Positions 1 through 64,000 of a stretch of 64,000 nucleotides of DNA are shown piece after piece (the stretch's first letter is position 1; the number at the start of each line of letters is the position of its first letter). The DNA is from Mastigocoleus sp. MO_188.B34 (GTDB lineage: Bacteria; Cyanobacteriota; Cyanobacteriia; Cyanobacteriales; Nostocaceae). The DNA is taken from contig NZ_JASJDK010000005.1 in NCBI RefSeq assembly GCF_030065675.1, forward strand, positions 1 to 64,000, read 5' to 3'. A program made the translations under genes and the position numbers. The notes under the pieces are model-generated. The model was given only the letters and a program-made list of their open reading frames with translations, searched no databases and had not been told where the DNA came from.

Positions 1-56
1 CAGGTACTGAAGAACCATATTTACTATAATCTTTATTTTGAGATCTTCGAGTAAAA

Positions 57-1682
57 TTAAACTACGTTCTGTATTTTCATTTTACTAATATATTGCCTCC
101 AGTAATTTAACATATTCTGCCTATAAGATATTTCTGTTATATTTTGTTTGAGCTTATTTTGTTTTATTCGTTCAAACTTAAGTTTTAAAATAGCTTTACA
201 TTGTTTTGATGATATAACTGGTTTGAATCGTTGATAGCTCCCTAGAAAATCTACCAATTCTTGGCGTTGAACTTGATTGATATTGATTCTTTTAACATGA
301 CAACAGTTCTCAGGATTTTCTAAAGAGAAAAATAATAAATGATAATACCCAAAGTTAGATAATAGCTGAAGTATTTTTAAAAAATTATAGTTTTTTAAAT
401 CCAAAAAATGAGGAATATAGCCAAATAAATCTAATTTCGGAGCTTCAATTGCAGTCACCCATAATAGCATTGGATATAAATCTTTTTGAATAATAAATTC
501 AACAGACTGAGATTGTTTAGTAAATCTATTAATATCTTTTTTGGGCAACATTGCCATAATAGCTGGAATTTCACATTCTTTAGTACTTAGAATATGTGGG
601 AAAGAAATTTTTTCTATGGGTTGATTTGCAGGCCATTTTTCTCGTAATAAAGATTTTTCTGAGTGAAGCTTATCGTTTTCACCTGATAAACTGATTTGTC
701 TATTATTTAGTAAAGTATTTACTTGATATTTAAAATCAAATTTAGAATAAGAGTGTAAATTCTCTATTTGGTGAATTACATCATCAATATTTTTTGGTCT
801 TAAGTTAGTATCTTTATTAAGACATTTGACGATTAGTTCCTTTAATTGCTGAGGGATATCAAATTGGGGATTCACTCCTTGGAAAATATCTAGATTTTGG
901 GAGTTATTAAATTCATAGCGACTCATGAAGTTATAATTTTTGATATCGAAAGGATACTTCCCAATAAGCACCTCATACATAGTTATCCCTAAACTATAAA
1001 TATCAGAACGTACATCTAATGACTTCCTTTCTTCTATATCTTCTGGAGAGCAATAAGGTAAATTATGAATCAAAGATTCAGTCAATTCTAACTGAGAACG
1101 TTCTACTAAAAAATTTGCAATCCCAAAATCTAGGATTTTAACAACTTCACTTTTTTTTAGATCGTCAGTAATAAAAATATTTTCTGGCTTGATATTACGA
1201 TGGATAATTGGATAAATTTTTCCTTGTAGAGTCACACCTTTATGAGCAGCTTGCAAACCCAAGCAAATTTGGTGAAATATATTCAGAAACTTGGGTAAAT
1301 TCAAAGAACGAGAACAGATTAAAGACTTGAGGCTTTTACCCGGAAGATACTCCATTACATAAAAAGGATGTTTATCTTCCGTTTCGGTTAATCCATAACC
1401 TAAAATACGCACAATATGATTATTTCTGAGCCCTAGTTGGGTTGCGATAAAAATCTCTTGTACAAAACTTTGATATATTTGTCGGTTTGGTAAATTTAAA
1501 AATAAAATTTTGACTGCTACTGGAGTTCCACCTTTTGCTGTATCTTCTGCTAGATAAACCCTACTAACTTTTCCTTTACCAATTAAATCTCTAATTAAAT
1601 AGCGATTATTTAATAGTTTTCCGATATTCCGATCTAATTCTGTTTTGTACTGAAGCTGATTATCATAGTTTTGGTGTAGCAT
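57..1682 (-). CDS. Serine/threonine protein kinase-like protein, HRD Asp replaced by Asn
   Basis: A 541-aa protein with an N-terminal Hanks-type kinase domain (about residues 28-310) and a C-terminal extension of about 230 residues that I do not recognise. The glycine loop (GKGKVSRV, 35-42), the VAVK lysine (58), the DFG motif (185-187) and the D-x-YSLG region are present. The catalytic-loop motif, normally HRD, reads HRN (161-163, followed by IKPEN), so the usual catalytic Asp is Asn; I checked the codon (AAT). It may be a pseudokinase or have low activity. No membrane segment is evident, so it is probably cytoplasmic. It is a single gene, with about 325 bases to its upstream neighbour. The kinase fold is certain; activity and substrate are unknown. 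Confidence 0.9.
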   Translation of the reverse strand: MLHQNYDNQLQYKTELDRNIGKLLNNRYLIRDLIGKGKVSRVYLAEDTAKGGTPVAVKILFLNLPNRQIYQSFVQEIFIATQLGLRNNHIVRILGYGLTETEDKHPFYVMEYLPGKSLKSLICSRSLNLPKFLNIFHQICLGLQAAHKGVTLQGKIYPIIHRNIKPENIFITDDLKKSEVVKILDFGIANFLVERSQLELTESLIHNLPYCSPEDIEERKSLDVRSDIYSLGITMYEVLIGKYPFDIKNYNFMSRYEFNNSQNLDIFQGVNPQFDIPQQLKELIVKCLNKDTNLRPKNIDDVIHQIENLHSYSKFDFKYQVNTLLNNRQISLSGENDKLHSEKSLLREKWPANQPIEKISFPHILSTKECEIPAIMAMLPKKDINRFTKQSQSVEFIIQKDLYPMLLWVTAIEAPKLDLFGYIPHFLDLKNYNFLKILQLLSNFGYYHLLFFSLENPENCCHVKRININQVQRQELVDFLGSYQRFKPVISSKQCKAILKLKFERIKQNKLKQNITEISYRQNMLNYWRQYISKMKIQNVV

Positions 1683-2007
1683 ATATCTTGATCTAAATTA
1701 GAAGTAGATGCTATTTATTGAAAATTCTTATTTAGAAATAGTATTTCCTCGTAATTAGTCATAAAATTTGAATAAAAGTCATAAAATTTGAATAAAAAAT
1801 GGTGTTATTTTGACTAATGATTGTTTATTTAAAGCATAAAAACCACATTTAAATTACCTTTAAACATGGTTTAACATATTCTTTCAGGTGTTTGGATGAG
1901 AAATAACACTGAATCAACAACTAGAGTCAAATAATCCCTATATTCCAGTCGGTGGATACACTTAAATTTATTGAGATGATCAATATGAATCAATAGATCT
2001 ATTAAAA
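1683..2007. other. Intergenic, AT-rich, with a 20-bp tandem duplication
   Basis: No gene is seen. Positions 1758-1777 and 1778-1797 are an exact head-to-tail duplication of a 20-bp unit that begins GTCATAAAATTTG. It lies upstream of the kinase start, so it may fall in its promoter region. Confidence 0.7.
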
Positions 2008-3192
2008 TTAACGACTCAATTCTGGGATAAAACGGCGTAGGAATTGCATTAAAGGTGAATCAACCTTAAACTTAAAAGCAAGTATTTGGGTACGCTGAAG
2101 AGGGTTGAAATTATTGTCACTCACAAGAATTAAAGACTGTTGTCCGTCTGGTAATTTTGGTCCCAAAGTTAAACCTTCAATATTATCGAGCGTCACATCA
2201 AGTTTTCTCAAATCAAGTAACATTTTTTTCTTAATTGGTTTGAGATTTTGGCGATTACTATTTAGTAAACTATCTACCTGGTGAATATTTTCTGCACTTT
2301 CTGTAGAAACTTCAAATAAAGCAATATAGAATCCTAAACCTGTAAAGGTTCTTTCTATACTTAAAAATTTGCCTTTATTATCCAGTGCTAATAAATCCGT
2401 TAAACCACTAGAATACCGACTAGAAATCTTGAAAAATGGGTTTACTGCTTCAGTCGGATAAATAAATTCTTTGTCTACTTCTTGCGTTGATAAATTGTAA
2501 CTTAAAATTCGACATGGACTACTAACCTTAGGCTTTGCTTCTGAACCATCTTGAATTAAAGCGTTTTCAGTTGCAGTAAATAAATATTTGTGATCGGGTG
2601 TAATTGTAAGACTTTCAAAAGCTAAATTATTGCGAATACCTGTTTGAGATTTTTGCGCGGGTAAAAATTTATCAGGAATAGATAATTGATTTATTTCTTT
2701 CCCAGAATTTAAAGCAAACTTTTTGATAAAAGGATCTATGATTTTCTTTGCATTACCTTCTGAAGAGATAAAAAGAGTATTCTCATTTGCTAAAGCAATT
2801 GCTTCAGGGTCAACACTCCCTGGTGCAAAGGATTTGCTATTTTTGTCTAATAATTTAGTGACTGAAACTGGTTTAACACCATTATTTTCTAGCTTACCTT
2901 TACTCAAATCGATTTTCAAAGTATAAAAGCGAGCAGGTGATTTTTGGCTGCGATCATCAGAAACACTATAGTACAAACGTTTTGCATGGTCATAAGTGAT
3001 TCCAGACAAACCACCCAATTGAGTATTTTGAAAAGAATAATCCGTGGGTAAAATGGCTTGTCCAATAAATTTTAAATCTCTAACTTCAAAAGTAGGATTT
3101 GAAAGGTTATTAAGTAGTAGACTAATAGTTAAAATTACAATAAAAAGAAACATTAGACCCGGTAAAGACAAAAATTTACGGATTATTAGCAT
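2008..3192 (-). CDS. Esterase-like activity of phytase family protein
   Basis: A 394-aa protein with one N-terminal hydrophobic segment (about residues 10-28), which acts as a signal peptide or anchor, so the rest is probably periplasmic or secreted. The body matches the phytase-associated esterase-like beta-propeller family in its order of motifs: an early LGGLSGITYD block, a PEAIAL block, an LAFESLTITPDHKYLF block and a late DNIEGLTLGP block. The family is often found in cyanobacteria and proteobacteria, and its substrate is not established. The start ATG directly precedes the hydrophobic segment. Upstream is a stretch without genes and downstream is the kinase on the same strand, too far away for an obvious operon. 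Confidence 0.85.
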   Translation of the reverse strand: MLIIRKFLSLPGLMFLFIVILTISLLLNNLSNPTFEVRDLKFIGQAILPTDYSFQNTQLGGLSGITYDHAKRLYYSVSDDRSQKSPARFYTLKIDLSKGKLENNGVKPVSVTKLLDKNSKSFAPGSVDPEAIALANENTLFISSEGNAKKIIDPFIKKFALNSGKEINQLSIPDKFLPAQKSQTGIRNNLAFESLTITPDHKYLFTATENALIQDGSEAKPKVSSPCRILSYNLSTQEVDKEFIYPTEAVNPFFKISSRYSSGLTDLLALDNKGKFLSIERTFTGLGFYIALFEVSTESAENIHQVDSLLNSNRQNLKPIKKKMLLDLRKLDVTLDNIEGLTLGPKLPDGQQSLILVSDNNFNPLQRTQILAFKFKVDSPLMQFLRRFIPELSR

Positions 3193-3517
3193 ATTTCGCT
3201 TATCAGATATCAGTGATTGCTTTTAATTTATACCGTATCTTTCCTTAAGCCTAGATTCTATTAGTAGCTTGAAGCACAAATTTAGTTTTAAAATAATAAG
3301 GTATAAGCTAATAAATATTCTAGTGATCTAATAGTGAATCAACTTTTCTAAGTATTCAATCACTAAGATCTGAGTAATGTCAAAATTGAAATATTACATT
3401 TCAACTATTAATAAATACTCCCAATTCAAACAATATATGGCAAATTATTTGATTTCACGCAAATGTTACTAGCAAAATAATCTGCTAAATCTAATGTTAA
3501 GGTTTAACTAGAGAATA
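3193..3517. other. Intergenic, no feature seen
   Basis: AT-rich stretch between two minus-strand genes. I see no RNA gene, clear terminator or credible short ORF here. Confidence 0.6.
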
Positions 3518-5152
3518 TTATTCCTGTTCTTTCTGAGTCGAAACAACACTCCAGGGATATTCTTTTTCTACAAATTCAACCAGCCAATTTTTGACACTGT
3601 GAGTAGCACGACAGTCATCTTCGTTATAAATCTGGATGATTTCTAATAAATTTCTATCGCCCGTTTTCAACCACTGGTCATACCAGTAAATACATTTAGC
3701 TCCACTAGCTTCACTATTACGCCATTTAAACCCTAACCATTTTGCAATAGCTTTTAAAGCGTAACTTTCTACTGGTAGGGTGACACTTTGAGTTAGTTGC
3801 TCGTAGATATCTACAAACCGACTTAATATAGGTTTTACTATAGTTTGGGGAGTGCGATAAAGCTTTCCAAGACTTTTGACAGTATCAAATTCATAAACAC
3901 AAAAATGATATATTGGCGCTTCTGGATACTCCCACATCAAATCCAAAAACTGTCGCCAAATTAATTTCTCATCTTTGGGTCTTTCAGCTAAAAAAGAGTG
4001 AAATGTTTCGGTGTTATTTTCTTTATTAACTACTAAAACGCCTAAAAGATAATTTAAATTTAAATCTGGTTGGGCTTCAATGTCAAAATAAATTTCAACA
4101 GGAGCGCTACGAACAATATCTTCTGCAAAAATTTGTGATTTACGGGATAGTGATGAAGATTTAGGAATAATTTTCTTCGGAGAATTAGCTTTGTAAGAGT
4201 TATAAGGATTTATCTCAGTTTTATTATTGGGAATTTTTAGCCTTGGGATTTGAGGATTTGTTACATGAATTTTTGCTCGTAAAGTGAGTTGCGGCAATAC
4301 AAAGGGGCGATTTTCAATAAATGATTGGGCTTGTAAAACGATTTTGGCAGCGATCGCCCGATCAAAACCTGGTAAATCTTCTAACACTTCAGGATTTGTA
4401 GCAGCCAGAGTTTCGGGACTGGTTATACCCAAATCTTGAAGTTGAGTGTAGCGAATTGGGGTTACTCCTGGTAGCAATGAAAGGTGTTTCTGAGATTTTG
4501 CATCCGCGTAACAATTCCCATACCAGTGACACAAACTACATTTCTGCCGAGAAATGAAAAGTTCTGGAGGATTTTGTAATTCCATTGTCTGGATGCATTC
4601 AACCAGCTTTTCATGCATCAAGGGTATCCACTTAGTTAATTCAACTTGATATGCAGCATCTTTACCACGTAACAATAATAAAGCTGTTGGTGGCGTAAGA
4701 CCCTGTATTTGTGACAGGACATAGGCGTGGAATGCAGCCAGAATTTGATATTCTTGCTTGGGTCGTTTTCCTAATTCAATACTAGCCGGCATATAAACCC
4801 AATCGCCGAAATGAGAATTTCCGGGTTGTTTGACAAGTAAGTCTGGACAACTCAAGAGCAAATGCTTGTTATCATAGTTAACTTGCAATACTCCTTGATG
4901 AATACTTGCTACTCCCTGCCGCATTAATTCAACTGTTGCAGCTTTCCCAGCTTGAGTATCCCTACGGGGATAATCGGGTTGCTGAAAAATCCACTTTGCC
5001 AAAACCTTTTTTTTACGAAAATTTTTGTCCTGTTGCAATTTATGCAACAAGTCACTGACATTAGCCCTTTGATTGCGATCTTGATGTATATCTAGAAAAG
5101 GTCGGCGCTTGCAGCGTTGATATTGCAGCAGTAATTCGGCATTTATTAACAT
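3518..5152 (-). CDS. TM0106 family RecB-like putative nuclease
   Basis: A 544-aa protein. The N-terminus (MLINAELLLQYQRCKRRPFL) is the usual opening of the TM0106 RecB-like family. A cysteine cluster around residues 204-214 (C-x2-C-x4-GNC) resembles the iron-sulfur or zinc part of Cas4/AddB-type nucleases. A helix-hairpin-helix-like stretch (LEDLPGFDRAIAAKIV) follows. The C-terminal part from about residue 350 begins VEIYFDIEAQPDLN and contains YNEDDCRAT, the acidic pattern of a predicted RNase H-like 3'-5' exonuclease domain. It is probably a DNA repair or nucleic-acid processing enzyme; the biological role of the family is not known. No operon partner is seen, as the next gene is divergent. 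Confidence 0.88.
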   Translation of the reverse strand: MLINAELLLQYQRCKRRPFLDIHQDRNQRANVSDLLHKLQQDKNFRKKKVLAKWIFQQPDYPRRDTQAGKAATVELMRQGVASIHQGVLQVNYDNKHLLLSCPDLLVKQPGNSHFGDWVYMPASIELGKRPKQEYQILAAFHAYVLSQIQGLTPPTALLLLRGKDAAYQVELTKWIPLMHEKLVECIQTMELQNPPELFISRQKCSLCHWYGNCYADAKSQKHLSLLPGVTPIRYTQLQDLGITSPETLAATNPEVLEDLPGFDRAIAAKIVLQAQSFIENRPFVLPQLTLRAKIHVTNPQIPRLKIPNNKTEINPYNSYKANSPKKIIPKSSSLSRKSQIFAEDIVRSAPVEIYFDIEAQPDLNLNYLLGVLVVNKENNTETFHSFLAERPKDEKLIWRQFLDLMWEYPEAPIYHFCVYEFDTVKSLGKLYRTPQTIVKPILSRFVDIYEQLTQSVTLPVESYALKAIAKWLGFKWRNSEASGAKCIYWYDQWLKTGDRNLLEIIQIYNEDDCRATHSVKNWLVEFVEKEYPWSVVSTQKEQE

Positions 5153-5303
5153 TCCTTTAAGTTAACAAAATTTTGTACGAGTTTGATTAACACAAATTAC
5201 AGAACTTAATGTTGGAAAAAGTACACCTGTCAATACTTCTTATAACTTCAACAAGACATTAAATAGTAACCCGCAAGTAGCAGATATTCCAAAATAGCAA
5301 GTT

Positions 5304-6512
5304 ATGAAAAATATGTATTATCCAAGACCGAACCAGCAGTTGTACAGCCATCGGCAACAATTTCCAGCATTAAACAATAAAACCTACTTTAATTATGGCG
5401 GTCAAGGTCCAATGCCTCAAATGGCAATTCAGGGAATTATCCAAGCTCAAACTAATATTCAGCATCTTGGTCCCTTTGGAACCAGAGTTAATGAGTGGAT
5501 ACAACAAGAAGTTGCAGCAACTGCAGCGACTATTGCATCTGAGTTAAATGTAGCCAAAGAAACGATTACCTTAACAGAAAATGTGACATCGGGCTGTAAT
5601 ATTGCCATGTGGGGGATTAATTGGCGCTCCGGGGATCGTTTACTGCTGTCAGACTGCGAACATCCTGGTATTATTGCCATAGCACAGGAAATATCCCGTA
5701 GATTTGATGTTCAGGTAAGTATTTGTCCATTGATGTCAACTCTTAATGAAGGAGACCCTGTAGAAGTAATTACCCAACACCTTCATCCTCGTACTCGCTT
5801 AGTTGTACTTAGCCATGTGCTGTGGAACACGGGACAAGTTTTACCCCTTGATAAAATTACTGATGTTTGTAGAAGTAATTCCCAAGAAACGCAAATTCTA
5901 GTAGATGCAGCTCAGTCTGTGGGAATGTTACCTCTAAACCTGGCTGAATTGGAAGTAGATTTTTACGCTTTTACTGGTCATAAGTGGTTATGCGGACCTG
6001 GGGGGGTAGGTGGTTTATACGTTAAACCAGAAATACGGGACAATTTAAGACCTACTTTTATTGGTTGGCGGGGTGTAATTACTGATAATCAATGTCAGCC
6101 AATAAGGTTGCAGCCAGATGGACGTCGTTATGAAATAGCAACATCCAATTATCCACTTTACGCTGGTTTAAAAGAGGCAATTCAAGTTCATCAAGAATGG
6201 GGAACATCTAAAGAAAGATACGAACAAATTTGTCGTAACAGCGAATATCTTTGGTATAAATTAACAGAGCTTGATAATGTGACATGTTTGCGAACTTCGC
6301 CACCTGAAAGCGGTTTAGTATCTTTTACTCTTGATACAAATCAACCACAAGCAAGTCAAAAATTGGTAAATTACCTGGAATCTCAAGGTTTCCTGACTAG
6401 AACCATTCTTGCTCCTGACTGCGTACGAGCTTGCGTGCACTACTTTACATTAGAATCAGAAATTGATTTATTAATTACGCAAATTCAAAAATTTCAAAGT
6501 ATTTTGGGTTAA
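5304..6512 (+). CDS. Class V aminotransferase-fold PLP enzyme (cysteine desulfurase / cystine lyase-like)
   Basis: A 402-aa cytoplasmic PLP enzyme of the NifS/Csd class. The PLP-binding lysine lies in FTGHKWLCGPGGVGGLYV (about residue 229), preceded by the VDAAQSVG aspartate that contacts the pyridine nitrogen. The early ENVTSGCNIAMWG block and the late GLVSFTL block fit the family. Its closest known type is probably the cyanobacterial L-cysteine/cystine C-S lyase (C-DES), which splits cystine to release sulfur for Fe-S clusters; this is inferred from overall resemblance, so the substrate is not certain. The gene is divergent from the RecB-like nuclease (151 bp apart). A short repeat array begins 17 bp after its stop. 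Confidence 0.88.
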   Translation: MKNMYYPRPNQQLYSHRQQFPALNNKTYFNYGGQGPMPQMAIQGIIQAQTNIQHLGPFGTRVNEWIQQEVAATAATIASELNVAKETITLTENVTSGCNIAMWGINWRSGDRLLLSDCEHPGIIAIAQEISRRFDVQVSICPLMSTLNEGDPVEVITQHLHPRTRLVVLSHVLWNTGQVLPLDKITDVCRSNSQETQILVDAAQSVGMLPLNLAELEVDFYAFTGHKWLCGPGGVGGLYVKPEIRDNLRPTFIGWRGVITDNQCQPIRLQPDGRRYEIATSNYPLYAGLKEAIQVHQEWGTSKERYEQICRNSEYLWYKLTELDNVTCLRTSPPESGLVSFTLDTNQPQASQKLVNYLESQGFLTRTILAPDCVRACVHYFTLESEIDLLITQIQKFQSILG

Positions 6513-6529
6513 TTGGAGGATTGGTGGTC

Positions 6530-6591
6530 TGGGAAGCACCCTCCCCCAATCCCAATCTCCAATCCCCAATCCCCAGCCCCCAATACCCAAT
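6530..6591 (+). repeat. STRR array (CCCCAAT-type heptamers)
   Basis: The gap between the aminotransferase and the glycosyltransferase is filled with degenerate heptamers of the CCCCAAT/TCCCCAG class, a short tandemly repeated type known from filamentous cyanobacteria. It runs up to the next gene's ATG, so that gene has no normal Shine-Dalgarno sequence. Confidence 0.8.
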
Positions 6592-7668
6592 ATGAAAAGA
6601 CCAATTTTATATATCGCAATGACCAATCATGGTTTTGGTCATGCAACGCGAACCGCAGCGATCGCCGCACAAATTCAAAAATTATGTCCCCAAGTATTAT
6701 TGATTATGGTGACCACAGCACCGAGGTGGTTGCTTGAGTCTTATATCGGAGGAGATTTTATACATCGTCCCCGAGCCTACGATCTCGGTGTGGTACAAAC
6801 CGACAGCTTGAAAATGGATAAAGCAACAACTCTGAGCAAGTTAAAGGCTATAAAGCAAGACCAAAATTCGATTATTGCTTCGGAAGTAAACTTTATCCGT
6901 CAAAATCAGGTGCAACTAATTTTGGCTGACATTCCTTTTTTAGCTGCTGAAATTGCTCGTGTAGCGGGAATACCTTGCTGGATGAATAGTAATTTTGGTT
7001 GGGATTTTATCTATCGGGAGTGGGGTGGAGAGTTCATTGAAATTGCGGATTGGATTGCAGGTTGTTATGCAAAATGCGATCACCTGTTCCGTTTCCCTTT
7101 CAATGAGCCTATGTCCGCATTCCCTAGCATCACAGATGTTGGTTTACCTGGAGGTTCGCCACATTTCAAAATCGATGAACTACGATCTAAGTGGGGAATC
7201 TGTTCGAGCGTTGATAAGACTATTTTAATGACCTTTGGAGGATTAGGCTTAGAAAAAATACCTTACCATAACCTCAAACGATATCCTGACTGGCAATTTA
7301 TTACCTTTGACCGAGACGCACCCGATTTACCAAATCTATTAATAGTTAACGACCGCAAGTATCGTCCGGTAGATTTTATGCCTTTATGCTCTCGTGTCAT
7401 TTCTAAACCCGGCTTTAGTACTTTTGCTGAAGCAACGAAGCTGGATATACCCATTATCTCTGTCACTCGTGAAGGATTTGCGGAGGCTAAATTTTTACAT
7501 GCAGGCATAGAAAATCATAACTATCATAAATTGATAACGCCACAAACATTCTTTGAAGGTAATTGGGATTTTCTTTCCGAACCACTGAAACCACCAAAAA
7601 ATCCCAGAACTATTGCTATTGACGGCAATGAAAAAATAGCTCAAGCTGTGGTAAATTACATTAGTTAA
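6592..7668 (+). CDS. Glycosyltransferase-like protein (GT-B, MurG/UGT-like)
   Basis: A 358-aa protein. The N-terminus (LYIAMTNHGFGHATRTAAIA) is the glycine/histidine-rich first strand-loop of GT-B transferases of the MurG/monogalactosyldiacylglycerol-synthase group. The C-terminal half has the donor-site pattern VISKPGFSTFAEATKLDIPI, and before it TILMTFGGLGLEKIP. No membrane helix is seen. The donor is probably a UDP-sugar; the acceptor is unknown. The gene follows the aminotransferase on the same strand (79 bp away), but the gap is repetitive and a functional link is not implied. ATG is chosen because it is directly upstream of the conserved block. Confidence 0.75.
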   Translation: MKRPILYIAMTNHGFGHATRTAAIAAQIQKLCPQVLLIMVTTAPRWLLESYIGGDFIHRPRAYDLGVVQTDSLKMDKATTLSKLKAIKQDQNSIIASEVNFIRQNQVQLILADIPFLAAEIARVAGIPCWMNSNFGWDFIYREWGGEFIEIADWIAGCYAKCDHLFRFPFNEPMSAFPSITDVGLPGGSPHFKIDELRSKWGICSSVDKTILMTFGGLGLEKIPYHNLKRYPDWQFITFDRDAPDLPNLLIVNDRKYRPVDFMPLCSRVISKPGFSTFAEATKLDIPIISVTREGFAEAKFLHAGIENHNYHKLITPQTFFEGNWDFLSEPLKPPKNPRTIAIDGNEKIAQAVVNYIS

Positions 7669-7991
7669 CTATTTTCCAGGCACAAGTCAATTATTGTTAA
7701 ATTCACAATAAAAATTTATGTTTAGTCCAAGTTTACATAGGATTAAACTTATGTTTAGTTAACTAAATGGATTATTTTCAAAGAAATTGATGAATGACTA
7801 AAATCGAATGAATAAACAGAAATCTTAATATAGTTTTAGTTTATTTTTCTTAAAGTTTTGATGTTTGATGTATTAATGATGTCAAAATCAAGAAAACAAA
7901 AAGTTCAAGTTATCCTTGACATCCTTATTTTGGAAGTGGCATTGTTGCGATGATTGCTCAGAATTAAACTCTATTAAAGAGATAATCAACA
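7669..7991. other. Intergenic, no gene seen
   Basis: AT-rich stretch with a partly repeated TTTATGTTTAGT motif (about 7716-7760). No RNA or ORF can be supported. Confidence 0.6.
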
Positions 7992-8621
7992 GTGGAGCAG
8001 CAAAGTGTAGACCCTCAGAAAACTACGATCCCCCCAGCGGCTATGGAAGCTATTCTTCAGCCACAAAGTCATAATGGGGTGGTTCCAATACCTGAAGAAT
8101 CTAAAGAATCTCAAGTTCCAGAACCTGAAGAATCTCCCATACAAGACCCTGTTACAGTTCGATTAGCGGCTCGGGATGTACGAACAGTTTTGGATAAGCA
8201 GAAGGAAGAACGTCAAATATTGCTTACCCAAATGAATATTCTGTTTGTTACTAACACCGCTGTACTTACGGTATTGGCAATTTCTAGACTTTTAACTATT
8301 TTTACTATTTTTAACGCAATTGAGGTGTTGTTAGTTTTATTAAACTTTATTCTTTTGATTAATGCCCTATTACCGCGTAGATTCGTAATTACGCCTGTTC
8401 CAAATGATGATTTTCTTGAGCGTTATCTGCCACTATCAAATCAAGATTATGATTTACAGATGCTCGTTAACTTGGTAACGGCATATAATGCAAACAAGCA
8501 GACAATTGATGATATTTCTCAAACTTTGACTTATGCTGCTTATGTTACTTTAGGAGTTATTTTTGTCGCCGTACTACACTTGGGAACTGTTTACTTTATA
8601 CCTGAGTTAAAAAGCCCATGA
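7992..8621 (+). CDS. Unknown multi-pass membrane protein
   Basis: A 209-aa protein that I cannot assign. The first 55 residues are proline/glutamate-rich and probably disordered (repeated PEES-type patches). A charged helix (VRTVLDKQKEERQILL) leads into two close hydrophobic segments (about residues 80-100 and 105-125). A polar loop follows, then another hydrophobic segment (about 180-200) near the C-terminus. The GTG at 7992 is the longest start; an in-frame ATG at 8043 (MEAILQ) is an alternative. The following gene overlaps by 4 bases (ATGA), so the two are almost certainly co-transcribed and translationally coupled. The layout loosely recalls small SLATT-type membrane proteins, but I see no decisive motif. 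Confidence 0.75.
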   Translation: MEQQSVDPQKTTIPPAAMEAILQPQSHNGVVPIPEESKESQVPEPEESPIQDPVTVRLAARDVRTVLDKQKEERQILLTQMNILFVTNTAVLTVLAISRLLTIFTIFNAIEVLLVLLNFILLINALLPRRFVITPVPNDDFLERYLPLSNQDYDLQMLVNLVTAYNANKQTIDDISQTLTYAAYVTLGVIFVAVLHLGTVYFIPELKSP

Positions 8622-9019
8622 GTTCTGAGGAAGAAGATATGAAAACTTCTGAAAAACGCTTACCTTTACCTAAGCCAGACCCGGCAAATATTAAGGTACT
8701 AACGTCAAATCTACCAAAAAATCCAATTTTACCTTGGAATCAGTTTGATTCCCCTTGGCTTGATGGTGAGGAAAGCGAAGCAGATACATTAGAAGAGACA
8801 AAACTTGAAGAAGAAGCAGATGCATTAGAAGAAGCAGACAAAAAAGAAGATGACCCTGATGAATCAGTAATTACCGAAAATGTGCAGAGCAACTCATCAT
8901 CAGGTAAACAGTCTAACCAGGACCTCAACGAAGAACAACCGCAAATCCAACCAGATACTGATAGTATATACCCGAATCCATCAGTAAATACCGATGAAGA
9001 CAATAGCAAAAGAACTTAA
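8618..9019 (+). CDS. Acidic low-complexity protein coupled to the membrane protein
   Basis: A 133-aa protein dominated by Glu, Asp, Ser and Asn, with no hydrophobic core, so it is probably intrinsically disordered. The ATG overlaps the stop of the preceding membrane protein gene (ATGA). Two acidic leucine-containing repeats (ADTLEETKLEEE and ADALEEADKKED) lie around residues 54-80. I do not recognise a family. The overlap and shared direction suggest that it acts with, or is a soluble extension of, the upstream membrane protein. It could be cyanobacterium-specific. Confidence 0.65.
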   Translation: MSSEEEDMKTSEKRLPLPKPDPANIKVLTSNLPKNPILPWNQFDSPWLDGEESEADTLEETKLEEEADALEEADKKEDDPDESVITENVQSNSSSGKQSNQDLNEEQPQIQPDTDSIYPNPSVNTDEDNSKRT

Positions 9020-9584
9020 AGTAATATAAAGTATAAGCATTAATGAGTAATAAATGCTTAAGTATAATACAGGCTCACCAACTTCAAGAAATGAGTTGCT
9101 AGGTGAATAAACTTTTACTTGCTCTCCTAAATGCAATCTAAAAGTTCAATAAAAGTTTACCTAATATACTATTTCATTTGATGAAGCTTCACGGGGAACT
9201 GAATATCTTTTGACAAGGAAGAACGAAGAATCCATTAGATTTGGCGAACTCAGTTTCCTAGGTAATGTCTTTTTTACAGTTTTAGTTTGCTCAAGCCTGT
9301 TTATACTTGTCTATTAAAATCTGTTTATGTCAGCGCTTTGCCCATTTTGAACCGGAAAACAAGATAATACTGTGATGTCATCTGCTAGCATATCATAAGT
9401 AAATTACATATTACAAAAAGCTCTTAAAAACCCTGTCGAAACAAGTCAAATATAAAATCATTTGAATTGTTTGAATTGTTTAAAAAGTTTAAACTGTTCA
9501 ATTAGTTGGAATTTTGGATTTTAGTTTTTGTTCGCTGACTCTTAAATTCTGATTCCCAAGTGCCAACTTCTGTTTCTTATAAAG
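9020..9584. other. Intergenic (565 bases), no gene seen
   Basis: AT-rich. Near 9463-9500 there are repeated TTGAATTGTTT and TTTAAA-rich words. No RNA gene or credible ORF was found. Confidence 0.55.
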
Positions 9585-9998
9585 ATGACTCACTACCAAA
9601 AGCTGCTTAGAATCAACACAAATGGAAAATCGTTGCGTAATATCACCTCGGAAATTGCAGCCATAGTTGCGGATTCAAAAGTAGATATCGGTCTTTGCAC
9701 TTTATTTTTACGCCATACTTCAGCAAGTTTGATCGTTCAAGAGAATGCAGACCCAGACGTGCTGAAAGATTTAGCTGATTTCATGGCAAAAATCGTACCA
9801 GAATCTGCTTCCTATTTTCACGATACTGAAGGTCCAGATGATATGCCAGCCCACATTCGTACTGTTTTGACTCATACTTCAGAACACATTCCCATTAACC
9901 GAGGTCAACTGGTTTTAGGTACTTGGCAAGGTATTTACATCTGGGAGCACAGACAACAAAATCATTATCGAGAATTAGTCGTCCATATTTCAGATTAG
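9585..9998 (+). CDS. yjbQ: YjbQ family protein (UPF0047, secondary thiamine-phosphate synthase enzyme)
   Basis: A 137-aa protein, the normal length for the family. It has the conserved RHTSASLIVQENADP block (about 43-57), the HDTEGPDDMPAHIRT block and the terminal GTWQGIYIWEHR block. The histidines (HTSA, PAHI, LTHTSEH) fit the metal/phosphate pocket of UPF0047 proteins. E. coli YjbQ has weak thiamine-phosphate synthase activity; the physiological role is not settled. Probably cytoplasmic and monocistronic, with a hairpin just downstream. Confidence 0.93.
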   Translation: MTHYQKLLRINTNGKSLRNITSEIAAIVADSKVDIGLCTLFLRHTSASLIVQENADPDVLKDLADFMAKIVPESASYFHDTEGPDDMPAHIRTVLTHTSEHIPINRGQLVLGTWQGIYIWEHRQQNHYRELVVHISD

Positions 9999-10024
9999 TT
10001 TTTTTAGATTTATATAGTCACAAA

Positions 10025-10086
10025 ATTTAACACTTCCTTGGCTAGAATTATTTAATTCTGAGTCATTAAAGAAGGGAGTGTTAAAT
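10025..10086 (+). terminator. Long nested stem-loop downstream of yjbQ
   Basis: The outer arms are ATTTAACACTTCCTT (10025-10039) and AAGGGAGTGTTAAAT, pairing over about 14 bases with one mismatch. Inside is a second hairpin of AGAATTA against TAATTCT. It lies about 27 bases after the yjbQ stop. There is no strong T-run, so it could be a terminator or an mRNA-stabilising structure. Confidence 0.5.
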
Positions 10087-10243
10087 ATGTAGTTGTAAAT
10101 TACCATTAACCTATTCAGGAAAGTTAAATTCTTGATTTAGTTATAATTCCCTTAAAATTTAGAGCCTCTTGAGTTAAAAATTCTTGAGTTTAATGTTGTA
10201 AAGCTGATTTTTGTCTCTGAAAAATTATAAAAATTTACAAATT

Positions 10244-11065
10244 ATGAAAATCGTAGAGCTGATCGACTGGTTTGAAGCTTGGGCAAATCCTTCTTGGCAA
10301 GAGAGTTGGGATAATAGCGGTTGGCAAATTGAACCGGGAGTTTTACAAGAGGATGCAAAAGTTTTAATTTGTTTGACTCCCACCTTGGCGGTCATGAAAG
10401 AAGTTATTTCTCTTCGCAAACAAGGAATTGGCGTAAATTTAATTTTTGCCCATCACCCGTTAATTTTTAATCCGCTAAAATCTTTACGCAGTGATGATGG
10501 CTGTATCGGTGAAATGGCGCAACTAGCATTTGTCCATAAAGTAGGTATTTATACAGCACATACAAACTTCGACCAAGTACAAGATGGTACTGCCGATGTT
10601 TTAGCTCAAATTTTGGAACTTCAAGAAGTTACACCCATCGTTCCTACACAACTGGGTTTGGGGTATGGTCGTGTAGGAAATTTAATTTCTCCGACTACAC
10701 TGCAGCAACTTTTAGGGGTTATTCAAAATCGGCTGTGTCCGCCAAATTTAATTTTTTCTCCACATGCTGACTTTCAGCAAAAAATTTCCAAAGTAGCAGT
10801 TTTAGGTGGTTCGGGGGCTAGCTTTATTGAAGCTGTTGCTAAAAGTGGTGCTCAAGCCTACCTTACTTCTGACTGTAAGTTTCATCAGTTTCAAGAAAGT
10901 CGCGATCGCGGTTTAATTCTCATTGATGCTGGACATTATGCGACTGAACGTCCCAGTTGCGATCGCTTAGCCCAAAAATTTGACTCATTAAATCTTAGCT
11001 GGGTCAAATTAAGCCAAAAAGATGAAGATTTTCGCCAATTCTTCCAAATCACTACTCCAGTCTAA
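10244..11065 (+). CDS. Nif3-like dinuclear metal centre hexameric protein
   Basis: Start placed at ATG 10244 (MKIVELIDWFEAWANPSWQE), which matches the family N-terminus; a longer reading from TTG 10211 adds 11 doubtful residues. The protein is 273 aa. Motifs include WDNSGWQIEPG, AHHPLIF (metal-binding His pair), YTAHTNFD, then near the end TSDCKFHQF and LIDAGHYATERP, all typical of the NIF3/DUF34 family. Members form toroidal hexamers with a two-metal site. Proposed functions include GTP cyclohydrolase-like activity, but none is firmly established. The length is slightly above the core family size and no inserted domain is seen. Cytoplasmic. Confidence 0.92.
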   Translation: MKIVELIDWFEAWANPSWQESWDNSGWQIEPGVLQEDAKVLICLTPTLAVMKEVISLRKQGIGVNLIFAHHPLIFNPLKSLRSDDGCIGEMAQLAFVHKVGIYTAHTNFDQVQDGTADVLAQILELQEVTPIVPTQLGLGYGRVGNLISPTTLQQLLGVIQNRLCPPNLIFSPHADFQQKISKVAVLGGSGASFIEAVAKSGAQAYLTSDCKFHQFQESRDRGLILIDAGHYATERPSCDRLAQKFDSLNLSWVKLSQKDEDFRQFFQITTPV

Positions 11066-11395
11066 TTTACTCTAAAGCAATTAATATATATTTTAGATTT
11101 TCGGCTTACAAAAAATGTATTTCTAAGTATTATAATTGCAGTTTAAGTATTATATCAGACTGGCTTCCTGCTGTTTTATTGAATCTTTATTAGGAGTATT
11201 ATTTATATCAAACTTAATGCTGAAAAATAACGCCATAAATTTGACAAGCTATTTTCCAAGATAAAAATCTAAATTTATTTCCTAGTAAATAGTGATTTAT
11301 ATCACTTCTTTTGTTGACCTATGTCAGTTTAAATAGGGCGAAAATCATTCACATTAAGTTAAGAGAAACCAACTGTAAAATATAATCACAGTCAA
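11066..11395. other. Intergenic, no feature seen
   Basis: AT-rich. No promoter or RNA could be assigned with confidence. Confidence 0.55.
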
Positions 11396-11602
11396 ATGAT
11401 TCGCGCACTTGTTGAATCTGCTTTTCAAACTGGATGTCTGAGCGTTGAGTCAGAAGGTCTTCTTCATCAAGTACTGGAGACCAGAAGCTATAGAACAGAG
11501 GACTTAGAAAAGATAAACTTACTCTGTAAGGCAGTGCACGAAGGTCGAATAAAACGCGAATCATCCTCAAAGTTGAGGATAGAGCTATCTCTTTATTGCT
11601 AA
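11396..11602 (+). CDS. Small conserved-looking hypothetical protein (68 aa)
   Basis: The first 56 residues have balanced, protein-like composition (MIRALVESAFQTGCLSVESE, later LEKINLLCKAVHEGRIKRES) and suggest a small all-helical fold; I have an impression of similar short cyanobacterial proteins but cannot name the family. No clear Shine-Dalgarno sequence precedes the ATG. The last 10 residues may be frame drift past the conserved part. No neighbour is close enough for an operon. The function is unknown. Confidence 0.55.
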   Translation: MIRALVESAFQTGCLSVESEGLLHQVLETRSYRTEDLEKINLLCKAVHEGRIKRESSSKLRIELSLYC

Positions 11603-12285
11603 ACTGACTTTATTAGTAATCTGAGTAAACTAATCTGTACTATTCCGTCAATATAGCTGATAGAGTAAAGAAAAACTCAATATACGCTTAAATTTTGGCC
11701 TTAGTATTAATGAATATCTTGCTCGAGCAGGTATTTTACTTAATCAGATCGCACTCGGGACAGAAAGCAACTTTGAACTTTTGTACTAGTTTTAATTCTG
11801 TTATTTGGGATTTAGCGTTAATTATTGGGCGACTTTCAACGCAGAATAAGCTAAGATCGGATACGTAGGGGTTGAATTCCAGCTAAGTCTCCTGTTTTTC
11901 TAGTTATGCCAATGATTAAACACAGGCAATTTCAACAACAGCAAACTTTAGCTAAACTTGAGTATAATTTAATTCATAGTGTCGCCAATGACTCTCCAGC
12001 CAATACGATCAAAATTACTAGAAAGTTTAAATTATGACATTACCCTCAAGTGTGTACTCCTTGAATCACCTCCAAGGGTAATAAATTTTAACTAGTGCCA
12101 AGAGCATATTTTTTGCCAATAAGTTAAGTCATACAATAAGATTGAAAAAACTTCTAAGTAAATCTTCTGGCTAATTTAAACGGCATAATTAAAAGTACGT
12201 TGTCCAGATATTAGGGGCTACGTTCTATCAGGTGTAAAGCCTAAATGTTTACAAATTTAACCACATATAAAAAAGGAAGCAGTAC
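11603..12285. other. Intergenic (683 bases), one weak 43-codon ORF only
   Basis: I see no RNA gene. An ATG at 11906 opens 43 codons to 12037 (MPMIKHRQFQ..., Gln-rich), without a ribosome site and with no recognisable family, so I do not call it. The rest is AT-rich leader upstream of the DUF6679-type gene. Confidence 0.5.
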
Positions 12286-12594
12286 ATGCTACACCGCAAG
12301 ATTTATCAACTTTGTTGCGATGGGCGGGAGGTATGTGTTTTCTTACGGGATCAGCAACGCTGGATTGAACGCACCCGTATTATTGACATAGAGGGAGATT
12401 TAGTCACCCTACGCTATGAAACCGAAGAAGAAGACGAAATCTGTTCCTGGGAAGAGATGGTTCGTTTAGAAAGCATTGGTGCCATTAATCAAAAACTAGC
12501 TTCGGTACCACGCGGTAATGTTGAGCCACTTATGACAGAAGATTGTCCAGATGCAGAACGTATTCGCAATCGCCCAGAGTCCGATAGAGAATAA
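12286..12594 (+). CDS. Conserved cyanobacterial protein (DUF6679-like)
   Basis: A 102-aa soluble protein preceded by a good ribosome site (AAGGAAG, about 8 bases before ATG). The body has the run CDGREVCVFLRDQQRWIERT, then EGDLVTLRYETEEEDE and CSWEEMVRLESIGAI. It is a short beta-rich acidic domain that I remember as widely conserved in cyanobacteria (DUF6679). The C-terminal 25 residues are polar and probably disordered. Function unknown. It is transcribed alone, towards the convergent beta-CASP gene. Confidence 0.8.
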   Translation: MLHRKIYQLCCDGREVCVFLRDQQRWIERTRIIDIEGDLVTLRYETEEEDEICSWEEMVRLESIGAINQKLASVPRGNVEPLMTEDCPDAERIRNRPESDRE

Positions 12595-12833
12595 GCTATA
12601 AATTAAGCTGTAAATATTTGTTTAGTGCATGCACCAGACAAAAATTAGCTTAGATTTACAAAAATTAGCTTAGCTTTATAGTCAACTTTGGCTCACGAAT
12701 TTATGCTTTTGTAAACTTAAGGCTCATAAGCTTAGGGCTCACCAACTTAAGTTCGTCGACTTAGATGTTCAATTTAAGTAGATAGAGTAAAGTTCGTAAA
12801 ACCATTCAAGTCTAGTAGCCAAAAACTCAAAGC

Positions 12834-14510
12834 TTAGGATTCAGTAGTATTGCTATTAGAGCGTTCATAAGCCGGACAATAACCCTCCAAAGTTACTTTA
12901 AAGTTATACAAAGGGGAAGCGGGATTCCAGCACCGCTGTCCCCTTTGGTGCTTACAAGTCCCACAGCAATCTATATTAGGCCAAATAAATCGTTCGCTAT
13001 TTTGGTTGATAAGTTCTTTTGGAGACAATCCCCGCAGAAGTAATTCTTCTCCTTGCCAGCGAGCTTCAATCAAGCCAGTATCAGCAAATTGACGCCACCG
13101 AGGATCTTTCGTAATCCCATTTGGAAGAGAAATTGTAATTGCTGATTCCCATTCCGATAGTTCTCCCTCATAATTGGTTTCCGGGGGAGCTGGTTGTAAA
13201 AATGTTTCACCTATCGGTAGTTCAACTAAAGTCCCTGGTCCAGGAGAATGCAAGTGATATCGATTTTGTAATTCTTCTAGACTCGTTAAATCTGCCAAAT
13301 AAGCCGCAGAACCATGAACAAATATGACATGCTGTGGGCGTAAGTTATGTATTAGCTGGGTAGTTCCTGGACCATCACTGTGTTCGGCAAGTAGATAAGT
13401 TTCAAGATTAATTGCTTCTGGGTTTGAGTGGTTAATTTTTGTATCTATTTTTCCTGGTACTAGAACCAACCAAGAATCATTATCATTTTGATAATATTTA
13501 TTAAGATTTGCGGTGGAGTCAGTCAGAACAATACAAGGAGATTTTGTCAACATCGGTAATTGTTCTGGTTGCAGGCGACGTACCCTTGGGCGCACTCGTT
13601 CATCCCAAAATAAAGGTTGGTGGCGGGCAAAATTTTGTACTGATGCAGGAAAATGAGGCAAAAGTTCTAAGTAAGCATCACAACCTGCTGCAACAGCTCC
13701 ATCAACCCAAATATCGAGATCGCGCCCAGTAAAATGATGATGACTGCGTAAAAGCATCAATAATTCTTGACCCAAGCCTAAAGCTGGCGTCGGTAGTAAG
13801 ACGCAATAATCATCTGCAATAGCACGATTAATTCTTTCGGCTAGTTGGTTTTCTTGATTGCGCCGATGTTGATGGCGTGATGTCCCGTAAGTACCTTCAA
13901 TAATCAATACATCTAGATTTAGTCCCCGCAATTCTTCCAAACGCAAACCTTCTACCAAACGGGAATTGGATAAGAAAAAATCACCAGTATAAAGCAGCTT
14001 GTAAGTCCGATCTGGAGTTTTGTAAGTCAGTAAAATAACTGTAGCTCCAGGTAGGTGTCCCGCAGGGAATAACTCAACAATCAGATTTTCCTTGAGTTCT
14101 ATTGGTGTCCGCAGTGGTAATGCTTGACAAAAATCTGGTATTTCCTCAGATTCGCTTTTCTCCCAATTGAGGGGTAGTAATTTACTCGTTACTTCACTTG
14201 CACAGATTGGTAATTGGGGAAAACGTTGATGTAGCGCTAATAAACCTCTAGCATGATCGGCATGTGCGTGACTAGCGATCACTACATCGACTGGTTGATT
14301 TGAGTTACTTTGGAGAGAAAACTGTGGTAAATCATTGACTAATGGTGAAATGTCTGTCAACCCACAGTCAAGCAGAATCCGATATCTACCCATGCGTATG
14401 AGCAGACAGACACCAGATTTATTCTGCTCGACACCATAGGGAAAAAATTCTAATTCACTACATGATTCCCCCATTCCTGGCTGAGAAGATGCTGATAGAT
14501 GATCGCTCAT
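12834..14510 (-). CDS. MBL-fold beta-CASP metallo-hydrolase (RNase-like)
   Basis: A 558-aa protein. The metallo-beta-lactamase signature HAHADH lies near residue 87, followed by the GHLPGATVILL histidine and the LYTGDFF aspartate. The beta-CASP part follows (TYGTSRHQHR, later HGSAAYL as the last metal-ligand motif). The extra C-terminal part holds four conserved-looking cysteines (CCGTCKHQRGQRCWNP, then YCPAYE), suggesting a small zinc or Fe-S module. Proteins of this class are RNA-processing nucleases; this cyanobacterial form with a cysteine tail is not characterised as far as I know. The ATG at 14510 opens directly before the conserved region. Confidence 0.88.
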   Translation of the reverse strand: MSDHLSASSQPGMGESCSELEFFPYGVEQNKSGVCLLIRMGRYRILLDCGLTDISPLVNDLPQFSLQSNSNQPVDVVIASHAHADHARGLLALHQRFPQLPICASEVTSKLLPLNWEKSESEEIPDFCQALPLRTPIELKENLIVELFPAGHLPGATVILLTYKTPDRTYKLLYTGDFFLSNSRLVEGLRLEELRGLNLDVLIIEGTYGTSRHQHRRNQENQLAERINRAIADDYCVLLPTPALGLGQELLMLLRSHHHFTGRDLDIWVDGAVAAGCDAYLELLPHFPASVQNFARHQPLFWDERVRPRVRRLQPEQLPMLTKSPCIVLTDSTANLNKYYQNDNDSWLVLVPGKIDTKINHSNPEAINLETYLLAEHSDGPGTTQLIHNLRPQHVIFVHGSAAYLADLTSLEELQNRYHLHSPGPGTLVELPIGETFLQPAPPETNYEGELSEWESAITISLPNGITKDPRWRQFADTGLIEARWQGEELLLRGLSPKELINQNSERFIWPNIDCCGTCKHQRGQRCWNPASPLYNFKVTLEGYCPAYERSNSNTTES

Positions 14511-14735
14511 GCTCTCTTAACCTCAAATTTTGTCGGAGTTGATCCGACAATTCGCCCCCATACCCAAAATTGGCAAAACTAAGCTCGCTGTTTGTCCTAG
14601 ATGAACTATCGCGAACCAGAAAACTTTCTTAGCCAAAAAAATTTTCTTCAAAAAGTCAAGGGCTAAGGGCTTTTGCTTAGGAGCTGTTTTAACTTTGAAA
14701 GTTTCGATTGCAAGAAACCTCAACTTGTACTTCTT

Positions 14736-14858
14736 TCAGTGAGCAGAACCATTACCGTCGTAATTATCGGAGTCGTAAAATCCATTTTTTGTGCCGAAGA
14801 ATAGACAGGAAACTGTAAAAATCACTGTTAAACCGACCAAAATTAGTTTTACGTCCAT
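14736..14858 (-). CDS. Small single-pass membrane protein (40 aa)
   Basis: Read directly from the sequence. An ATG at 14858 opens MDVKLILVGLTVIFTVSCLF, then a soluble tail with the pattern FGTKNGFYDSDNYDGNGSAH and a TGA stop at 14736. The first 22 residues form one transmembrane helix; the polar tail is Tyr/Asp/Gly-rich. AGAGG precedes the ATG by about 10 bases. The length and shape are those of small thylakoid subunits of photosynthetic or NDH complexes, but I cannot name it, so no symbol is given. It lies upstream of the beta-CASP gene on the same strand with a 225-bp gap. Confidence 0.7.
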   Translation of the reverse strand: MDVKLILVGLTVIFTVSCLFFGTKNGFYDSDNYDGNGSAH

Positions 14859-15483
14859 TTTTTGTTAACCTCTACTAAAGATTTTTCCATCTTAATAGAG
14901 CATGGGAGTCAAGTGAGAAAACCCACTTAAATTTTTTATTATACTTACGAATTTTATAAGCTAGTAAATCTTGTACAATCAGTCAGATTGTAGAACTTTT
15001 CGGAAAAGCTGTCTATCCAATCAAATCAGAATATTTCCTAAACTTATTAAAACCTAATGATTTTTATCAAAATTAGCTTGAATCTCAATATTTAGTAACT
15101 TAATAAAAAACTAAAATAATAAAAATTTATCATATATATTTCTTTTCCTAATAAAAATAAGGGTGAGTTATTTGTGAATTAAATTAAATTCAAATTCAGT
15201 AGCAAAATAATCTAATAGGAGTCAATTAGTTAACCCCATCCATAATTTCTACACTGTTGCGGTGGAAGAGGATCCACTTCAATGAGAAAAATTTGGTTGG
15301 GGAGGAATAAATACGAGGAAAGATACAAATTTGATTAACTTTTGTTACAAAATTTCTAAACTCAAATTAGCTGGATATTTGAAACGTTAAGTTTTAAAGC
15401 TTAAAGCTCATAAGTTTTAAATTTCAAAAACTTGTAACCCAAAAACTTTTAACCCAAAAACTTGTAACCCAAAAACTTTTGAC
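14859..15483. other. Intergenic (625 bases), AT-rich, ending in a repeat array
   Basis: No gene is seen. The part around 15225-15320 is less AT-rich (it includes GTTGCGGTGGAAGAGGATCC) and could be part of a leader or small RNA, but I cannot support a structure. The end (15425 onward) is the repeat described separately. Confidence 0.5.
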
Positions 15484-15507
15484 TTAAAACTTGTAACTTA
15501 AAACTTG
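15425..15507. repeat. STRR array (CCCAAAAACTTGTAA-type), overlapping a gene end
   Basis: At least five degenerate copies of a roughly 15-base word alternating CTTGTAACCCAAAAA and CTTTTAACCCAAAAA. The array runs into the coding sequence on the minus strand and encodes the last residues of the MBL-fold protein. Confidence 0.85.
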
Positions 15508-16251
15508 GATAACCTTATTTTCTGGTAAGCTAGCAGAATTTACAGTAATCTTGTCAATATTACTACGACGAACTTCAACACCATCCATAGTTGAAGTAAA
15601 ATCATCTAACGGTAAAAGACTGCAAGCACTAGTATCCGCAGCTTGAGTTCGATAATGGGTAGGAATCACTAGTTTGGGTTGAATTGTTTCAATAGCTTGT
15701 TTCGCTTCAACCGGACTATATGCTTTTGGACCACCCCCCACAGGGACCAATAGTATATCCGCCCCAGTCATGAGGATTTTCTGTTCCGTTGTGATTGGAG
15801 CTGCAATTCCTCCAAGATGCAAAATTTTAACCCCTGCTTGCTCCCAAGCCCAAGCAATATTTTCGCTAAATCTTCTACCATCGCGTTGGCGATCGCTACT
15901 GAATCCTTGAAATTTAATCTTTTTAAACTGGTAAACCCCAGGTAAATACATCAACTTGGGATTGCCAGGTAAACCTTTTACTGCACCTTCATCACGTAGT
16001 TGGGAACTAATAATAACTAAATCTGCTCTTTTTTTGGGGGAACGATAACCAGCAGTACAACCTACCAGTTCGAAGGGGTTGGAAAGAATATTAATTCCAC
16101 CACCAGAGAAGAAGAAACTGGTATGTCCTAACCAACGAATTGATAATGAACCGCGAGATTGGGCATCAGCTTGCAATTGAGAACCCAAGTTAGCAACCAA
16201 AGTCGTTACCAATCCCGCTCCAGCGTAGCCGATCAACTGTCGTCGTTTCAT
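15484..16251 (-). CDS. MBL-fold protein with degenerate metal site, exported
   Basis: A 255-aa protein. The N-terminus KRRQLIGYAGAGLVTTLVA has the twin arginine and hydrophobic run of a Tat or Sec signal, so it is probably exported. The fold is UlaG/beta-lactamase_3-like (IRWLGHTSFFF at 38-48, LPGVYQFKKIKF, VIPTHYRT near 200). The usual metal motif THxHxDH is replaced by ISSQLRDE (81-88) and the later HLGD reads HLGG, so two-metal hydrolysis is unlikely. The start lies 3 bases after the trpG stop, so the two are probably in one operon. The last about 8 residues are encoded by the tandem repeat at its 3' end. Confidence 0.8.
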   Translation of the reverse strand: MKRRQLIGYAGAGLVTTLVANLGSQLQADAQSRGSLSIRWLGHTSFFFSGGGINILSNPFELVGCTAGYRSPKKRADLVIISSQLRDEGAVKGLPGNPKLMYLPGVYQFKKIKFQGFSSDRQRDGRRFSENIAWAWEQAGVKILHLGGIAAPITTEQKILMTGADILLVPVGGGPKAYSPVEAKQAIETIQPKLVIPTHYRTQAADTSACSLLPLDDFTSTMDGVEVRRSNIDKITVNSASLPENKVIQVLSYKF

Positions 16252-16254
16252 TAA

Positions 16255-16854
16255 TTATTCTCTCGACTGTAATTGTTTCAGAAAGTTTTGCAACAATTGC
16301 TTTCCTGAAATAGTCAGGACACTCTCTGGATGAAATTGGACGCCTTCAATGTGAGGATAGTTCCGATGTCGGACTCCCATTATTGTTCCATCTTCCAACC
16401 AAGCTGTAATTTCTAATACTTCTGGACAAGTTTGCCGCTCAATAACCAAACTATGATACCTGGTAGCATTCATGGGGTTATCTAATTCTTGAAAAACTCC
16501 CACACCTGAGTGCTTAACAAATGAAGTTTTTCCGTGCATTAGTTCCTTGGCAGAGACAATCTTACCACCGAAAGCCTGACCAATACTTTGATGACCCAAA
16601 CAAACTCCCAGAATCGGGATGCTAGGTCCTAGTTGCTCTATCAGATTTAAAGAAATACCTGCATCTTCCGGACGTCCTGGTCCAGGAGAAATAACTATTC
16701 CATCGGGATTCATTTCCCGAACTTGCTCAAGGGATATTTTATCGTTACGAAAAACTTTAATTTCCGATGCAACGGGGAAATCTACTGCTAACTCTCCCAA
16801 ATACTGCACCAAATTATAAGTAAAACTATCGTAATTATCAATTACTATAATCAA
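16255..16854 (-). CDS. trpG: Anthranilate/aminodeoxychorismate synthase glutamine amidotransferase subunit
   Basis: A 199-aa class I glutamine amidotransferase. The N-terminus IIVIDNYDSFTYNLVQYL, the nucleophile elbow GVCLGHQSIGQAFGG (Cys at about 79), and the terminal EGVQFHPESVLT with the catalytic His-Glu pair are all intact. It supplies ammonia to the TrpE or PabB partner for tryptophan or folate synthesis. The start is a TTG at 16854, placed about 9 bases after AGGAG; a second TTG two codons upstream (16860) is too close to that site. The MBL-fold gene follows after 3 bases. TrpG versus PabA cannot be told apart; many cyanobacteria use one protein for both. Confidence 0.9.
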   Translation of the reverse strand: MIIVIDNYDSFTYNLVQYLGELAVDFPVASEIKVFRNDKISLEQVREMNPDGIVISPGPGRPEDAGISLNLIEQLGPSIPILGVCLGHQSIGQAFGGKIVSAKELMHGKTSFVKHSGVGVFQELDNPMNATRYHSLVIERQTCPEVLEITAWLEDGTIMGVRHRNYPHIEGVQFHPESVLTISGKQLLQNFLKQLQSRE

Positions 16855-16991
16855 AAACAATGACTCCTGATTTTTATTCCATATCAGATTTTGCCTGATT
16901 TTTGGTTGATTTAATCTCTATCAGTGTCATTTTGATATGAGTATATTTAATTTATTTAAATTCTATATGGGTAGAGAATCTCAATCTTGGC

Positions 16992-17465
16992 TTAATTCAA
17001 GTAAAAGTTATGCGCATATGTAATTATTAACTTTGTCAGTGGTGGAAGAATCAGAATTGATGCTACAAATATGGCAACAAAAGCTGAGATTAGTACTGCA
17101 CCTGCTGCACAATCTTTAGCAATCTTGGCTAAATCGTGATAAGTTTGCTTGACCGTTAGATCTACCAAAGATTCAAGAGCAGTGTTCAAAAGCTCTAAAG
17201 TTAAAACTAGACCACTGGTAATACCAATAACTACCACTTCAATCGCTTCGAGCCGCAAAAAAATACTCAATCCAAGTGCAAGGACACAGACAGAGACATG
17301 AATACGAAAATTACGTTGTGTCTTGAATGCGTAACTAATACCAGCCCATGCATATCTAAAACTAGTAAATAAGTTACTAGCTACTTTCCATGAGTACTTC
17401 CTTTCTTGCGTCACAATCGGTTCTAAATGTTTTGGTGTTGCTGGTGAAGATACTTGCTGGGACAT
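16992..17465 (-). CDS. dgkA: Diacylglycerol kinase family protein
   Basis: A 157-aa integral membrane protein. After a soluble N-terminus of about 35 residues comes the DgkA core: FRYAWAGISYAFKTQRNFRI, a glutamate-bearing helix ending in LELLNTALESLVDL, then DLAKIAKDCAAGAVLISAF, followed by a third helix. These are the active-site blocks of the prokaryotic trimeric membrane kinase (diacylglycerol or undecaprenol). It lies between ybeY and trpG, an order I believe is common in heterocystous cyanobacteria. The extended N-terminus is the only unusual part. The choice between lipid substrates cannot be made from sequence. Confidence 0.92.
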   Translation of the reverse strand: MSQQVSSPATPKHLEPIVTQERKYSWKVASNLFTSFRYAWAGISYAFKTQRNFRIHVSVCVLALGLSIFLRLEAIEVVVIGITSGLVLTLELLNTALESLVDLTVKQTYHDLAKIAKDCAAGAVLISAFVAIFVASILILPPLTKLIITYAHNFYLN

Positions 17466-17503
17466 ATATTATGAAATGTGGAAACTATAAGAAGTAATGA
17501 AAT

Positions 17504-17552
17504 AAAAATGCATTTGTTCAAAACGTGCAAAGAGCACTTGTTCGCATTTTGC
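17504..17552 (-). terminator. Possible stem-loop between ybeY and dgkA
   Basis: On the minus strand AAAATGC (17550-17544) can pair with GCATTTT (17512-17506), with a smaller GTGC/GCAC hairpin inside and T-rich sequence following. It lies about 130 bases after the ybeY stop, so it may attenuate read-through to dgkA. The structure is weak. Confidence 0.35.
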
Positions 17553-17680
17553 TTTTTAAGTAACCCTGATATAGTTTTCTACAAAAGTGGATCTAATTTT
17601 TCAGTAATTTTTTGCTAAATCTGATTTTGATTGTTAAATCATTATAAACTTGTAATATTAGTTTCTTAGGAATCAAGTAA

Positions 17681-18208
17681 TTATACGTTAATAATAATAT
17701 TCACTGTCCTCAGTAATATTACTTGTTGGTTTAGCATTTTTATCAAACTCTCTTCATCAGGATGATCCCAACCTAAAAGGTGAAGTAAACCATGAGAAGC
17801 CAACCATGCAAGCTCGGTTTGTAAGCTATGACCCTGCTGTTTTGCTTGCTTACTAGCTGTGACAACAGAAATAACAATATCTCCAAGATATAGAGGTATT
17901 TCGTCAGGTATTTGCACTGATTGGGGTATATCTGTATCCAAGCTTGCAAAAGCTAAAACATCTGTGGGTCTATCTAGTTGCCTATATTCATAATTTAGCT
18001 TCTGAATCTCTATATCATCTGTTAAGCGCAATCCAATTTCATAACTTGGAGCTTTAGATATATCTGGCTGTAAAACATCAAGCCAGGCACAAAACCAACT
18101 CTCCCAAGTTTTGCTGGAAATTCGGTTATTGCGATCGCCAACTTCGAAATCTGGAAGAGAAATTTGCTCGGAATAAAAATTGTCTTGTACGTAAATTTCA
18201 GCTTGCAA
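17681..18208 (-). CDS. ybeY: rRNA maturation endoribonuclease YbeY
   Basis: A 175-aa protein. The zinc-binding motif HGLLHLLGWDH (about residues 142-152) fits HGxLHLxGYDH with all three histidines present. The TDVLAF (about 84) and LGDIVIS blocks are also family hallmarks. YbeY takes part in 16S rRNA 3'-end processing and ribosome quality control. The start codon is TTG (18208); no close strong ribosome site is visible, and AAGGA lies about 11 bases upstream. It is within a same-strand cluster (prfB, DUF3285-type gene, ybeY, dgkA, trpG). Cytoplasmic. Confidence 0.92.
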   Translation of the reverse strand: MQAEIYVQDNFYSEQISLPDFEVGDRNNRISSKTWESWFCAWLDVLQPDISKAPSYEIGLRLTDDIEIQKLNYEYRQLDRPTDVLAFASLDTDIPQSVQIPDEIPLYLGDIVISVVTASKQAKQQGHSLQTELAWLASHGLLHLLGWDHPDEESLIKMLNQQVILLRTVNIIINV

Positions 18209-18275
18209 AGGTATAAATGTCCTTAACTGACTTAGACAACTGTAAGTGAAGTTAGCTAAACAGCTCCTTGCTTCT

Positions 18276-18431
18276 TTATCGAGTTAGATAAGCAAGACCA
18301 ACTAAAACAGTCAATAATCCTATTGTAGTCAAGGCAAAGTGCTTTAAAGAGGTCAGACGCTTTTGCACCATGTTTCGCATTGCGAGTTTTACGTAAGAGG
18401 GTTGTTTTTCCTCGGAAGAAGAATTCTCCAT
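18276..18431 (-). CDS. Small membrane protein, DUF3285 family
   Basis: Start placed at ATG 18431, giving 51 aa (MENSSSEEKQPSYVKLAMRN at the N-terminus, then KRLTSLKHFALTTIGLLTVL and a short tail). One C-terminal transmembrane helix. The motif PSYVKLAMRNMVQKR is what I recall for the cyanobacterial DUF3285 family. A longer reading from 18662 would add 77 residues rich in Leu/Ser that look like non-coding DNA. It lies between prfB and ybeY, both of translation-related function; whether the product has a role there is unknown. Confidence 0.8.
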   Translation of the reverse strand: MENSSSEEKQPSYVKLAMRNMVQKRLTSLKHFALTTIGLLTVLVGLAYLTR

Positions 18432-18674
18432 AAATTTTATTAAATCCGAAAACCTTACTTCAATGTAACAGTTTGTTGAGTACTTTAATGTTCTTTTGGA
18501 AATAATTATCAATTCTGAAATTATCAATTCTGAGTTAAGAATTGTGGGACTTAGGGAATACAAAGTAATTTGAGAATTTGACTTCAAGAGATTTAGTCCC
18601 AGAAGTTTAATCCAATAATTTTGATTCAGCCACCTTGATTCACCCACCAAATTGAATCCCAAATCTCGTGCTTA

Positions 18675-19797
18675 TTAGTTAGAGGTATTCTCTACAAGTT
18701 GATTTTCCTGTCTCAAATAAGCTTGGATAAACAAATCGAGTTCCCCATTCATGACATCATTAATAGCGGTTGTTTCCACCTCTGTACGCAAATCTTTAAC
18801 CATTTGGTAAGGATGAAACACGTAGTTACGGATTTGGTTTCCCCAACTTGCTTCCACCATATCGCCACGAATTTCTGCGATTTCCTGAGCACGTTGCTCT
18901 TGAGCAATGACTAATAATTTAGCTTTGAGACGGGTAAGAGCTTTTTCTTTGTTTTGCAGTTGAGAACGCTCTTCTGTACAACGGACAGCGATCCCAGTGG
19001 GTATATGAACTACCCTGACAGCAGTTTCTACTTTGTTAACATTTTGTCCACCTTTACCACCAGATCTAGATGTGCTAATTTCCAAATCTTTTTCTGGAAT
19101 TTCTAACTCAACAGAATCGTCTAATTGGGGCATGACTTCTACCCCTGCAAAACTAGTTTGTCGTTTACCATTAGCATTAAATGGCGAAATTCTTACCAGG
19201 CGGTGGGTTCCGGTTTCTGAACGTAAATAGCCATAAGCGTAACGTCCAGTAATTTCTAAAGTTGCTGATTTTATCCCAGCTTCATCCCCCTTAGATTCTT
19301 CTGTCAAAGTAACCTTATAACCGTAACTTTCAGCCCAACGGACGTACATGCGTAGTAACATTTCTGCCCAGTCTTGGGCATCAGTACCACCAGCTCCGGC
19401 TGTTATTGTAAGCACTGCTCCACTACTATCGTAAGTCCCAGAAAGTAATTGCAGTAATTCCCACTGGTCTAATTCGCGGTTGAGTTTACTAAGAGTAGAT
19501 TCTGCTTCCTCAATTAATGCTCCATCGGCATCAAGCTCTAAAAGCTCTAACACCGCCTTACTATCTTCCAAACCTAATTCCCAGTCTTTGTATTGTTGAA
19601 GATTCGCTTTGAGGTCATTTAATTCTTGGAGTATTTTTTGGGCTTGACTTTGATTGTCCCAAAAATCAGGTTGTGCTGCGGTCTGTTCTAAATCTTGAAT
19701 CTTGGCGGTTAATGCGGGAACGTCAAAGATACTCCTGGGTTTTACCCAGGCGACCAGACAACATTTCGACTTCGCGTTTAAGTTCCAGAGCGTCCAT
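18675..19797 (-). CDS. prfB: Peptide chain release factor 2, programmed +1 frameshift
   Basis: The full protein is 373 aa, made from two frames. Frame one starts with ATG at 19797 ([20 protein letters not shown]) and reaches an in-frame TGA at 19725-19723 after 24 codons. A +1 shift at CTT-T joins it to the second frame, beginning GAC (19724) and ending at 18675. The codon-recognition tripeptide SPF (about 204-206) and the peptidyl-release motif GGQ (about 249-251) fall exactly where E. coli RF2 has them. RF2 ends translation at UGA and UAA. As in other bacteria, RF2 is expected to regulate itself: low RF2 lets the ribosome pause at UGA and shift. It is probably the first gene of the minus-strand cluster running to 15484. 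Confidence 0.96.
19722..19740 (-). promoter_or_regulatory. RF2 +1 ribosomal frameshift site
   Basis: On the minus strand the sequence reads CCAGGAG TAT CTT TGA C. The parts are a Shine-Dalgarno-like CAGGAG 3 bases before the slippery CTT, the stop TGA in frame zero, and C as the base after the stop that weakens it. This matches the classical prfB recoding site. Confidence 0.93.
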
Positions 19798-20086
19798 AGT
19801 GATTACTAAGTTGCTTATGCAAGAATATTATTGCTTTAATTCTATTAATTTAAAAATAAAAAAACTGCAAGCATACCCTTGCAGATTGTAATTATACAAT
19901 TTAGGTTTATTTCAGATTAATTTTAAGCATTAGAAAATCTTAATTGTTTATGTTGGTTAATTTTTATTGCTGATTGCTTTTGGTGAGGATAAGATAAATT
20001 AAGTTTTGTACATTTTGAGGAATTGCAGCAAGGTATTATTGCTCAGTTGCACGATCAGAGAAGGATGTATTGGCAAATTTTAGAGG
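19798..20086. other. Intergenic between PEP-CTERM gene and prfB
   Basis: Contains the terminator at 19852-19884 and no gene. The prfB promoter must be between about 19800 and 19850 or upstream of the hairpin. Confidence 0.6.
19852..19884 (-). terminator. Rho-independent terminator of the PEP-CTERM gene
   Basis: Minus strand: CTGCAAG, loop GGTATG, CTTGCAG, then a run of seven T and further T-rich bases. A 7-bp perfect stem. It lies about 200 bases after the PEP-CTERM stop and insulates prfB from that transcript. Confidence 0.85.
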
Positions 20087-21004
20087 TTAGCTATTCACGG
20101 TTTGGCGTTTGCGTAAAGAACTAGCTCCAAATATTCCAAATACAGCCAAACCTAATATTGTTGTGGGCTCTGGTACGGACTGAGGATCGGGATCCAATGA
20201 AATTCGTTTTGTACTTAGTTCAGCATAATCAAAAGTTAAGTACGGCTCATCAGGAGCAATTATCTTAGTTCTCAGGAGCCCGTCATAACCATTCGCAGTC
20301 GCACTAAATACTTCATCAAAATCTAGTTCTACAAAGGCTGATTGAATCCAGCCATCTTGACCTTTGCTATTTTTTTGTTTTGTTAGCTGTCTCTCAAAGT
20401 AGCTCCCATCTGCTTTCCAAAATCCAACTTTGGCATCTTTCACATCGTAATCGCCAAAGAGGAGATTAAAGTAGACCGGGGAGTCTTTAACTACATTATT
20501 TTTATCTACGGAAAAGTCAAAATCAAATCCTGGAAGAGGAATCTGACTGGTTTTTTGATCTCCATTTGTATTCTGAAATCTATAATCTTTTTCAGAAAAA
20601 CCTTTTTCAGAAAAATTAGCTTTTTTAATGAAACTAGTTGACAGAGAAATATCAGTAAATATGGAACCACTGCTTCCATTATCAATAAATCCTTTAGTTT
20701 GAATCGCAGTATTTAATTTTTCTGCCGCGCTACGATTATCAAAATCATCTCCCTTACCAGTTGCTAATTTTCCATCTTGATTAAGGTCTGGGATAAAATC
20801 TCCAACTCCCAATACGCCTTTTCCATCAACATTAGCAGCGTCACCGTTTGCTGCGGTGTAACCCGAACCGTTTCCATAACCCAAACCGTCACGATCGCCG
20901 ATACGAATATAGTTAAAACCAGCTGCTTGTGCAGAAGAAGCAAAAGCTCCTAAAGTGGCTAGTATTGTAGCAGATACGAATAATACCTTATTCCAAACTT
21001 TCAT
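20087..21004 (-). CDS. PEP-CTERM sorting domain protein
   Basis: A 305-aa secreted protein. The N-terminal signal peptide (KVWNKVLFVSATILATLGAF, cleavage after an Ala-rich SAQA) is followed by an extracellular body without a known enzyme domain. Near residue 279 is the sorting motif VPEPTTILGLAVFGIFG, then the basic stretch RKRQ, the standard PEP-CTERM tail processed by an exosortase. The body is Asp/Gly/Asn-rich with patches such as DGKLATGKGDDFDNRS that may bind calcium. A ribosome site (CAGGGAAA) precedes the ATG. Such proteins are surface or sheath components in biofilm-forming cyanobacteria; the function of this one is unknown. Confidence 0.93.
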   Translation of the reverse strand: MKVWNKVLFVSATILATLGAFASSAQAAGFNYIRIGDRDGLGYGNGSGYTAANGDAANVDGKGVLGVGDFIPDLNQDGKLATGKGDDFDNRSAAEKLNTAIQTKGFIDNGSSGSIFTDISLSTSFIKKANFSEKGFSEKDYRFQNTNGDQKTSQIPLPGFDFDFSVDKNNVVKDSPVYFNLLFGDYDVKDAKVGFWKADGSYFERQLTKQKNSKGQDGWIQSAFVELDFDEVFSATANGYDGLLRTKIIAPDEPYLTFDYAELSTKRISLDPDPQSVPEPTTILGLAVFGIFGASSLRKRQTVNS

Positions 21005-21490
21005 GAAAAGGTTTCCCTGAGAATCGATGTTCTCAATTTATTCATTGGTTTTACCTTTCGACAAGGGGATCTAATTAAGTTTTTTCTTAAAAATAAATGT
21101 TACGGATAATTACATATTTGTAATTAAAATAAACGTGTTTAATGAAACACTTATCTTTTTAATTTATAAACAATAAATATAAATAATTTTCAATGTTTTT
21201 ACGGAATTATAATTAAATACAGAAATGAAAATTTCATAAATACCAAAAGAATTTAAAGATTAAAAACCATAGAATCTAAAATCCTATAATCTAAAATCCT
21301 ATAATCTAAAAATCGTGGTACTTACAAATGCAAGCACCACGATTAATGTATTAAGACCAGATCCAGTTTGAATATTTGATTGCAAACAATTGAGTTGTAC
21401 CTACAAAATATTGGTCTGGGTATAGCTGGGGTTTATTTAATTAATGTTGCTTTATTTGGTTTTAGCGTTGTAATTTGACTAACTACTTCA
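21005..21490. other. Intergenic (486 bases) with a short repeat and a terminator
   Basis: Contains three copies of an AATCTAAAATCCTAT-like word around 21270-21310 and the hairpin at 21311-21344. No gene is seen. Confidence 0.6.
21306..21344 (-). terminator. Terminator of the Bax-inhibitor-1 gene
   Basis: Minus strand: AATCGTGGT pairs with ACCACGATT, with inner CTT/AAG pairs, followed by TTTTAGATT. It lies about 150 bases past the stop of the BI-1 family gene. Confidence 0.75.
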
Positions 21491-22219
21491 CTAGTCCCGG
21501 CTATTGATAGCAATCAGCAAACGCAAGATGAAGATAAATAGATTTATGTAGGTTAAGTACATCGATAATGCTGCACTTAAGTATCGATCATCGCTATAAG
21601 TACGTGGTAATACGAAGAAATCTACCACGGCCGCACCAGCAAACAGAAGTACACCAATACCGGAAATACTAATTTCTAACCAGCCAGGAGTATAAATGCC
21701 AAAAAGGCTCAAAACTAACTGAAGCCCCAAAACAATAACTAGAGCAATTATTCCCAGACTAACTGTTTTGGATAGGGCAATACCATCTTCCTCGGAAAGG
21801 TTAGAACCAATTTGACGAGCAAAAACAAAAGTTATACCACATCCAAAAGCAGCAAAGCCCACACCTGCGATTCCAACTCCTTGGGTTCTTAAAGCTAAAA
21901 ATACAATACCGCTCAGAGTATAGCCCGACAACAAACTGTAAGCAGCAAGCAAAGGAAGAGCTACTGCATTATTAGCTTTTTCAGCAACATTGCGGGCGAC
22001 AAAGAAGAGAATGATTTCTACAATGAACGCGCCAATAAAAGTTGGGAAGAACAACTCAGGGTTGTTTTGGATGATATTAATTCCACCGTAGGTTCCCAAG
22101 GCTGTTAGTAAAAGTCCACCACCTACGAAGGGTAGAGCGTTCGCAATGACATTTGGACCCACAAGAGCTTGTGTTTTGGCATTGCGGATAGCATCCCGAA
22201 AATTACTTGTATTACTCAT
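21491..22219 (-). CDS. Bax inhibitor-1 (BI-1)/YccA family membrane protein
   Basis: A 242-aa protein with about seven hydrophobic segments. The C-terminal block DDRYLSAALSMYLTYINLFI followed by a helix and a short polar end fits the BI-1/TMBIM family, whose members are pH-sensitive calcium-leak-type membrane proteins. The N-terminal polar 30 residues (NAKTQALVG) precede the first helix. The function in cyanobacteria is unknown. Monocistronic, as the neighbours are far away and a terminator follows. ATG at 22219 is the only sensible start. Confidence 0.88.
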   Translation of the reverse strand: MSNTSNFRDAIRNAKTQALVGPNVIANALPFVGGGLLLTALGTYGGINIIQNNPELFFPTFIGAFIVEIILFFVARNVAEKANNAVALPLLAAYSLLSGYTLSGIVFLALRTQGVGIAGVGFAAFGCGITFVFARQIGSNLSEEDGIALSKTVSLGIIALVIVLGLQLVLSLFGIYTPGWLEISISGIGVLLFAGAAVVDFFVLPRTYSDDRYLSAALSMYLTYINLFIFILRLLIAINSRD

Positions 22220-22608
22220 ATATCAAAAAATAAATCCAATCAAATTTTATCGTTTTTACCATTTTGGCGCACAGACAATACCTCCAACCATGGTGCTAAT
22301 AAGCATGTTTACAGGTTTATTATTTAACAAAATTTATTTCAATAATGGAAAACAAAAACAATATTACGTATAAATACTGAGCTGTGGGGTGAGACTCTTA
22401 GCAATTTCAGTGAAAGGACGAATGGTCTGCAAAACCTTTCACAAGGAAAATAATTACAGCTTTAATACTGAGTTGCATGCTTAAAGTTAATTATCAAGTT
22501 GACTCACAAAGCATAAAACACTGAATTCTCTATTTGGATGCAACTAAGTATAAAAATTATTGATTAAAGTTCCTTTCCCGAGATGGAAGTTATTACAAGG
22601 GTATTCAT
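22220..22608. other. Intergenic between BI-1 and sigF, with a hairpin
   Basis: A divergent promoter region. At 22410-22442 the arms GTGAAAGG and CCTTTCAC (8 bp, 17-base loop) can form a hairpin about 170 bases before the sigF ATG, possibly part of a long leader. No gene. Confidence 0.5.
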
Positions 22609-23400
22609 ATGGTAGCTACTCAGTCCTCTATGAGGTACGATAGTATGGAACTAATGCGTATGTACTATCAAAATCCTTCAATCAAACTACGCAATAAACT
22701 TGTACAACTACATACTGGTTTAGTACGGAAGATGGCTCATAAATTTAGCCATCAATGTAATGAACCTTATGAAGATTTAGAGCAAATCGGTTATTTTGGT
22801 TTGATTCGTGCAATTGAACGTTTCGACCCATCTCAAGGTTATGCTTTTAGTTCTTTTGCTGTACCTTATATTCGGGGTGAGATGCTTCATTTTCTTCGCG
22901 ATCGCAGTACTTTATTAAAGATACCCAGACGATGGCAAGAACTCTACAATGAGGGGCAAAAAATTCGTAAAGAATTAGCAGCAGATTTGGGTAGACCTCC
23001 AAAAGATGCTGAAATTGCTAAACTATTGAAGGTTTCGTTACAAGAATGGCAAGAAACTAAGTTGGCTGCACAAAACAGGATGCCATTAAGTTTAGATGCA
23101 ACAGTGGTTCATTATGTTGATTGTCAAGTGACTCTGGGTGAAGCACTCCCCTGTCAACGTAGTAGTTCTCACCAACAACTAGAAGAAGAAAGACAGCAGC
23201 TTCGAGGGGCGATCGATATGTTGGAAGAAAAACCCCGGATGGCAGTTGAATTAGTGTTTTTAAAAGAACTTTCTCGGAAGGATGCAGCTAAAACCATTGG
23301 AACTTCACCAATGACAGTAACGCGATATTTGCAAAAAGGCATTCAGGATTTAGTGTCTTTTATGCAGCCACAAACTGTTTCAGCAGGAACTTCTGCTTGA
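22609..23400 (+). CDS. sigF: RNA polymerase sigma factor, SigF (group 3) type
   Basis: A 263-aa sigma-70 family protein of the SigB/F/G class. Region 2 contains LVRKMAHKFSHQCNEPYEDL and IGYFGLIRAIERFDPSQGYA (core binding and -10 recognition), followed by FSSFAVPYIRGEMLHFLRD. Region 3 is ELAADLGRPPKDAEIAKLLK. Region 4 is short (AVELVFLKELSRKDAAKTIG, then the helix-turn-helix TSPMTVTRYLQKG). This architecture and length match cyanobacterial SigF, which controls pili and motility genes in Synechocystis; the regulon here is not known. No anti-sigma gene is adjacent. I choose ATG 22609, just after a GGG-rich stretch (AAGGGTATTCAT). Confidence 0.88.
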   Translation: MVATQSSMRYDSMELMRMYYQNPSIKLRNKLVQLHTGLVRKMAHKFSHQCNEPYEDLEQIGYFGLIRAIERFDPSQGYAFSSFAVPYIRGEMLHFLRDRSTLLKIPRRWQELYNEGQKIRKELAADLGRPPKDAEIAKLLKVSLQEWQETKLAAQNRMPLSLDATVVHYVDCQVTLGEALPCQRSSSHQQLEEERQQLRGAIDMLEEKPRMAVELVFLKELSRKDAAKTIGTSPMTVTRYLQKGIQDLVSFMQPQTVSAGTSA

Positions 23401-23602
23401 ATATCTATTTGATTTACATTGTAGGCGCTCATTTCCGAAATCAACACCTTCCAAACGCTACAGCAATCTTCAGAAATATCTTTATCTATTTATTTACATT
23501 CGGTTTGGTGATGTGTAATGGGTAATTGCTGTATACCTTAACTGCTTATGCAGTGGGTGTTAATGAAACAAACAATTAACCATTAAATATTTACCAAGAC
23601 TA

Positions 23603-25726
23603 TTACTGGGACTTAATATCTGCTATTGCACCTTTAGTCATCGCAGCAATTGCTTTATCGGTTGCTTTTGGCAAATGGTAATATTTACCGCTTGCTGTTT
23701 GTGCTAATTCTTTAGCAAAACCTGTGGAGACAAATTTACTTTCAGTGTCAATTACTAGTAATTGAATCCCAGCAGCGCGTATCTTTGCCGCGATATCCAA
23801 TAATTCGCCTTTTATATCTGGTTTTTGACCTGGCTCTTGGGGTTCTCCTAAAGAACGTGACAAGGAAATATTACCCCGCCCGTCGGTAATCGCTACAACT
23901 ACAACTTGCCCGATATCGCCACTCATTCTGGCGTTTAAACCAACACGTACGGCTTGGGTTAAACCATGAGCTAAGGGCGAACCGCCACCACAGGGTAAAG
24001 TTTCCAAACGTGATCGCGCTAAAGCTATAGAACGAGTAGGTGGTAGTAAAACTTCAGCTTCTTCACCTCGGAAAGGAATCAATGCTACTTGGTCGCGGTT
24101 TTGATAGGCTTCTGTAAGTAGTTGCATGACCGCACCTTTTGCTGATTGCATGCGGTTTAATGCCATCGAACCGGAAGCATCAACAACAAATACTACCAAT
24201 GCACCAGCTTTACGTACTAAGCGTTTAGAACGCATATCTGCTTGTTCGACAATTACTTTTCTTCCGGGATATCTAGCTCTTCGCGCTTTCTGGTAGGGAG
24301 CTGCGGCTCGTAATGTGGCATCTACAGCTATTCGGCGAACTTTACCCTGGGGTAACATCGGTTTGATATAACGCCCTCTGTCATCGGAAAAAATTTGGCT
24401 GCGAGTACCTGATTTTCCTTGTCTTTGGGACATTTGAGCGAAATACAATACGCTGGGGTCGAGAATTACACCCTCAGGATCAAATACAAATTCTTCAGGG
24501 ATACTGGGTGGTTCCTGTTCTTGTTGTTCTTCGTTTTCTTGTTGCTCTTCGGGTTCTTCTGGTTCTTCTTCCGATTGATTTTGGTCTTCGGGTTCTTCTT
24601 GGTCCTGTGGTGGGGGAGGAGGTGGTGGGGGCTGTTGGTCCGGTGGTGTCTCCACCGTAGTTGCTCGAGGAACTATGACCAATTCTACTGCCCGTCGTAA
24701 ATCTTCAGCATTAACTTGGTTGCGTCCTTCCAAAGCTGCAGCTGCTTTGGCGACACGTACAGCAAATAGCTCTGCACGATGTCCCTGGACATTACCACGA
24801 ATAGCTTCATCAACAAGATAATTAATTTGGTCGCGGCTAATGATAACTTCTTTGAGCCATTCCCTTGCCAAAATAATTTGAGTTTTGAGGGTGTCAATGT
24901 CTTCGCTGTATTGTTGTAAGAATTCTTTGGGCGATCGGGAATAGTTAATTGCTTGTTCTACGGCTTGAACTCTTTGGTCTAAACCTAAGACACCATCAGC
25001 ACTCAAGGTAATAGCTATTCTATCGAGTAAGTGTTCCCGTAGGGCTCCTTCTTCGGGGTTATAAGTAGCAATAAACAGTGATTTACAAGGATGCTGAAAA
25101 CTAATTCCTTCCCGTTCGATTTGATTGCGCCCGGTTGATAAAACGGTTAGTAATTGATTGCTGATTTGATCGTCTAAAAGATTGATCTCATCTACATATA
25201 AAACTCCTCGGTTAGCTGTGGCGAGTAAACCGGGCTGAAAAACTGTTTGTCCTTGCTGAACTGATTTTTCTACATCTACAGATCCTAAAAGTCGATCTTC
25301 TGTAACTCCTAAGGGAATTTGGACAAAAGGTGATGGAATAATTTCAGTTTTTACCCCACTTGGGTTGTCATTAACTGTGTCTGGTGAGACACCATCCTGA
25401 GTAGTCGCCAAAGGAAACCCATCCTGATCTCCCCCGAAGGAGGAAGTGTTTTTTAATAGTTCATCGTCCCATTCTTCAGGGTGTTGGGGGTCGCAATTAC
25501 TTATAGAGCCTGCAACAACTTCTATGGGCGGAAGAAGAGCGTGAATCGCCCGTGCCATAATCGATTTTGCTGTACCCCGACGACCTGCGATCGCAATCCC
25601 TCCCAAACCAGGATCTACTGCGGCTAAAAGCAAAGCTAACTTGATTGCTTCTTGACCGACTACGGCTGTCAGGGGAAAAGCGATATTTGAAGGGCTAACA
25701 CTGGTGGCGGGCATAGTTTTCATCAT
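23603..25726 (-). CDS. chlD: Magnesium chelatase subunit D
   Basis: A 707-aa protein that acts with ChlH and ChlI to insert Mg2+ into protoporphyrin IX, the first committed step of chlorophyll synthesis. The AAA+ part (about 1-340) has [30 protein letters not shown] (the P-loop is weakened compared with ChlI, as is usual for ChlD) and [13 protein letters not shown]. Next is a Pro-rich then Glu/Gln-rich linker ([17 protein letters not shown]). The C-terminal integrin-I/VWA domain has the MIDAS motif [11 protein letters not shown], then TDGRGNIS. No neighbour of the pathway is adjacent, although ycf54 lies 8 kb away. Length and motifs are normal. Confidence 0.97.
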
Positions 25727-26707
25727 TACCGATCTAGCTTTTTAGCATACCAAAACTTGCCACCATTGAGGCAATAATTAGATGTCGCAATTGTCTGCTG
25801 TTTTATCTTTAAGTGCGAGAATGCGGTATTGTAGTATTCCGCGCTTATGCTAACAGAACTCTACTTTTTTGTTTTATGTCGTCCAAATCTCTGGGATCAA
25901 ATTTATATTTTCAATCAAATTTAATGAAAAATAATTACCAATATTTTTCATTATTTTCTAATATATTTTCATTACTTTCTAATATATAGTAATTCTACAC
26001 CATTCATGAGAACCAATATTTTAGAATTTTAGAGATGCCTTCTTCTTAGCTTTTCCAGAGGGAAATATGTCGCGTCTCTGAAGGATTTACCGCTTCGCAA
26101 ATCAAATATGATTGCTATAAATACTTCAAATCCTAATACTTCAAAGCGTAATATTTTAAAATCTAATATTTCAAATTCTAATATTTCAAAGCTTAATCTT
26201 TCAAATTTTTATAATTAGATACTCACTTGTCCGGGAGAGTCTTTTTTTTACAGAAAAGAAAATTAAGAAAAGTCATTACATATGACAACCTGAGCAACTA
26301 GCGGTTAGCGGAGCATACTGTATGTATTGCAAAAACACCGCTTTCATCGGGTGCTAACTACCACGCTATAATACGAGATTTTATTTCTCCCAATGCCTAA
26401 TTTTAAAGGCTTACCGAAAGGGAAGCATCCCAAATATATAAATTAAATTTATCTGGTCTAAAGTTACTGAAATCTGTCAGTTGTAAATTTACTAGGTTCA
26501 ATTTACTTGTAAATTTATGGTGATAATATTTTACTTCGCTTGCTCGTGCATGGTTGAATAATCCACCTTGCGCTAATTTCTTAGACAAAAAAATTTTTTT
26601 TTTGCAACAATTGGGATGCGCCCTGTCTCAAGTCTAATTAATTTCTCGTTCTTCTACTTTTTCTTTTTTCTTTCTTGATTAACAGAGACATCCGTATTCA
26701 AAAAAGC
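25727..26707. other. Intergenic (about 980 bases) with tandem repeats, no gene supported
   Basis: A large AT-rich gap. It holds a repeat of the form TCTAATATTTCAAA, about six degenerate copies in 26127-26215, and a half-copy of the GCGTCTCT repeat near 26070. A 61-codon minus-strand ORF at 26403-26588 is not convincing. An RNA gene in the part around 26270-26400, which has balanced composition, cannot be excluded. Confidence 0.55.
26127..26215. repeat. Tandem repeat of a TCTAATATTTCAAA-type unit
   Basis: About six imperfect units of 14-16 bases, each with CTAATA-TTTCAAA. AT-rich microsatellite-like array in the gap between chlD and rnc. Confidence 0.7.
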
Positions 26708-27382
26708 ATGAAAATGCATCAAATTCTTAAGTTTAAAGATCGAACACTTCTACTTAATGCACTAACCCATCGCTCCTATCTTCACGAACATCCACAGTCT
26801 GGCGAGCATAACGAACGTTTGGAATTTCTTGGCGATGCGTTGTTAAATTTTTTAAGTGGTGAGTATCTTTATCAAAGATATCCAGAAAAAGGGGAAGATG
26901 AGTTAACCCGTAGACGTTCCGCGCTTGTAGACGAACAACAATTGGCAAATTTTGCTCTTGAAGTAGGTTTAAACTCAAAAATACGCTTGGGTAAAGGAGC
27001 AAAACGTGAGGGAGGTTCTCAAAATCCTAAGTTACTTAGTAGTACTTTTGAAGCTTTAATCGCAGCTTACTACCTTGATAAAAATTGTGATATCGAGGCT
27101 GTGCGTGCAGTTATTGAACCTTTATTTAATTCAGTCCCTGAAAAAACTTTTACATTACGCTCCAATGTGGATGCAAAAAATCGATTTCAAGAATGGGTAC
27201 AAAAAAATATTACTCCCTCTCCCCCCAAATATGACACTATCCCTATTGGAGGTTCTTGTCATGCTCCAGAGTTTCTTGCCAAGGTGTTAGTGGGCGATCG
27301 AGTTTATGGTGAAGGTCGGGGACGCAGTAAAAGGGATGCAGAAAAAGCTGCGGCGGAAAATGCACTGGCAAAACTTAAATAA
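26708..27382 (+). CDS. rnc: Ribonuclease III
   Basis: Start set at ATG 26708 (MKMHQILKFKDRTLLLNALT), giving 224 aa; a longer TTG reading from 26675 adds 11 poor residues. The RNase III signature NERLEFLGDALLNFLSGEYL (about residues 35-54) contains the catalytic Glu and Asp, and LLSSTFEALIAAYYLD holds the second acidic pair. The C-terminal dsRNA-binding domain ends GRGRSKRDAEKAAAENALAK. The enzyme cuts double-stranded RNA in rRNA and mRNA processing. Length is normal. A heptamer repeat array begins just after the stop codon. Several cyanobacteria have two or three RNase III copies, so this may not be the only one. Confidence 0.94.
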   Translation: MKMHQILKFKDRTLLLNALTHRSYLHEHPQSGEHNERLEFLGDALLNFLSGEYLYQRYPEKGEDELTRRRSALVDEQQLANFALEVGLNSKIRLGKGAKREGGSQNPKLLSSTFEALIAAYYLDKNCDIEAVRAVIEPLFNSVPEKTFTLRSNVDAKNRFQEWVQKNITPSPPKYDTIPIGGSCHAPEFLAKVLVGDRVYGEGRGRSKRDAEKAAAENALAKLK

Positions 27383-27898
27383 ATTGGGGATTGGCGATTT
27401 GGGATTGGTAATGTATGGTGCTAGATGATGTAGTGTGTGTTATGGCGTACAACTATATATATTTTTCTAGAAAAAATTTAAGAGCGTCGTAACGCATTGC
27501 TGAATCATCATGGGTTGGTATATAAATTTATTCAAGTTATGCTTAAGTTGAACAGTAGTCTTGCAGTTAACTAGCGATAATTGATACTGGCAGCTACCTA
27601 ATGTTCTTATTTCAGCACTTAGCAGCGTAATTGCTTCATCTATTATTAGTACTTAGACCTGAATTTGATATAAGGCAAAGGCTAGAGTAACTATTCCGCT
27701 TCAAGAACTTATGCACCAATCCCACCGACCTTCACCATAAAGTAATATCATTCGGTGCGTTACGGCTTGCGCCTAACACACCCTACACATTTGTTTTAAA
27801 TCAAAAGCGAGAGCACCCCGATCGCACCCAACATAATTTGCCTTGCCTGATAAACTCTATGTAGGTTTACACTCGACCCTTAAGGACTTGGCAAAAAA
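27383..27898. other. Intergenic (516 bases) with STRR and a palindrome-type repeat
   Basis: Begins with ATTGGGGATTGGCGATTT-type heptamers right after rnc (27386-27415). A repeat of the form GGTGCGTTACGGCTTGCG followed by CCTAACACACCCTAC lies at 27753-27785; related sequence occurs at 43934-43961. No gene is seen. Confidence 0.6.
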
Positions 27899-28918
27899 AT
27901 GGTATTACCTGCATCTAGCCGTTTACAATTCACTCCCGACTTAAATATTTGTCGTATCCTCAATGGAATGTGGCAGGTTTCTGGGGGACATGGACGCATC
28001 AACCCCAAACCTGCGATTCAATCGATGTTCAAATATATGGATGCAGGCTTTACTACTTGGGATTTGGCTGACCACTATGGTCCTGCGGAAGATTTTATCG
28101 GTGAGTTTCGTCGTCAGTTAATTAATAGTCGTGGCGAACAGGCTCTATCTCAACTGCAAGCTTTTACTAAATGGGTTCCTCGTCCCGGTAACATCACCAA
28201 AGAAATCGTTGATAAAAACATCAATATTTCCCTCAGAAGAATGGATGTAGCATCAATAGATCTAATGCAATTTCATTGGTGGGAGTATCGAGATAAAAAC
28301 TATTTAGATGCTCTGAAATATATGGCGGATTTGCAATCTGAGGGCAAAATCAAACATTTAGCCTTAACTAATTTTGATACCGAGCACTTACAAGTTATCA
28401 CTGATGCTGGGATCAAAATAGTTTCTAACCAAGTACAATTTTCCATTGTTGATCGCCGTCCCGAAGTCAACATGATTAAATATTGTCAAGAACATGACAT
28501 TAAACTATTGACCTATGGGACTATTTGTGGCGGTTTATTATCAGAAAACTATATTGGTAAACCGGAACCAAAAAGTTGGGGACTAAATACCACCAGCTTG
28601 AGAAAATACAAAAATATGATAGATGCTTGGGGTGGTTGGAAACTATTTCAAGAATTACTGCTTACTCTTAAGGAAATTGCTGCAAAACATCAGGTTAGTA
28701 TTCCCAATGTTGCAGCCCGTTATATTTTAGATAAGCCTGCTGTTGGCGGTGTAATAATCGGAGCAAGACTTAGTGTATCCGAGCATATAGAAGATAATTC
28801 CAAAATATTTAACCTTCAACTCGATTCGGAAGATTTGAATCGCATCGATGCAATATCCCGCAAATCACAGGATTTATATGAGCTGATTGGTGATTGTGGA
28901 GATGAGTATCGGCGTTGA
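27899..28918 (+). CDS. Aldo/keto reductase
   Basis: A 339-aa protein with the (beta/alpha)8 aldo-keto reductase fold. The catalytic Asp and Tyr are in DLADHYGPAEDFIG (about 55-68), followed by the Lys in QAFTKWVPRP and the His in LMQFHWWEY. The NADPH-binding end shows VGGVIIGARLS. The first about 15 residues (SRLQFTPDLNICRILNGMWQ) match a subgroup common in plants and cyanobacteria that acts on aldehydes or sugars; the substrate is unknown. Monocistronic. A hairpin follows before the convergent exoD. Confidence 0.88.
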   Translation: MVLPASSRLQFTPDLNICRILNGMWQVSGGHGRINPKPAIQSMFKYMDAGFTTWDLADHYGPAEDFIGEFRRQLINSRGEQALSQLQAFTKWVPRPGNITKEIVDKNINISLRRMDVASIDLMQFHWWEYRDKNYLDALKYMADLQSEGKIKHLALTNFDTEHLQVITDAGIKIVSNQVQFSIVDRRPEVNMIKYCQEHDIKLLTYGTICGGLLSENYIGKPEPKSWGLNTTSLRKYKNMIDAWGGWKLFQELLLTLKEIAAKHQVSIPNVAARYILDKPAVGGVIIGARLSVSEHIEDNSKIFNLQLDSEDLNRIDAISRKSQDLYELIGDCGDEYRR

Positions 28919-29046
28919 GTGGACGATAGGAATTAGGATTCTAACGTAAGATTACCGTATGTATTGCGTGACAGGACACGTAATATAGGGAGCGGGAATT
29001 GGGAATTGAAACTTTATTTTCTATCTGTACAAGCACAGCAAGTATC

Positions 29047-29082
29047 AAGCTAGAGGCACAAAATCAATGTGCCCTCTTGGCT
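29047..29082. terminator. Terminator hairpin between aldo/keto reductase and exoD
   Basis: Arms AGCTAGAGGCACA and TGTGCCCTCTTGGCT pair imperfectly over about 13 bases around AAATCAA. Lies between two convergent genes and could serve either strand. There is no strong T-run. Confidence 0.55.
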
Positions 29083-29215
29083 AAATAGTATTAGCCATAA
29101 TTGTTAGAAAATTTTTTATTAGTTTTTTGTTTTCGTTTCCGATCCCCTATCCCCTATTTCAATATCAATCTCCCAATAGAGTTTCAATGGGAACGATCAA
29201 AATTTAGATCAATAT

Positions 29216-29845
29216 TTAACTAGCACCAAATATGAGTGCTTTAATTGCAGCGATCCCAGCTTCAACAGCTTTATAGCCAAAGATGAAAATTGAACTGGTT
29301 AAAGTTGCACCCATCAAACAAATAACTAAACCAATTAGACTAATAAAGCCATCATCTTCAAGTAAGCCAAAGCCAACAAAAAAAATACCAATTGCTGGTA
29401 GCGTGTTAGTTAAAGGAATAGGAATACACATAGAAATTGACATCAAAGCAATAGCAACGCCAATAATCAATCTTCCTGGGATAGTGGTACAAACATAAGG
29501 TAGACGAGGACGAGTTATGGCTTCAATTCTTTGCAACCAAGGAGTTCCTGCTTTAATAAACTTTTGTACTGTTTCCAGCTTCATTCGATGATTTGCCATC
29601 TTCTTGGGTAGCCAAGGTTTTTTACGACCGATAATGAATTGGATAGCAAGTATAAATATTAAGACACCAAAGGGAGCAGCATAACCTGGCGCAGGTAAGG
29701 GTAAAGCTGAAGGTAAAGCCAAAACAACGAACAAAAACCCAAAAACGCTGTCACCTGCTATTTGGAGAATATCTTCCAATGTCACGTAGTCAGGTCGTTT
29801 TTCTTCAAAAAAAAAGTGATTTAGTTCTTTAGAAAGTTTTGCCAT
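29216..29845 (-). CDS. Exopolysaccharide synthesis ExoD family membrane protein
   Basis: A 209-aa protein. The N-terminal soluble part (LEDILQIAGDSVFGFLFVVL) leads to the ExoD core ALPSALPLPAPGYAAPFGVL and then FIIGRKKPWLPKK. Three to four further hydrophobic segments follow, with the second conserved block IPLTNTLPAIGIFFVGFGLL. In Rhizobium ExoD affects exopolysaccharide production and alkali tolerance; the biochemical role is unknown. Monocistronic. Normal length for the family. Confidence 0.88.
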   Translation of the reverse strand: MAKLSKELNHFFFEEKRPDYVTLEDILQIAGDSVFGFLFVVLALPSALPLPAPGYAAPFGVLIFILAIQFIIGRKKPWLPKKMANHRMKLETVQKFIKAGTPWLQRIEAITRPRLPYVCTTIPGRLIIGVAIALMSISMCIPIPLTNTLPAIGIFFVGFGLLEDDGFISLIGLVICLMGATLTSSIFIFGYKAVEAGIAAIKALIFGAS

Positions 29846-30024
29846 AGTATTAGTACCATAGTATTAAGTGCTATAAATTCAAGTTTTAATTCAAGGCTTT
29901 GAAAAAGACTTAAAATTTTTTAGTCCTAAAAATCTTACAATTACTACATATAAAAAAGTTAGTAGATCCACTACAAACTAAATACAGCACGAGCTTACAC
30001 TATACCGAAGATTTTGTTGTTTTC

Positions 30025-30807
30025 ATGTCAAGATATTGCAGAGTATTAAAATTATTTTGGGGTGCGGCTTTAGCTGCAGAGATGGAATATCGGGTTAATT
30101 TCCTTTTGGCTGTACTCAGTAGTTTAGGTAATCTTGCTGGCAGTATATTTGGTTTATTCTTGTTTTACCGCAAAGGATATAACTTTACTGGCTGGAATTG
30201 GGACTCAGCATTAATCGTTGTAGGGATTTTTACCTTACTGCAGGGATTTAGTGCAATCTTTTTAGCACCTAATCTTAACCGCATCGTTCGCCATGTTCAG
30301 GAAGGAACTCTTGATTTTATCTTATTGAAGCCAATCCGTTCTCAGTTTTGGTTATCTACTAACAATATTTCGGTTTGGGGAATACCAGATTTAGTTTTCG
30401 GTTTAATTATTATTGGGTATGCGGGTAGTCGTTTGGGATTGGGAATCGGTAACTATCTATTAGGTCTGATCCCAGTTGTTTTTGGTTTAGTTGTGCTTTA
30501 TAGCTTGTGGTTTATTCTGGGAGCAACCAGCGTTTGGTTTGTCAAAATCTATAATGCAACTGAAGTCTTACGGGGATTGCTAGAAGCTGGACGTTATCCG
30601 ATGGTTGCATACCCCGCAACTTTTAGATTGTTCTTCACCTTTGTTGTTCCAGTAGCATTTTTAACTACAGTTCCCGCTCAAACCATGTTGGGTCAAGGAG
30701 AAGTTACTTGGGTCATTGGTGCTGGAATACTGGCGTTACTGTTGTTTTTGATTTCTACTTGGTTTTGGCGCTTTGCTTTGCGTTTCTACACTAGTGCTTC
30801 AAGTTGA
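30025..30807 (+). CDS. ABC-2 type transporter permease
   Basis: A 260-aa integral membrane protein with six likely helices. It belongs to the DUF990/ABC-2 group: an early EYRVNFLLAVLSSLGNLAGS helix, the LNRIVRHVQEGTLDFILLKP block, then SVWFVKIYNATEVLRGLLEA and VPVAFLTTVPAQ. Such proteins pair with a second permease and an ATPase (for example daunorubicin-type or multidrug exporters), but no ATPase gene is adjacent here, so partners must be elsewhere. ATG 30025 opens directly before the amphipathic start of helix 1. An STRR array begins a few bases past the stop. Confidence 0.85.
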   Translation: MSRYCRVLKLFWGAALAAEMEYRVNFLLAVLSSLGNLAGSIFGLFLFYRKGYNFTGWNWDSALIVVGIFTLLQGFSAIFLAPNLNRIVRHVQEGTLDFILLKPIRSQFWLSTNNISVWGIPDLVFGLIIIGYAGSRLGLGIGNYLLGLIPVVFGLVVLYSLWFILGATSVWFVKIYNATEVLRGLLEAGRYPMVAYPATFRLFFTFVVPVAFLTTVPAQTMLGQGEVTWVIGAGILALLLFLISTWFWRFALRFYTSASS

Positions 30808-31276
30808 TATGTCAGTCAGCAGTTAACAGTTAACAGTTTATGGCTAACGCCACGCCCTTGCGGGCTACAGTTAATGCCCTATAGCTGCCCTACCTGCGAC
30901 TCCGCTAACAATTATCAGCTATTACCCATTACCAATTACCCATTACAAAGAAGAATACCTCAATGCATCCCTCTATTATGCAACGCCAAAAATATATATA
31001 ACCGATCCCAAATCATTCCTATAATTAATTTTAGTTAGCTTCACTCTCATTTAAAAATTATAGATATAGTTCCTTCCCACAATACAAATACTCTTTCAAT
31101 AACATCTTTTGTTAATGAAAATTGATTGATTTTGAACGTTCGGTGTTAATTATAAAGTTCTTCATGTACTTATAAAAATTGAACGTATTAATGTATCTAT
31201 TAAACACTTTTTTAAAATTTATCTGGCTTTATACTGAGACGCAGAAGCAAGAATAACTCTACATCGGATATAACCC
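30808..31276. other. Intergenic (469 bases) with a composite repeat
   Basis: Starts with CAGTTAA-type STRR units (30813-30835) directly after the permease stop. The array contains the GC-rich palindromic element at 30836-30872. The rest is AT-rich without a gene. Confidence 0.65.
30836..30872. repeat. GC-rich element (TAACGCCACGCCC class) inside an STRR array
   Basis: Reads TATGGCTAACGCCACGCCCT then TGCGGGCTACAGTTAA. GCCC and GGGC can form a small hairpin. A second copy is at 36358-36390 and a shorter relative at 36444-36470, all inside CAGTTAA/GTTAACT arrays. Confidence 0.75.
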
Positions 31277-32164
31277 ATGAGTCAAAGTTATCTGGAAATT
31301 GCCAAACAAGGAAAAAATGCTTCGTGGCGCTACTTCCTAGGAATATTGGTGATTTTCTTTTGTTGGATTTTTATTGGTACAATCGCTACATTAATATCCT
31401 TTAGGTTAGTTGTTGGAGACCTTTCAACATTACAAGAGTTTCTGAAAACTCGTTCGGCAATTAATTACATAATTCAAAATATTAATTTCATTTTCTTTGC
31501 AATTGGAATATTCTTAACTGTTAGGTTTCTACACGAACGTAAATTTCTCACATTAGTAAGTGCGGAAGCTAAGATCAATTTTCGGCGCTTATTGGTTGGG
31601 TTTGGAGCTTGGTTTTTGATTCTTGCTTCCATAACAGTTATCGGTTTTGTTGTAGAACCAGAAAACTTTGAATTTGCTTTTCAACCTTCTCAGTGGCTGA
31701 TTCTATTACCTTTTGCATTAATACTCACTCCAATTCAAACTTCTACTGAAGAATTATTTTTTCGCGGCTATTTAATTCAAGGCTTAAGTTTAATTACTAA
31801 AAAACCATTGATAATTATGTTTATCAATGGCATTTTATTTATGCTTCCCCATTTACCAAACCCAGAAATCCAGAGGGGTCCAGTTTGGGTTGCTCTTTAC
31901 TTTTTTGCTTTTGGGGTATTCTGTTCCTTTGTCACCCTCAAAGATAATTGCTTGGAATTGGCTTTAGGTATTCACGCAGCAAATAATCTTTTGCATATAT
32001 TTATCACCACCAAGGATTCGGCTCTACCCGTACCAGCTATTTGGTTTGTAAAAGAAACAGCTAATCCTCAGTGGTTAATATTTTGGTTTTTAATCGAAAG
32101 TGCTTTATTTTACTTAATTGCTTTTGGTGTGACAAGAGAGAACACAAGTCTTAAAAATAGTTAG
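31277..32164 (+). CDS. CPBP family intramembrane glutamic endopeptidase
   Basis: A 295-aa membrane protein with about eight hydrophobic segments. The catalytic motif TSTEELFFRGYLIQG (EE..R, about 155-169), the second block FINGILFMLPHL, and the third GIHAANNLLHIF fit CPBP/Abi (CAAX and bacteriocin-processing enzyme) proteins. All key Glu and His residues are present, so it is probably active. Natural substrates are unknown; in bacteria such proteases often work on prenylated proteins or in peptide self-immunity, but no bacteriocin gene is adjacent. Monocistronic. Confidence 0.9.
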   Translation: MSQSYLEIAKQGKNASWRYFLGILVIFFCWIFIGTIATLISFRLVVGDLSTLQEFLKTRSAINYIIQNINFIFFAIGIFLTVRFLHERKFLTLVSAEAKINFRRLLVGFGAWFLILASITVIGFVVEPENFEFAFQPSQWLILLPFALILTPIQTSTEELFFRGYLIQGLSLITKKPLIIMFINGILFMLPHLPNPEIQRGPVWVALYFFAFGVFCSFVTLKDNCLELALGIHAANNLLHIFITTKDSALPVPAIWFVKETANPQWLIFWFLIESALFYLIAFGVTRENTSLKNS

Positions 32165-32679
32165 GAAGTACGATTTTAAATACTTGGCATAATATTTAAT
32201 AAATGAAAATAAAGCAAATAGCATCGTAATAGACATAATATTTCCGGTAAACTTAATTTATAGGGACTTTGGAACAGGAGAAAAGAGTGGTGCTGACTCT
32301 TCGTGTAAATATTAACTAAATTATTACTATCCCATACTGACAGCAAACAATTGTCAGTTAACAGTTAACATCACAGAAAAATAACCTTCATTATCAACCC
32401 CAATACCTATTTAATAATGTCCACTGTTAGCTATTTCTGCATGGTGGAACATCATAAACTGTCAACTGGTAACCAGTATCTGTTAGCAGATGCTTTCATC
32501 TTGATGGATATTTGATGAAGCGTATAAGCGTTAACTGTTAATTCTTTGCATTCACGATAGCACATTGCATGATACCTAGTAACAGTTAACTGTTAACTGG
32601 TAACTGTTAACTGGTAACTGAAAAAGAGGGGCTTAACTGCGAAATCCAAGAAAACTGCAAGTAAGGATTCCTAATTCCT
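32165..32679. other. Intergenic (515 bases) with STRR blocks
   Basis: Two clusters of CAGTTAACTGTTAAC-type repeats (around 32340-32370 and 32578-32620). Between them no gene is seen. The SnoaL-like gene starts 60 bases after the second cluster. Confidence 0.65.
32578..32620. repeat. STRR array (GTTAACTGGTAACT type)
   Basis: About six heptamers of the TAACTGT/TAACTGG class in tandem, a repeat family found throughout the window. Confidence 0.85.
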
Positions 32680-33474
32680 ATGACTACAACACAGAATAAC
32701 GAACTTCCAGTTTGGGTACAAGATAGAGATAAGGCGATCGCACATAGTACAAATGACCAATGGCGAGATGGAAAAATTCCAGACTATACAGAATCCAAGA
32801 TTGGACTCGCAGCAGAAAGCACTTGTAATCATGTGGAAGGCTCCCTAGAAGCGATCGTCCAAAATTTGGTACGAACCTTTGAGATGGAAGTTTCCTTTAA
32901 AACTAATCCCGAACAATGGTTATCGGTGGTTAGGGAACGTTTTCGAATGAGTAGTAATGGCAGTAAGGAATATACTGCTGACGATGTTGTCAAGGGCGGA
33001 ACTTACAATTTATTTATTGGCGATACCGATGCATATAAGGCTTCTGAAGAAACTTTTGAATCTTCTGGAAGACTTTTTCGTACCGCATTTCCTAAAGGTT
33101 TCCTATGGGAAGTATTAGAAGTTTACTCTGGACCGCCCAATATTGCATTTAAATGGCGACATTGGGGAACATTTATTGGGTCATATAAAGACTATAGTCC
33201 TACAGGAGAAACTATAGAGATAATTGGTATGAGCGTTGCACGGGTAACTGAAGACCTTAAAATCTCGGCGGTGGAACATTATTTCGATAACACCCAGTTT
33301 TTCGCCAAGCTAACATCTCTTGGGGATGGAGGAAATGAGAAACAAACAGAGAATTCTTTATGGGGTTTTTTCCGGAAGCTTTGGAGAAGAAGTGAAGAAC
33401 CAACTGTCAGGGTACAAGAAAATTTCACGCAACAAACAGAAGTAAGTGCTTGCCCCTTTCATTTTCGATGGTAG
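32680..33474 (+). CDS. SnoaL-like (NTF2-fold) protein
   Basis: A 264-aa soluble protein. The middle part (about 50-210) is a cone-shaped NTF2/SnoaL-type fold by pattern: SLEAIVQNLVRTFEMEVSFK, then FKWRHWGTFIGSYKDYSPTG and the late AVEHYFDNTQFFAKL. SnoaL proteins are ester cyclases or small-molecule binders. Here the conserved HWG and the His in VEHYFD could be functional residues, but the reaction is not known. The C-terminus ends in ACPFHFRW, a Cys-Pro dipeptide in a tail of about 20 residues after a basic stretch (FRKLWRRSEE). This tail is not part of the core domain. Monocistronic. Confidence 0.7.
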   Translation: MTTTQNNELPVWVQDRDKAIAHSTNDQWRDGKIPDYTESKIGLAAESTCNHVEGSLEAIVQNLVRTFEMEVSFKTNPEQWLSVVRERFRMSSNGSKEYTADDVVKGGTYNLFIGDTDAYKASEETFESSGRLFRTAFPKGFLWEVLEVYSGPPNIAFKWRHWGTFIGSYKDYSPTGETIEIIGMSVARVTEDLKISAVEHYFDNTQFFAKLTSLGDGGNEKQTENSLWGFFRKLWRRSEEPTVRVQENFTQQTEVSACPFHFRW

Positions 33475-33566
33475 TGTTTTAAGTTAAGAGATCCGCCAAG
33501 ACATGACCAAAATTACAATTATGAGATAGTCATGTCTTGGTACTCGTACACAAATTAAGGGTGACA

Positions 33567-33896
33567 ATGCAAATATATTATTACGTCTTGGCTTCCCAAC
33601 ACTTTTTGTTAGAAGAAGAGCCATTAGAAGAAGTTCTTCGGGAGCGTACCCGCTACTATCACGAGCAGGAAAAAGAGATTGATTTTTGGTTGGTAAAACA
33701 ACCAGCTTTTCTCGAAGCACCTCAAATGGAAGCAATCAAAGCTAAATGTCCTCAACCAGCTGTAGCAATTGTTTCGACAGATTCTCAGTTTATTACTTGG
33801 TTGAAACTACGACTGGAGTATGTAATTACAGGTGAATTCCAAGCTCCCTCTTCCGAAATTCCCGATCCGATAGCATCTCTTGCTAGTGTGTCCTAA
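33567..33896 (+). CDS. ycf54: Ycf54 homologue, Mg-protoporphyrin IX monomethyl ester cyclase accessory protein
   Basis: Start set at ATG 33567 (MQIYYYVLASQHFLLEEEPL), giving 109 aa; a longer reading from TTG 33537 adds 10 residues. The sequence matches Ycf54 closely: EEVLRERTRYYHEQEKEIDF, AFLEAPQMEAIKAKCPQPAV and STDSQFITWLKLRLEYVITG. Ycf54 is needed for assembly and activity of the aerobic MgPME cyclase (isocyclic ring of chlorophyll). The tail after residue 95 is variable. Its terminator is 25 bases past the stop. No other chlorophyll gene is adjacent. Confidence 0.92.
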   Translation: MQIYYYVLASQHFLLEEEPLEEVLRERTRYYHEQEKEIDFWLVKQPAFLEAPQMEAIKAKCPQPAVAIVSTDSQFITWLKLRLEYVITGEFQAPSSEIPDPIASLASVS

Positions 33897-33920
33897 TACT
33901 AGTGTGTCCTAATAAAAGTA

Positions 33921-33945
33921 AGCCGCCCCCAAGGCGGTTCTTTAA
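33921..33945 (+). terminator. Terminator of ycf54
   Basis: AGCCGCC, loop CCCAA, GGCGGTT, then CTTTAACT. A short, GC-rich 7-bp stem. A 15-base direct repeat (CTAGTGTGTCCTAAT) covering the stop codon occurs twice just before it, at about 33884 and 33899. Confidence 0.8.
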
Positions 33946-34050
33946 CTCTAATATCTGTTGTTTAGTACTTATTGCTATAGATGCAACAGAAATTTTTAAA
34001 AATTGTATTTTATTAGTGTTAAACGTGGTGTTTTAGGAGAGAAGATTAAG

Positions 34051-34710
34051 ATGCGTTTGACTGTATCCCCAAAATGGCAAACTATACCGATAGCTTTAGC
34101 AGTATCACTATGCAGTGGTACTGTCGGTTTTGTCAATATGACAACTACCCTTGCGACGGAAAAAATTCCCGTATGTCGGGGTCCCAGAGCTGGTGAATAT
34201 CTTTTACTTGTGAGCAGTCCCACAAAAGATAACCGCACTCAGTTACGTCAAGTTTTACCCCCACAACTCAAGTTAAATGTTTGTAAATACCTCAGTGGAA
34301 CCGTAACGCGAATTGGGGGATTTACTAGGATTGATGATGCTAATCGCTGGGCAAGGTATATCCGTGATTCAGCTGGCTTAAATGCAACAATTACAACTAG
34401 ACCAGGAAATAGGATAGCTCGCACAGCAACGAAGAAGGTAAGTTATAAACCTCGACAGTTAGGGGAAGGTTTTGCTGTATTGGTAGATTACCGAAACCGT
34501 CCCCAAATCGCATCCAGTGTCAGAAAGTTAATTAAAAGTGATGTCGGTTTCGTTTCCTACGGACAGCGTCCTTACCTATTAGCAGCTTATACTAACGAGC
34601 AGAAGGAAGCATACTCAACTCTACAAAAACTTAGCGATAAAGGTTACTTTGCTATTATTGCCGATAGCAGAAAAGTGATGTTGTTACGTCCTGCAGTAAG
34701 ACTGCCGTAA
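34051..34710 (+). CDS. Exported protein of unknown function
   Basis: Start set at ATG 34051 (MRLTVSPKWQTIPIALAVSL), preceded by AGGAGAGAAG. The first residues form a signal peptide, so the protein (219 aa) is probably periplasmic. Two repeated domains of about 70 residues can be seen (RAGEYLLLVSSPTKDNRTQL and EGFAVLVDYRNRPQIASSVR), each followed by a GxxYxx-type strand (GGFTRIDDANRWARYIRDSA in the first), which suggests SPOR-like peptidoglycan-binding folds. This is an inference from pattern alone. It ends 48 bases before a bidirectional terminator. Confidence 0.7.
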   Translation: MRLTVSPKWQTIPIALAVSLCSGTVGFVNMTTTLATEKIPVCRGPRAGEYLLLVSSPTKDNRTQLRQVLPPQLKLNVCKYLSGTVTRIGGFTRIDDANRWARYIRDSAGLNATITTRPGNRIARTATKKVSYKPRQLGEGFAVLVDYRNRPQIASSVRKLIKSDVGFVSYGQRPYLLAAYTNEQKEAYSTLQKLSDKGYFAIIADSRKVMLLRPAVRLP

Positions 34711-34757
34711 TTGAGTTAAGATTTACTGAGCTTATATATAAATCCAAACAAAATTTA

Positions 34758-34784
34758 AGCGGAGCAAAACAAGGGTGCTCCGCT
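34758..34784. terminator. Bidirectional terminator
   Basis: AGCGGAGCA pairs perfectly with TGCTCCGCT (9 bp) around a 9-base loop, between the exported protein (plus) and the PAP2-like gene (minus). The minus-strand transcript has a T-rich downstream stretch. Confidence 0.8.
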
Positions 34785-34790
34785 CGTAGT

Positions 34791-35255
34791 TTAAGGACTA
34801 ATATAAGCAAATCTCGCCAACCAGGAAATAGTAATACCCAAAGCCGAACCAGCTATCACCTGGAAAGGTGTATGTCCTAATAGTTCTTTCAGGCGATCGC
34901 CTGCAATGTCTGGGTGTTCCTGAAATAACTCATCTATCATTTGATTTAGAATGCGTGCTTGCTTTCCAGCTGCTTGACGAACTCCAGCAGCATCGTACAT
35001 GACGATAATGGCAAATACTGTTGCGAGTGCAAAATCCGGCGTAGCCCAACCAAGTGACTGTCCTACACCGGTAGCGAGAGCAGTTACTAAAGCCGAATGG
35101 GCGCTAGGCATACCCCCGGTATTCACTAAAACACTTGCACTAACTTTGCCATTTCTAATTAGCTCGATTAACAGCTTCAATATTTGAGCAGTCACACAAG
35201 CTAACAAAGCAACCAGCAGCACACGGTTGTCTAGGATGTCGCCTATGTCTTGCAT
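34791..35255 (-). CDS. Divergent PAP2 family membrane protein
   Basis: A 154-aa protein with about four hydrophobic segments. The N-terminus DNRVLLVALLACVTAQILKL, the GGMPSAHSALVTALATG block (family motif with Ser-Ala-His) and VMYDAAGVRQAAGKQA fit the DUF212/divergent PAP2 group, related to acid phosphatases/vanadium haloperoxidases. The usual PAP2 triad is only partly present. It is next to crtE and folD on the same strand, but 91 bp away. A role in lipid metabolism is only inferred. Confidence 0.88.
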   Translation of the reverse strand: MQDIGDILDNRVLLVALLACVTAQILKLLIELIRNGKVSASVLVNTGGMPSAHSALVTALATGVGQSLGWATPDFALATVFAIIVMYDAAGVRQAAGKQARILNQMIDELFQEHPDIAGDRLKELLGHTPFQVIAGSALGITISWLARFAYISP

Positions 35256-35346
35256 GGTATTTTGGTTAGGTTTGTTTATATTAGCAGCGGTTGTGTGTAT
35301 TAGAAAGTATTTTATGTAACCTCAAGTCCCAAAATTCCGCGTTCGA

Positions 35347-36273
35347 CTAGTGCTTGCGAGCAGTTATGTAATTAGCTACTCCAATTAAAGGATTAGCTTT
35401 TTCTCCGTAGGATTCTAATTCTTCACAGGCTTCTTGGATCAGCTTTTGAGCTTTCAGACGAGATTCTTCTAATCCCCATATACTAGGATAAGTAACTTTT
35501 TGCGCAGCAATATCTTTGCCTGCAGTTTTACCTAATTCTTCTTGGGTGGCAGTAATATCAAGAATGTCATCAACAATTTGAAATGCCAGCCCAATATTTT
35601 TAGCATAGCGAGATAAACGCTGTAAATCTACGGGTGATGCATCGGCTAAAATAGCACCAGAGACTACGCAGGCTTCGAGAAGAGCGGCGGTTTTATGATT
35701 GTGAATAAAATTTAGTGTATCGATGGAAACGTCTGATTTACCTTCTGATTCTAAATCTACAATTTGTCCGCCTACCAAGCCTGCAGCACCTACCGCCCTT
35801 CCTAGATGAGTAATTACCCGTAAAACTCGATCTGCTGCCACATTCTTAGTTTGGGAAGCAATATACTCAAAGGCATAGGTTAATAAAGCGTCTCCAGCTA
35901 AAATGGCAACATCTTCACCGTAAACCTTGTGATTAGTGAGTTTACCGCGACGATAATCATCATTATCCATCGCCGGTAAATCATCATGAATCAAAGACAT
36001 TGTATGAATCATTTCTAAAGCACAAGCGGTGGGAATCGCCATTTCAATGTTTCCACCTGTCATTTCACAGGTTGCTAAACAAAGAATGGGACGCAGGCGT
36101 TTACCTCCAGCTAACAGCGAATAGCGCATAGCTTCATAAATTTTTTCTGGGTAAACCACTGGAATTGATTTTTCCAAGGCTTCTTCACAAAGCTGTTTGC
36201 GTTGTTTTAGATATATCGATAAATCAAATTCTGTTTTCGAGTCAATTCTTCGAAGGTTATCCGCTGCTACCAT
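35347..36273 (-). CDS. crtE: Geranylgeranyl diphosphate synthase / polyprenyl synthetase
   Basis: A 308-aa cytoplasmic enzyme with the trans-prenyltransferase fold. The first Asp-rich motif is [14 protein letters not shown] (about 97-110), and the second [15 protein letters not shown] (about 236-250). It makes C20 (or C15) diphosphates for carotenoids, phytol and quinones. The motif form DDxxxxD identifies the short-chain class; product length is not certain. It is on the minus strand between the PAP2-like gene and folD. ATG 36273 gives the normal length. Confidence 0.93.
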
Positions 36274-36357
36274 TCTGACATTCCTTGGTTTTTGGTCATT
36301 TACGTCACAATTTTATAGGTGTTTGGAGCTGTAAATTCAGTTATCAGTTGTTAGTTT

Positions 36358-36390
36358 ATGGCTAACGCCACGCCCTTACGGGCTAAAGTT
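36358..36390. repeat. GC-rich element (TAACGCCACGCCC class), second copy
   Basis: Matches the copy at 30836-30872 except TTGCGGG reads TTACGGG. Embedded in a CAGTTATCAGTT-type array upstream of crtE and downstream of folD. Confidence 0.75.
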
Positions 36391-36402
36391 ATCAGTTATT
36401 TG

Positions 36403-36489
36403 ATTATTATTAACAGTTAACTGTTAACTGTTAACTGTTCACTGTATGGCTAGCGCCACGCTCCGCTAACACTGTTCACTGTCAACTGT
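36403..36489. repeat. STRR array overlapping the 3' end of folD
   Basis: TAACAGT/GTTAACT/GTTCACT/CAGTTGAC heptamers, interrupted by a GGCTAGCGCCACGCTCCGCT element at 36444-36470. The part 36466-36489 encodes the last seven residues and stop of FolD. Confidence 0.85.
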
Positions 36490-37353
36490 CCTAGAATAGC
36501 TAGAAACTGTGTTTTGCAATAACATTGCCACAGTCATTGGTCCAACACCTCCAGGGACGGGGGTGATATAAGAAGCTACTCCTTGAATAGACTGAAAGTC
36601 AACATCTCCTACTAACCGACTTTTGCCGTTAGTATCAGTGACGCGGTTTATCCCCACATCTACCACAACTGCGTCCCTATTAACCATTTCTGCATTAATT
36701 AGTTGGGGACGTCCTACTGCAGCAATGAGGATATCGGCTTCTTTAGTAATAGCTTTGAGGTCTTTAGTGTGAGAATGTGCTATGGTCACTGTTGCATTTG
36801 CTTCTAGCAGCATTAATGCTAGTGGCTTTCCCACTAAAATACTGCGCCCAACTACTATCGCTTTTTTCCCCGTGACAGGAATAGAATATTCATCTAAAAG
36901 ACGCATGACTCCCGCAGGAGTACAACTACGTAAACCTGGTTCTCCTCGCACAAGTTTCCCTAAATTTACAGGATGTAGCCCATCAGCATCTTTTTCGGGC
37001 ATAATTTGGTGTAACAGCGCTACCGAATCTAAATGCTTGGGTAATGGTAGCTGTACTAGAATGCCATCTACCCGCTGATCTTGATTGAGTTCTTGGATAA
37101 CAGTTTCTAATTCTGCTTGAGTTGTTTCTTTAGGAAAATGTCTATTAAAAGAAGCAATCCCAACTTTTGCGCAAGCTTTTTCTTTGTTACGGACGTAAGC
37201 TGCAGAAGCAGGATTATCCCCTACCATTAATACTGCTAAGCCAGGAGGACGACCAATTTTGGGTTGTAATTGAGAAATTTCAGTAATAAGCTCTTGGTGA
37301 ATCTTAGCGGCTAATGCTTTACCATCAAGCAATTTCGCTGTTTGTGTTTCCAT
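36466..37353 (-). CDS. folD: Bifunctional methylenetetrahydrofolate dehydrogenase/cyclohydrolase
   Basis: A 295-aa protein. It has [20 protein letters not shown] with the YxxxK lysine pair ([14 protein letters not shown]), [15 protein letters not shown], and the NADP-binding [20 protein letters not shown]. The last block [12 protein letters not shown] is typical. It interconverts one-carbon units in the cytoplasm. The final residues RTVDSEQC do not resemble FolD tails and are translated from the heptamer array at its 3' end. Normal length otherwise. ATG 37353 is directly before [11 protein letters not shown]. Confidence 0.95.
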
Positions 37354-38114
37354 GTTCGGTTTCCATTGTCTTGTCGAGGTTTGACTTTCAGTAAATAGGT
37401 TTTATGCAAATCATGGGACTAAAATAAGTAGATCAGCATTTGTGGCGTTGTTATAACCTGCATGCAACAGTTTACGCTTCAATAACGTTTGCTAACAGGT
37501 GTTGCAACATTTATTTTCCGATGGCTCAGAATAATCTTATGTGTATTGAAGTTATGGTGTAAGTTTCAACCGAAAAATTATTCTATATCATGATTCCGAG
37601 CCTAAGAGGATGTGTGACAAGTATGTTTTGTGACCAAAAATCATTATGGAGATCCCCCCAACCCCATTAAAAAGGGGGCAAAAGTCCCCCAACACATTGG
37701 AAGCACTGCGTGAACCAGAGATTTAGGGTAATTTAGGATATTTCGGGTAAATAATATGGTTTTCCAAACATACTCTAATATTTTATGGCTTGTGCCAAAA
37801 GTCAATTTCACAAAATCAATTTCACAAAATCAATTTCACAAAATCAATTTCACAAAAATAGTAATTTATAGTTTCGGTATTCCCAGGTAGCTTATTGATT
37901 ATATTTGTTGAAATTAGCCAAAAAATAGCTTGAAATTACAAATATTTGGTATGACAAATATTTCATTGAAATAAAAATCTTCTATATTTTGATATTTCTG
38001 AGTCTGAATTTTCTTCATTTCAGATTTTTTCTGGTAATAATGGTAACTAAAAAGTCCAGTTGATTTAGTAACAAAAAAGTACTAGGGGACAATTTTCCTG
38101 TTCTTGGGGATGTT
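37354..38114. other. Intergenic (761 bases) with two repeat types
   Basis: Includes a GATCCCCCCAACCCC... AAAAAGGGGGC inverted repeat (about 37650-37680), which resembles common cyanobacterial small inverted repeats, and the 14-bp tandem at 37802. No gene is seen. Confidence 0.6.
37802..37857. repeat. Four 14-bp tandem repeats (TCAATTTCACAAAA)
   Basis: Four exact head-to-tail copies of a 14-base unit. Located about 260 bases upstream of the lipoprotein gene. Copy number is likely to vary between strains. Confidence 0.95.
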
Positions 38115-38501
38115 ATGCGAAAAAATACAAAACATTACTATATTTTATCCGTATATGGTTGGTTATTAATTTGCTATATTTCGGTTGGATTGTTTAGTTG
38201 CAGCAATATAAATTTTACTGATATCACAGGTATTGGAGCAGATATTACACCAATTAAAGAGCTTACACCACAGGCTGACCAAACTACGGTTTATGTACGA
38301 GGTAAAGTTACAAAACAAGTGCCGTTACTTAAAAATGAACGTTTATATCAAATGGAAGATTCTACAGGTAAAGTTTGGATTTTGACTCATAAAACTAACT
38401 GGAAAGTTGGTCAAGAAGTTCAAACAAAAGGTAAAATTAAATACAAAAAGATTCCAATTGCAGACAAGGATTTTAGCGATATTTATCTGGAGGTGGAGTG
38501 A
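38115..38501 (+). CDS. Lipoprotein of unknown function (OB-fold-like)
   Basis: A 128-aa protein. The N-terminus has a basic start, a hydrophobic segment and a lipobox-like VGLFSC (Cys at about 29), so it is probably a lipoprotein. The mature part (VYVRGKVTKQVPLLKNERLY, MEDSTGKVWILTH, GQEVQTKGKIKYKK) has the beta-strand spacing of an OB fold. I do not know a function. It ends at 38501 with TGA that runs straight into ATTGGGG repeats. Confidence 0.7.
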   Translation: MRKNTKHYYILSVYGWLLICYISVGLFSCSNINFTDITGIGADITPIKELTPQADQTTVYVRGKVTKQVPLLKNERLYQMEDSTGKVWILTHKTNWKVGQEVQTKGKIKYKKIPIADKDFSDIYLEVE

Positions 38502-38575
38502 TTGGGGATTGGGGATTGGGGATTAGTTACTCCTTACTTTTTACTTCTTACTCCTTACTTTTTACTCTTGACTCA
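38502..38575 (+). repeat. STRR array (GGGGATT and TTACTCC types)
   Basis: Begins at the stop codon of the lipoprotein gene: GGGGATT x3, then TTACTTC/TACTCCT units. The downstream NUDIX gene starts right after it. Confidence 0.85.
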
Positions 38576-38578
38576 TCC

Positions 38579-39013
38579 ATGAACAAACAACCGGTACAAG
38601 TTGCGATCGCTATTCTTTATCAGGAAGATAAATTTTTAATGCAGCTGCGGGATAATATCCCGACTATTCTATATCCGGGATACTGGGCGCTATTTGGTGG
38701 ACATATCGAAGCTGGAGAAACGCCGGAAGTGGCTGTGCGACGAGAAGTGATTGAAGAAATTGCTTACGAAGCACCAAGTTTTACTAAATTTGGTAATTAT
38801 GAAGATGAAAAAGTTCTTCGTAATGTCTTCTACGCACCATTGACAGTAGAGTTAAATCAGTTGGAACTGAATGAAGGGTGGGATATGGGTTTGTTAACTG
38901 CAGCAGATATTTCTCAAGGAAGCTGTTATTCCGCGAATGCTGGGGAAGTTCGACCTCTAGGTCCAGTACATCAGCAAATAATGTTGGATTTTATGGAAAA
39001 AGTTAAAGTATGA
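38579..39013 (+). CDS. NUDIX hydrolase
   Basis: Start at ATG 38579 (MNKQPVQVAIAILYQEDKFL), giving 144 aa; the longer reading from 38498 translates repeats. The NUDIX box GGHIEAGETPEVAVRREVIE-EI has G(x5)E(x7)RE(x2)EE and is intact. It hydrolyses nucleoside diphosphates linked to another moiety. Which substrate is unknown. It lies in the same direction as the lipoprotein gene but across a repeat array. Confidence 0.9.
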   Translation: MNKQPVQVAIAILYQEDKFLMQLRDNIPTILYPGYWALFGGHIEAGETPEVAVRREVIEEIAYEAPSFTKFGNYEDEKVLRNVFYAPLTVELNQLELNEGWDMGLLTAADISQGSCYSANAGEVRPLGPVHQQIMLDFMEKVKV

Positions 39014-39146
39014 AGTATTTCGTGTGAAATTCTTTAATCTGAAATTCTTTAGTTCGAAATATTTAAATTTTGATATTATCCGTAGTGATTATAAATTGTA
39101 AATTATAAATAATTAGTTAGTTGATAACTATTATTAATTGAATGCC

Positions 39147-40235
39147 ATGCAGTCAAGCAGTAAATTGCCACGATGGTTAACTTTAGGATTGGCGATTCCT
39201 ATAGTGATTCTCAATGGTTGGGTATTACTTCAATTTGTTCGTTACTTTCAACCTTTGGTAAGTATTTTTATCGCTGCTAGCGTGCTGGCTTTTGTGTTAG
39301 ATTATCCAATTCGGTTTTTACAGGGACGTGGGGTTCAAAGAACTTTTGCGACTATTGTTGTGTTAGTGGTGAGTCTAGTAATCTTAGCTGCGATCGCAAC
39401 TACCTTAGTTCCCAGAATTGTCGAACAACTTAACGAGTTAGCCAATATTCTACCTGTTTGGATTGATTCCGGAAATAAACAATTACAAGCCTTCCAAGAT
39501 TGGGCTTCGACCCAACAATTTCAGGCAAATTTTAGTCAATTAGCTACAACAATTTTAGATAAATTATCAAGTCAATTGCAAAATTTCAGTGGTAAACTGT
39601 TCGGTTTTGCCGTTGACACTATTGGCAGTATTGTCAATATTTTACTTACTATAGTACTAACGTTTTATTTAATTTTAAATGGAGAACGGGTTTGGGATGG
39701 AATTTTCCTTTGGTTCCCGGCGTATGTAGGAAAAGAAGTAAGGGAGTCCTTACGTGAGGATTTTCAAAATTACTTTATTGGACAGGTAACTTTAGCAACT
39801 TTATTGGGAGTGTTGATTACATTGGTTTTTCTCGCCCTTAAAGTTCCTCTAAGTTTGTTGTTTGGTTTAGTAATTGGTTTTTATGCTTTATTCCCTTTTG
39901 GTACAGGTATAGGGATTATTATAGTTAGCTTATTAGTGGCATTAAATGACTTTGGTTTGGGTCTAGAAGTTTTAGCGATCGCTGTGGGAATTGACCAATT
40001 TAATTATAATTTTATTGCTCCTAGAATTCTAAGTAAATTTACTGGTTTGAATCCTGTTTGGGTAGTAATTTCTTTGTGGGTTGGTGCGAAATTATTGGGA
40101 GTTTTAGGGTTATTAATTGCAATACCGTTAGCTAGTTTTATCAAGAGTATTGCTGACAGTTTGCGTGAAGGAAGATTTTTAGAATTAGAGAATATTGATG
40201 CAGAAACCGTTGATGTTGGGGCTAAAGCCGTTTGA
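39147..40235 (+). CDS. AI-2E family transporter (PerM-like)
   Basis: A 362-aa membrane protein with about eight hydrophobic segments. Start set at ATG 39147 (MQSSSKLPRWLTLG); TTG 39138 is an alternative. Family blocks: VLDYPIRFLQGRGVQRTFAT, the coiled soluble loop (about 80-150), then ILLTIVLTFYLILNGERVWD and LIGFYALFPFGTGIGI-type segments and FIAPRILSKFTGLNPVWVVI. Members are putative permeases (some export autoinducer-2 or ions). Repeats of the AAGTAAC type begin directly past the stop. Confidence 0.9.
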   Translation: MQSSSKLPRWLTLGLAIPIVILNGWVLLQFVRYFQPLVSIFIAASVLAFVLDYPIRFLQGRGVQRTFATIVVLVVSLVILAAIATTLVPRIVEQLNELANILPVWIDSGNKQLQAFQDWASTQQFQANFSQLATTILDKLSSQLQNFSGKLFGFAVDTIGSIVNILLTIVLTFYLILNGERVWDGIFLWFPAYVGKEVRESLREDFQNYFIGQVTLATLLGVLITLVFLALKVPLSLLFGLVIGFYALFPFGTGIGIIIVSLLVALNDFGLGLEVLAIAVGIDQFNYNFIAPRILSKFTGLNPVWVVISLWVGAKLLGVLGLLIAIPLASFIKSIADSLREGRFLELENIDAETVDVGAKAV

Positions 40236-40310
40236 TGAGTAACAAGTAACAAGTAATGAGTAATGAGAAGTCGTAGAGACGCGCCATGGCGCGTCTCTAC
40301 AGGAGTCAGG
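40236..40310 (+). repeat. STRR array plus 28-bp palindrome
   Basis: GAGTAACAAGTAACAAGTAATG repeat units run directly from the AI-2E stop. Within it, 40273-40300 is a perfect palindrome: GTAGAGACGCGCCA followed by its reverse complement. Confidence 0.9.
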
Positions 40311-40342
40311 AATTAAGAGTTTAAAAAATTACCCATTACCAA

Positions 40343-40381
40343 TTCCCCAAGGACTTGATAAATTATCCTTGGGGATTTTAT
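40343..40381 (+). terminator. Terminator of the AI-2E transporter gene
   Basis: TTCCCCAAGGA and TCCTTGGGGA form an 11-bp stem with a 12-base loop, then ATTTTATTTT. It ends only about 25 bases before the helicase reading frame. Confidence 0.88.
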
Positions 40382-40404
40382 TTTGCGGAATTTAAATATA
40401 AATT

Positions 40405-42399
40405 ATGTATTTATTATCTGCAAATAAAAATCTCTGTTATCAAAACCTAAATATGGCACAAATGATTCCGGATCGGCTTCCTACCCGCGCTTCTGCTGGT
40501 GAAAAGAAGTTATTTTCAGTGCTACAAAAACTAGGAGACGATTGCATCGTTTACTATGAACCCATAGTTGAGGATCGCTATCCTGATTTTATTGTTATCT
40601 CTCCAGATATGGGATTATTGGTTATTGAGGTCAAGGGCTGGTATCCCAGGGATATTCGTGCGGGCGATCTTAATTCTATTTGCGTCAAGGAAGCTCACGG
40701 AGAAGTTTACCGCAATCATCCTGTGAGACAAGCACGAGATTACATGTATTCCTTGATGGATAAGTGTAGGGAGCATTATCACGGTAAACGTTTACTGCAA
40801 AAGGAAGGAAAACATCAAAACAAGTTTATTTTTCCCTTCGGACATTTTGCTGTTCTTTCTAATATTACTCAAAGTCAATTACAACAGCATGATATTGGCG
40901 ACTTAACTGAAGTTTTTCCGCCAAACAAAGTTGTTCCTCGCGATGTTCTTGAGTCTTGGATGGATGATTCCTTTGGTTGTGAGGATCTGTGTGAGGTAAT
41001 TAAAACATTTTTTAACCCCTATTGGGATTTTCCCAGATTAAATCAAAATCAAATTAATGCAATTAGGGCAATTATCCACCCAGAGATTATAATATCTTCG
41101 GTAGGAAAAAATTCGGCTTCACCTCAAAAACAGGATAAAAAGTCAGCCCTAAAAGCATCAAATCCAGAAACATCAAAAGAATTTGAACCTGTAGACTTAA
41201 AAGTCCTTGACTTGCGTCAAGAGGATAATGCTCGAAAAATCGGTGAAGGACATCGAATTATATATGGTGTAGCAGGTTCCGGTAAAACTATCTTGTTGAT
41301 TGCAAAAGCACGCTTACTAAGTCACCAACGACCAGATGCGCAAATTCTTTTACTTTGCTATAACGTCACTCTTGCAACTTATTTACGTGAAATACTGCGC
41401 GAATGTCCAAATGTAAATGTTCGTCATTTTGACGGATGGAGTAAGGCTAATGGTTGTACGCGTCACAGAGAAGAATCTAACGAAAAACTTGGCGTTCGCT
41501 TCTTGAGTACATTGGAAAATGGTTGTCCTGATACCCGTTACTACGATGCTGTACTAATTGATGAAGCCCAAGATTTTGCAGTTTCTTGGTTTAAATGCGT
41601 CCTTGAAGCAATGCAAGAACCAAATGATGGGGATTTGGTAATTGTTGGTGATGGTAGTCAAGGTTTATATGGATCTACCAAAATTAGCTGGAAAAAAATT
41701 GGAATTAACGCTCGGGGTAGAACTATTTCAGCTAAATTTGACCTAGATAAAAATTATCGTAATAGTCGCGAGATTGTTGAACTTGCTGCGGTTTTCGCCG
41801 GAAATTCAGAGAATAAGGAACAAACTGAAGATTCTATACTTTCCTTATTCGTCGATCCAGCCAAGTGTCAGCGTCCTACTGGTATTAGACCCGTACTAGT
41901 AACATCAGAGGATCGCCGTTCTGAATCAACCAAGGTCATGGGTATTGTCAAAGCTTTATTAGATGGTAAATGGTTCGGCAAATCAATTAAACCACTAAAG
42001 CCAGAAGAAATTGCCATTTTATACCCAATGGCTCCTCAGAAAGAAAGGGCGATTCTGAAAGATTTAATACAAGGTTTAGGTCAACTTGCTCCGGTTGTTT
42101 GGCTGAATAAAGATTCCTTTGCTAGGACTTTAGTTGCTGAACCAGGTATTAAAATTCAGACCGTGCATTCAGCTAAGGGTTTGCAATACCGTGCTGTAAT
42201 TCTAATGTGGGCAGACCAATTACCGCGACCATTTGAAAATATCAATGAAGCTGAAGAACGATGTCTAATGTATGTTGGTGTGACTCGTCCGGAAGATTAT
42301 TTGGTTATTAGTGCTTCTGGTTTTTCTCCCTTTATTCGAGAAATAAAAGAGTCAGGAAAGGCTGATTTGATTCGCGAGCGAGTGTTGAGTTTCAGATGA
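40405..42399 (+). CDS. NERD-domain UvrD/REP-like helicase
   Basis: A 664-aa protein; ATG 40453 (MAQMIPDRLPTRASAGEKKL) is an equally likely start. An N-terminal NERD nuclease-related domain has PDFIVISPDMGLLVIEVKGW, with Asp61, Glu75 and Lys77 of the nuclease core. The helicase part has Walker A GVAGSGKT (288-295), DEAQDF (motif II), NYRNS, HSAKGLQYRAV (motif V) and YVGVTRPED (motif VI), all of the superfamily 1 type. It may act in DNA repair or defence. A NERD-less paralogue follows directly (42644). A terminator hairpin lies downstream. Confidence 0.9.
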   Translation: MYLLSANKNLCYQNLNMAQMIPDRLPTRASAGEKKLFSVLQKLGDDCIVYYEPIVEDRYPDFIVISPDMGLLVIEVKGWYPRDIRAGDLNSICVKEAHGEVYRNHPVRQARDYMYSLMDKCREHYHGKRLLQKEGKHQNKFIFPFGHFAVLSNITQSQLQQHDIGDLTEVFPPNKVVPRDVLESWMDDSFGCEDLCEVIKTFFNPYWDFPRLNQNQINAIRAIIHPEIIISSVGKNSASPQKQDKKSALKASNPETSKEFEPVDLKVLDLRQEDNARKIGEGHRIIYGVAGSGKTILLIAKARLLSHQRPDAQILLLCYNVTLATYLREILRECPNVNVRHFDGWSKANGCTRHREESNEKLGVRFLSTLENGCPDTRYYDAVLIDEAQDFAVSWFKCVLEAMQEPNDGDLVIVGDGSQGLYGSTKISWKKIGINARGRTISAKFDLDKNYRNSREIVELAAVFAGNSENKEQTEDSILSLFVDPAKCQRPTGIRPVLVTSEDRRSESTKVMGIVKALLDGKWFGKSIKPLKPEEIAILYPMAPQKERAILKDLIQGLGQLAPVVWLNKDSFARTLVAEPGIKIQTVHSAKGLQYRAVILMWADQLPRPFENINEAEERCLMYVGVTRPEDYLVISASGFSPFIREIKESGKADLIRERVLSFR

Positions 42400-42416
42400 G
42401 ACTTTCATGTCATTTT

Positions 42417-42460
42417 AATTAATATCCCCATAAGTAAAAACTAGGGGGTATTTAATTACT
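42417..42460 (+). terminator. Terminator of the first helicase gene
   Basis: AATTAATATCCCC against GGGGGTATTTAATT with a 14-base loop, followed by ACTTTTTAC. About 18 bases past the stop. Confidence 0.7.
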
Positions 42461-42568
42461 TTTTACCACTTACTCTACTGGTTTTTCCTAAGCAAAGTAG
42501 AATTGGCAATTTTCTAAACATGATTTTTCCATGACAATAAAATTGAGGAAAATCAACTTTTAAATGCC

Positions 42569-42635
42569 TTTTTTACGGAATTTGAATTATGAATCATGTA
42601 TTTAATCTCTGCAAAATAAAAATCTCTGATAAAGG
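42569..42635 (+). pseudogene. Remnant of the paralogue's old start region
   Basis: This stretch is about 80% identical to 40378-40442, which contains the start of the first helicase gene. ATG at 42596 opens MYLISAK and then TAA (42617), where the upstream copy continues MYLLSANKNL. It shows that the duplication once included this start; the second gene now uses ATG 42644. Confidence 0.75.
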
Positions 42636-42643
42636 CTTCTCTC

Positions 42644-43840
42644 ATGCAAACAACCTTAAATGAACTGGATTCCCACCAAGAAATAAATGCTAGTAAAATA
42701 GGCAATGGACACCGGATCATATATGGTATTGCTGGTTCGGGGAAAACTGTTTTACTAATTGCTAGAGCGCGTTTGCTGAGCAAACAAAAGCCCAATATAA
42801 AAATTCTCGTGCTTTGCTATAACGTTGTTTTAGCAACTTATTTACGCAAAAATCTTCGCGACTGTCTAAATGTGACTGTACGACATTTTGACAGTTGGAG
42901 CAAAGCTAATGGTTATGAGCTTAAGCGCGAAAAAAATGAGTCTAACGAAGACCTTGGTGCTCGTTTCTTAGACAAGCTGAGAAATGGTTGTTATGATACC
43001 CGTCGTTATGATGCTGTCTTGATTGACGAAGCTCAAGATTTTGATGTTTCCTGGTTTAAGTGTGTCCTTGAAGCCATGAAGGACCCCAAGCATGGGGATT
43101 TAGTAATTGTTGCTGATGGTAGTCAGGGCTTGTATAAGTCTCGTAAAATCAGTTGGAAACAAATAGGAATTAAAGCCCAGGGTAGGACTATTTCCAAAAA
43201 CTTTGGTTTGAATAAGAATTATCGTAATAGCGGTCCAATAGTCGAGCTTGCAGCCATATTTGCCAGAAATTCAGAAGCTGAGCAACAAACAGAAGACTCT
43301 ATACGCGCTTTATTTGTAGATCCATCAAAGTGTCAGCGTCCCCATGGTATGAAACCTGTATTAGTTGAATCATACAATCGGGAAGCTGAATGTACTAAGG
43401 TGATGAATATCGCGATAAATTTGCTTCAAGGTAACTGGTTTGGGAAATCAATCCCATCACTAAAACCAGAGGAAATTGCTATTTTATATCCAATGGCTTC
43501 TTCAAGAGAAAAAGTCAATCTGAAAGGTTTAATACAAGGCTTAGGTAAATTTGCTCCTGTTGTTTGGTTGAATGAATCTCCAGCATCTAGAGAGTTAGTC
43601 ACTAAGCCAGGTATTAAAATTCAGACTGTACATTCTGCTAAGGGTTTGCAATATCGTGCTGTAATTTTAATGTGGGCAGATCTATTACCACGACCTTTTT
43701 CAGATACCAATGAAGCTGAAGAACGATGCGTAATGTATGTTGGTATGACTCGTCCGGAGGATTATCTAGTTATTAGTTCTTCTGATTTTTCTCCGTTTAT
43801 TCAAGAAATTAAGGTATCGGGAAAAGCTCATTTGATTTAG
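42644..43840 (+). CDS. UvrD-like helicase paralogue lacking the NERD domain
   Basis: A 398-aa protein that aligns with residues from about 268 to the end of the upstream helicase over its whole length, at clearly high identity. All helicase motifs remain: GIAGSGKT, DEAQDF, NYRNSG, HSAKGLQYRAV, YVGMTRPED. The NERD nuclease domain and linker are gone. The start ATG follows only 9 bases after AAAGG. The C-terminus ends a few residues before the paralogue (KAHLI versus KADLIRERVLSFR). It could be an active helicase or translocase without nuclease, perhaps modulating its neighbour. Confidence 0.85.
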   Translation: MQTTLNELDSHQEINASKIGNGHRIIYGIAGSGKTVLLIARARLLSKQKPNIKILVLCYNVVLATYLRKNLRDCLNVTVRHFDSWSKANGYELKREKNESNEDLGARFLDKLRNGCYDTRRYDAVLIDEAQDFDVSWFKCVLEAMKDPKHGDLVIVADGSQGLYKSRKISWKQIGIKAQGRTISKNFGLNKNYRNSGPIVELAAIFARNSEAEQQTEDSIRALFVDPSKCQRPHGMKPVLVESYNREAECTKVMNIAINLLQGNWFGKSIPSLKPEEIAILYPMASSREKVNLKGLIQGLGKFAPVVWLNESPASRELVTKPGIKIQTVHSAKGLQYRAVILMWADLLPRPFSDTNEAEERCVMYVGMTRPEDYLVISSSDFSPFIQEIKVSGKAHLI

Positions 43841-44234
43841 CGATACAAACTGCAAAAATCTACTTTGGCGATCGCCTATTTTCTCGGCTAAGGTAATCAG
43901 TATTTTTGTTCCCTAGAAACACAGAATTTGCCATAACGCACCGACGTAACATGGTGCGTTAGACCTATTAAATTTATCATTACAGTCAGCTATAGTAATG
44001 GACATAACACACCTTACTGTAGTGGTTTGAACACAGGTCGCTGCAACCCTAGGAGTTCAAAATTTATGTTATTAATAAAACCCTCTTTACTCCTGACTCC
44101 TGAATCCTGTCTCCTAACTCCCAACTCTTAAATTCAAGTTACAAAAAATAAATAAACCTTGAGCAATTTTGGATCGTTACTCACATCGGGTTATCATCTT
44201 ATCTTGTCCGCTTGCCATCGATCGCACATAACCC
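43841..44234. other. Intergenic before mutS with an inverted repeat
   Basis: TAACGCACC at 43934 and GGTGCGTTA at 43953-43961 form an inverted repeat; related to the one at 27753. STRR-like TCCTGAATCCTGTCTCC words lie around 44090-44130. No gene. Confidence 0.65.
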
Positions 44235-46829
44235 ATGACCGCCTCTAAGTCAACCTCCAAACCCCTCGAATGTAAAAATTCCAATGAGCCGCCGATCTCC
44301 AATTATAAGGATGTGGATCGGAGTAAGCTCACTCAGATGTTTCAGCATTATGTGGATGTCAAAGCAGCTCATCCCCACGCGGTGTTATTGTATCGGGTGG
44401 GAGATTTTTTTGAGTGTTATTTTGATGATGCTGTCACCCTAGCTCAGGAATTAGAACTGGTTCTGACTAGCAAGTCAGTGGGAGATGTGGGCAGAATTGC
44501 AATGAGTGGTGTACCTCACCATGCTTGGGAACGTCATGCAACTTTGTTGGTAGAAAAAGGTTATGCGGTCGTAATTTGCGATCAAGTGCAAGATGCTTCG
44601 GAGGTATCCCCCGGTAAGTTAGTGCGTCGGGAAATAACACGCATTCTTACCCCCGGTACTTTGCTCGAAGATGGAATGTTGACTTCTAGTCGCAACAATT
44701 ATTTAGCAGCGGTTGTAATTGCTGGGAAACATTGGGGTTTGGCTTATGCAGATATCTCTACAGGGGAATTTCTCACCACCCAGGGAAGCGATTTAGAACA
44801 TCTAACTCAGGAATTAATGCGCTTACAACCGAGTGAAGTCTTATTTCCCACCAATGCGCCAAACTTAGGAATGTTATTACGTCCCGGTGAAAAGTCGGAC
44901 GACTTACCGGAATGTTTACCCCCTTCATTTTGTTATTCGCTGCGATCGCAAATTCCTTTTAGTCAGGGGGAAGCTAGAGCAAGGTTATTAAATAAATTTA
45001 AATTGCGTTCCTTAGAAGGAGTTGGTTGCGAACACCTAACTTTAGCCGTGCGGGCTGCAGGAGGGTTATTAGAGTATTTAGAGGAAACCCAAAAACACGA
45101 TTCTGTTCCCCTCCAACCATTGCGCACCTATACCCTGAATGATTTTTTGATTGTCGATCATCAAACCCGACGGAATTTGGAAATTACCCAAACCATTCGC
45201 GATGGTTCCTTTGCTGGTTCTTTATTATGGGCGATGGATCGAACCAGTACGGCGATGGGAAGTCGAGCTTTGCGTCGGTGGTTGTTACAACCATTATTGA
45301 AAGTTAAGGGTATCCAAGCGCGACAAGATACCGTCAGGGAATTACTAGAAGATACCACTCTACGTCAAGATTTGCGTTTGTTGCTCAAGCAAATTTACGA
45401 TTTGGAAAGATTGACTGGAAGAATCGGTTCCGGGACTGCAAATGCAAGGGATTTATCGGCTTTGGCTGATTCTTTGGCTCGGTTACCACAAATTGCTAAC
45501 TTGGTTTCTCAGACGAAATCGCCATTTTTGCAAGCTTTACAAGATGTACCGCCAATCTTAAAAGAATTAGGAGAAAAGATACAGGCTCATATCGTAGAAT
45601 CACCACCAATGCACATCAAAGAAGGTGGTTTAATTCGATCTGGAATCAATCCGCTTTTGGATGAAAGGCGGGGTATGGTGGAAGAAGACCAAAAATGGAT
45701 TGCTAATTTGGAGGTGGAACAGCGGGAAAAAACTGGAATCGCTAAACTCAAAGTCGGTTTTAATAAGACCTTTGGTTATTACATTAGCGTTTCTCGACTC
45801 TATGCTGACCAGGTTCCCAGTGATTATATTCGCAAACAAACCCTAACCAATGAAGAACGATACATTACACCAGAATTAAAGGAACGGGAAGCTCGCATCC
45901 TCACAGCACAGGACGACTTAAATAAGATAGAGTACGAAGTTTTTGTTGCTTTGCGGGATGAAGTCGCCAGCCACGCCGAAACAATTCGCAACATTTCCCG
46001 AGCGGTAGCAGCTGCAGATGTACTCTGTGGTTTAGCGGAATTGGCGGTTTACCAGGGTTACTGTTGTCCGGAAATGTTGGAAGGGCGAGAAATTTCCATT
46101 GTGGATGGACGACACCCGGTAGTAGAGCAATCCTTACCTGCTGGTTTTTTTGTTCCCAATTCTACTAATTTGGGAAGGAAAATGAAGCGGGAGGTAGAAA
46201 ACGAAAATAATGCTCCCGACTTGATAATTTTGACCGGACCCAACGCCAGTGGTAAAAGTTGTTATTTAAGACAGGTCGGATTAATCCAGTTAATGGCGCA
46301 GATTGGGAGTTTTATCCCGGCTAAATCTGCGAGATTGGGGATTTGCGATCGCATTTTTACCCGTGTTGGAGCGGTAGACGATCTAGCGACAGGTCAATCT
46401 ACCTTTATGGTGGAGATGAACGAAACTGCAAACATTCTCAACCATGCTACTTCCAGATCTTTAGTATTATTAGATGAAATTGGTCGGGGAACGGCGACCT
46501 TCGACGGGCTTTCCATTGCTTGGGCTGTGGCAGAATATATTGCAATGGATATTTGTGCGCGGACGATTTTTGCTACCCATTACCACGAGTTAAATCAATT
46601 AGCGTCGATTTTACCTAATGTGGCAAATTATCAGGTTACCGTGAAAGAAATGCCGGATAGCATCATCTTTTTACACCAAGTTCAACCGGGAGGGGCTGAT
46701 AAATCCTATGGAATTGAAGCGGGTAGGTTAGCTGGTTTACCAGCAACGGTAATTCAACGGGCTAAGCAGGTGATGGGACAAATTGAGGAGCACAGTAAAA
46801 TTGCTATGGGTTTGCAGAGTTTGGATTGA
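44235..46829 (+). CDS. mutS: DNA mismatch repair protein MutS
   Basis: An 864-aa protein. The mismatch-recognition Phe-x-Glu is in [14 protein letters not shown] (about residue 60), the ATPase Walker A is [15 protein letters not shown] (about 665), Walker [17 protein letters not shown], followed by [13 protein letters not shown]. All domains of the MutS family are in order. It recognises mismatches and starts repair with MutL. A repeat array of AAGTCAA units begins just after the stop. The N-terminus has an extra polar stretch of about 30 residues. Confidence 0.97.
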
Positions 46830-46840
46830 GCGCTACGCGC

Positions 46841-46872
46841 AAGTCAAAAGTCAAAAGTCAAAAGTCAAAAGT
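46841..46872. repeat. STRR array (AAGTCAA type)
   Basis: Four to five copies of AAGTCAA starting 12 bases after the mutS stop, next to GCGCTACGCGC. Confidence 0.9.
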
Positions 46873-46934
46873 GCACTAATCATAGGTTTGGGCGTTCATC
46901 AATGTCCTAACCTAATTACGTAGTGCTATAAGTG

Positions 46935-47042
46935 ATGCTTTCTTTATTTTGTCTGTGGGACTTATCCATGTCATTGCGACGTAAGAGTCATGCTTTGTTT
47001 ATTTTGGTTTTTAGGACTCATATCATGTCATTGCGACGTAAG
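46935..47042. repeat. Imperfect direct repeat of about 52 bases
   Basis: Two units (46935-46985 and 46990-47042), each starting ATGCTTT and ending CATGTCATTGCGACGTAAG. They differ at several sites in the middle. This suggests an old tandem duplication of an unclassified repeat. Confidence 0.75.
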
Positions 47043-47225
47043 GAAGCAATCCCAAAAACTTAACTTTTAACGAGTGCGTAGGTATTAAATGTAAAGCATG
47101 GTAGAAGAACTAGGCGATCGCTCCTCCCCAGACAGCTTATCCCATCTCCGCTGTTTATAACTTGTAGGACAATATAGAAGAGAAATGTCTCACCTACAGC
47201 ATTAAGAAAAATCGAGGGAAAAACC

Positions 47226-47465
47226 ATGCAATCGGCTTTACGTGTGACAACCAAAGTTTTACCAGGAAACAAAATCGAAATTCAAGTTCCAGAAGCTCAA
47301 ATCGGCGATAACGTTGATGTATTTGTGATTTTACCGGAGAAAGCTGAAACTAAAAAGCGTTCAGTGCTGGAAATTATAGAAGAAAGTCGCAAGAGACATC
47401 CTTCTCGAACTGCTGAGGAAATAGATAGACAACTGCAAGAAGAACGTTCGTCATGGGACAGCTAA
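47226..47465 (+). CDS. Probable antitoxin (VapB-type, partner of PIN toxin)
   Basis: A 79-aa protein. The first 45 residues look like a small beta-strand-rich fold (LRVTTKVLPGNKIEIQVPEA, then GDNVDVFVILPE), and the end is an acidic/basic helix (IEESRKRHPSRTAEEIDRQL). The gene overlaps the PIN-toxin gene by 13 bases, so they are co-translated; that context rather than a firm domain match makes antitoxin the best call. The DNA-binding part would autoregulate the operon. Ribosome site: GAGGG about 8 bases before ATG. Confidence 0.75.
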   Translation: MQSALRVTTKVLPGNKIEIQVPEAQIGDNVDVFVILPEKAETKKRSVLEIIEESRKRHPSRTAEEIDRQLQEERSSWDS

Positions 47466-47896
47466 TACTTCCATCCTCCAGCGCAATTTATGTAGATACT
47501 TCCGTGGTTATTTATACTATAGAAGGTAATCCCGACTATTATTCTTTGCTGGAACCACTGTGGTCTAAATTTTATGCGGGAGAAATTCAAATCATTAGCA
47601 GCGATCTAACGTTAATGGAGGTTTTGGTCGTTCCATTGCGTAATGGTAATAATGTTTTAGTCGCAGACTACGAAGAACTGTTATTATCATCTCAAGTCCA
47701 GCTAATTCCTATTAATCAATCAATATTGCGACAAGCTGCAAATCTCCGCGCAACAACTAGCTTGAAAACACCAGATGCGATTCATGCTGCAACAGCTTTA
47801 TCGGCTAGTTGCGATCAATTTATTACCAACGATAAAGGTTTTCGTAATGCTCCCGGTTTACTTGTTGTTATCCTCAGTGAAATATTAGCATCTTAA
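47453..47896 (+). CDS. PIN-domain ribonuclease toxin (VapC family)
   Basis: A 147-aa protein with a complete PIN-domain acidic set: Asp15 in IYVDTSVVI, Glu56 in TLMEVLV, Asp108 in KTPDAIHAA, and Asp127 in FITNDKGF. VapC-type toxins are Mg-dependent RNases that cut tRNA or rRNA when not blocked by the antitoxin. Its start lies inside the 3' end of the antitoxin gene, the usual order. Length is a little longer than many VapC proteins. Confidence 0.9.
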   Translation: MGQLILPSSSAIYVDTSVVIYTIEGNPDYYSLLEPLWSKFYAGEIQIISSDLTLMEVLVVPLRNGNNVLVADYEELLLSSQVQLIPINQSILRQAANLRATTSLKTPDAIHAATALSASCDQFITNDKGFRNAPGLLVVILSEILAS

Positions 47897-47967
47897 ATCT
47901 GGATAATGTGCCAAATTACCAGGTGAAATTATAGTCTGTGATCGAATAAAACATCACCACCAAACCC

Positions 47968-48537
47968 ATGTCTGTTCCTTTAACCCACCTCACTGTTGAC
48001 GAATACCTCGAAGCCGAAGAATCCAGTGAAATTCGTTATGAATATCTTGGGGGTCAAGTCTTCGCTATGTCTGGTGGTAGCAAAGAGCATAATTTGATTA
48101 CCCTCAATATTGCTAGTAGATTGCGTTCCCATGTACGGGGTGGTTCCTGCAGCGTTTTTATGTCTGACATGAAAGTAAAGCTTGAACTAGCAAATAAAGG
48201 CAAAAGCATATTTTACTATCCAGATGTCGTAGTCAGTTGCGACTCCGAAGACCAAGATCGCTTTTTCTTAAATTATCCCTGTTTAATAATAGAAGTACTA
48301 TCACCCAGCACAGAAACCACAGACAGACGAGAAAAACTTGTTAATTATCGAACTTTAAAAACCTTACAAGAGTATGTGTTAGTTTCCCAAGATGAGGTCA
48401 AAGTAGAAGTTTATCGTAAAGATGCTCAGGGAAACTGGTCATTAATCATTTTAGGCAAGGATGATGAGTTGCATTTAGATTCTATTGGAGCAACTTTAAC
48501 GATGTCAGAAATTTATGAAGATGTTATCAAAGTTTAA
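47968..48537 (+). CDS. Uma2 family endonuclease (DUF820)
   Basis: A 189-aa protein of the Uma2/DUF820 restriction-endonuclease-like fold that is highly expanded in cyanobacteria. The start LTVDEYLEAEESSEIRYEYL, the PDVVVSCD catalytic Asp (about 92), the LIIEVLSPSTETTDRREKL block with Glu as the second metal ligand, and the YVLVSQDEVKVEVY strand are typical. The biological role of the family is unknown. It follows the toxin gene by 71 bases in the same direction. Confidence 0.92.
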   Translation: MSVPLTHLTVDEYLEAEESSEIRYEYLGGQVFAMSGGSKEHNLITLNIASRLRSHVRGGSCSVFMSDMKVKLELANKGKSIFYYPDVVVSCDSEDQDRFFLNYPCLIIEVLSPSTETTDRREKLVNYRTLKTLQEYVLVSQDEVKVEVYRKDAQGNWSLIILGKDDELHLDSIGATLTMSEIYEDVIKV

Positions 48538-48876
48538 GGTGAAGTAAATAAGCAATTACGTCAACAGATAGCTTACGTATTATCAACATGATGACAGTAT
48601 AAACAAATAAAAATAACATAGAGTCTAATCTGGTTTTTCAGGGTAACTCCTCAAAACACGAAACAGCATAGTTTTTCCACAGCATTGTTGAGAATACCCT
48701 TAAAATCACTTTGTCCACATGCTACGAAAAATCAGATAGTCTAATATGTTATTTGCTGTATGACGTGATGAGTATTTAGTTACATCGCTGTCAAAAAAAT
48801 TGGTATTAAAGCAGCCAGAAGCTGAATAATTAATCTACGAACTTCACCACAATTAAGATTATTAAAATAATTAAAT
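48538..48876. other. Intergenic before the KAP-type NTPase
   Basis: AT-rich promoter-containing region. No gene or repeat family could be recognised. Confidence 0.55.
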
Positions 48877-50949
48877 ATGAATGTTATAACAAAGTTCTTT
48901 AAGTTCTTTAATCGTTTTATCAAAAGGTTCAAGATGTCTCCAAAAAATATATCACCCAATAATCACATTAAAGAATACTTAGACTATTATTGCGATTTAT
49001 CCTATTCTCCTAAATTGGCTGTCTTGCTTAAAGGAAAATGGGGTTGCGGTAAAACATGGTTTATAAATCAGTATCGTGAGAGACTAAACTCACAGAATAA
49101 GAAATCTTTATATGTTAGCTTGTATGGAGTAAATAATTATTCAGAAATAGAAGATTCTCTTTTTCAGCAATTGCACCCTATACTTGCATCAAAACAGATG
49201 GTAATAGCAGGAAAAGTTTTCAAAGGATTATTGAAAGGTGTATTAAAGATTGACTTAAACAATGATGGTGAAAATGATGGAACATGGTCTGTTTCTATTC
49301 CAAATATAGAAATTCCCAAAAAATTTGAAGATTCTAATTATAGTCTTTTAATATTTGATGATTTAGAACGTTGTAATATAGATATTAAAAATATTTTGGG
49401 ATATATTAATAGTTTTGTTGAATCTCCAGAACTAAAAGTAGTTTTAATTGCAAATGAAGAGGAAATAACTGATGACACAATGTACGGTAAAAGTAAGGAA
49501 AAACTAATTGGGAAGACTTTTGAAATTATTCCTGATTTTATAGGAACATTAGAGGACATTTTAAAGCAAGTACATAATCAAGATGTCAGAAAATTTATAT
49601 CAGGCAATCAGGATTTAATTGAAGCATTTTATAAACAAGCAGAGTGTAAAAATCTAAGAATATTGAATCAAATAATTTTAGACTTTGAGAGGATTTTTGA
49701 AAAGTTACCACAAAAAGCACAGAATAAAGAGGAATTACTAAAAGATATCTTAGAAGTACTGATAATTTTTTCTATTGAAATTTCTTATGGAACACTCCAA
49801 TCAAAAGATATCAGTCAAATACCAGAAAAGTTATCAAAGGAATTAGCACATGCAAGCCTTAAAGGAATGGAACTGATTGATTGTAAAGACAAAGAAAATA
49901 ATGCGAAAGAAGAAAAGTCTTTTCTACAGATATTTCAAAAATATACCAAGATTTATGATTCCATATTTCTAAATGGGCTTTGCCCTGATTTTTCATGGTG
50001 GGAACAGTTTTTTGATAAAGGTGTTATTGATGAGGAATCTCTAGAAAAATTAATGCCAAATAGCAAATATTTTCAAGATGAGAATACACCTATTTGGATA
50101 AAGTTATGGCATTATAAGATGCATACTGATAATGAATTTGAGGGAATACTTAGGGAAGTAGATTCAAAATATATAAATAGATATTATAAAGATATCGGAA
50201 TAATTAAACATATTACCGGGTTATTTTTACTATTTTCTGATGCAGGGATATATCAAAAAGATAAGGCAGATATTCTTAATGAGGCAAAAAGATATATTGA
50301 TTATTTAAAGAGTAAGAATGAGCTAGATACAAAATATAGTGATAATTCACTCGGCAGTTATATGGGACTTGGTTTTCAAGCCAAAGATTTTCAAGAATTT
50401 GAAGATTTTGATAAATATATTAAAGACTCTCAGGAAAAATTAAGGCTTCAAAATATGCCTAATGAGGCACAAAAAATACTAGATATTATGAATAGTGATA
50501 TTAGTAAATTTAGATCAATGATATGTATCGGTTATTCAACTAACTCATATAAATCAGAAGATAAATATTATGATATTCCTATTTTGAAATATTTAAAACC
50601 AAAAGATTTTTTTTCAGCAGTTTTAACATTATCAAATGAGAATATATATTATGTTTTTTCTTCACTCACAGATAGATATAAATATACAGATATTCAGAAC
50701 CGAAGATTAGTTGATGAATTGAATTTTCTCAAACAAGTTCAAAATTTATTAAAACAAAAAGTCCTTCAAAGAGAAGGAAGAATTAGTGGATACTTATTAA
50801 GTCAGTCAAACGAAATCCATCTACAAACAACTATTAGTCATCTTGAAAATATAAAACAATCTCCGCAGCAAAATAGTACACCAACTAATTATGCTAAATC
50901 CCCCGATCCCAATACATCTTCAACTATTGTTGGACAGATCGAACCTTAA
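48877..50949 (+). CDS. KAP-type P-loop NTPase
   Basis: A 690-aa protein with very AT-rich codons (many AAA, ATA, AAT) compared with mutS. P-loop GKWGCGKTWFINQYRERL is at 53-70 and the Walker B-like LLIFDDLERCNID at 157-169, which is the KAP/STAND arrangement. The first 19 residues (FFKFFNRFIKRFK) form a basic amphipathic segment that could attach to membrane; a start at ATG 48934 would omit it. No transmembrane pair is visible. The remaining about 400 residues are helical, charged and unclassified. KAP NTPases occur in phage-defence and plasmid loci, but here there is no proven partner. AT bias suggests recent acquisition. Confidence 0.75.
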   Translation: MNVITKFFKFFNRFIKRFKMSPKNISPNNHIKEYLDYYCDLSYSPKLAVLLKGKWGCGKTWFINQYRERLNSQNKKSLYVSLYGVNNYSEIEDSLFQQLHPILASKQMVIAGKVFKGLLKGVLKIDLNNDGENDGTWSVSIPNIEIPKKFEDSNYSLLIFDDLERCNIDIKNILGYINSFVESPELKVVLIANEEEITDDTMYGKSKEKLIGKTFEIIPDFIGTLEDILKQVHNQDVRKFISGNQDLIEAFYKQAECKNLRILNQIILDFERIFEKLPQKAQNKEELLKDILEVLIIFSIEISYGTLQSKDISQIPEKLSKELAHASLKGMELIDCKDKENNAKEEKSFLQIFQKYTKIYDSIFLNGLCPDFSWWEQFFDKGVIDEESLEKLMPNSKYFQDENTPIWIKLWHYKMHTDNEFEGILREVDSKYINRYYKDIGIIKHITGLFLLFSDAGIYQKDKADILNEAKRYIDYLKSKNELDTKYSDNSLGSYMGLGFQAKDFQEFEDFDKYIKDSQEKLRLQNMPNEAQKILDIMNSDISKFRSMICIGYSTNSYKSEDKYYDIPILKYLKPKDFFSAVLTLSNENIYYVFSSLTDRYKYTDIQNRRLVDELNFLKQVQNLLKQKVLQREGRISGYLLSQSNEIHLQTTISHLENIKQSPQQNSTPTNYAKSPDPNTSSTIVGQIEP

Positions 50950-50995
50950 TCGAGGATAAAAATTAGATTTCCTATTTGCATCTCACCAAAAACCC

Positions 50996-51023
50996 GTAGA
51001 GACGCGACATGTCGCGTCTCTAC
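50996..51023. repeat. 28-bp perfect palindrome (GTAGAGACGCG class)
   Basis: GTAGAGACGCGACA followed by its reverse complement. The same outer arms with a different core occur at 40273-40300. Located 46 bases after the KAP-type gene. Confidence 0.95.
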
Positions 51024-51075
51024 AAAATATCAAAATGAAAGCTAGTAACTCACCAAACCTAAACTCCTCATTCCT

Positions 51076-52719
51076 CTAAGTCGCACAACTTAAATCCTTC
51101 ACCTTTTGGGTAAACCGACTATTCTCCCGATAATCCACCGGACAATCAATCACAGCAGGAACATCCTGTGCTAAAGCTTCCTTAATAATCGGAACCAAAT
51201 CGGTAGCAGATTCAACTCGATAGCCCTTCAAACCCATGCTTTCCGCTAACTTGACAAAATCTGGGTTGTTAAAATGGACAAAAGACGAATGACCTTCACC
51301 AAACTGATTTTCCTGTTTCCATTCGATTAAACCGTAACCACCATCATTGAAAATTAGGGTGACAAAAGGTGTACCAACTCGTTTCGCAGTTTCTAATTCC
51401 TGACAGTTCATCATAAAACCACCATCTCCTGTCGCAGCTATCACCTTGCGATCCGGGTGAACTAGTTTTGCTGCTAAAGCTCCAGGAATTGCAATCCCCA
51501 TGGCTGCAAAACCATTGGAAATCAAGCAAGTGTTGGGACTATGACAATGATAGTGACGAGCAATCCACATTTTATGAGCACCAACATCAGAGATGACAAT
51601 ATCATCCGGTCCCATGACCTGACGCAGGTCATAAATTAACTTTTGGGGTTTAATAGGGAACTCATCATCTTTACCATATTCTTCGTAGTCGGCGCGGATA
51701 TTAGCCCTTAACTTGATTGCGTAAGGCTGCTCTTTATCATCGCGATTGGCTAATTTAAGAATTTCATAGAGAGAATCGGAAATATCCCCAACTAATTCGA
51801 CCCGGGGAATATAACTACTATCAACTTCTGCTGGGTTAGCAGCAATATGAATTATGGGAATATCGCCGTTAGGATTCCATTTTTTAGGAGAAAATTCGAT
51901 TAAATCGTAACCAATAGCAATTACTAGATCGGTATGGTCAAAACCACAGGTAATAAAATCTTTTTGTTGTAATCCCACAGACCACAATGCTAAAGGATGA
52001 GTGTAAGGAATTATCCCTTTACCCATAAAAGTATTAGCAACGGGGATATTCATCTGAGTTGCAAACTGAGTCACCGCATCGCTAGCTTGGGCGCGAATTG
52101 CACCATTTCCCACTAAAATAATTGGATTTGTGGCTTGGGAAATCGCCGCAGCAGCAGCCCGAATCGTAGTAAAGGGCGCAAAAGTTTTTTTAATATCGTC
52201 TTTCCATAAAGGTTTACCTTCAACCGGCATTGCGGCAATATTTTCTGGTAGATCTATATGAACAGCACCTGGTTTTTCACTTTGCGATCGCTTAAATGCT
52301 TTCCGCACAACCTCAGGGGTAATACTGGGACGAACAATTTGTTTGTTCCATTTTGTTACCGGAGCAAACATTGCCACCAAATCTAAATATTGATGGGATT
52401 CGATATGCATTCTATCGGTTCCCACTTGACCAGTAATTGCTACCAATGGCGCACCATCAAGGTTAGCATCAGCGACCCCAGTCATTAAGTTTGTCGCCCC
52501 AGGTCCAAGAGTAGAAAGACATACCCCGGCTTTTCCTGTCAGACGTCCGTAGACATCAGCCATAAATGCAGCACCCTGCTCGTGACGGGTAGTAATAAAT
52601 TGAATGGAAGAACCTTTTAAAGCTTCCAAAACATGTAAGTTTTCTTCTCCGGGGAGTCCAAAAACATATTCCACCCCTTCATTTTCCAGACACTTTATCA
52701 ATAATTCTGCAGTATTCAT
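51076..52719 (-). CDS. ThDP-dependent enzyme, probable 2-oxoglutarate decarboxylase
   Basis: Start set at ATG 52719 (MNTAELLIKCLENEGVEYVF), giving 547 aa; the longer reading from 52764 includes leader sequence. It has the ThDP fold of acetolactate synthase: the catalytic Glu in FGLPGEENLHVLEAL, HEQGAAFMADVYGR, and the ThDP motif GDGGFMMNCQELETAKRVGT. The upstream neighbour on the same strand is SSADH. In Synechococcus sp. PCC 7002 the analogous pair was shown to be 2-oxoglutarate decarboxylase plus SSADH, which close the TCA cycle by making succinate semialdehyde and then succinate. I prefer that function here; acetolactate synthase (IlvB) is the alternative. Cytoplasmic. Confidence 0.8.
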   Translation of the reverse strand: MNTAELLIKCLENEGVEYVFGLPGEENLHVLEALKGSSIQFITTRHEQGAAFMADVYGRLTGKAGVCLSTLGPGATNLMTGVADANLDGAPLVAITGQVGTDRMHIESHQYLDLVAMFAPVTKWNKQIVRPSITPEVVRKAFKRSQSEKPGAVHIDLPENIAAMPVEGKPLWKDDIKKTFAPFTTIRAAAAAISQATNPIILVGNGAIRAQASDAVTQFATQMNIPVANTFMGKGIIPYTHPLALWSVGLQQKDFITCGFDHTDLVIAIGYDLIEFSPKKWNPNGDIPIIHIAANPAEVDSSYIPRVELVGDISDSLYEILKLANRDDKEQPYAIKLRANIRADYEEYGKDDEFPIKPQKLIYDLRQVMGPDDIVISDVGAHKMWIARHYHCHSPNTCLISNGFAAMGIAIPGALAAKLVHPDRKVIAATGDGGFMMNCQELETAKRVGTPFVTLIFNDGGYGLIEWKQENQFGEGHSSFVHFNNPDFVKLAESMGLKGYRVESATDLVPIIKEALAQDVPAVIDCPVDYRENSRFTQKVKDLSCAT

Positions 52720-52774
52720 TGCTATTTTCTTATCTTGTTTGCTTCCAAAGGTATTTGTTTCCAAAAGCCGTTCT

Positions 52775-52800
52775 ACCCTGGGAAAACGAGTTCCCAGGGT
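52775..52800. promoter_or_regulatory. Perfect 10-bp hairpin in the leader of the 2-OG decarboxylase gene
   Basis: ACCCTGGGAA (52775-52784) and TTCCCAGGGT (52791-52800) with a 6-base loop, 56 bases upstream of the chosen start. On the gene's strand no T-run follows, so it is more likely a processing, stabilising or regulatory hairpin than a terminator. Confidence 0.6.
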
Positions 52801-52951
52801 TTAAGGATGAAAGTATAGCTAACATCAAGTCTAATTAATGAATTACTTGCTACTGCCTTCTACTAAAGGGGGTAAATCAATTACCAATTACCCGTTACCT
52901 ATTACCAGTATTAACAGTATAACAAGCACCCAAACAGACTGGATATAAACT

Positions 52952-54337
52952 TTACTTCACCCACACAGTTTTAACATTGACAAATTCATGTATGCCTTGG
53001 ATACTGAGTTCTCTTCCATACCCAGAACGCTTTATCCCACCAAAAGGTAATCTGGGGTCGGATTTTACTAACCCATTAATAAACACCGCACCAGCTTCAA
53101 CTTCTTTTATCAAGCGTTTTTGTTCTTCTGGATCTGCTGTCCAAGCACTAGCACCCAGACCAAAAGGTGTAGCATTTGCTAGTTCAATTGCCGCATCAAT
53201 ATCTGGAACCCGGAATAATAATGCTACGGGTCCAAAGAATTCTTCCTGGGCGATTGGATTATCTAAAGGAATATCTTTAACTATTGTTGGGGGATAGAAA
53301 TTCCCAGAACCTTTAGAACCTCCAGAACCTTCAGATAAAGGTTTACCTCCAATTAAAACTTTTGCTCCAGCATCTCTACAAGCTTGAACTTGTTTATCTA
53401 ATTCATCAAGAATACCAGGTGTGGCTAGGGGTCCAATATCAGTATCTGCTTCCATTGGATCACCAACTTTGAGGGCTTGGAATTTTTCCAATAATAATTT
53501 TTCAAATTTATCAGCAATACTTTCGGCAACTATAAAGCGTTTAGCTGCGATACAAGATTGACCGTTATTCAACATTCGGGCTGTAATACCCGTGGAAACT
53601 GCTGCTTCTATATCCGCACTTTCCAAAACTATAAATGGATCGCTACCCCCCAGTTCCAAAACAACTTTTTTAATTTGTTTTCCAGCAGCAGCAGCTAAAG
53701 ATGCACCTGCAGGTTCGCTACCCGTCAATGTAGCAGCTTTTACTCGATCGTCAGCAATAATATCCGCGACTTGAGACGCACCGATTAACAAAGTTTGAAA
53801 TACCCCTTCAGGAAATCCAGCTTTTTGAAAAACCTCTTCAATTGCTAAAGCACATTGGGGAACATTGGAAGCATGCTTCAATAAAGCAACATTTCCCGCC
53901 ATTAATGCGGGTGCAGCAAAGCGGAAAACCTGCCAAAATGGGAAATTCCAAGGCATTACCGCCAAAATTACACCCAATGGCTGATAGGAAACAAAACTCT
54001 GACTTCCATCCGTTTCCACATGGACGTCAGCAAGAAATTCAGGTGCATGTTCGGCATAAAAGTTACATACCCAAGCACATTTTTTGACTTCAGCAAGAGC
54101 ACTTTTGTATGTTTTGCCCATTTCCAAAGTCATGATAGAAGCAAAAGCTTCTTGATTTTTCTCTAAGATTTCAGCACAACCTCGAATTAATTCTGCTCTT
54201 TGGGCAAAACTAGTTTTCCGGTGTTTGGCAAAAGCCTGTTGTGCTAAATCTAGCTTTGTAGCGATTTCTGTTGGTTTTAGTGGCTCAAAACTTTTGTGCA
54301 ACTTTCCAGTTGCCGGATTAATTGTTGAGATAGCCAT
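52952..54337 (-). CDS. gabD: Succinate-semialdehyde dehydrogenase (NAD(P)-dependent)
   Basis: A 461-aa enzyme of the aldehyde dehydrogenase family. Start at ATG 54337, directly after AAGGGAGGTC; a longer reading from 54385 adds 16 residues. The catalytic Cys is in NNGQSCIAAKRF (about 266), the general-base Glu in VLELGGSDPFIV (about 232), and the substrate block QEEFFGPVALLFRVP is present. It oxidises succinate semialdehyde to succinate. The downstream ThDP enzyme (233 bp from stop to its start) provides the substrate if it is the 2-oxoglutarate decarboxylase. Good ribosome site, so probably the first gene of a two-gene operon. Confidence 0.9.
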   Translation of the reverse strand: MAISTINPATGKLHKSFEPLKPTEIATKLDLAQQAFAKHRKTSFAQRAELIRGCAEILEKNQEAFASIMTLEMGKTYKSALAEVKKCAWVCNFYAEHAPEFLADVHVETDGSQSFVSYQPLGVILAVMPWNFPFWQVFRFAAPALMAGNVALLKHASNVPQCALAIEEVFQKAGFPEGVFQTLLIGASQVADIIADDRVKAATLTGSEPAGASLAAAAGKQIKKVVLELGGSDPFIVLESADIEAAVSTGITARMLNNGQSCIAAKRFIVAESIADKFEKLLLEKFQALKVGDPMEADTDIGPLATPGILDELDKQVQACRDAGAKVLIGGKPLSEGSGGSKGSGNFYPPTIVKDIPLDNPIAQEEFFGPVALLFRVPDIDAAIELANATPFGLGASAWTADPEEQKRLIKEVEAGAVFINGLVKSDPRLPFGGIKRSGYGRELSIQGIHEFVNVKTVWVK

Positions 54338-55432
54338 TAGCTGACCTCCCTTTCGATTTTTTAGTGTGGCATTCCAGTTTGACAAATTTACTCTGTATAA
54401 ACCACTAACCAGATTGTAGTCTCGGAATTCCTATTTTTTTATAAATGTTAAAAATTCAAAACTTAAAAATTTAAATTCTCATTTGTCTTAAATACAGCTT
54501 TCCCTCAATTTAATAGCAATTTAAGCAAATAATTATATGCAGATAATTACAGTTATTGATGAGTTGATAGCAACTAATTAGACTAATTTAAATGGCATAA
54601 TTACTTAGACAATTACTTCTGTTTTGGCAAAATAATTATTTATTTCATAATTCTTGATGAAAATATTTATTGTTAATTGATTGATTTTAAACAGCTGCGA
54701 ATAAAAGGAAATAATTCAGTGAAAATATTACTAATTCAGGGAATTTTTGGGAATTGTCCTAATTACTTCAAAGTATAAAAGTAAGAAAATATAAATTTAA
54801 TATCTCAATAGTATGCTCTGATTTCTTAGCTCAATTTTAGACAATGTTTATAAAAAACAGTCAATGAATTAACTTTAATTGCTAATTTTTTTAATTAATT
54901 TTGATTGAACCATTTATGTGGTTTGAATGAGACAATTTGTGTGCTACAGTGTTTCCATCTGTTTTATGAAAACGTTTTAAATAGATTGGTAAATACTCAC
55001 TTTCAAGCAATTGTCACTGAATTTTGACAGGGTTAAAACAGATAAAAAATCGACAAAAATTATGATAAATTAGAGTTTTAATTTAAATATTGCGTCATAC
55101 ATTTAATGAATTTAAATCCTCCGTTAGTAAAGTAATCCCACTACAAATATACCTCTATCGATTTTTGTACCTAAATCGGAGTTTAGTACAGCAATAGTTA
55201 ATGCTTGTTCTTAAAGAAACTAAGTAAACTTTCTTTGCTTTTGCCCGTTTTCTTTACCTATTATCTTAGCTATTAACCATCTTCTAGCTTTATCCATATG
55301 AGAAAATTTCAATTCAGAGATATACAGCACTTTGCAAATAGATGAGGTACATTTCCTTTGCTCCCTGCTCCTCTAAATTATTAAAGATATGAGGTGTACC
55401 TCACTTAAATGAGATAGGTTGTACGCGTATCC
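54338..55432. other. Long gene-free AT-rich region (about 1.1 kb)
   Basis: No ORF, RNA or repeat family is supported. It contains the promoter of the SSADH operon at its left end. A small palindrome GAGGTGTACCTC is near 55391. The region may hold regulatory or unrecognised RNA sequence. Confidence 0.5.
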
Positions 55433-56458
55433 TCAATTTCCAAAGCGTCTATCTATATCATTAGCGACAGAATCACTTTGACTGTAGTTTACTTTTAAAG
55501 AATTACCATCCTCAGATAGATTATAAGCTAAAGGTTGAGTATGGGAAATTTTTGTTTTTCCTTCACGCAACAATTTTTGTAATGGATACTCTGCAATTGA
55601 ATTTTTCAGCGCAGTTATCCGCTGGGAAACTGTCAAATTTCCAGCATCAACATCATCCTTATTACTTTGAGCTAAGATCGTCATTGCTCTTAAGCATCCT
55701 TCCGCTTCAAAACCTGCACGAACTGTAGCCAAATAAGCACTTTTGTCCAACTCTAATTCTCGACTTCGGGTTTCATCAATCCAACTTTGCTCTAGCTCTT
55801 GAGTTTTCCTTACAACAATTTCATCTATTCGTTTCTGCTTTTTTCGACTTATACGCCTTCTGTGTCTACGACTACCAATTACAGAACCGGCAAAGTCACC
55901 AATAAAACCAGGAAGTAAATGGTCTGTGATCACACTCCCAACAACATTCATCGCATTGTGTTTGAGTGTATTATTTTTTTTTCCCAATACTTCTTCTTTT
56001 GCTTCTTCTTTGATTTTTGCAATCAGTTCTTGCTTTTGGGTTTCATCAAGAGTCCTATAGTTGTGAGTGCGTCGAGCAATTTCTCGACTGACAATACAAG
56101 CTACCCCAGAAGAATCCCCATTCAAAAGTCTCAGAGCACGACGTTCAATCTCAATAGAATTCAGATTGTTGCTAACAGGAGAATTCTTCAATCTGGGAAC
56201 AACTGTTACCACCCAAGAGCGATCATCAAATTGATTTGCACGAGAAACTCGATCCACAATCCGGTAAAGAGCATAAAAGTCAGAATCAAGTTCTTTTTTC
56301 GCTTGTTGGTATAAAACTATTTGCGGTGCTGAAGATTCAGCTTCCGATTCGCTTTCAGGAATTCCCTCAGTTTGTGCTAATACGACATTGGGAAATAAAA
56401 GCAGGTAAAGAGAAACGAGACTAAAAAACTTTGTTTTAAAAAAATACATTTTTATCAC
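55433..56458 (-). CDS. Exported M48-like protein without the zinc motif
   Basis: A 341-aa protein with an N-terminal signal peptide (LVSLYLLLFPNVVLAQT, cleavage about residue 29). The layout resembles M48 peptidases of the exported TPR-less kind: a helix before SGVACIVSREIARRTHNY, where HExxH is expected, and later ELELDKSAYLATVRAGFEAE in the position of the family's ExxxD. The two zinc-ligand histidines are replaced (SREIARR, 124-130), so it is probably not a protease. A very basic patch RRHRRRISRKKQKR lies at about 198-211. Function unknown. Monocistronic with long flanking gaps. Confidence 0.6.
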   Translation of the reverse strand: MIKMYFFKTKFFSLVSLYLLLFPNVVLAQTEGIPESESEAESSAPQIVLYQQAKKELDSDFYALYRIVDRVSRANQFDDRSWVVTVVPRLKNSPVSNNLNSIEIERRALRLLNGDSSGVACIVSREIARRTHNYRTLDETQKQELIAKIKEEAKEEVLGKKNNTLKHNAMNVVGSVITDHLLPGFIGDFAGSVIGSRRHRRRISRKKQKRIDEIVVRKTQELEQSWIDETRSRELELDKSAYLATVRAGFEAEGCLRAMTILAQSNKDDVDAGNLTVSQRITALKNSIAEYPLQKLLREGKTKISHTQPLAYNLSEDGNSLKVNYSQSDSVANDIDRRFGN

Positions 56459-56873
56459 CTGCTATATATATAAATTACAAATGGAATTCAATATTAACAG
56501 TGCAATTACTGATTCAAAATGTTATTTTCTGGGAATTTTTAAAAATTATTCTCAAATGATTTTCAGAAATAGCCAATCTTTGTGACTGTTTATTGTTATA
56601 AATTTTCAGATTATTTTTTTATGTTTATTTTTTTATATTGTAGAGACGTAGCATTGCTACGTCTCCAGAGGTTTCGCAGATTAACTAAACCATCAGACTA
56701 ATGCGCTTGACAAATCACTAACAGGTTTCGCACCACGACTAAACTACGTGGTGGAAAGTTATGAATCTAAATCTTACAGGAAAGATAGTGACAATTTGGT
56801 GACGTTCAGACTTTCGTGACTTTTAGAATTTTACGACTTTTAGACTTTCATGACTTTTAAAACTTCGCGACTT
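56459..56873. other. Intergenic with a palindrome and an STRR array
   Basis: Contains the GAGACGTAGC palindrome (56640-56667) and GACTTTTAGACTT-type units (56805-56873) that continue into the MFS gene stop. No gene. Confidence 0.65.
56640..56667. repeat. Third copy of the GTAGAGAC palindrome family
   Basis: GAGACGTAGCA and TGCTACGTCTC arms around a single T, with outer GTA on the left and less exact pairing on the right (CCAG). Related to 40273-40300 and 50996-51023. Confidence 0.75.
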
Positions 56874-56880
56874 TTAGATT
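56805..56880. repeat. STRR array (GACTTTTAGACTTTC type)
   Basis: Five or so degenerate copies, last ones reaching the TAA stop of the minus-strand MFS gene. Confidence 0.8.
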
Positions 56881-58100
56881 GCGGAATTTCGAGCGTCAAT
56901 AATATTACCAGCAGCGACACACACACCTGCAATCAGAAACGCGATCGCACTCACCACAGCAGCAAACTCAGGAGCGATCGCTTTAGGATCTGGGAATGTA
57001 GAACCAAAAATACTCATAGCTAAACCAGCTCCACCAAAATACATCCCAACACCTAATCCACCCCGATGAGGTGGAACCATTTCTAAAGCAAAGGGAAGAG
57101 TACCATTCAAAATAAAAATAAATGCTCCAACCAAAAGAGCAAGAACTATAAATTGTGCCCCAATAAAAGGCATCAAAAACATTAACACAACAGTAACACC
57201 GCTACCACCAAGCATTGCTTTACGATTTCCAATTTTTGTCGCTACAGCACCTGCGGGTAAAGCTGCGATCGCGATCGCAATCCCAAAGATAGCTAATTGT
57301 AATTCCACATTATCAAGGCTCAACTGAACTTTGAGAAATTTCCCCACAGCATCTAGTAGCAAGCGATAACCCCAAGCAAAACTAGCACCCAAAGTAAAAA
57401 TTAAACCCAAAGCGGGAAAGGAAACAGGTAATGGTGCGACCGCACGATGTCGATCTACTGGTTGGTCTGATATGCTATCCGGTGGATGGACGAATCTTAA
57501 AATTGCAGCAGAAGCTAACAAAACAAAGGAAGCAGTAGTAAAAGTAGCTATTGGACCCAAACCAAGAATAAAATCATAAGCAGTCAATCGAAAAGCACCA
57601 ATAATTCCAATAATCAAAGTTAAGACACTTACAGCCATTGGTAAACTTTTTGGCAATGCATATCTTCCCAACAAAGAAAGTACCGGGCTGCGGAATACGG
57701 TCATTGCTAATGCCCAAGCTACCATTAAAACCGGCAAAATGTATCTAATTACTGATTCTGGTGAAGTAAAAGTTACAAGACATGGGATTGCAATCAATAA
57801 ACTTGAAGAAAGAAGCACTCCCGCAGTAATAAAAGGAAACTTGCTACCAAACCAGCGCTGCATATTATCAGAAAGTGAACCCATCAAAGGTTCCATAACC
57901 ACCGCCAAAGCATTTTCGAGAATTAGTAAACTAATTGCTAAAGACTTAGGAAAGCCAAACTCAACTAATAACTTAGGTAAATACAAATTGTAAATCACCC
58001 AAGTAATACTAATCGCCCCCTGTACCATACCTAAACAACAAACTTGTAGCCACAAAATATTTGTGTAATTATTATTTATTTGATTTTGACTTTGTGTCAT
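56874..58100 (-). CDS. MFS transporter (SLC45-like)
   Basis: A 408-aa membrane protein with about 12 helices. Features: MVQGAISITWVIYNLYLPKL (first helix), MEPLMGSLSDNMQRWFGSKF (the MFS loop 2-3 signature G-x-LSD), LPAGAVATKIGNRKAMLGGS (loop 8-9), and the HRGGLGVGMYFGGAG segment. Resembles sugar/SLC45-like permeases. The substrate is not known. Probably monocistronic. Translation of the 3' end reaches repeat sequence. Confidence 0.88.
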   Translation of the reverse strand: MTQSQNQINNNYTNILWLQVCCLGMVQGAISITWVIYNLYLPKLLVEFGFPKSLAISLLILENALAVVMEPLMGSLSDNMQRWFGSKFPFITAGVLLSSSLLIAIPCLVTFTSPESVIRYILPVLMVAWALAMTVFRSPVLSLLGRYALPKSLPMAVSVLTLIIGIIGAFRLTAYDFILGLGPIATFTTASFVLLASAAILRFVHPPDSISDQPVDRHRAVAPLPVSFPALGLIFTLGASFAWGYRLLLDAVGKFLKVQLSLDNVELQLAIFGIAIAIAALPAGAVATKIGNRKAMLGGSGVTVVLMFLMPFIGAQFIVLALLVGAFIFILNGTLPFALEMVPPHRGGLGVGMYFGGAGLAMSIFGSTFPDPKAIAPEFAAVVSAIAFLIAGVCVAAGNIIDARNSAI

Positions 58101-58208
58101 TTTTATGGCACCGTCTAACTTTCATACGGGTACTTTAGGTTATGAAAACATAGTATATTCAGCGAATAAATTTATATCTTGCTGTCACAAAAATTTAATC
58201 AAGAAAAA

Positions 58209-58267
58209 TTGAAGTTAGAGAATTTGAAGTTAGAGAATTTGAAGTTAGAGAATTTGAAGTTAGAAAA
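58209..58267. repeat. Four 15-bp tandem repeats (TTGAAGTTAGAGAAT)
   Basis: Head-to-tail copies starting at 58209, 58224, 58239 and 58254; the last is degenerate. Related units (AAACTTAGAAAAATT) continue to about 58285. It lies upstream of the MFS gene start (58100). Confidence 0.92.
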
Positions 58268-58299
58268 ATCAAACTTAGAAAAATTAAATACGAATTAAC

Positions 58300-58324
58300 G
58301 AAAACCCTCCTTGTTGTGGAGGGT
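58300..58324 (-). terminator. Terminator of the SLC13-type gene
   Basis: Minus strand: ACCCTCC, loop ACAACAA, GGAGGGT, then TTTCGTT. A 7-bp perfect stem 150 bases after the stop. Confidence 0.75.
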
Positions 58325-58475
58325 CGGGGAGAATAGAAAAATTTGTAGTGTAATCTGTAGAGCTTCAGGTAGATTTTGCTTCGCAGCTAGGACTGGGAAC
58401 TCAATGTTTAGATTTCAGGTTGAGTAAATCAAATCTTCCAAGGATAAAGTTACAAAACTGCTAAAAGACAAAGTA

Positions 58476-59819
58476 TCAAATAATAAACCGAACCAGCAAA
58501 TACAATACTATAGCGACCAACTGTAACAACATCACTGGAATACCATAATGGAGGAAGTTTTTAAACGAAATTCGACTTCCTTGTCTTTCAGAATAGTTCA
58601 CCGCAATAACATTACTAATTCCACCAACTGCGGTACCATTACCTCCCAAAGTCACACCGAATAGCATTGCATAAAATAACAATAAAGCCTCAACAGATAA
58701 TTGTCCTTGAAAATTAGATAAAAGAAAACTTGAATTTGCGAGCCCCACACTCACAATATATTCTTTGAGTAATGGTAACATTGCCACAACCAAAGGAAGG
58801 CTAGGAATTACAGTTGATATAATGCCACAACAAAATAATAAAATTAGTAAGCCAAATATAATATTTGTGCCAAAAATAGCGGCTATTATTCTAGATAAAC
58901 CATTGACTACACCAGCTTTTTCTAATCCACCAACTACGACAAAAATACTCACAAAAAATATTAAAATACTCCAGTCAATATCTTGAAATATACTATTGAC
59001 TAAATTCATCCGATTTTGGTGGGATGAAAGTACAACTAAAGCCGCTGTAAATAAAACATAAATTGTTGGTGAGACATCATAATTGAGTAATTGGGTAAAA
59101 ATAAAAAATATTCCTATTCCCAAAATAATTAATCCACTGGAATTTAAAAAATTACGAGCATGGATTTGGGGTAATCTTTGCCGGTCAAAATCTTCAATTT
59201 TAGTTTTCCAAATCTTTTTCCATAAAAATGGCAACATTACTGTAATTGTTCCAACAGCAAATAAGCCTCCTAAACCAACTTGCCATAAATAATCTGTAAA
59301 ATTGAGATTTATCCCATCAGCAACAATAAAAGTTGCCCGATCGCCAAAAATAGTTAATAATCCAGCACTGTTTGCAACTAGTACCAGCAAAACTAGTAAT
59401 GGTGCTAAATTAACCATTAATTGACGGGCTAATTCTGGCATCAAAGGAGCTAAAATAATTACTGCGATCGCATTAGGCAAAAAAGCTGAAGTAAGAGAAG
59501 TAATCCCAACAATAGTTAGTAATAAACGTTTACCTTCTCCCTTGGCAAATAAAAATATTTTTGTAGCGAAATATTCAAATATTCCAGTTTGTTCCCAGGC
59601 TCTGACTAAGACCATAAACCCAAACAATAAAGCAAGGGTATCATCACTTCTGGCTATATAATCTATAGCTTCTCGAAGTGATATGACATTAGTAAAAATT
59701 AAAAATAGGGCTCCTAAAAAAGTAGCAATTGTAATATCAAACCATTCTGTTGTGAATACCACAACTATCGCTACAAGGGTAAGCACACTCACAACGGCTT
59801 GCCAATTTTCCACAAGCAA
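58476..59819 (-). CDS. SLC13/ArsB-type permease
   Basis: A 447-aa membrane protein with about 12 hydrophobic segments. It has EAIDYIARSDDTLALLFGFM, GDRATFIVADGINLNFTDYL and GVTLGGNGTAVGGISNVIAV; the last is the Gly-rich substrate motif of the ion transporter superfamily (SLC13/citrate/arsenite). The substrate may be an organic acid or metal oxyanion. It lies downstream of a 602-base gap and has its own terminator, so it is monocistronic. Confidence 0.88.
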   Translation of the reverse strand: MLVENWQAVVSVLTLVAIVVVFTTEWFDITIATFLGALFLIFTNVISLREAIDYIARSDDTLALLFGFMVLVRAWEQTGIFEYFATKIFLFAKGEGKRLLLTIVGITSLTSAFLPNAIAVIILAPLMPELARQLMVNLAPLLVLLVLVANSAGLLTIFGDRATFIVADGINLNFTDYLWQVGLGGLFAVGTITVMLPFLWKKIWKTKIEDFDRQRLPQIHARNFLNSSGLIILGIGIFFIFTQLLNYDVSPTIYVLFTAALVVLSSHQNRMNLVNSIFQDIDWSILIFFVSIFVVVGGLEKAGVVNGLSRIIAAIFGTNIIFGLLILLFCCGIISTVIPSLPLVVAMLPLLKEYIVSVGLANSSFLLSNFQGQLSVEALLLFYAMLFGVTLGGNGTAVGGISNVIAVNYSERQGSRISFKNFLHYGIPVMLLQLVAIVLYLLVRFII

Positions 59820-60421
59820 CTCCTAGAGTTTATTAATATTGAATCGACGATTCTTCGCATGCTAGCGAAAAAAAATCGAGACAATACATTGTTATTATTT
59901 AAAATTATTAAATTACTTCTAATAATATCAAAATAATTATTCTTTATATGCTTGTATAGTAAGGGTTTAAGATATTTGATAGACTTAAATTAATTATAAT
60001 CAGAAGTTGATTAAAGAGAGCAAAACCATATCTCAATTAAGATTATTAATCTGTTAATTAATACACAAAAAATTTATTTTATTTATTAGACTGGGTATTA
60101 GAAGGTTACTTTATAACTACATCACAATTTGGGAAAATTATAGATTATCCCTTAGAAATATTTTTGTTTCTTAAGTACCTGTCCTGCCAAACTATTAGTT
60201 AAACATCATAGATTGACTTTAAAATAAAGGTCTAAAAACCCAAGCTATGTAGAAGATAAAATGTTAGTAAATAAGGTCAGCTTTCCTTGTAAAGTGTGCT
60301 TTTTGGGCTTTTAAATTGAGTTTTTTTTTTCAGTATACTAAGTACCAAAGAGCCATCTTTTTAATTAATTTGTTTGGGAAATATTTACGACAGTAGCAAT
60401 GATTATTCGACGATGAAAATA
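59820..60421. other. Intergenic (602 bases), AT-rich, no gene seen
   Basis: AT-rich; a poly-T run (nine T) at about 60322-60330 follows GCTTTTTGGGCTTTTAAATT. No convincing stem-loop or ORF could be identified. Confidence 0.5.
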
Positions 60422-60826
60422 TTAGAAGTTAAAAGATGAGTGTTCCTGTAATCGATAATTATCAATTATTTTTCGTACTTTTTCAGGATTAGGTATTCCA
60501 TCTACTTGAATTTCAATTTCTGACTGACCAGCACTAGAAATTCCGATATTTCCAATATTAAATACTCTTTGAAAAGGAGTTTGCCAAACTTGGACATTCC
60601 TCACATCGGAATGAAATATCTCATTCGTATATCTAGAAAGTATTCCCTTACTAAAGATTGTTCGTTTGTCTGTGACTGTTAAAGTCGTTTGAGCAACATC
60701 TAACCACCAGAAAAGTAGAATTAGCAGACCTAAGCCAAATGCAGCAATCAGAATTATGGCGAGCAAAAAACCAAGAGGGTTATTTCGGAACATTGCTGGA
60801 TGAGACTTGTATAGTTGTTTTTCCAT
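60422..60826 (-). CDS. PH-domain membrane protein (bPH2/YdbS-like)
   Basis: Start at ATG 60826 (MEKQLYKSHPAMFRNNPLGF), giving 134 aa. Two adjacent hydrophobic runs after residue 15 (FLLAIILIAAFGLGLLILLF) are followed by a bacterial pleckstrin-homology-like domain: TTLTVTDKRTIFSKGILSRY, FHSDVRNVQVWQTPFQRVFN, and GQSEIEIQVDGIPNPEKVRK. It is membrane-attached with the PH-like domain in the cytoplasm. Function unknown. Monocistronic. Confidence 0.88.
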   Translation of the reverse strand: MEKQLYKSHPAMFRNNPLGFLLAIILIAAFGLGLLILLFWWLDVAQTTLTVTDKRTIFSKGILSRYTNEIFHSDVRNVQVWQTPFQRVFNIGNIGISSAGQSEIEIQVDGIPNPEKVRKIIDNYRLQEHSSFNF

Positions 60827-60838
60827 GACCAGTAACAC

Positions 60839-61060
60839 CAGAGACGTGCGATATGAAGCTGTATAGCGCTACGCGCAAGTAAAAAGTCATTAGCGGAGCG
60901 TGTCCGTAGGACATAAGTCAAAAGTCATTAGCATCTAGCGCAGCGTACCGGATCCGCAGGTAGCACAGCTATAGGTATTGCGTGTCCGTAGGACATAAGC
61001 CAAAAGTCAAAAGTCAAAACAGACCGCGCCAAAGGCGAGCAAAAGTCAAAAGCCTAATAC
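60839..61060. repeat. Composite repeat region (STRR plus GTCCGTAGGAC element)
   Basis: GTCCGTAGGACATAAG occurs twice (about 60901 and 60985) amid AAGTCAA-type heptamers and GCGCTACGCGC-type words. GTCCGTAGGAC forms a small hairpin. The layout copies what is seen at 30836 and 36358. Confidence 0.8.
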
Positions 61061-61314
61061 GTATTGCTTTTAAGGTAAATATATGTCCTAACGTAACTTC
61101 GTAGTGCTATATGTTAAATATTTGGCGTTAAACTAGGGGTAACTCTTCAGCTTAGTTTAAATGTACCCCCATATATACTATTTGCTCAACCCCACATTCC
61201 CAATTACCCATCCCCAATTACCAATTCCCCGATTCCGTATCACCTAACCATTCAGAAACTCCCCAAAACCTGATACCGTCTAACAAAGGAAATCTTTAGT
61301 GTGGATGTGACGGC
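61061..61314. other. Leader region of the ABC exporter gene
   Basis: Short CCCAATTACC-type STRR words at about 61200-61235; no gene is seen. Confidence 0.55.
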
Positions 61315-63042
61315 TTGAAAACTCGTTCTAATTACTGGCTATTAATACCCTATATCCGCCCCCAATGGCTAAATATTGTTAAGGGGTTTATTGGCATTAT
61401 CGGTTATGTTATGGCGACTTTAACCTTAATGACTCTAGCGAAAAGATTAGCTACTTTGTTTGATTCGGGTAATGTGGTGGCGATCGCACAATTATTGGGT
61501 GTTGTAACTGCTGTATTTCTGGTACGAGGCGTTTTTCAAGCAGTACAAGATATCTACATGGCGAAAGCTGCTTTAAGGGTCGCTTTTAATCTGCGCAAGC
61601 AAGTTTACGCACATTTACAAAAGCTAAATCTAAGTTACTTTGAAACAGCAAAGGCTGGCGATTTATCTTACCGTCTCACTGAAGATGTCGATCGCGTTGG
61701 GGAAGTAATACATAAAGTTTTTCACGATCTAATCCCCAGTTCTTTGCAGTTGGTTACAATTCCAATTTACATGATTTGGTTGAATTGGCAACTGACTCTA
61801 GCAATTCTAATAGTTGCACCAGTGATGGGAGCTTTAATTGGTTGGTTTGGCGAACGTCTGCAAAAGTTATCCCGTCGCAGTCAAAACCGGATTTCAGATT
61901 TATCAGCTATTCTCACAGAAGTGTTTAGTGGTATTCGGCTAATCCAAGCATTTGCAGCGGAAAACTATGAAATTAATAGATTTAGCCGGGAAGCGGAACG
62001 CAGTTTTCAAGCTAAATATTCCACCGAACGTCTCAAAGCGATCCAAATTCCCATCGCTGGATTTCTCGAAGCTGTAAGTGTCTTGTTAATAGTATTTATC
62101 GGCGCGTGGTTAATTGCGAGTAATAATTTGACGGTACCGGATTTTATTAGTTATTTGACAGGTGGTGCATTGTTGATTGACCCCATCGGTCACGTGACCA
62201 ATAATTTCAATGAGTTTAAGCAGGGAGAAGCTTCTGTAGATCGGGTTTTTGAGTTACTAGAAATTGAACCAACAGTAGTAGATAAACCAAATGCTGTACC
62301 CCTTCCCCCAGTTGATGGCAAAGTAGAATATCGTCACGTATCCTTTGCTTATAAACCAGGCGAACCAGTCATCAATAATATTACTTTACTGGCAAAATCA
62401 GGGGAAGCGATCGCATTGGTGGGTTCTTCTGGTGCGGGTAAAACCACCTTTGTTAACTTACTACCAAGGTTTTACGATCCCCAACAAGGTCAAATCTTAG
62501 TTGATGGGGTTGATATTCGCGATGTGTTATTACATAGTTTGCGGCGACAGATTGGAATAGTTCCCCAAGAAACCATTATGTTTTCTGGAACAATCGCTGA
62601 AAATATCGCCTTTGGACAAACTGAATTTGATATGAAAGCTGTGGAATCAGCAGCAAAAATCGCCAACGCTCATCGATTTATCAGTCAATTACCCGATGGT
62701 TATTATACAGTGGTTGGCGAACGTGGGGTTAATTTATCTGGCGGACAGAGACAAAGAATTGCGATCGCCCGTGCAGTTTTGCTTAACCCGAGAATTTTGA
62801 TCTTGGATGAAGCGACATCTGCATTAGACTCAGAGTCGGAAGCGTTAGTACAAGAAGCACTAGAAAGACTAATGGAAGGAAGAACAGTCTTTATTATTGC
62901 TCACCGCTTGAGTACCGTCAGAAGATGCGATCGTATTTTGGTTTTCGAGAAAGGAAAGATTGTCGAATCCGGAACTCACGAAGAGTTATTAGCTTTGGAA
63001 TGTCGTTACGCTAAATTTTATGCTCAACAATTTAAGAATTGA
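61315..63042 (+). CDS. ABC transporter, permease and ATPase fused (MsbA/lipid-exporter type)
   Basis: A 575-aa half-transporter. The N-terminal membrane domain has six helices (about 20-300) and the C-terminal ATPase has Walker A GSSGAGKTTF, signature LSGGQRQR, Walker B ILILDEATSALDS and the H-loop IIAHRLST. The start is TTG at 61315, with no strong ribosome site; no better in-frame ATG exists before the first helix. It probably works as a homodimer exporting lipids, peptides or polysaccharide-linked compounds. Repeats of TGGGTAA type start directly past the stop. Confidence 0.9.
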   Translation: MKTRSNYWLLIPYIRPQWLNIVKGFIGIIGYVMATLTLMTLAKRLATLFDSGNVVAIAQLLGVVTAVFLVRGVFQAVQDIYMAKAALRVAFNLRKQVYAHLQKLNLSYFETAKAGDLSYRLTEDVDRVGEVIHKVFHDLIPSSLQLVTIPIYMIWLNWQLTLAILIVAPVMGALIGWFGERLQKLSRRSQNRISDLSAILTEVFSGIRLIQAFAAENYEINRFSREAERSFQAKYSTERLKAIQIPIAGFLEAVSVLLIVFIGAWLIASNNLTVPDFISYLTGGALLIDPIGHVTNNFNEFKQGEASVDRVFELLEIEPTVVDKPNAVPLPPVDGKVEYRHVSFAYKPGEPVINNITLLAKSGEAIALVGSSGAGKTTFVNLLPRFYDPQQGQILVDGVDIRDVLLHSLRRQIGIVPQETIMFSGTIAENIAFGQTEFDMKAVESAAKIANAHRFISQLPDGYYTVVGERGVNLSGGQRQRIAIARAVLLNPRILILDEATSALDSESEALVQEALERLMEGRTVFIIAHRLSTVRRCDRILVFEKGKIVESGTHEELLALECRYAKFYAQQFKN

Positions 63043-63120
63043 TTTTGGGGATGGGTAATGAATGGGTAATGGGTAATTGGTAAGGGGTAATTGGTCACTC
63101 CTGACTTCTTACTCCTTACT
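63043..63120. repeat. STRR array (GGGTAATGG type)
   Basis: TGGGTAATGAATGGGTAATGG and then TTACTCC-like heptamers, directly after the ABC exporter stop. Confidence 0.85.
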
Positions 63121-63227
63121 TCTTCAATTGCTCCTAAAGCTTTAAGATTATTTATTTGTGCTTCCGTCAAACCTTTGGTATGAACAACATCCCTATAATG
63201 TCGCTTTTCTGATATGAAAAGATACAA
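63100..63227 (-). pseudogene. Possible gene remnant whose end is repeat-derived
   Basis: TTG at 63227 opens a minus-strand frame of about 43 protein-like residues (YLFISEKRHYRDVVHTKGLT, then EAQINNLKALGAIEEVR) that then runs into STRR-derived sequence. It may be a degraded small gene. Not recognised; low support. Confidence 0.3.
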
Positions 63228-63396
63228 TTCTTGCTAGACAGTAGTTTTAGTCTGAAGCAATGAATCGTATCCATAGTGTTAATTAATATTCCAATCTTAG
63301 TTTAATGTTTGAGCATGACCTTCAATTTCTTGTTTTCGGAAATTGAAAATATAGATTAAACAAACATACACCGGTGTACTGCTTAGTGTTTCCTCG

Positions 63397-63999
63397 CTAA
63401 GCTTTCTTCGTTTTACGTTGAGAAACCACCATACCTGCAACAGTTACTAAACCTAACATGACAGAGGGTTCTGGTACTGAGGTGGGAGGTACACCAGCGA
63501 GTGTAACTTCGTAATTACCATTGTGGGATCTACCATCAAATTTTTCGGTTAACCCAGACTTACTAGCATTAAAACTGTAGAGATAATCAGTTACACCTCT
63601 ATAACTTACTTTTACAATTTCACTTGCTTGTATTGGTGCATTAGTGCTGCGAAATCTATTTACCATATTCCGTTCATCTTCACCCAAACCAGCCAGTAAA
63701 AAATCGGTGGCATCAAAGTGACCTGCTAATCCAATGCGAATTAAACCAGTACTGTCATCTTGGTTAACATAGGAAATATTTGGATCGCTGAAGCGTTGGA
63801 ATCCTCCTTGATCGGCAAACATGTTTAAGGCTTGCGAGTATTGGTCTCGAAACATGCTATCAAGTAAAATTCCAAACCCGTTTGCTTGCAAGGCATCATT
63901 AAACCAACGTTGAGCAAATATCATACCACTAGCATCTCTACTTACCCAATCATCAATTGTTATGCTGCTTAATTTAATATCTTGACCGCCAATTTTACC
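63397..63999 (-). CDS. PEP-CTERM sorting domain protein, 5' end outside the window
   Basis: The reading frame is open to the window edge (upstream of the ATG at 63924 it continues as GKIGGQDIKLSSITIDDWVS), so only the C-terminal about 200 residues are seen. The tail has SVPEPSVMLGLVTVAGMVVS followed by QRKTKK, the exosortase sorting motif with a basic end. The preceding block FDGRSHNGNYEVTLAGVPP and the FSDPNISYVNQ segment resemble a cyanobacterial PEP-CTERM family. Probably surface-exposed. Function unknown. Confidence 0.85.
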   Translation of the reverse strand, partial: GKIGGQDIKLSSITIDDWVSRDASGMIFAQRWFNDALQANGFGILLDSMFRDQYSQALNMFADQGGFQRFSDPNISYVNQDDSTGLIRIGLAGHFDATDFLLAGLGEDERNMVNRFRSTNAPIQASEIVKVSYRGVTDYLYSFNASKSGLTEKFDGRSHNGNYEVTLAGVPPTSVPEPSVMLGLVTVAGMVVSQRKTKKA

Positions 64000-64000
64000 T

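Follow-up and report, generated by a model that had tools for sequence, protein, structure and literature searches.

A NERD-less paralogue beside a NERD-helicase gene in Mastigocoleus, probably left by tandem duplication and domain loss

Two SF1 helicase genes follow one another on the forward strand of the window, the 64,000-nt stretch of Mastigocoleus sp. MO_188.B34 analyzed here, and only the first carries a NERD nuclease domain. How did the second come to lack it, and does it still work? Copy 1 is an ORF of 664 aa, open from ATG 40405 (40405-42399, + strand); the likely true gene, with its start placed by homologues, is 40453..42399 and encodes a NERD domain and an SF1 (UvrD-like) helicase. 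Pfam identified NERD at residues 30-124 of the 664-aa ORF (E = 3.4e-8) and UvrD_C (E = 2e-16), and the NERD core holds DFIVISPDMGLLVIEVK at residue 45, numbered from ATG 40453, which we take to be a D-E-K-type core. Copy 2 (42644..43840, + strand, 398 aa) stands behind a candidate ribosome-binding sequence, TAAAGG, at 42630-42635. It matches UvrD_C (E = 6.6e-18), and no Pfam NERD match was listed up to E = 1, in a search where HMMER filters drop most matches above 0.1. By alignment, the part that it lacks corresponds to 40453..41190 in copy 1, which holds the NERD domain and the linker (the 3' edge is approximate).

The original prediction described the second helicase as a tandem duplicate of the last ∼400 residues of the first, and the comparison confirms it as a paralogue of that helicase part, with 75.8% DNA identity over 1,154 columns and 73% (72.7%) protein identity. 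The two copies grouped with support of 100/100 in a first tree and of 97/98 in a tree with closer relatives, where copy 2 carries a long-branch flag (treekit). In separate DNA trees, one from codons 1-270 and one from the last 126, copy 2 fell with copy 1 and the copy of Mastigocoleus testarum, with support of 97 and 99. NERD is carried by 34 of 35 aligned homologues, the 35th being cut by a contig end. Copy 2 is thus nested, as sister to copy 1 in the first two trees, in a clade with NERD in all complete members, and the loss is therefore derived; the predicted order of events, duplication and then loss of NERD and linker, is upheld. The reverse, a NERD-less ancestor with NERD gained by copy 1, might be suggested by the separate NERD-less family found in this order, but the NERD domain of copy 1 aligns with that of 34/34 complete relatives, and the nesting of copy 2 speaks against this reading; we give it almost no credence. 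By sequence, copy 2 derives from the NERD+UvrD group by paralogy and does not count as a full member.

Synonymous divergence between the copies (dS 0.92-1.27) is much greater than that between species (0.17-0.19), and the duplication therefore predates the split from M. testarum. In M. testarum BC008, of the same genus, copy 1 is found at the same place and copy 2 is absent. By blastn of the locus, the segment at 42557..44106 has no counterpart there; M. testarum has instead a 2,096-bp segment (L001 7360-9455) that carries a small ORF and a gene of the LptF/LptG family (Pfam LptF_LptG). Because the duplication is older than the species split, copy 2 was probably lost in M. testarum.

The wide divergence between the copies and the missing counterpart would also be expected had copy 2 been acquired horizontally from a diverged relative, landing beside copy 1. 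The NERD-helicase family is patchy (40/291 order genomes) and has 27 records in a plasmid collection, and copy 1 is nearly as similar to a protein of genome G660 (71.7%) as to copy 2. Among everything searched, however, copy 2 is nearest to copy 1 of the window and of M. testarum (73 and 72%), with the next at 60-63%, and a tandem copy would be expected to show the position, orientation, and leader that it has. The synonymous signal also argues against transfer. The share of codons identical between copy 2 and copy 1 rises in the last third in both species (0.55 to 0.73 and 0.57 to 0.77), and the rise is absent in nine other pairs. The 270-codon split was picked after the profile had been viewed, which the max-split permutation allows for; it gave 7/300 and 3/300 for the two pairs, which are not independent of each other. 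An earlier tract of gene conversion would produce such a gradient, which points to exchange in a shared genome; transfer is accordingly an unlikely origin. Gene conversion more recent than the species split is not supported, since copy 2 is no nearer to copy 1 of the window than to that of M. testarum.

A search for the same pair in related genomes, proposed with the original prediction, covered 217 family genomes with matches at E <= 1e-50 and found copies of the two types adjacent in one of them, and the copy 2 sequence is the single one in the collections searched. Across the phylum, copy 1 gave no new genome (12/386 at 1e-60, all of the window's family or order). Phage records gave four weak partial matches, none over 80% of the query, and viral contigs gave six relatives, with Pfam NERD in 6/6. 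A second NERD loss is seen in G660. The AI-2E-to-mutS region in relatives told little: mutS was matched in 38/40 family genomes. Among the 29 listed loci other than that of the window, with flanks of ∼1.5 kb, L069 (in G544) shows an AI-2E gene (43%) immediately upstream, and its 14-kb stretch contains no helicase; a NUDIX fragment lies at the edge of L077.

The leader, too, was predicted to be duplicated, at 42569-42635 and 40378-40442. The duplication stands, and the true match lies slightly inside these limits: the copy 1 leader (40381..40439, + strand), a probable promoter/5' UTR, equals that of copy 2 (42571..42631, + strand) in 52 of 59 ungapped columns. This is beyond chance, with a blastn E value of 5.6e-13 between the segments and a local-alignment score of 73 against a maximum of 59 among 1,934 random window pairs. 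When the whole 7.48-Mb genome was searched with a 71-nt leader query, the sole strong second match was the copy 1 leader (E = 4e-11); the next best of the 15 places listed had an E value of 0.07. Leader identity exceeds fourfold-site identity between the copies (71/123), an excess that weakens to p = 0.004 if 15 points above fourfold identity are allowed for the leader. The copy 1 leader lies inside a 125-column stretch that is near-identical in M. testarum. An Rfam search of 40200-44240 gave no match. A promoter scan found 17 sites, where 11.7 were expected, and none on the + strand was shared by the two leaders; a 9-of-12 match on the - strand stands at the corresponding place in each (40424-40395 and 42615-42586), as would follow from the similarity of the leaders.

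Within the copy 2 leader, ATG 42596 opens the frame MYLISAK, followed by TAA, which had been called a dead start. Homologues do not support this label. In the four closest, an in-frame stop precedes the MAE start by just 2-4 sense codons, and the MAxxxP start signature recurs in 30/34 more distant homologues; they place the true start of copy 1 probably at ATG 40453, downstream of MYLLSANK, the first-of-frame start. On these grounds MYLLSANK is probably leader and not the start of the protein, so the TAA in copy 2 would kill nothing.

The helicase motifs were predicted to have been kept, and a pattern search found Q, I, Ia, and II-VI all present in copy 2. Core motifs I-VI are present in both copies, and of 49 family-invariant residues each copy retains 43. 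Walker A and B are preserved in copy 2, whose motif III reads ADGSQ instead of GDGSQ; invariant D9, Q12, and E13, ahead of Walker A, were spared by the truncation. A structure model based on three close sequences was poor (pLDDT 45.2) and was discarded. The model used was built from six sequences (pLDDT 69.7), and its residues 6-396 superimpose on UvrD with a Z score of 24.9 and an rmsd of 5.7 Å over 344 residues.

Selection was estimated by NG86, by Biopython ML, and by our own codon likelihood. Pairwise dN/dS between the copies was 0.195 (bootstrap 0.140-0.261), and the codon model gave an omega of 0.25 on the copy 2 branch against a background of 0.085. The branch value is below 1 (2dlnL 11.75 against omega = 1) and raised about threefold over background (2dlnL 15.4). 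With closer outgroups copy 2 proved to be the faster (40-53 amino-acid changes unique to it, against 13-15 for copy 1), while with distant ones it looked little or no faster (departures from the majority in 6 columns against 8; 0.22 against 0.16 in the distant-outgroup tree). The raised omega and faster evolution are what a decaying remnant would give, a truncated duplicate heading for the loss already seen in M. testarum, which lives without it; truncated homologues do exist, with homology beginning inside the helicase (G126 and G225). Yet the frame runs for 398 codons without a stop or frameshift at a dS near 1, omega is well below 1, and the invariant residues are held as in copy 1, those ahead of Walker A included, so that we consider decay improbable, with a small probability left for one that set in late. 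Copy 2 is constrained and looks kept working by selection; constraint of this kind says nothing of its role, such as the partner or competitor suggested in the original prediction.

The account that we favor, as somewhat more likely than not, is tandem duplication, NERD loss in copy 2, and a working nuclease-free SF1 translocase coexpressed with copy 1. The homology, derived loss, intact motifs, constraint, and divergence older than the M. testarum split come from sequence. A NERD-helicase gene would have been duplicated in tandem with its leader in the Mastigocoleus lineage, and the second copy would then have shed its NERD and linker codons (about 740 nt), so that a complete SF1 motor core remained, with the leader and a new start. 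The product would be an ATP-driven single-strand DNA translocase/helicase, unable to cut, and expression from the copied leader would presumably place it under the control that governs copy 1. It may serve the same process, probably one that deals with foreign or damaged DNA, either as a motor free of nuclease or as a modulator of copy 1. With the same core and leader and no nuclease, it could instead be a competitor that binds the DNA or dimer interface of copy 1 and limits its nuclease, a built-in brake; a pure decoy would need neither Walker A nor Walker B, though, and both are kept, which makes such a role doubtful.

Under the favored account, the locus is a natural experiment, with one motor present with and without its nuclease, adjacent and each behind a copy of one leader, the unarmed form being apparently still under selection; comparing the copies would reveal the role of the motor apart from cutting. 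The family is poorly characterized; its relatives are found on plasmids and also close to genes of viperin, CRISPR type III-B, and NACHT. By analogy, and speculatively, the pairing of a NERD-armed with a nuclease-free SF1 protein might be a recurrent two-motor design, RecBCD- or AddAB-like, reached independently several ways: here by duplication followed by domain loss, in viperin cassettes (G035, G181, and G265) by recruitment from a separate NERD-less family, and possibly by a split of NERD and helicase into neighboring genes (G660 contig 23). Recurrence would suggest that NERD-helicases work as two-motor machines. The locus is an example, modest but real, of defense-type enzymes being rebuilt.

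Among known systems, UvrD, PcrA, and Rep (SF1A) share fold and motifs with copy 2, with sequence matches to PcrA and UvrD, but are about 650-720 aa long against 398; copy 2 was rejected as uvrD, pcrA, or rep (NCBIfam 46.5 bits versus 1144, 42.2 versus 911, and 39.7 versus 951). GajB of Gabija has a similar SF1 motor, with PADLOC and PDB sequence matches; Gabija (GajAB) was rejected, as no GajA-like OLD/TOPRIM nuclease gene was found among the immediate neighbors tested (NUDIX, AI-2E transporter, and MutS by Pfam). HelD, also an SF1 motor, gave a profile match, though its cutoff was not reached, and the copy 2 model fits it with a Z score of 18.8 and an rmsd of 4.5 Å over 329 residues. The helicase domain of SLFN11 (Schlafen) came first in Foldseek (E = 7e-12; Z score of 21.8, rmsd of 3.9 Å over 294 residues), and Pfam SLFN-g3 matched weakly; this 900-residue human protein is 14-17% identical to copy 2 and shares the fold only. 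The stand-alone NERD-less SF1 helicases of ∼410 aa, as in Nostoc sp. UHCC 0926 (G265), resemble copy 2 in length, SF1 core, and lack of NERD. They occur in 23/291 order genomes and adjoin a NERD-helicase at 3 of 40 examined places, all three in the viperin cassettes. Copy 2 is nearer its neighbor than this family (73% versus 28% identity), where the reverse would have counted against the original prediction, and was rejected as a member: two members form their own branch in the tree, with copy 2 on that of copy 1 (100/100). The NERD+UvrD helicases of PADLOC (C3a187), which some plasmid annotations call "nuclease-related domain-containing DEAD/DEAH box helicase," match copy 1 over the whole model (residues 21-646 on model positions 5-552 of 559; E = 4.7e-81) and copy 2 in the helicase part alone, without NERD and linker (194-550; E = 2e-51).

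Copy 1 (window 40405-42399) encodes a 664-residue protein with an N-terminal NERD domain (residues 30-124; Pfam E value, 3.4e-8) and a UvrD-like superfamily 1 (SF1) helicase (UvrD_C, 2e-16). Copy 2 (42644-43840) encodes the same helicase in 398 residues, with no NERD match listed by Pfam up to an E value of 1. Nucleotide alignment bore out the original prediction that the second gene is a copy of the helicase part of the first: the two share 75.8% DNA identity over 1,154 columns, and 73% protein identity. Searched with copy 2, all 235 contigs of the genome (7.48 Mb) yielded these two copies only (E ≤ 1e-5). The flanks of the locus are ordinary, with NUDIX and AI-2E transporter genes upstream and mutS downstream (Pfam). 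Elsewhere in the window, at 47226-48537, a short ORF overlaps a PIN-domain gene, with a Uma2-family gene after it; we take the overlap to be a toxin-antitoxin-like arrangement.

Homologues were found (E ≤ 1e-30) in 40 of 291 genomes of the order, one of which is the window's own; the other 39 contain them at 40 places. Thirty-five of these 40 were aligned, 29 loci from this search and 6 from a phylum search with copy 1; NERD is present in 34, and the remaining one ends at a contig edge. Copy 2 could instead have belonged to a separate family of NERD-less helicases, found in 23/291 order genomes (E ≤ 1e-60), but the tree groups it with copy 1 and the orthologue from Mastigocoleus testarum, with support of 100/100. 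A family search gave matches at 1e-50 in 17 of 217 genomes, and four of these genomes (G660, G661, G646, and G601) hold closer relatives, 60 to 63% identical to copy 2, which align with copy 1 starting at its N terminus. When they were included, copy 2 was sister to the pair formed by copy 1 and M. testarum (97/98), as a branch flagged as long by treekit; trees built from the DNA of codons 1 to 270 and from that of the final 126 codons gave the same placement, with support of 97 and 99, respectively. Because copy 2 nests with copy 1 among NERD-bearing homologues, the loss of NERD is derived and followed the duplication.

A complete motor remained after the cut, since copy 2 begins immediately before the invariant residues D9, Q12, and E13, which precede Walker A. 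By pattern, copy 2 has SF1 motifs Q, I, Ia, and II to VI (the motif names being our own assignment), as had been expected, and of 49 residues invariant in 34 relatives, copy 1 and copy 2 each keep 43. Unique amino acid changes number 40 to 53 in copy 2 and 13 to 15 in copy 1, varying with the outgroup; given the retained motifs and invariant residues, the extra changes lie mostly at family-variable positions. Pairwise dN/dS between the copies was 0.195 by NG86 (bootstrap, 0.140 to 0.261) and 0.134 by maximum likelihood. In our own codon likelihood on a seven-sequence tree, omega was 0.25 on the copy 2 branch and 0.085 elsewhere (2ΔlnL = 15.4), and omega = 1 for copy 2 was rejected (2ΔlnL = 11.75), which indicates constraint. 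Copy 2 is a nuclease-free, derived paralogue and looks to be functional.

The leader upstream of copy 1 was also duplicated. Positions 40381-40439 and 42571-42631 are identical in 52/59 ungapped columns, with two one-base gaps, and their local score of 73 is above the highest value, 59, among 1,934 random window pairs. With a 71-nt leader query, the second-best place in the whole genome was the copy 1 leader (E value, 4e-11); the third best gave 0.07. The 100 nt 5′ of the two leaders scored 13, no higher than background (random mean, 14.8), and the 3′ flanks scored 22, against a 95th percentile of 19 and a maximum of 25 for random 100-nt pairs, the flanks themselves being longer. Identity in the leader (0.88) is higher than at fourfold-degenerate helicase sites (0.58; 71/123), with a P value of 4e-7, or 0.004 when 15 points are allowed for the choice of alignment; this excess suggests selection on the leader. 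A promoter scan found no plus-strand consensus promoter common to both leaders, so a regulatory role is putative.

The original prediction, confirmed as an observation, was thus supported in its interpretation as to leader copying, NERD loss, and kept motifs; its description of the copy 2 leader as containing a dead start (MYLISAK and then TAA) was not supported. The four closest homologues (L174 to L177) have an in-frame stop 2 to 4 sense codons upstream of an MAE start, and an MAxxxP signature lies near the N terminus in 30/34 more distant homologues (it is absent in L008, L016, L031, and L045), so that copy 1 likely starts at ATG 40453. The stretch MYLLSANKNLCYQNLN is then likely leader, open by chance over 17 sense codons. 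The TAA in the copy 2 leader arises from one extra A within that stretch and would disable nothing.

M. testarum BC008 carries copy 1 in the corresponding position and lacks copy 2; its DNA matches the window up to 42556 and again from 44107 on, in an assembly flagged as 38% contaminated whose contig is nonetheless continuous through to mutS. dS is 0.92 to 1.27 between the copies and 0.17 to 0.19 between the two species' copy 1, which places the divergence of the copies before the species split; M. testarum therefore probably lost copy 2. Copy 2's place is taken in M. testarum by a gene of the LptF/LptG family together with a small ORF (L001 7403-9213); matches to the former in the window genome, at 43% and 32% identity, are on other contigs.

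Synonymous divergence is lower in the last third of the aligned copies (41227-42372 versus 42686-43837), a pattern expected of an old conversion tract. For copy 1 versus copy 2, 100/183 same-residue codons are identical before the last third and 68/93 within it (Fisher, 0.004); when M. testarum copy 1 is compared with copy 2, the counts are 103/180 and 70/91 (0.0014). We picked codon 270 as the split point after viewing the profile; split-maximizing permutations gave 7/300 and 3/300, respectively. Nine other pairs showed no significant change, the nearest (L174-L176) running in the opposite direction (P = 0.065). This moderate signal, from two nonindependent pairs, is consistent with partial conversion of one copy by the other before the species diverged, which would put both in one genome at that time.

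The pairing was sought in related genomes and not found: a second member of the subfamily stood beside a homologue in 0 of the 40 order places outside the window, several shortened by contig ends (3.2 to 4.6 kb for five), and among the 217 family genomes only the window had matches at 1e-50 lying next to each other. The two matches of G660 at this threshold are on different contigs. Contig 23 of G660 (L190 6344-8710) has a second, independent NERD-deleted homologue, with an open helicase frame of 426 residues and about 50 N-terminal codons left in another frame beside it; a separate 296-residue NERD protein is encoded just 5′ of it on that strand. Homologues in G126 and G225, where homology begins within the helicase, look broken. 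In G012, a distant second NERD and UvrD protein (L090 10932-12923; NERD E value, 2.7e-6) lies about 3 kb from the NERD-helicase, on the opposite strand. In G661, the close homologue and a different 739-residue NERD and UvrD helicase (L187 3537-5756) are about 0.9 kb apart, again on opposite strands.

At 3/40 places (G035, G181, and G265), a different NERD-less SF1 helicase and the NERD-helicase are close together and share a strand, separated by about 0.1 kb in two and by 1.7 kb in G181. These three pairs sit in a cassette of deoxynucleoside kinase, viperin, NERD-less SF1 helicase, and NERD-helicase, in genomes of the window's family (L115 2944-7825, L117 6332-11146, and L118 6551-11388). Their NERD-less helicase is a member of the separate family present in 23/291 order genomes and is 28% identical to copy 2 (compared in G035 and G265). 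The other 20 loci of that NERD-less family yielded no ORF matching our NERD profile, no viperin, and no kinase. The kinase/viperin cassette is annotated on plasmid pn2 of Nostoc sp. UHCC 0926 (L170), and kinase, viperin, and NERD-less helicase occur on two more plasmids (L201 and L202), both versions incomplete. On a Sphaerospermopsis NIES-73 plasmid, the NERD-helicase is reduced to residues 2 to 67 beside viperin (86% identical); on pNsp_a of Nostoc ATCC 53789, the NERD-less helicase ends after 195 residues, adjoining a transposase gene.

The NERD-helicase family is poorly known. Relatives account for 27 records in a plasmid collection and are found near type III-B CRISPR genes (NERD being confirmed in that relative) and near viperin; none of the genes tested at the window locus was a CRISPR, viperin, or NACHT-HEAT neighbor. 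A NACHT-HEAT repeat protein adjoins the close homologue in G660 (L186 9554-12916). Upstream of the NERD-helicase in two close relatives, and facing away, is a protein of about 215 residues (L187 8961-9602 and L188 4609-5265; 39% identical), with no Pfam match and absent from the window by tblastn. In the domain table of a review, NERD appears under Mokosh type I and Nhi-like defense systems (PMC10952713), and a passage elsewhere counts it among the restriction-type nucleases of defense loci (PMC10853773). Because relatives sit near defense genes or on plasmids and NERD occurs in defense systems, copy 1 probably handles foreign or damaged DNA, and copy 2 is likely a motor without nuclease that serves the same process, where it may either help or restrain copy 1. 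Searches of open-access literature on NERD, helicase, UvrD, defense, viperin, and nuclease-domain loss in paralogues returned no title or abstract opening on a NERD-less tandem paralogue.

An AlphaFold2 model of copy 2 from six sequences (pLDDT, 69.7; pTM, 0.66) gave SLFN11 as the top Foldseek match (E value, 7e-12). In structural alignment, model residues 6 to 396 matched UvrD (Z score, 24.9; root mean square deviation [RMSD], 5.7 Å over 344 residues), followed by SLFN11 (Z score, 21.8; 3.9 Å over 294 residues), and the model also aligned with HelD (Z score, 18.8; 4.5 Å over 329 residues).
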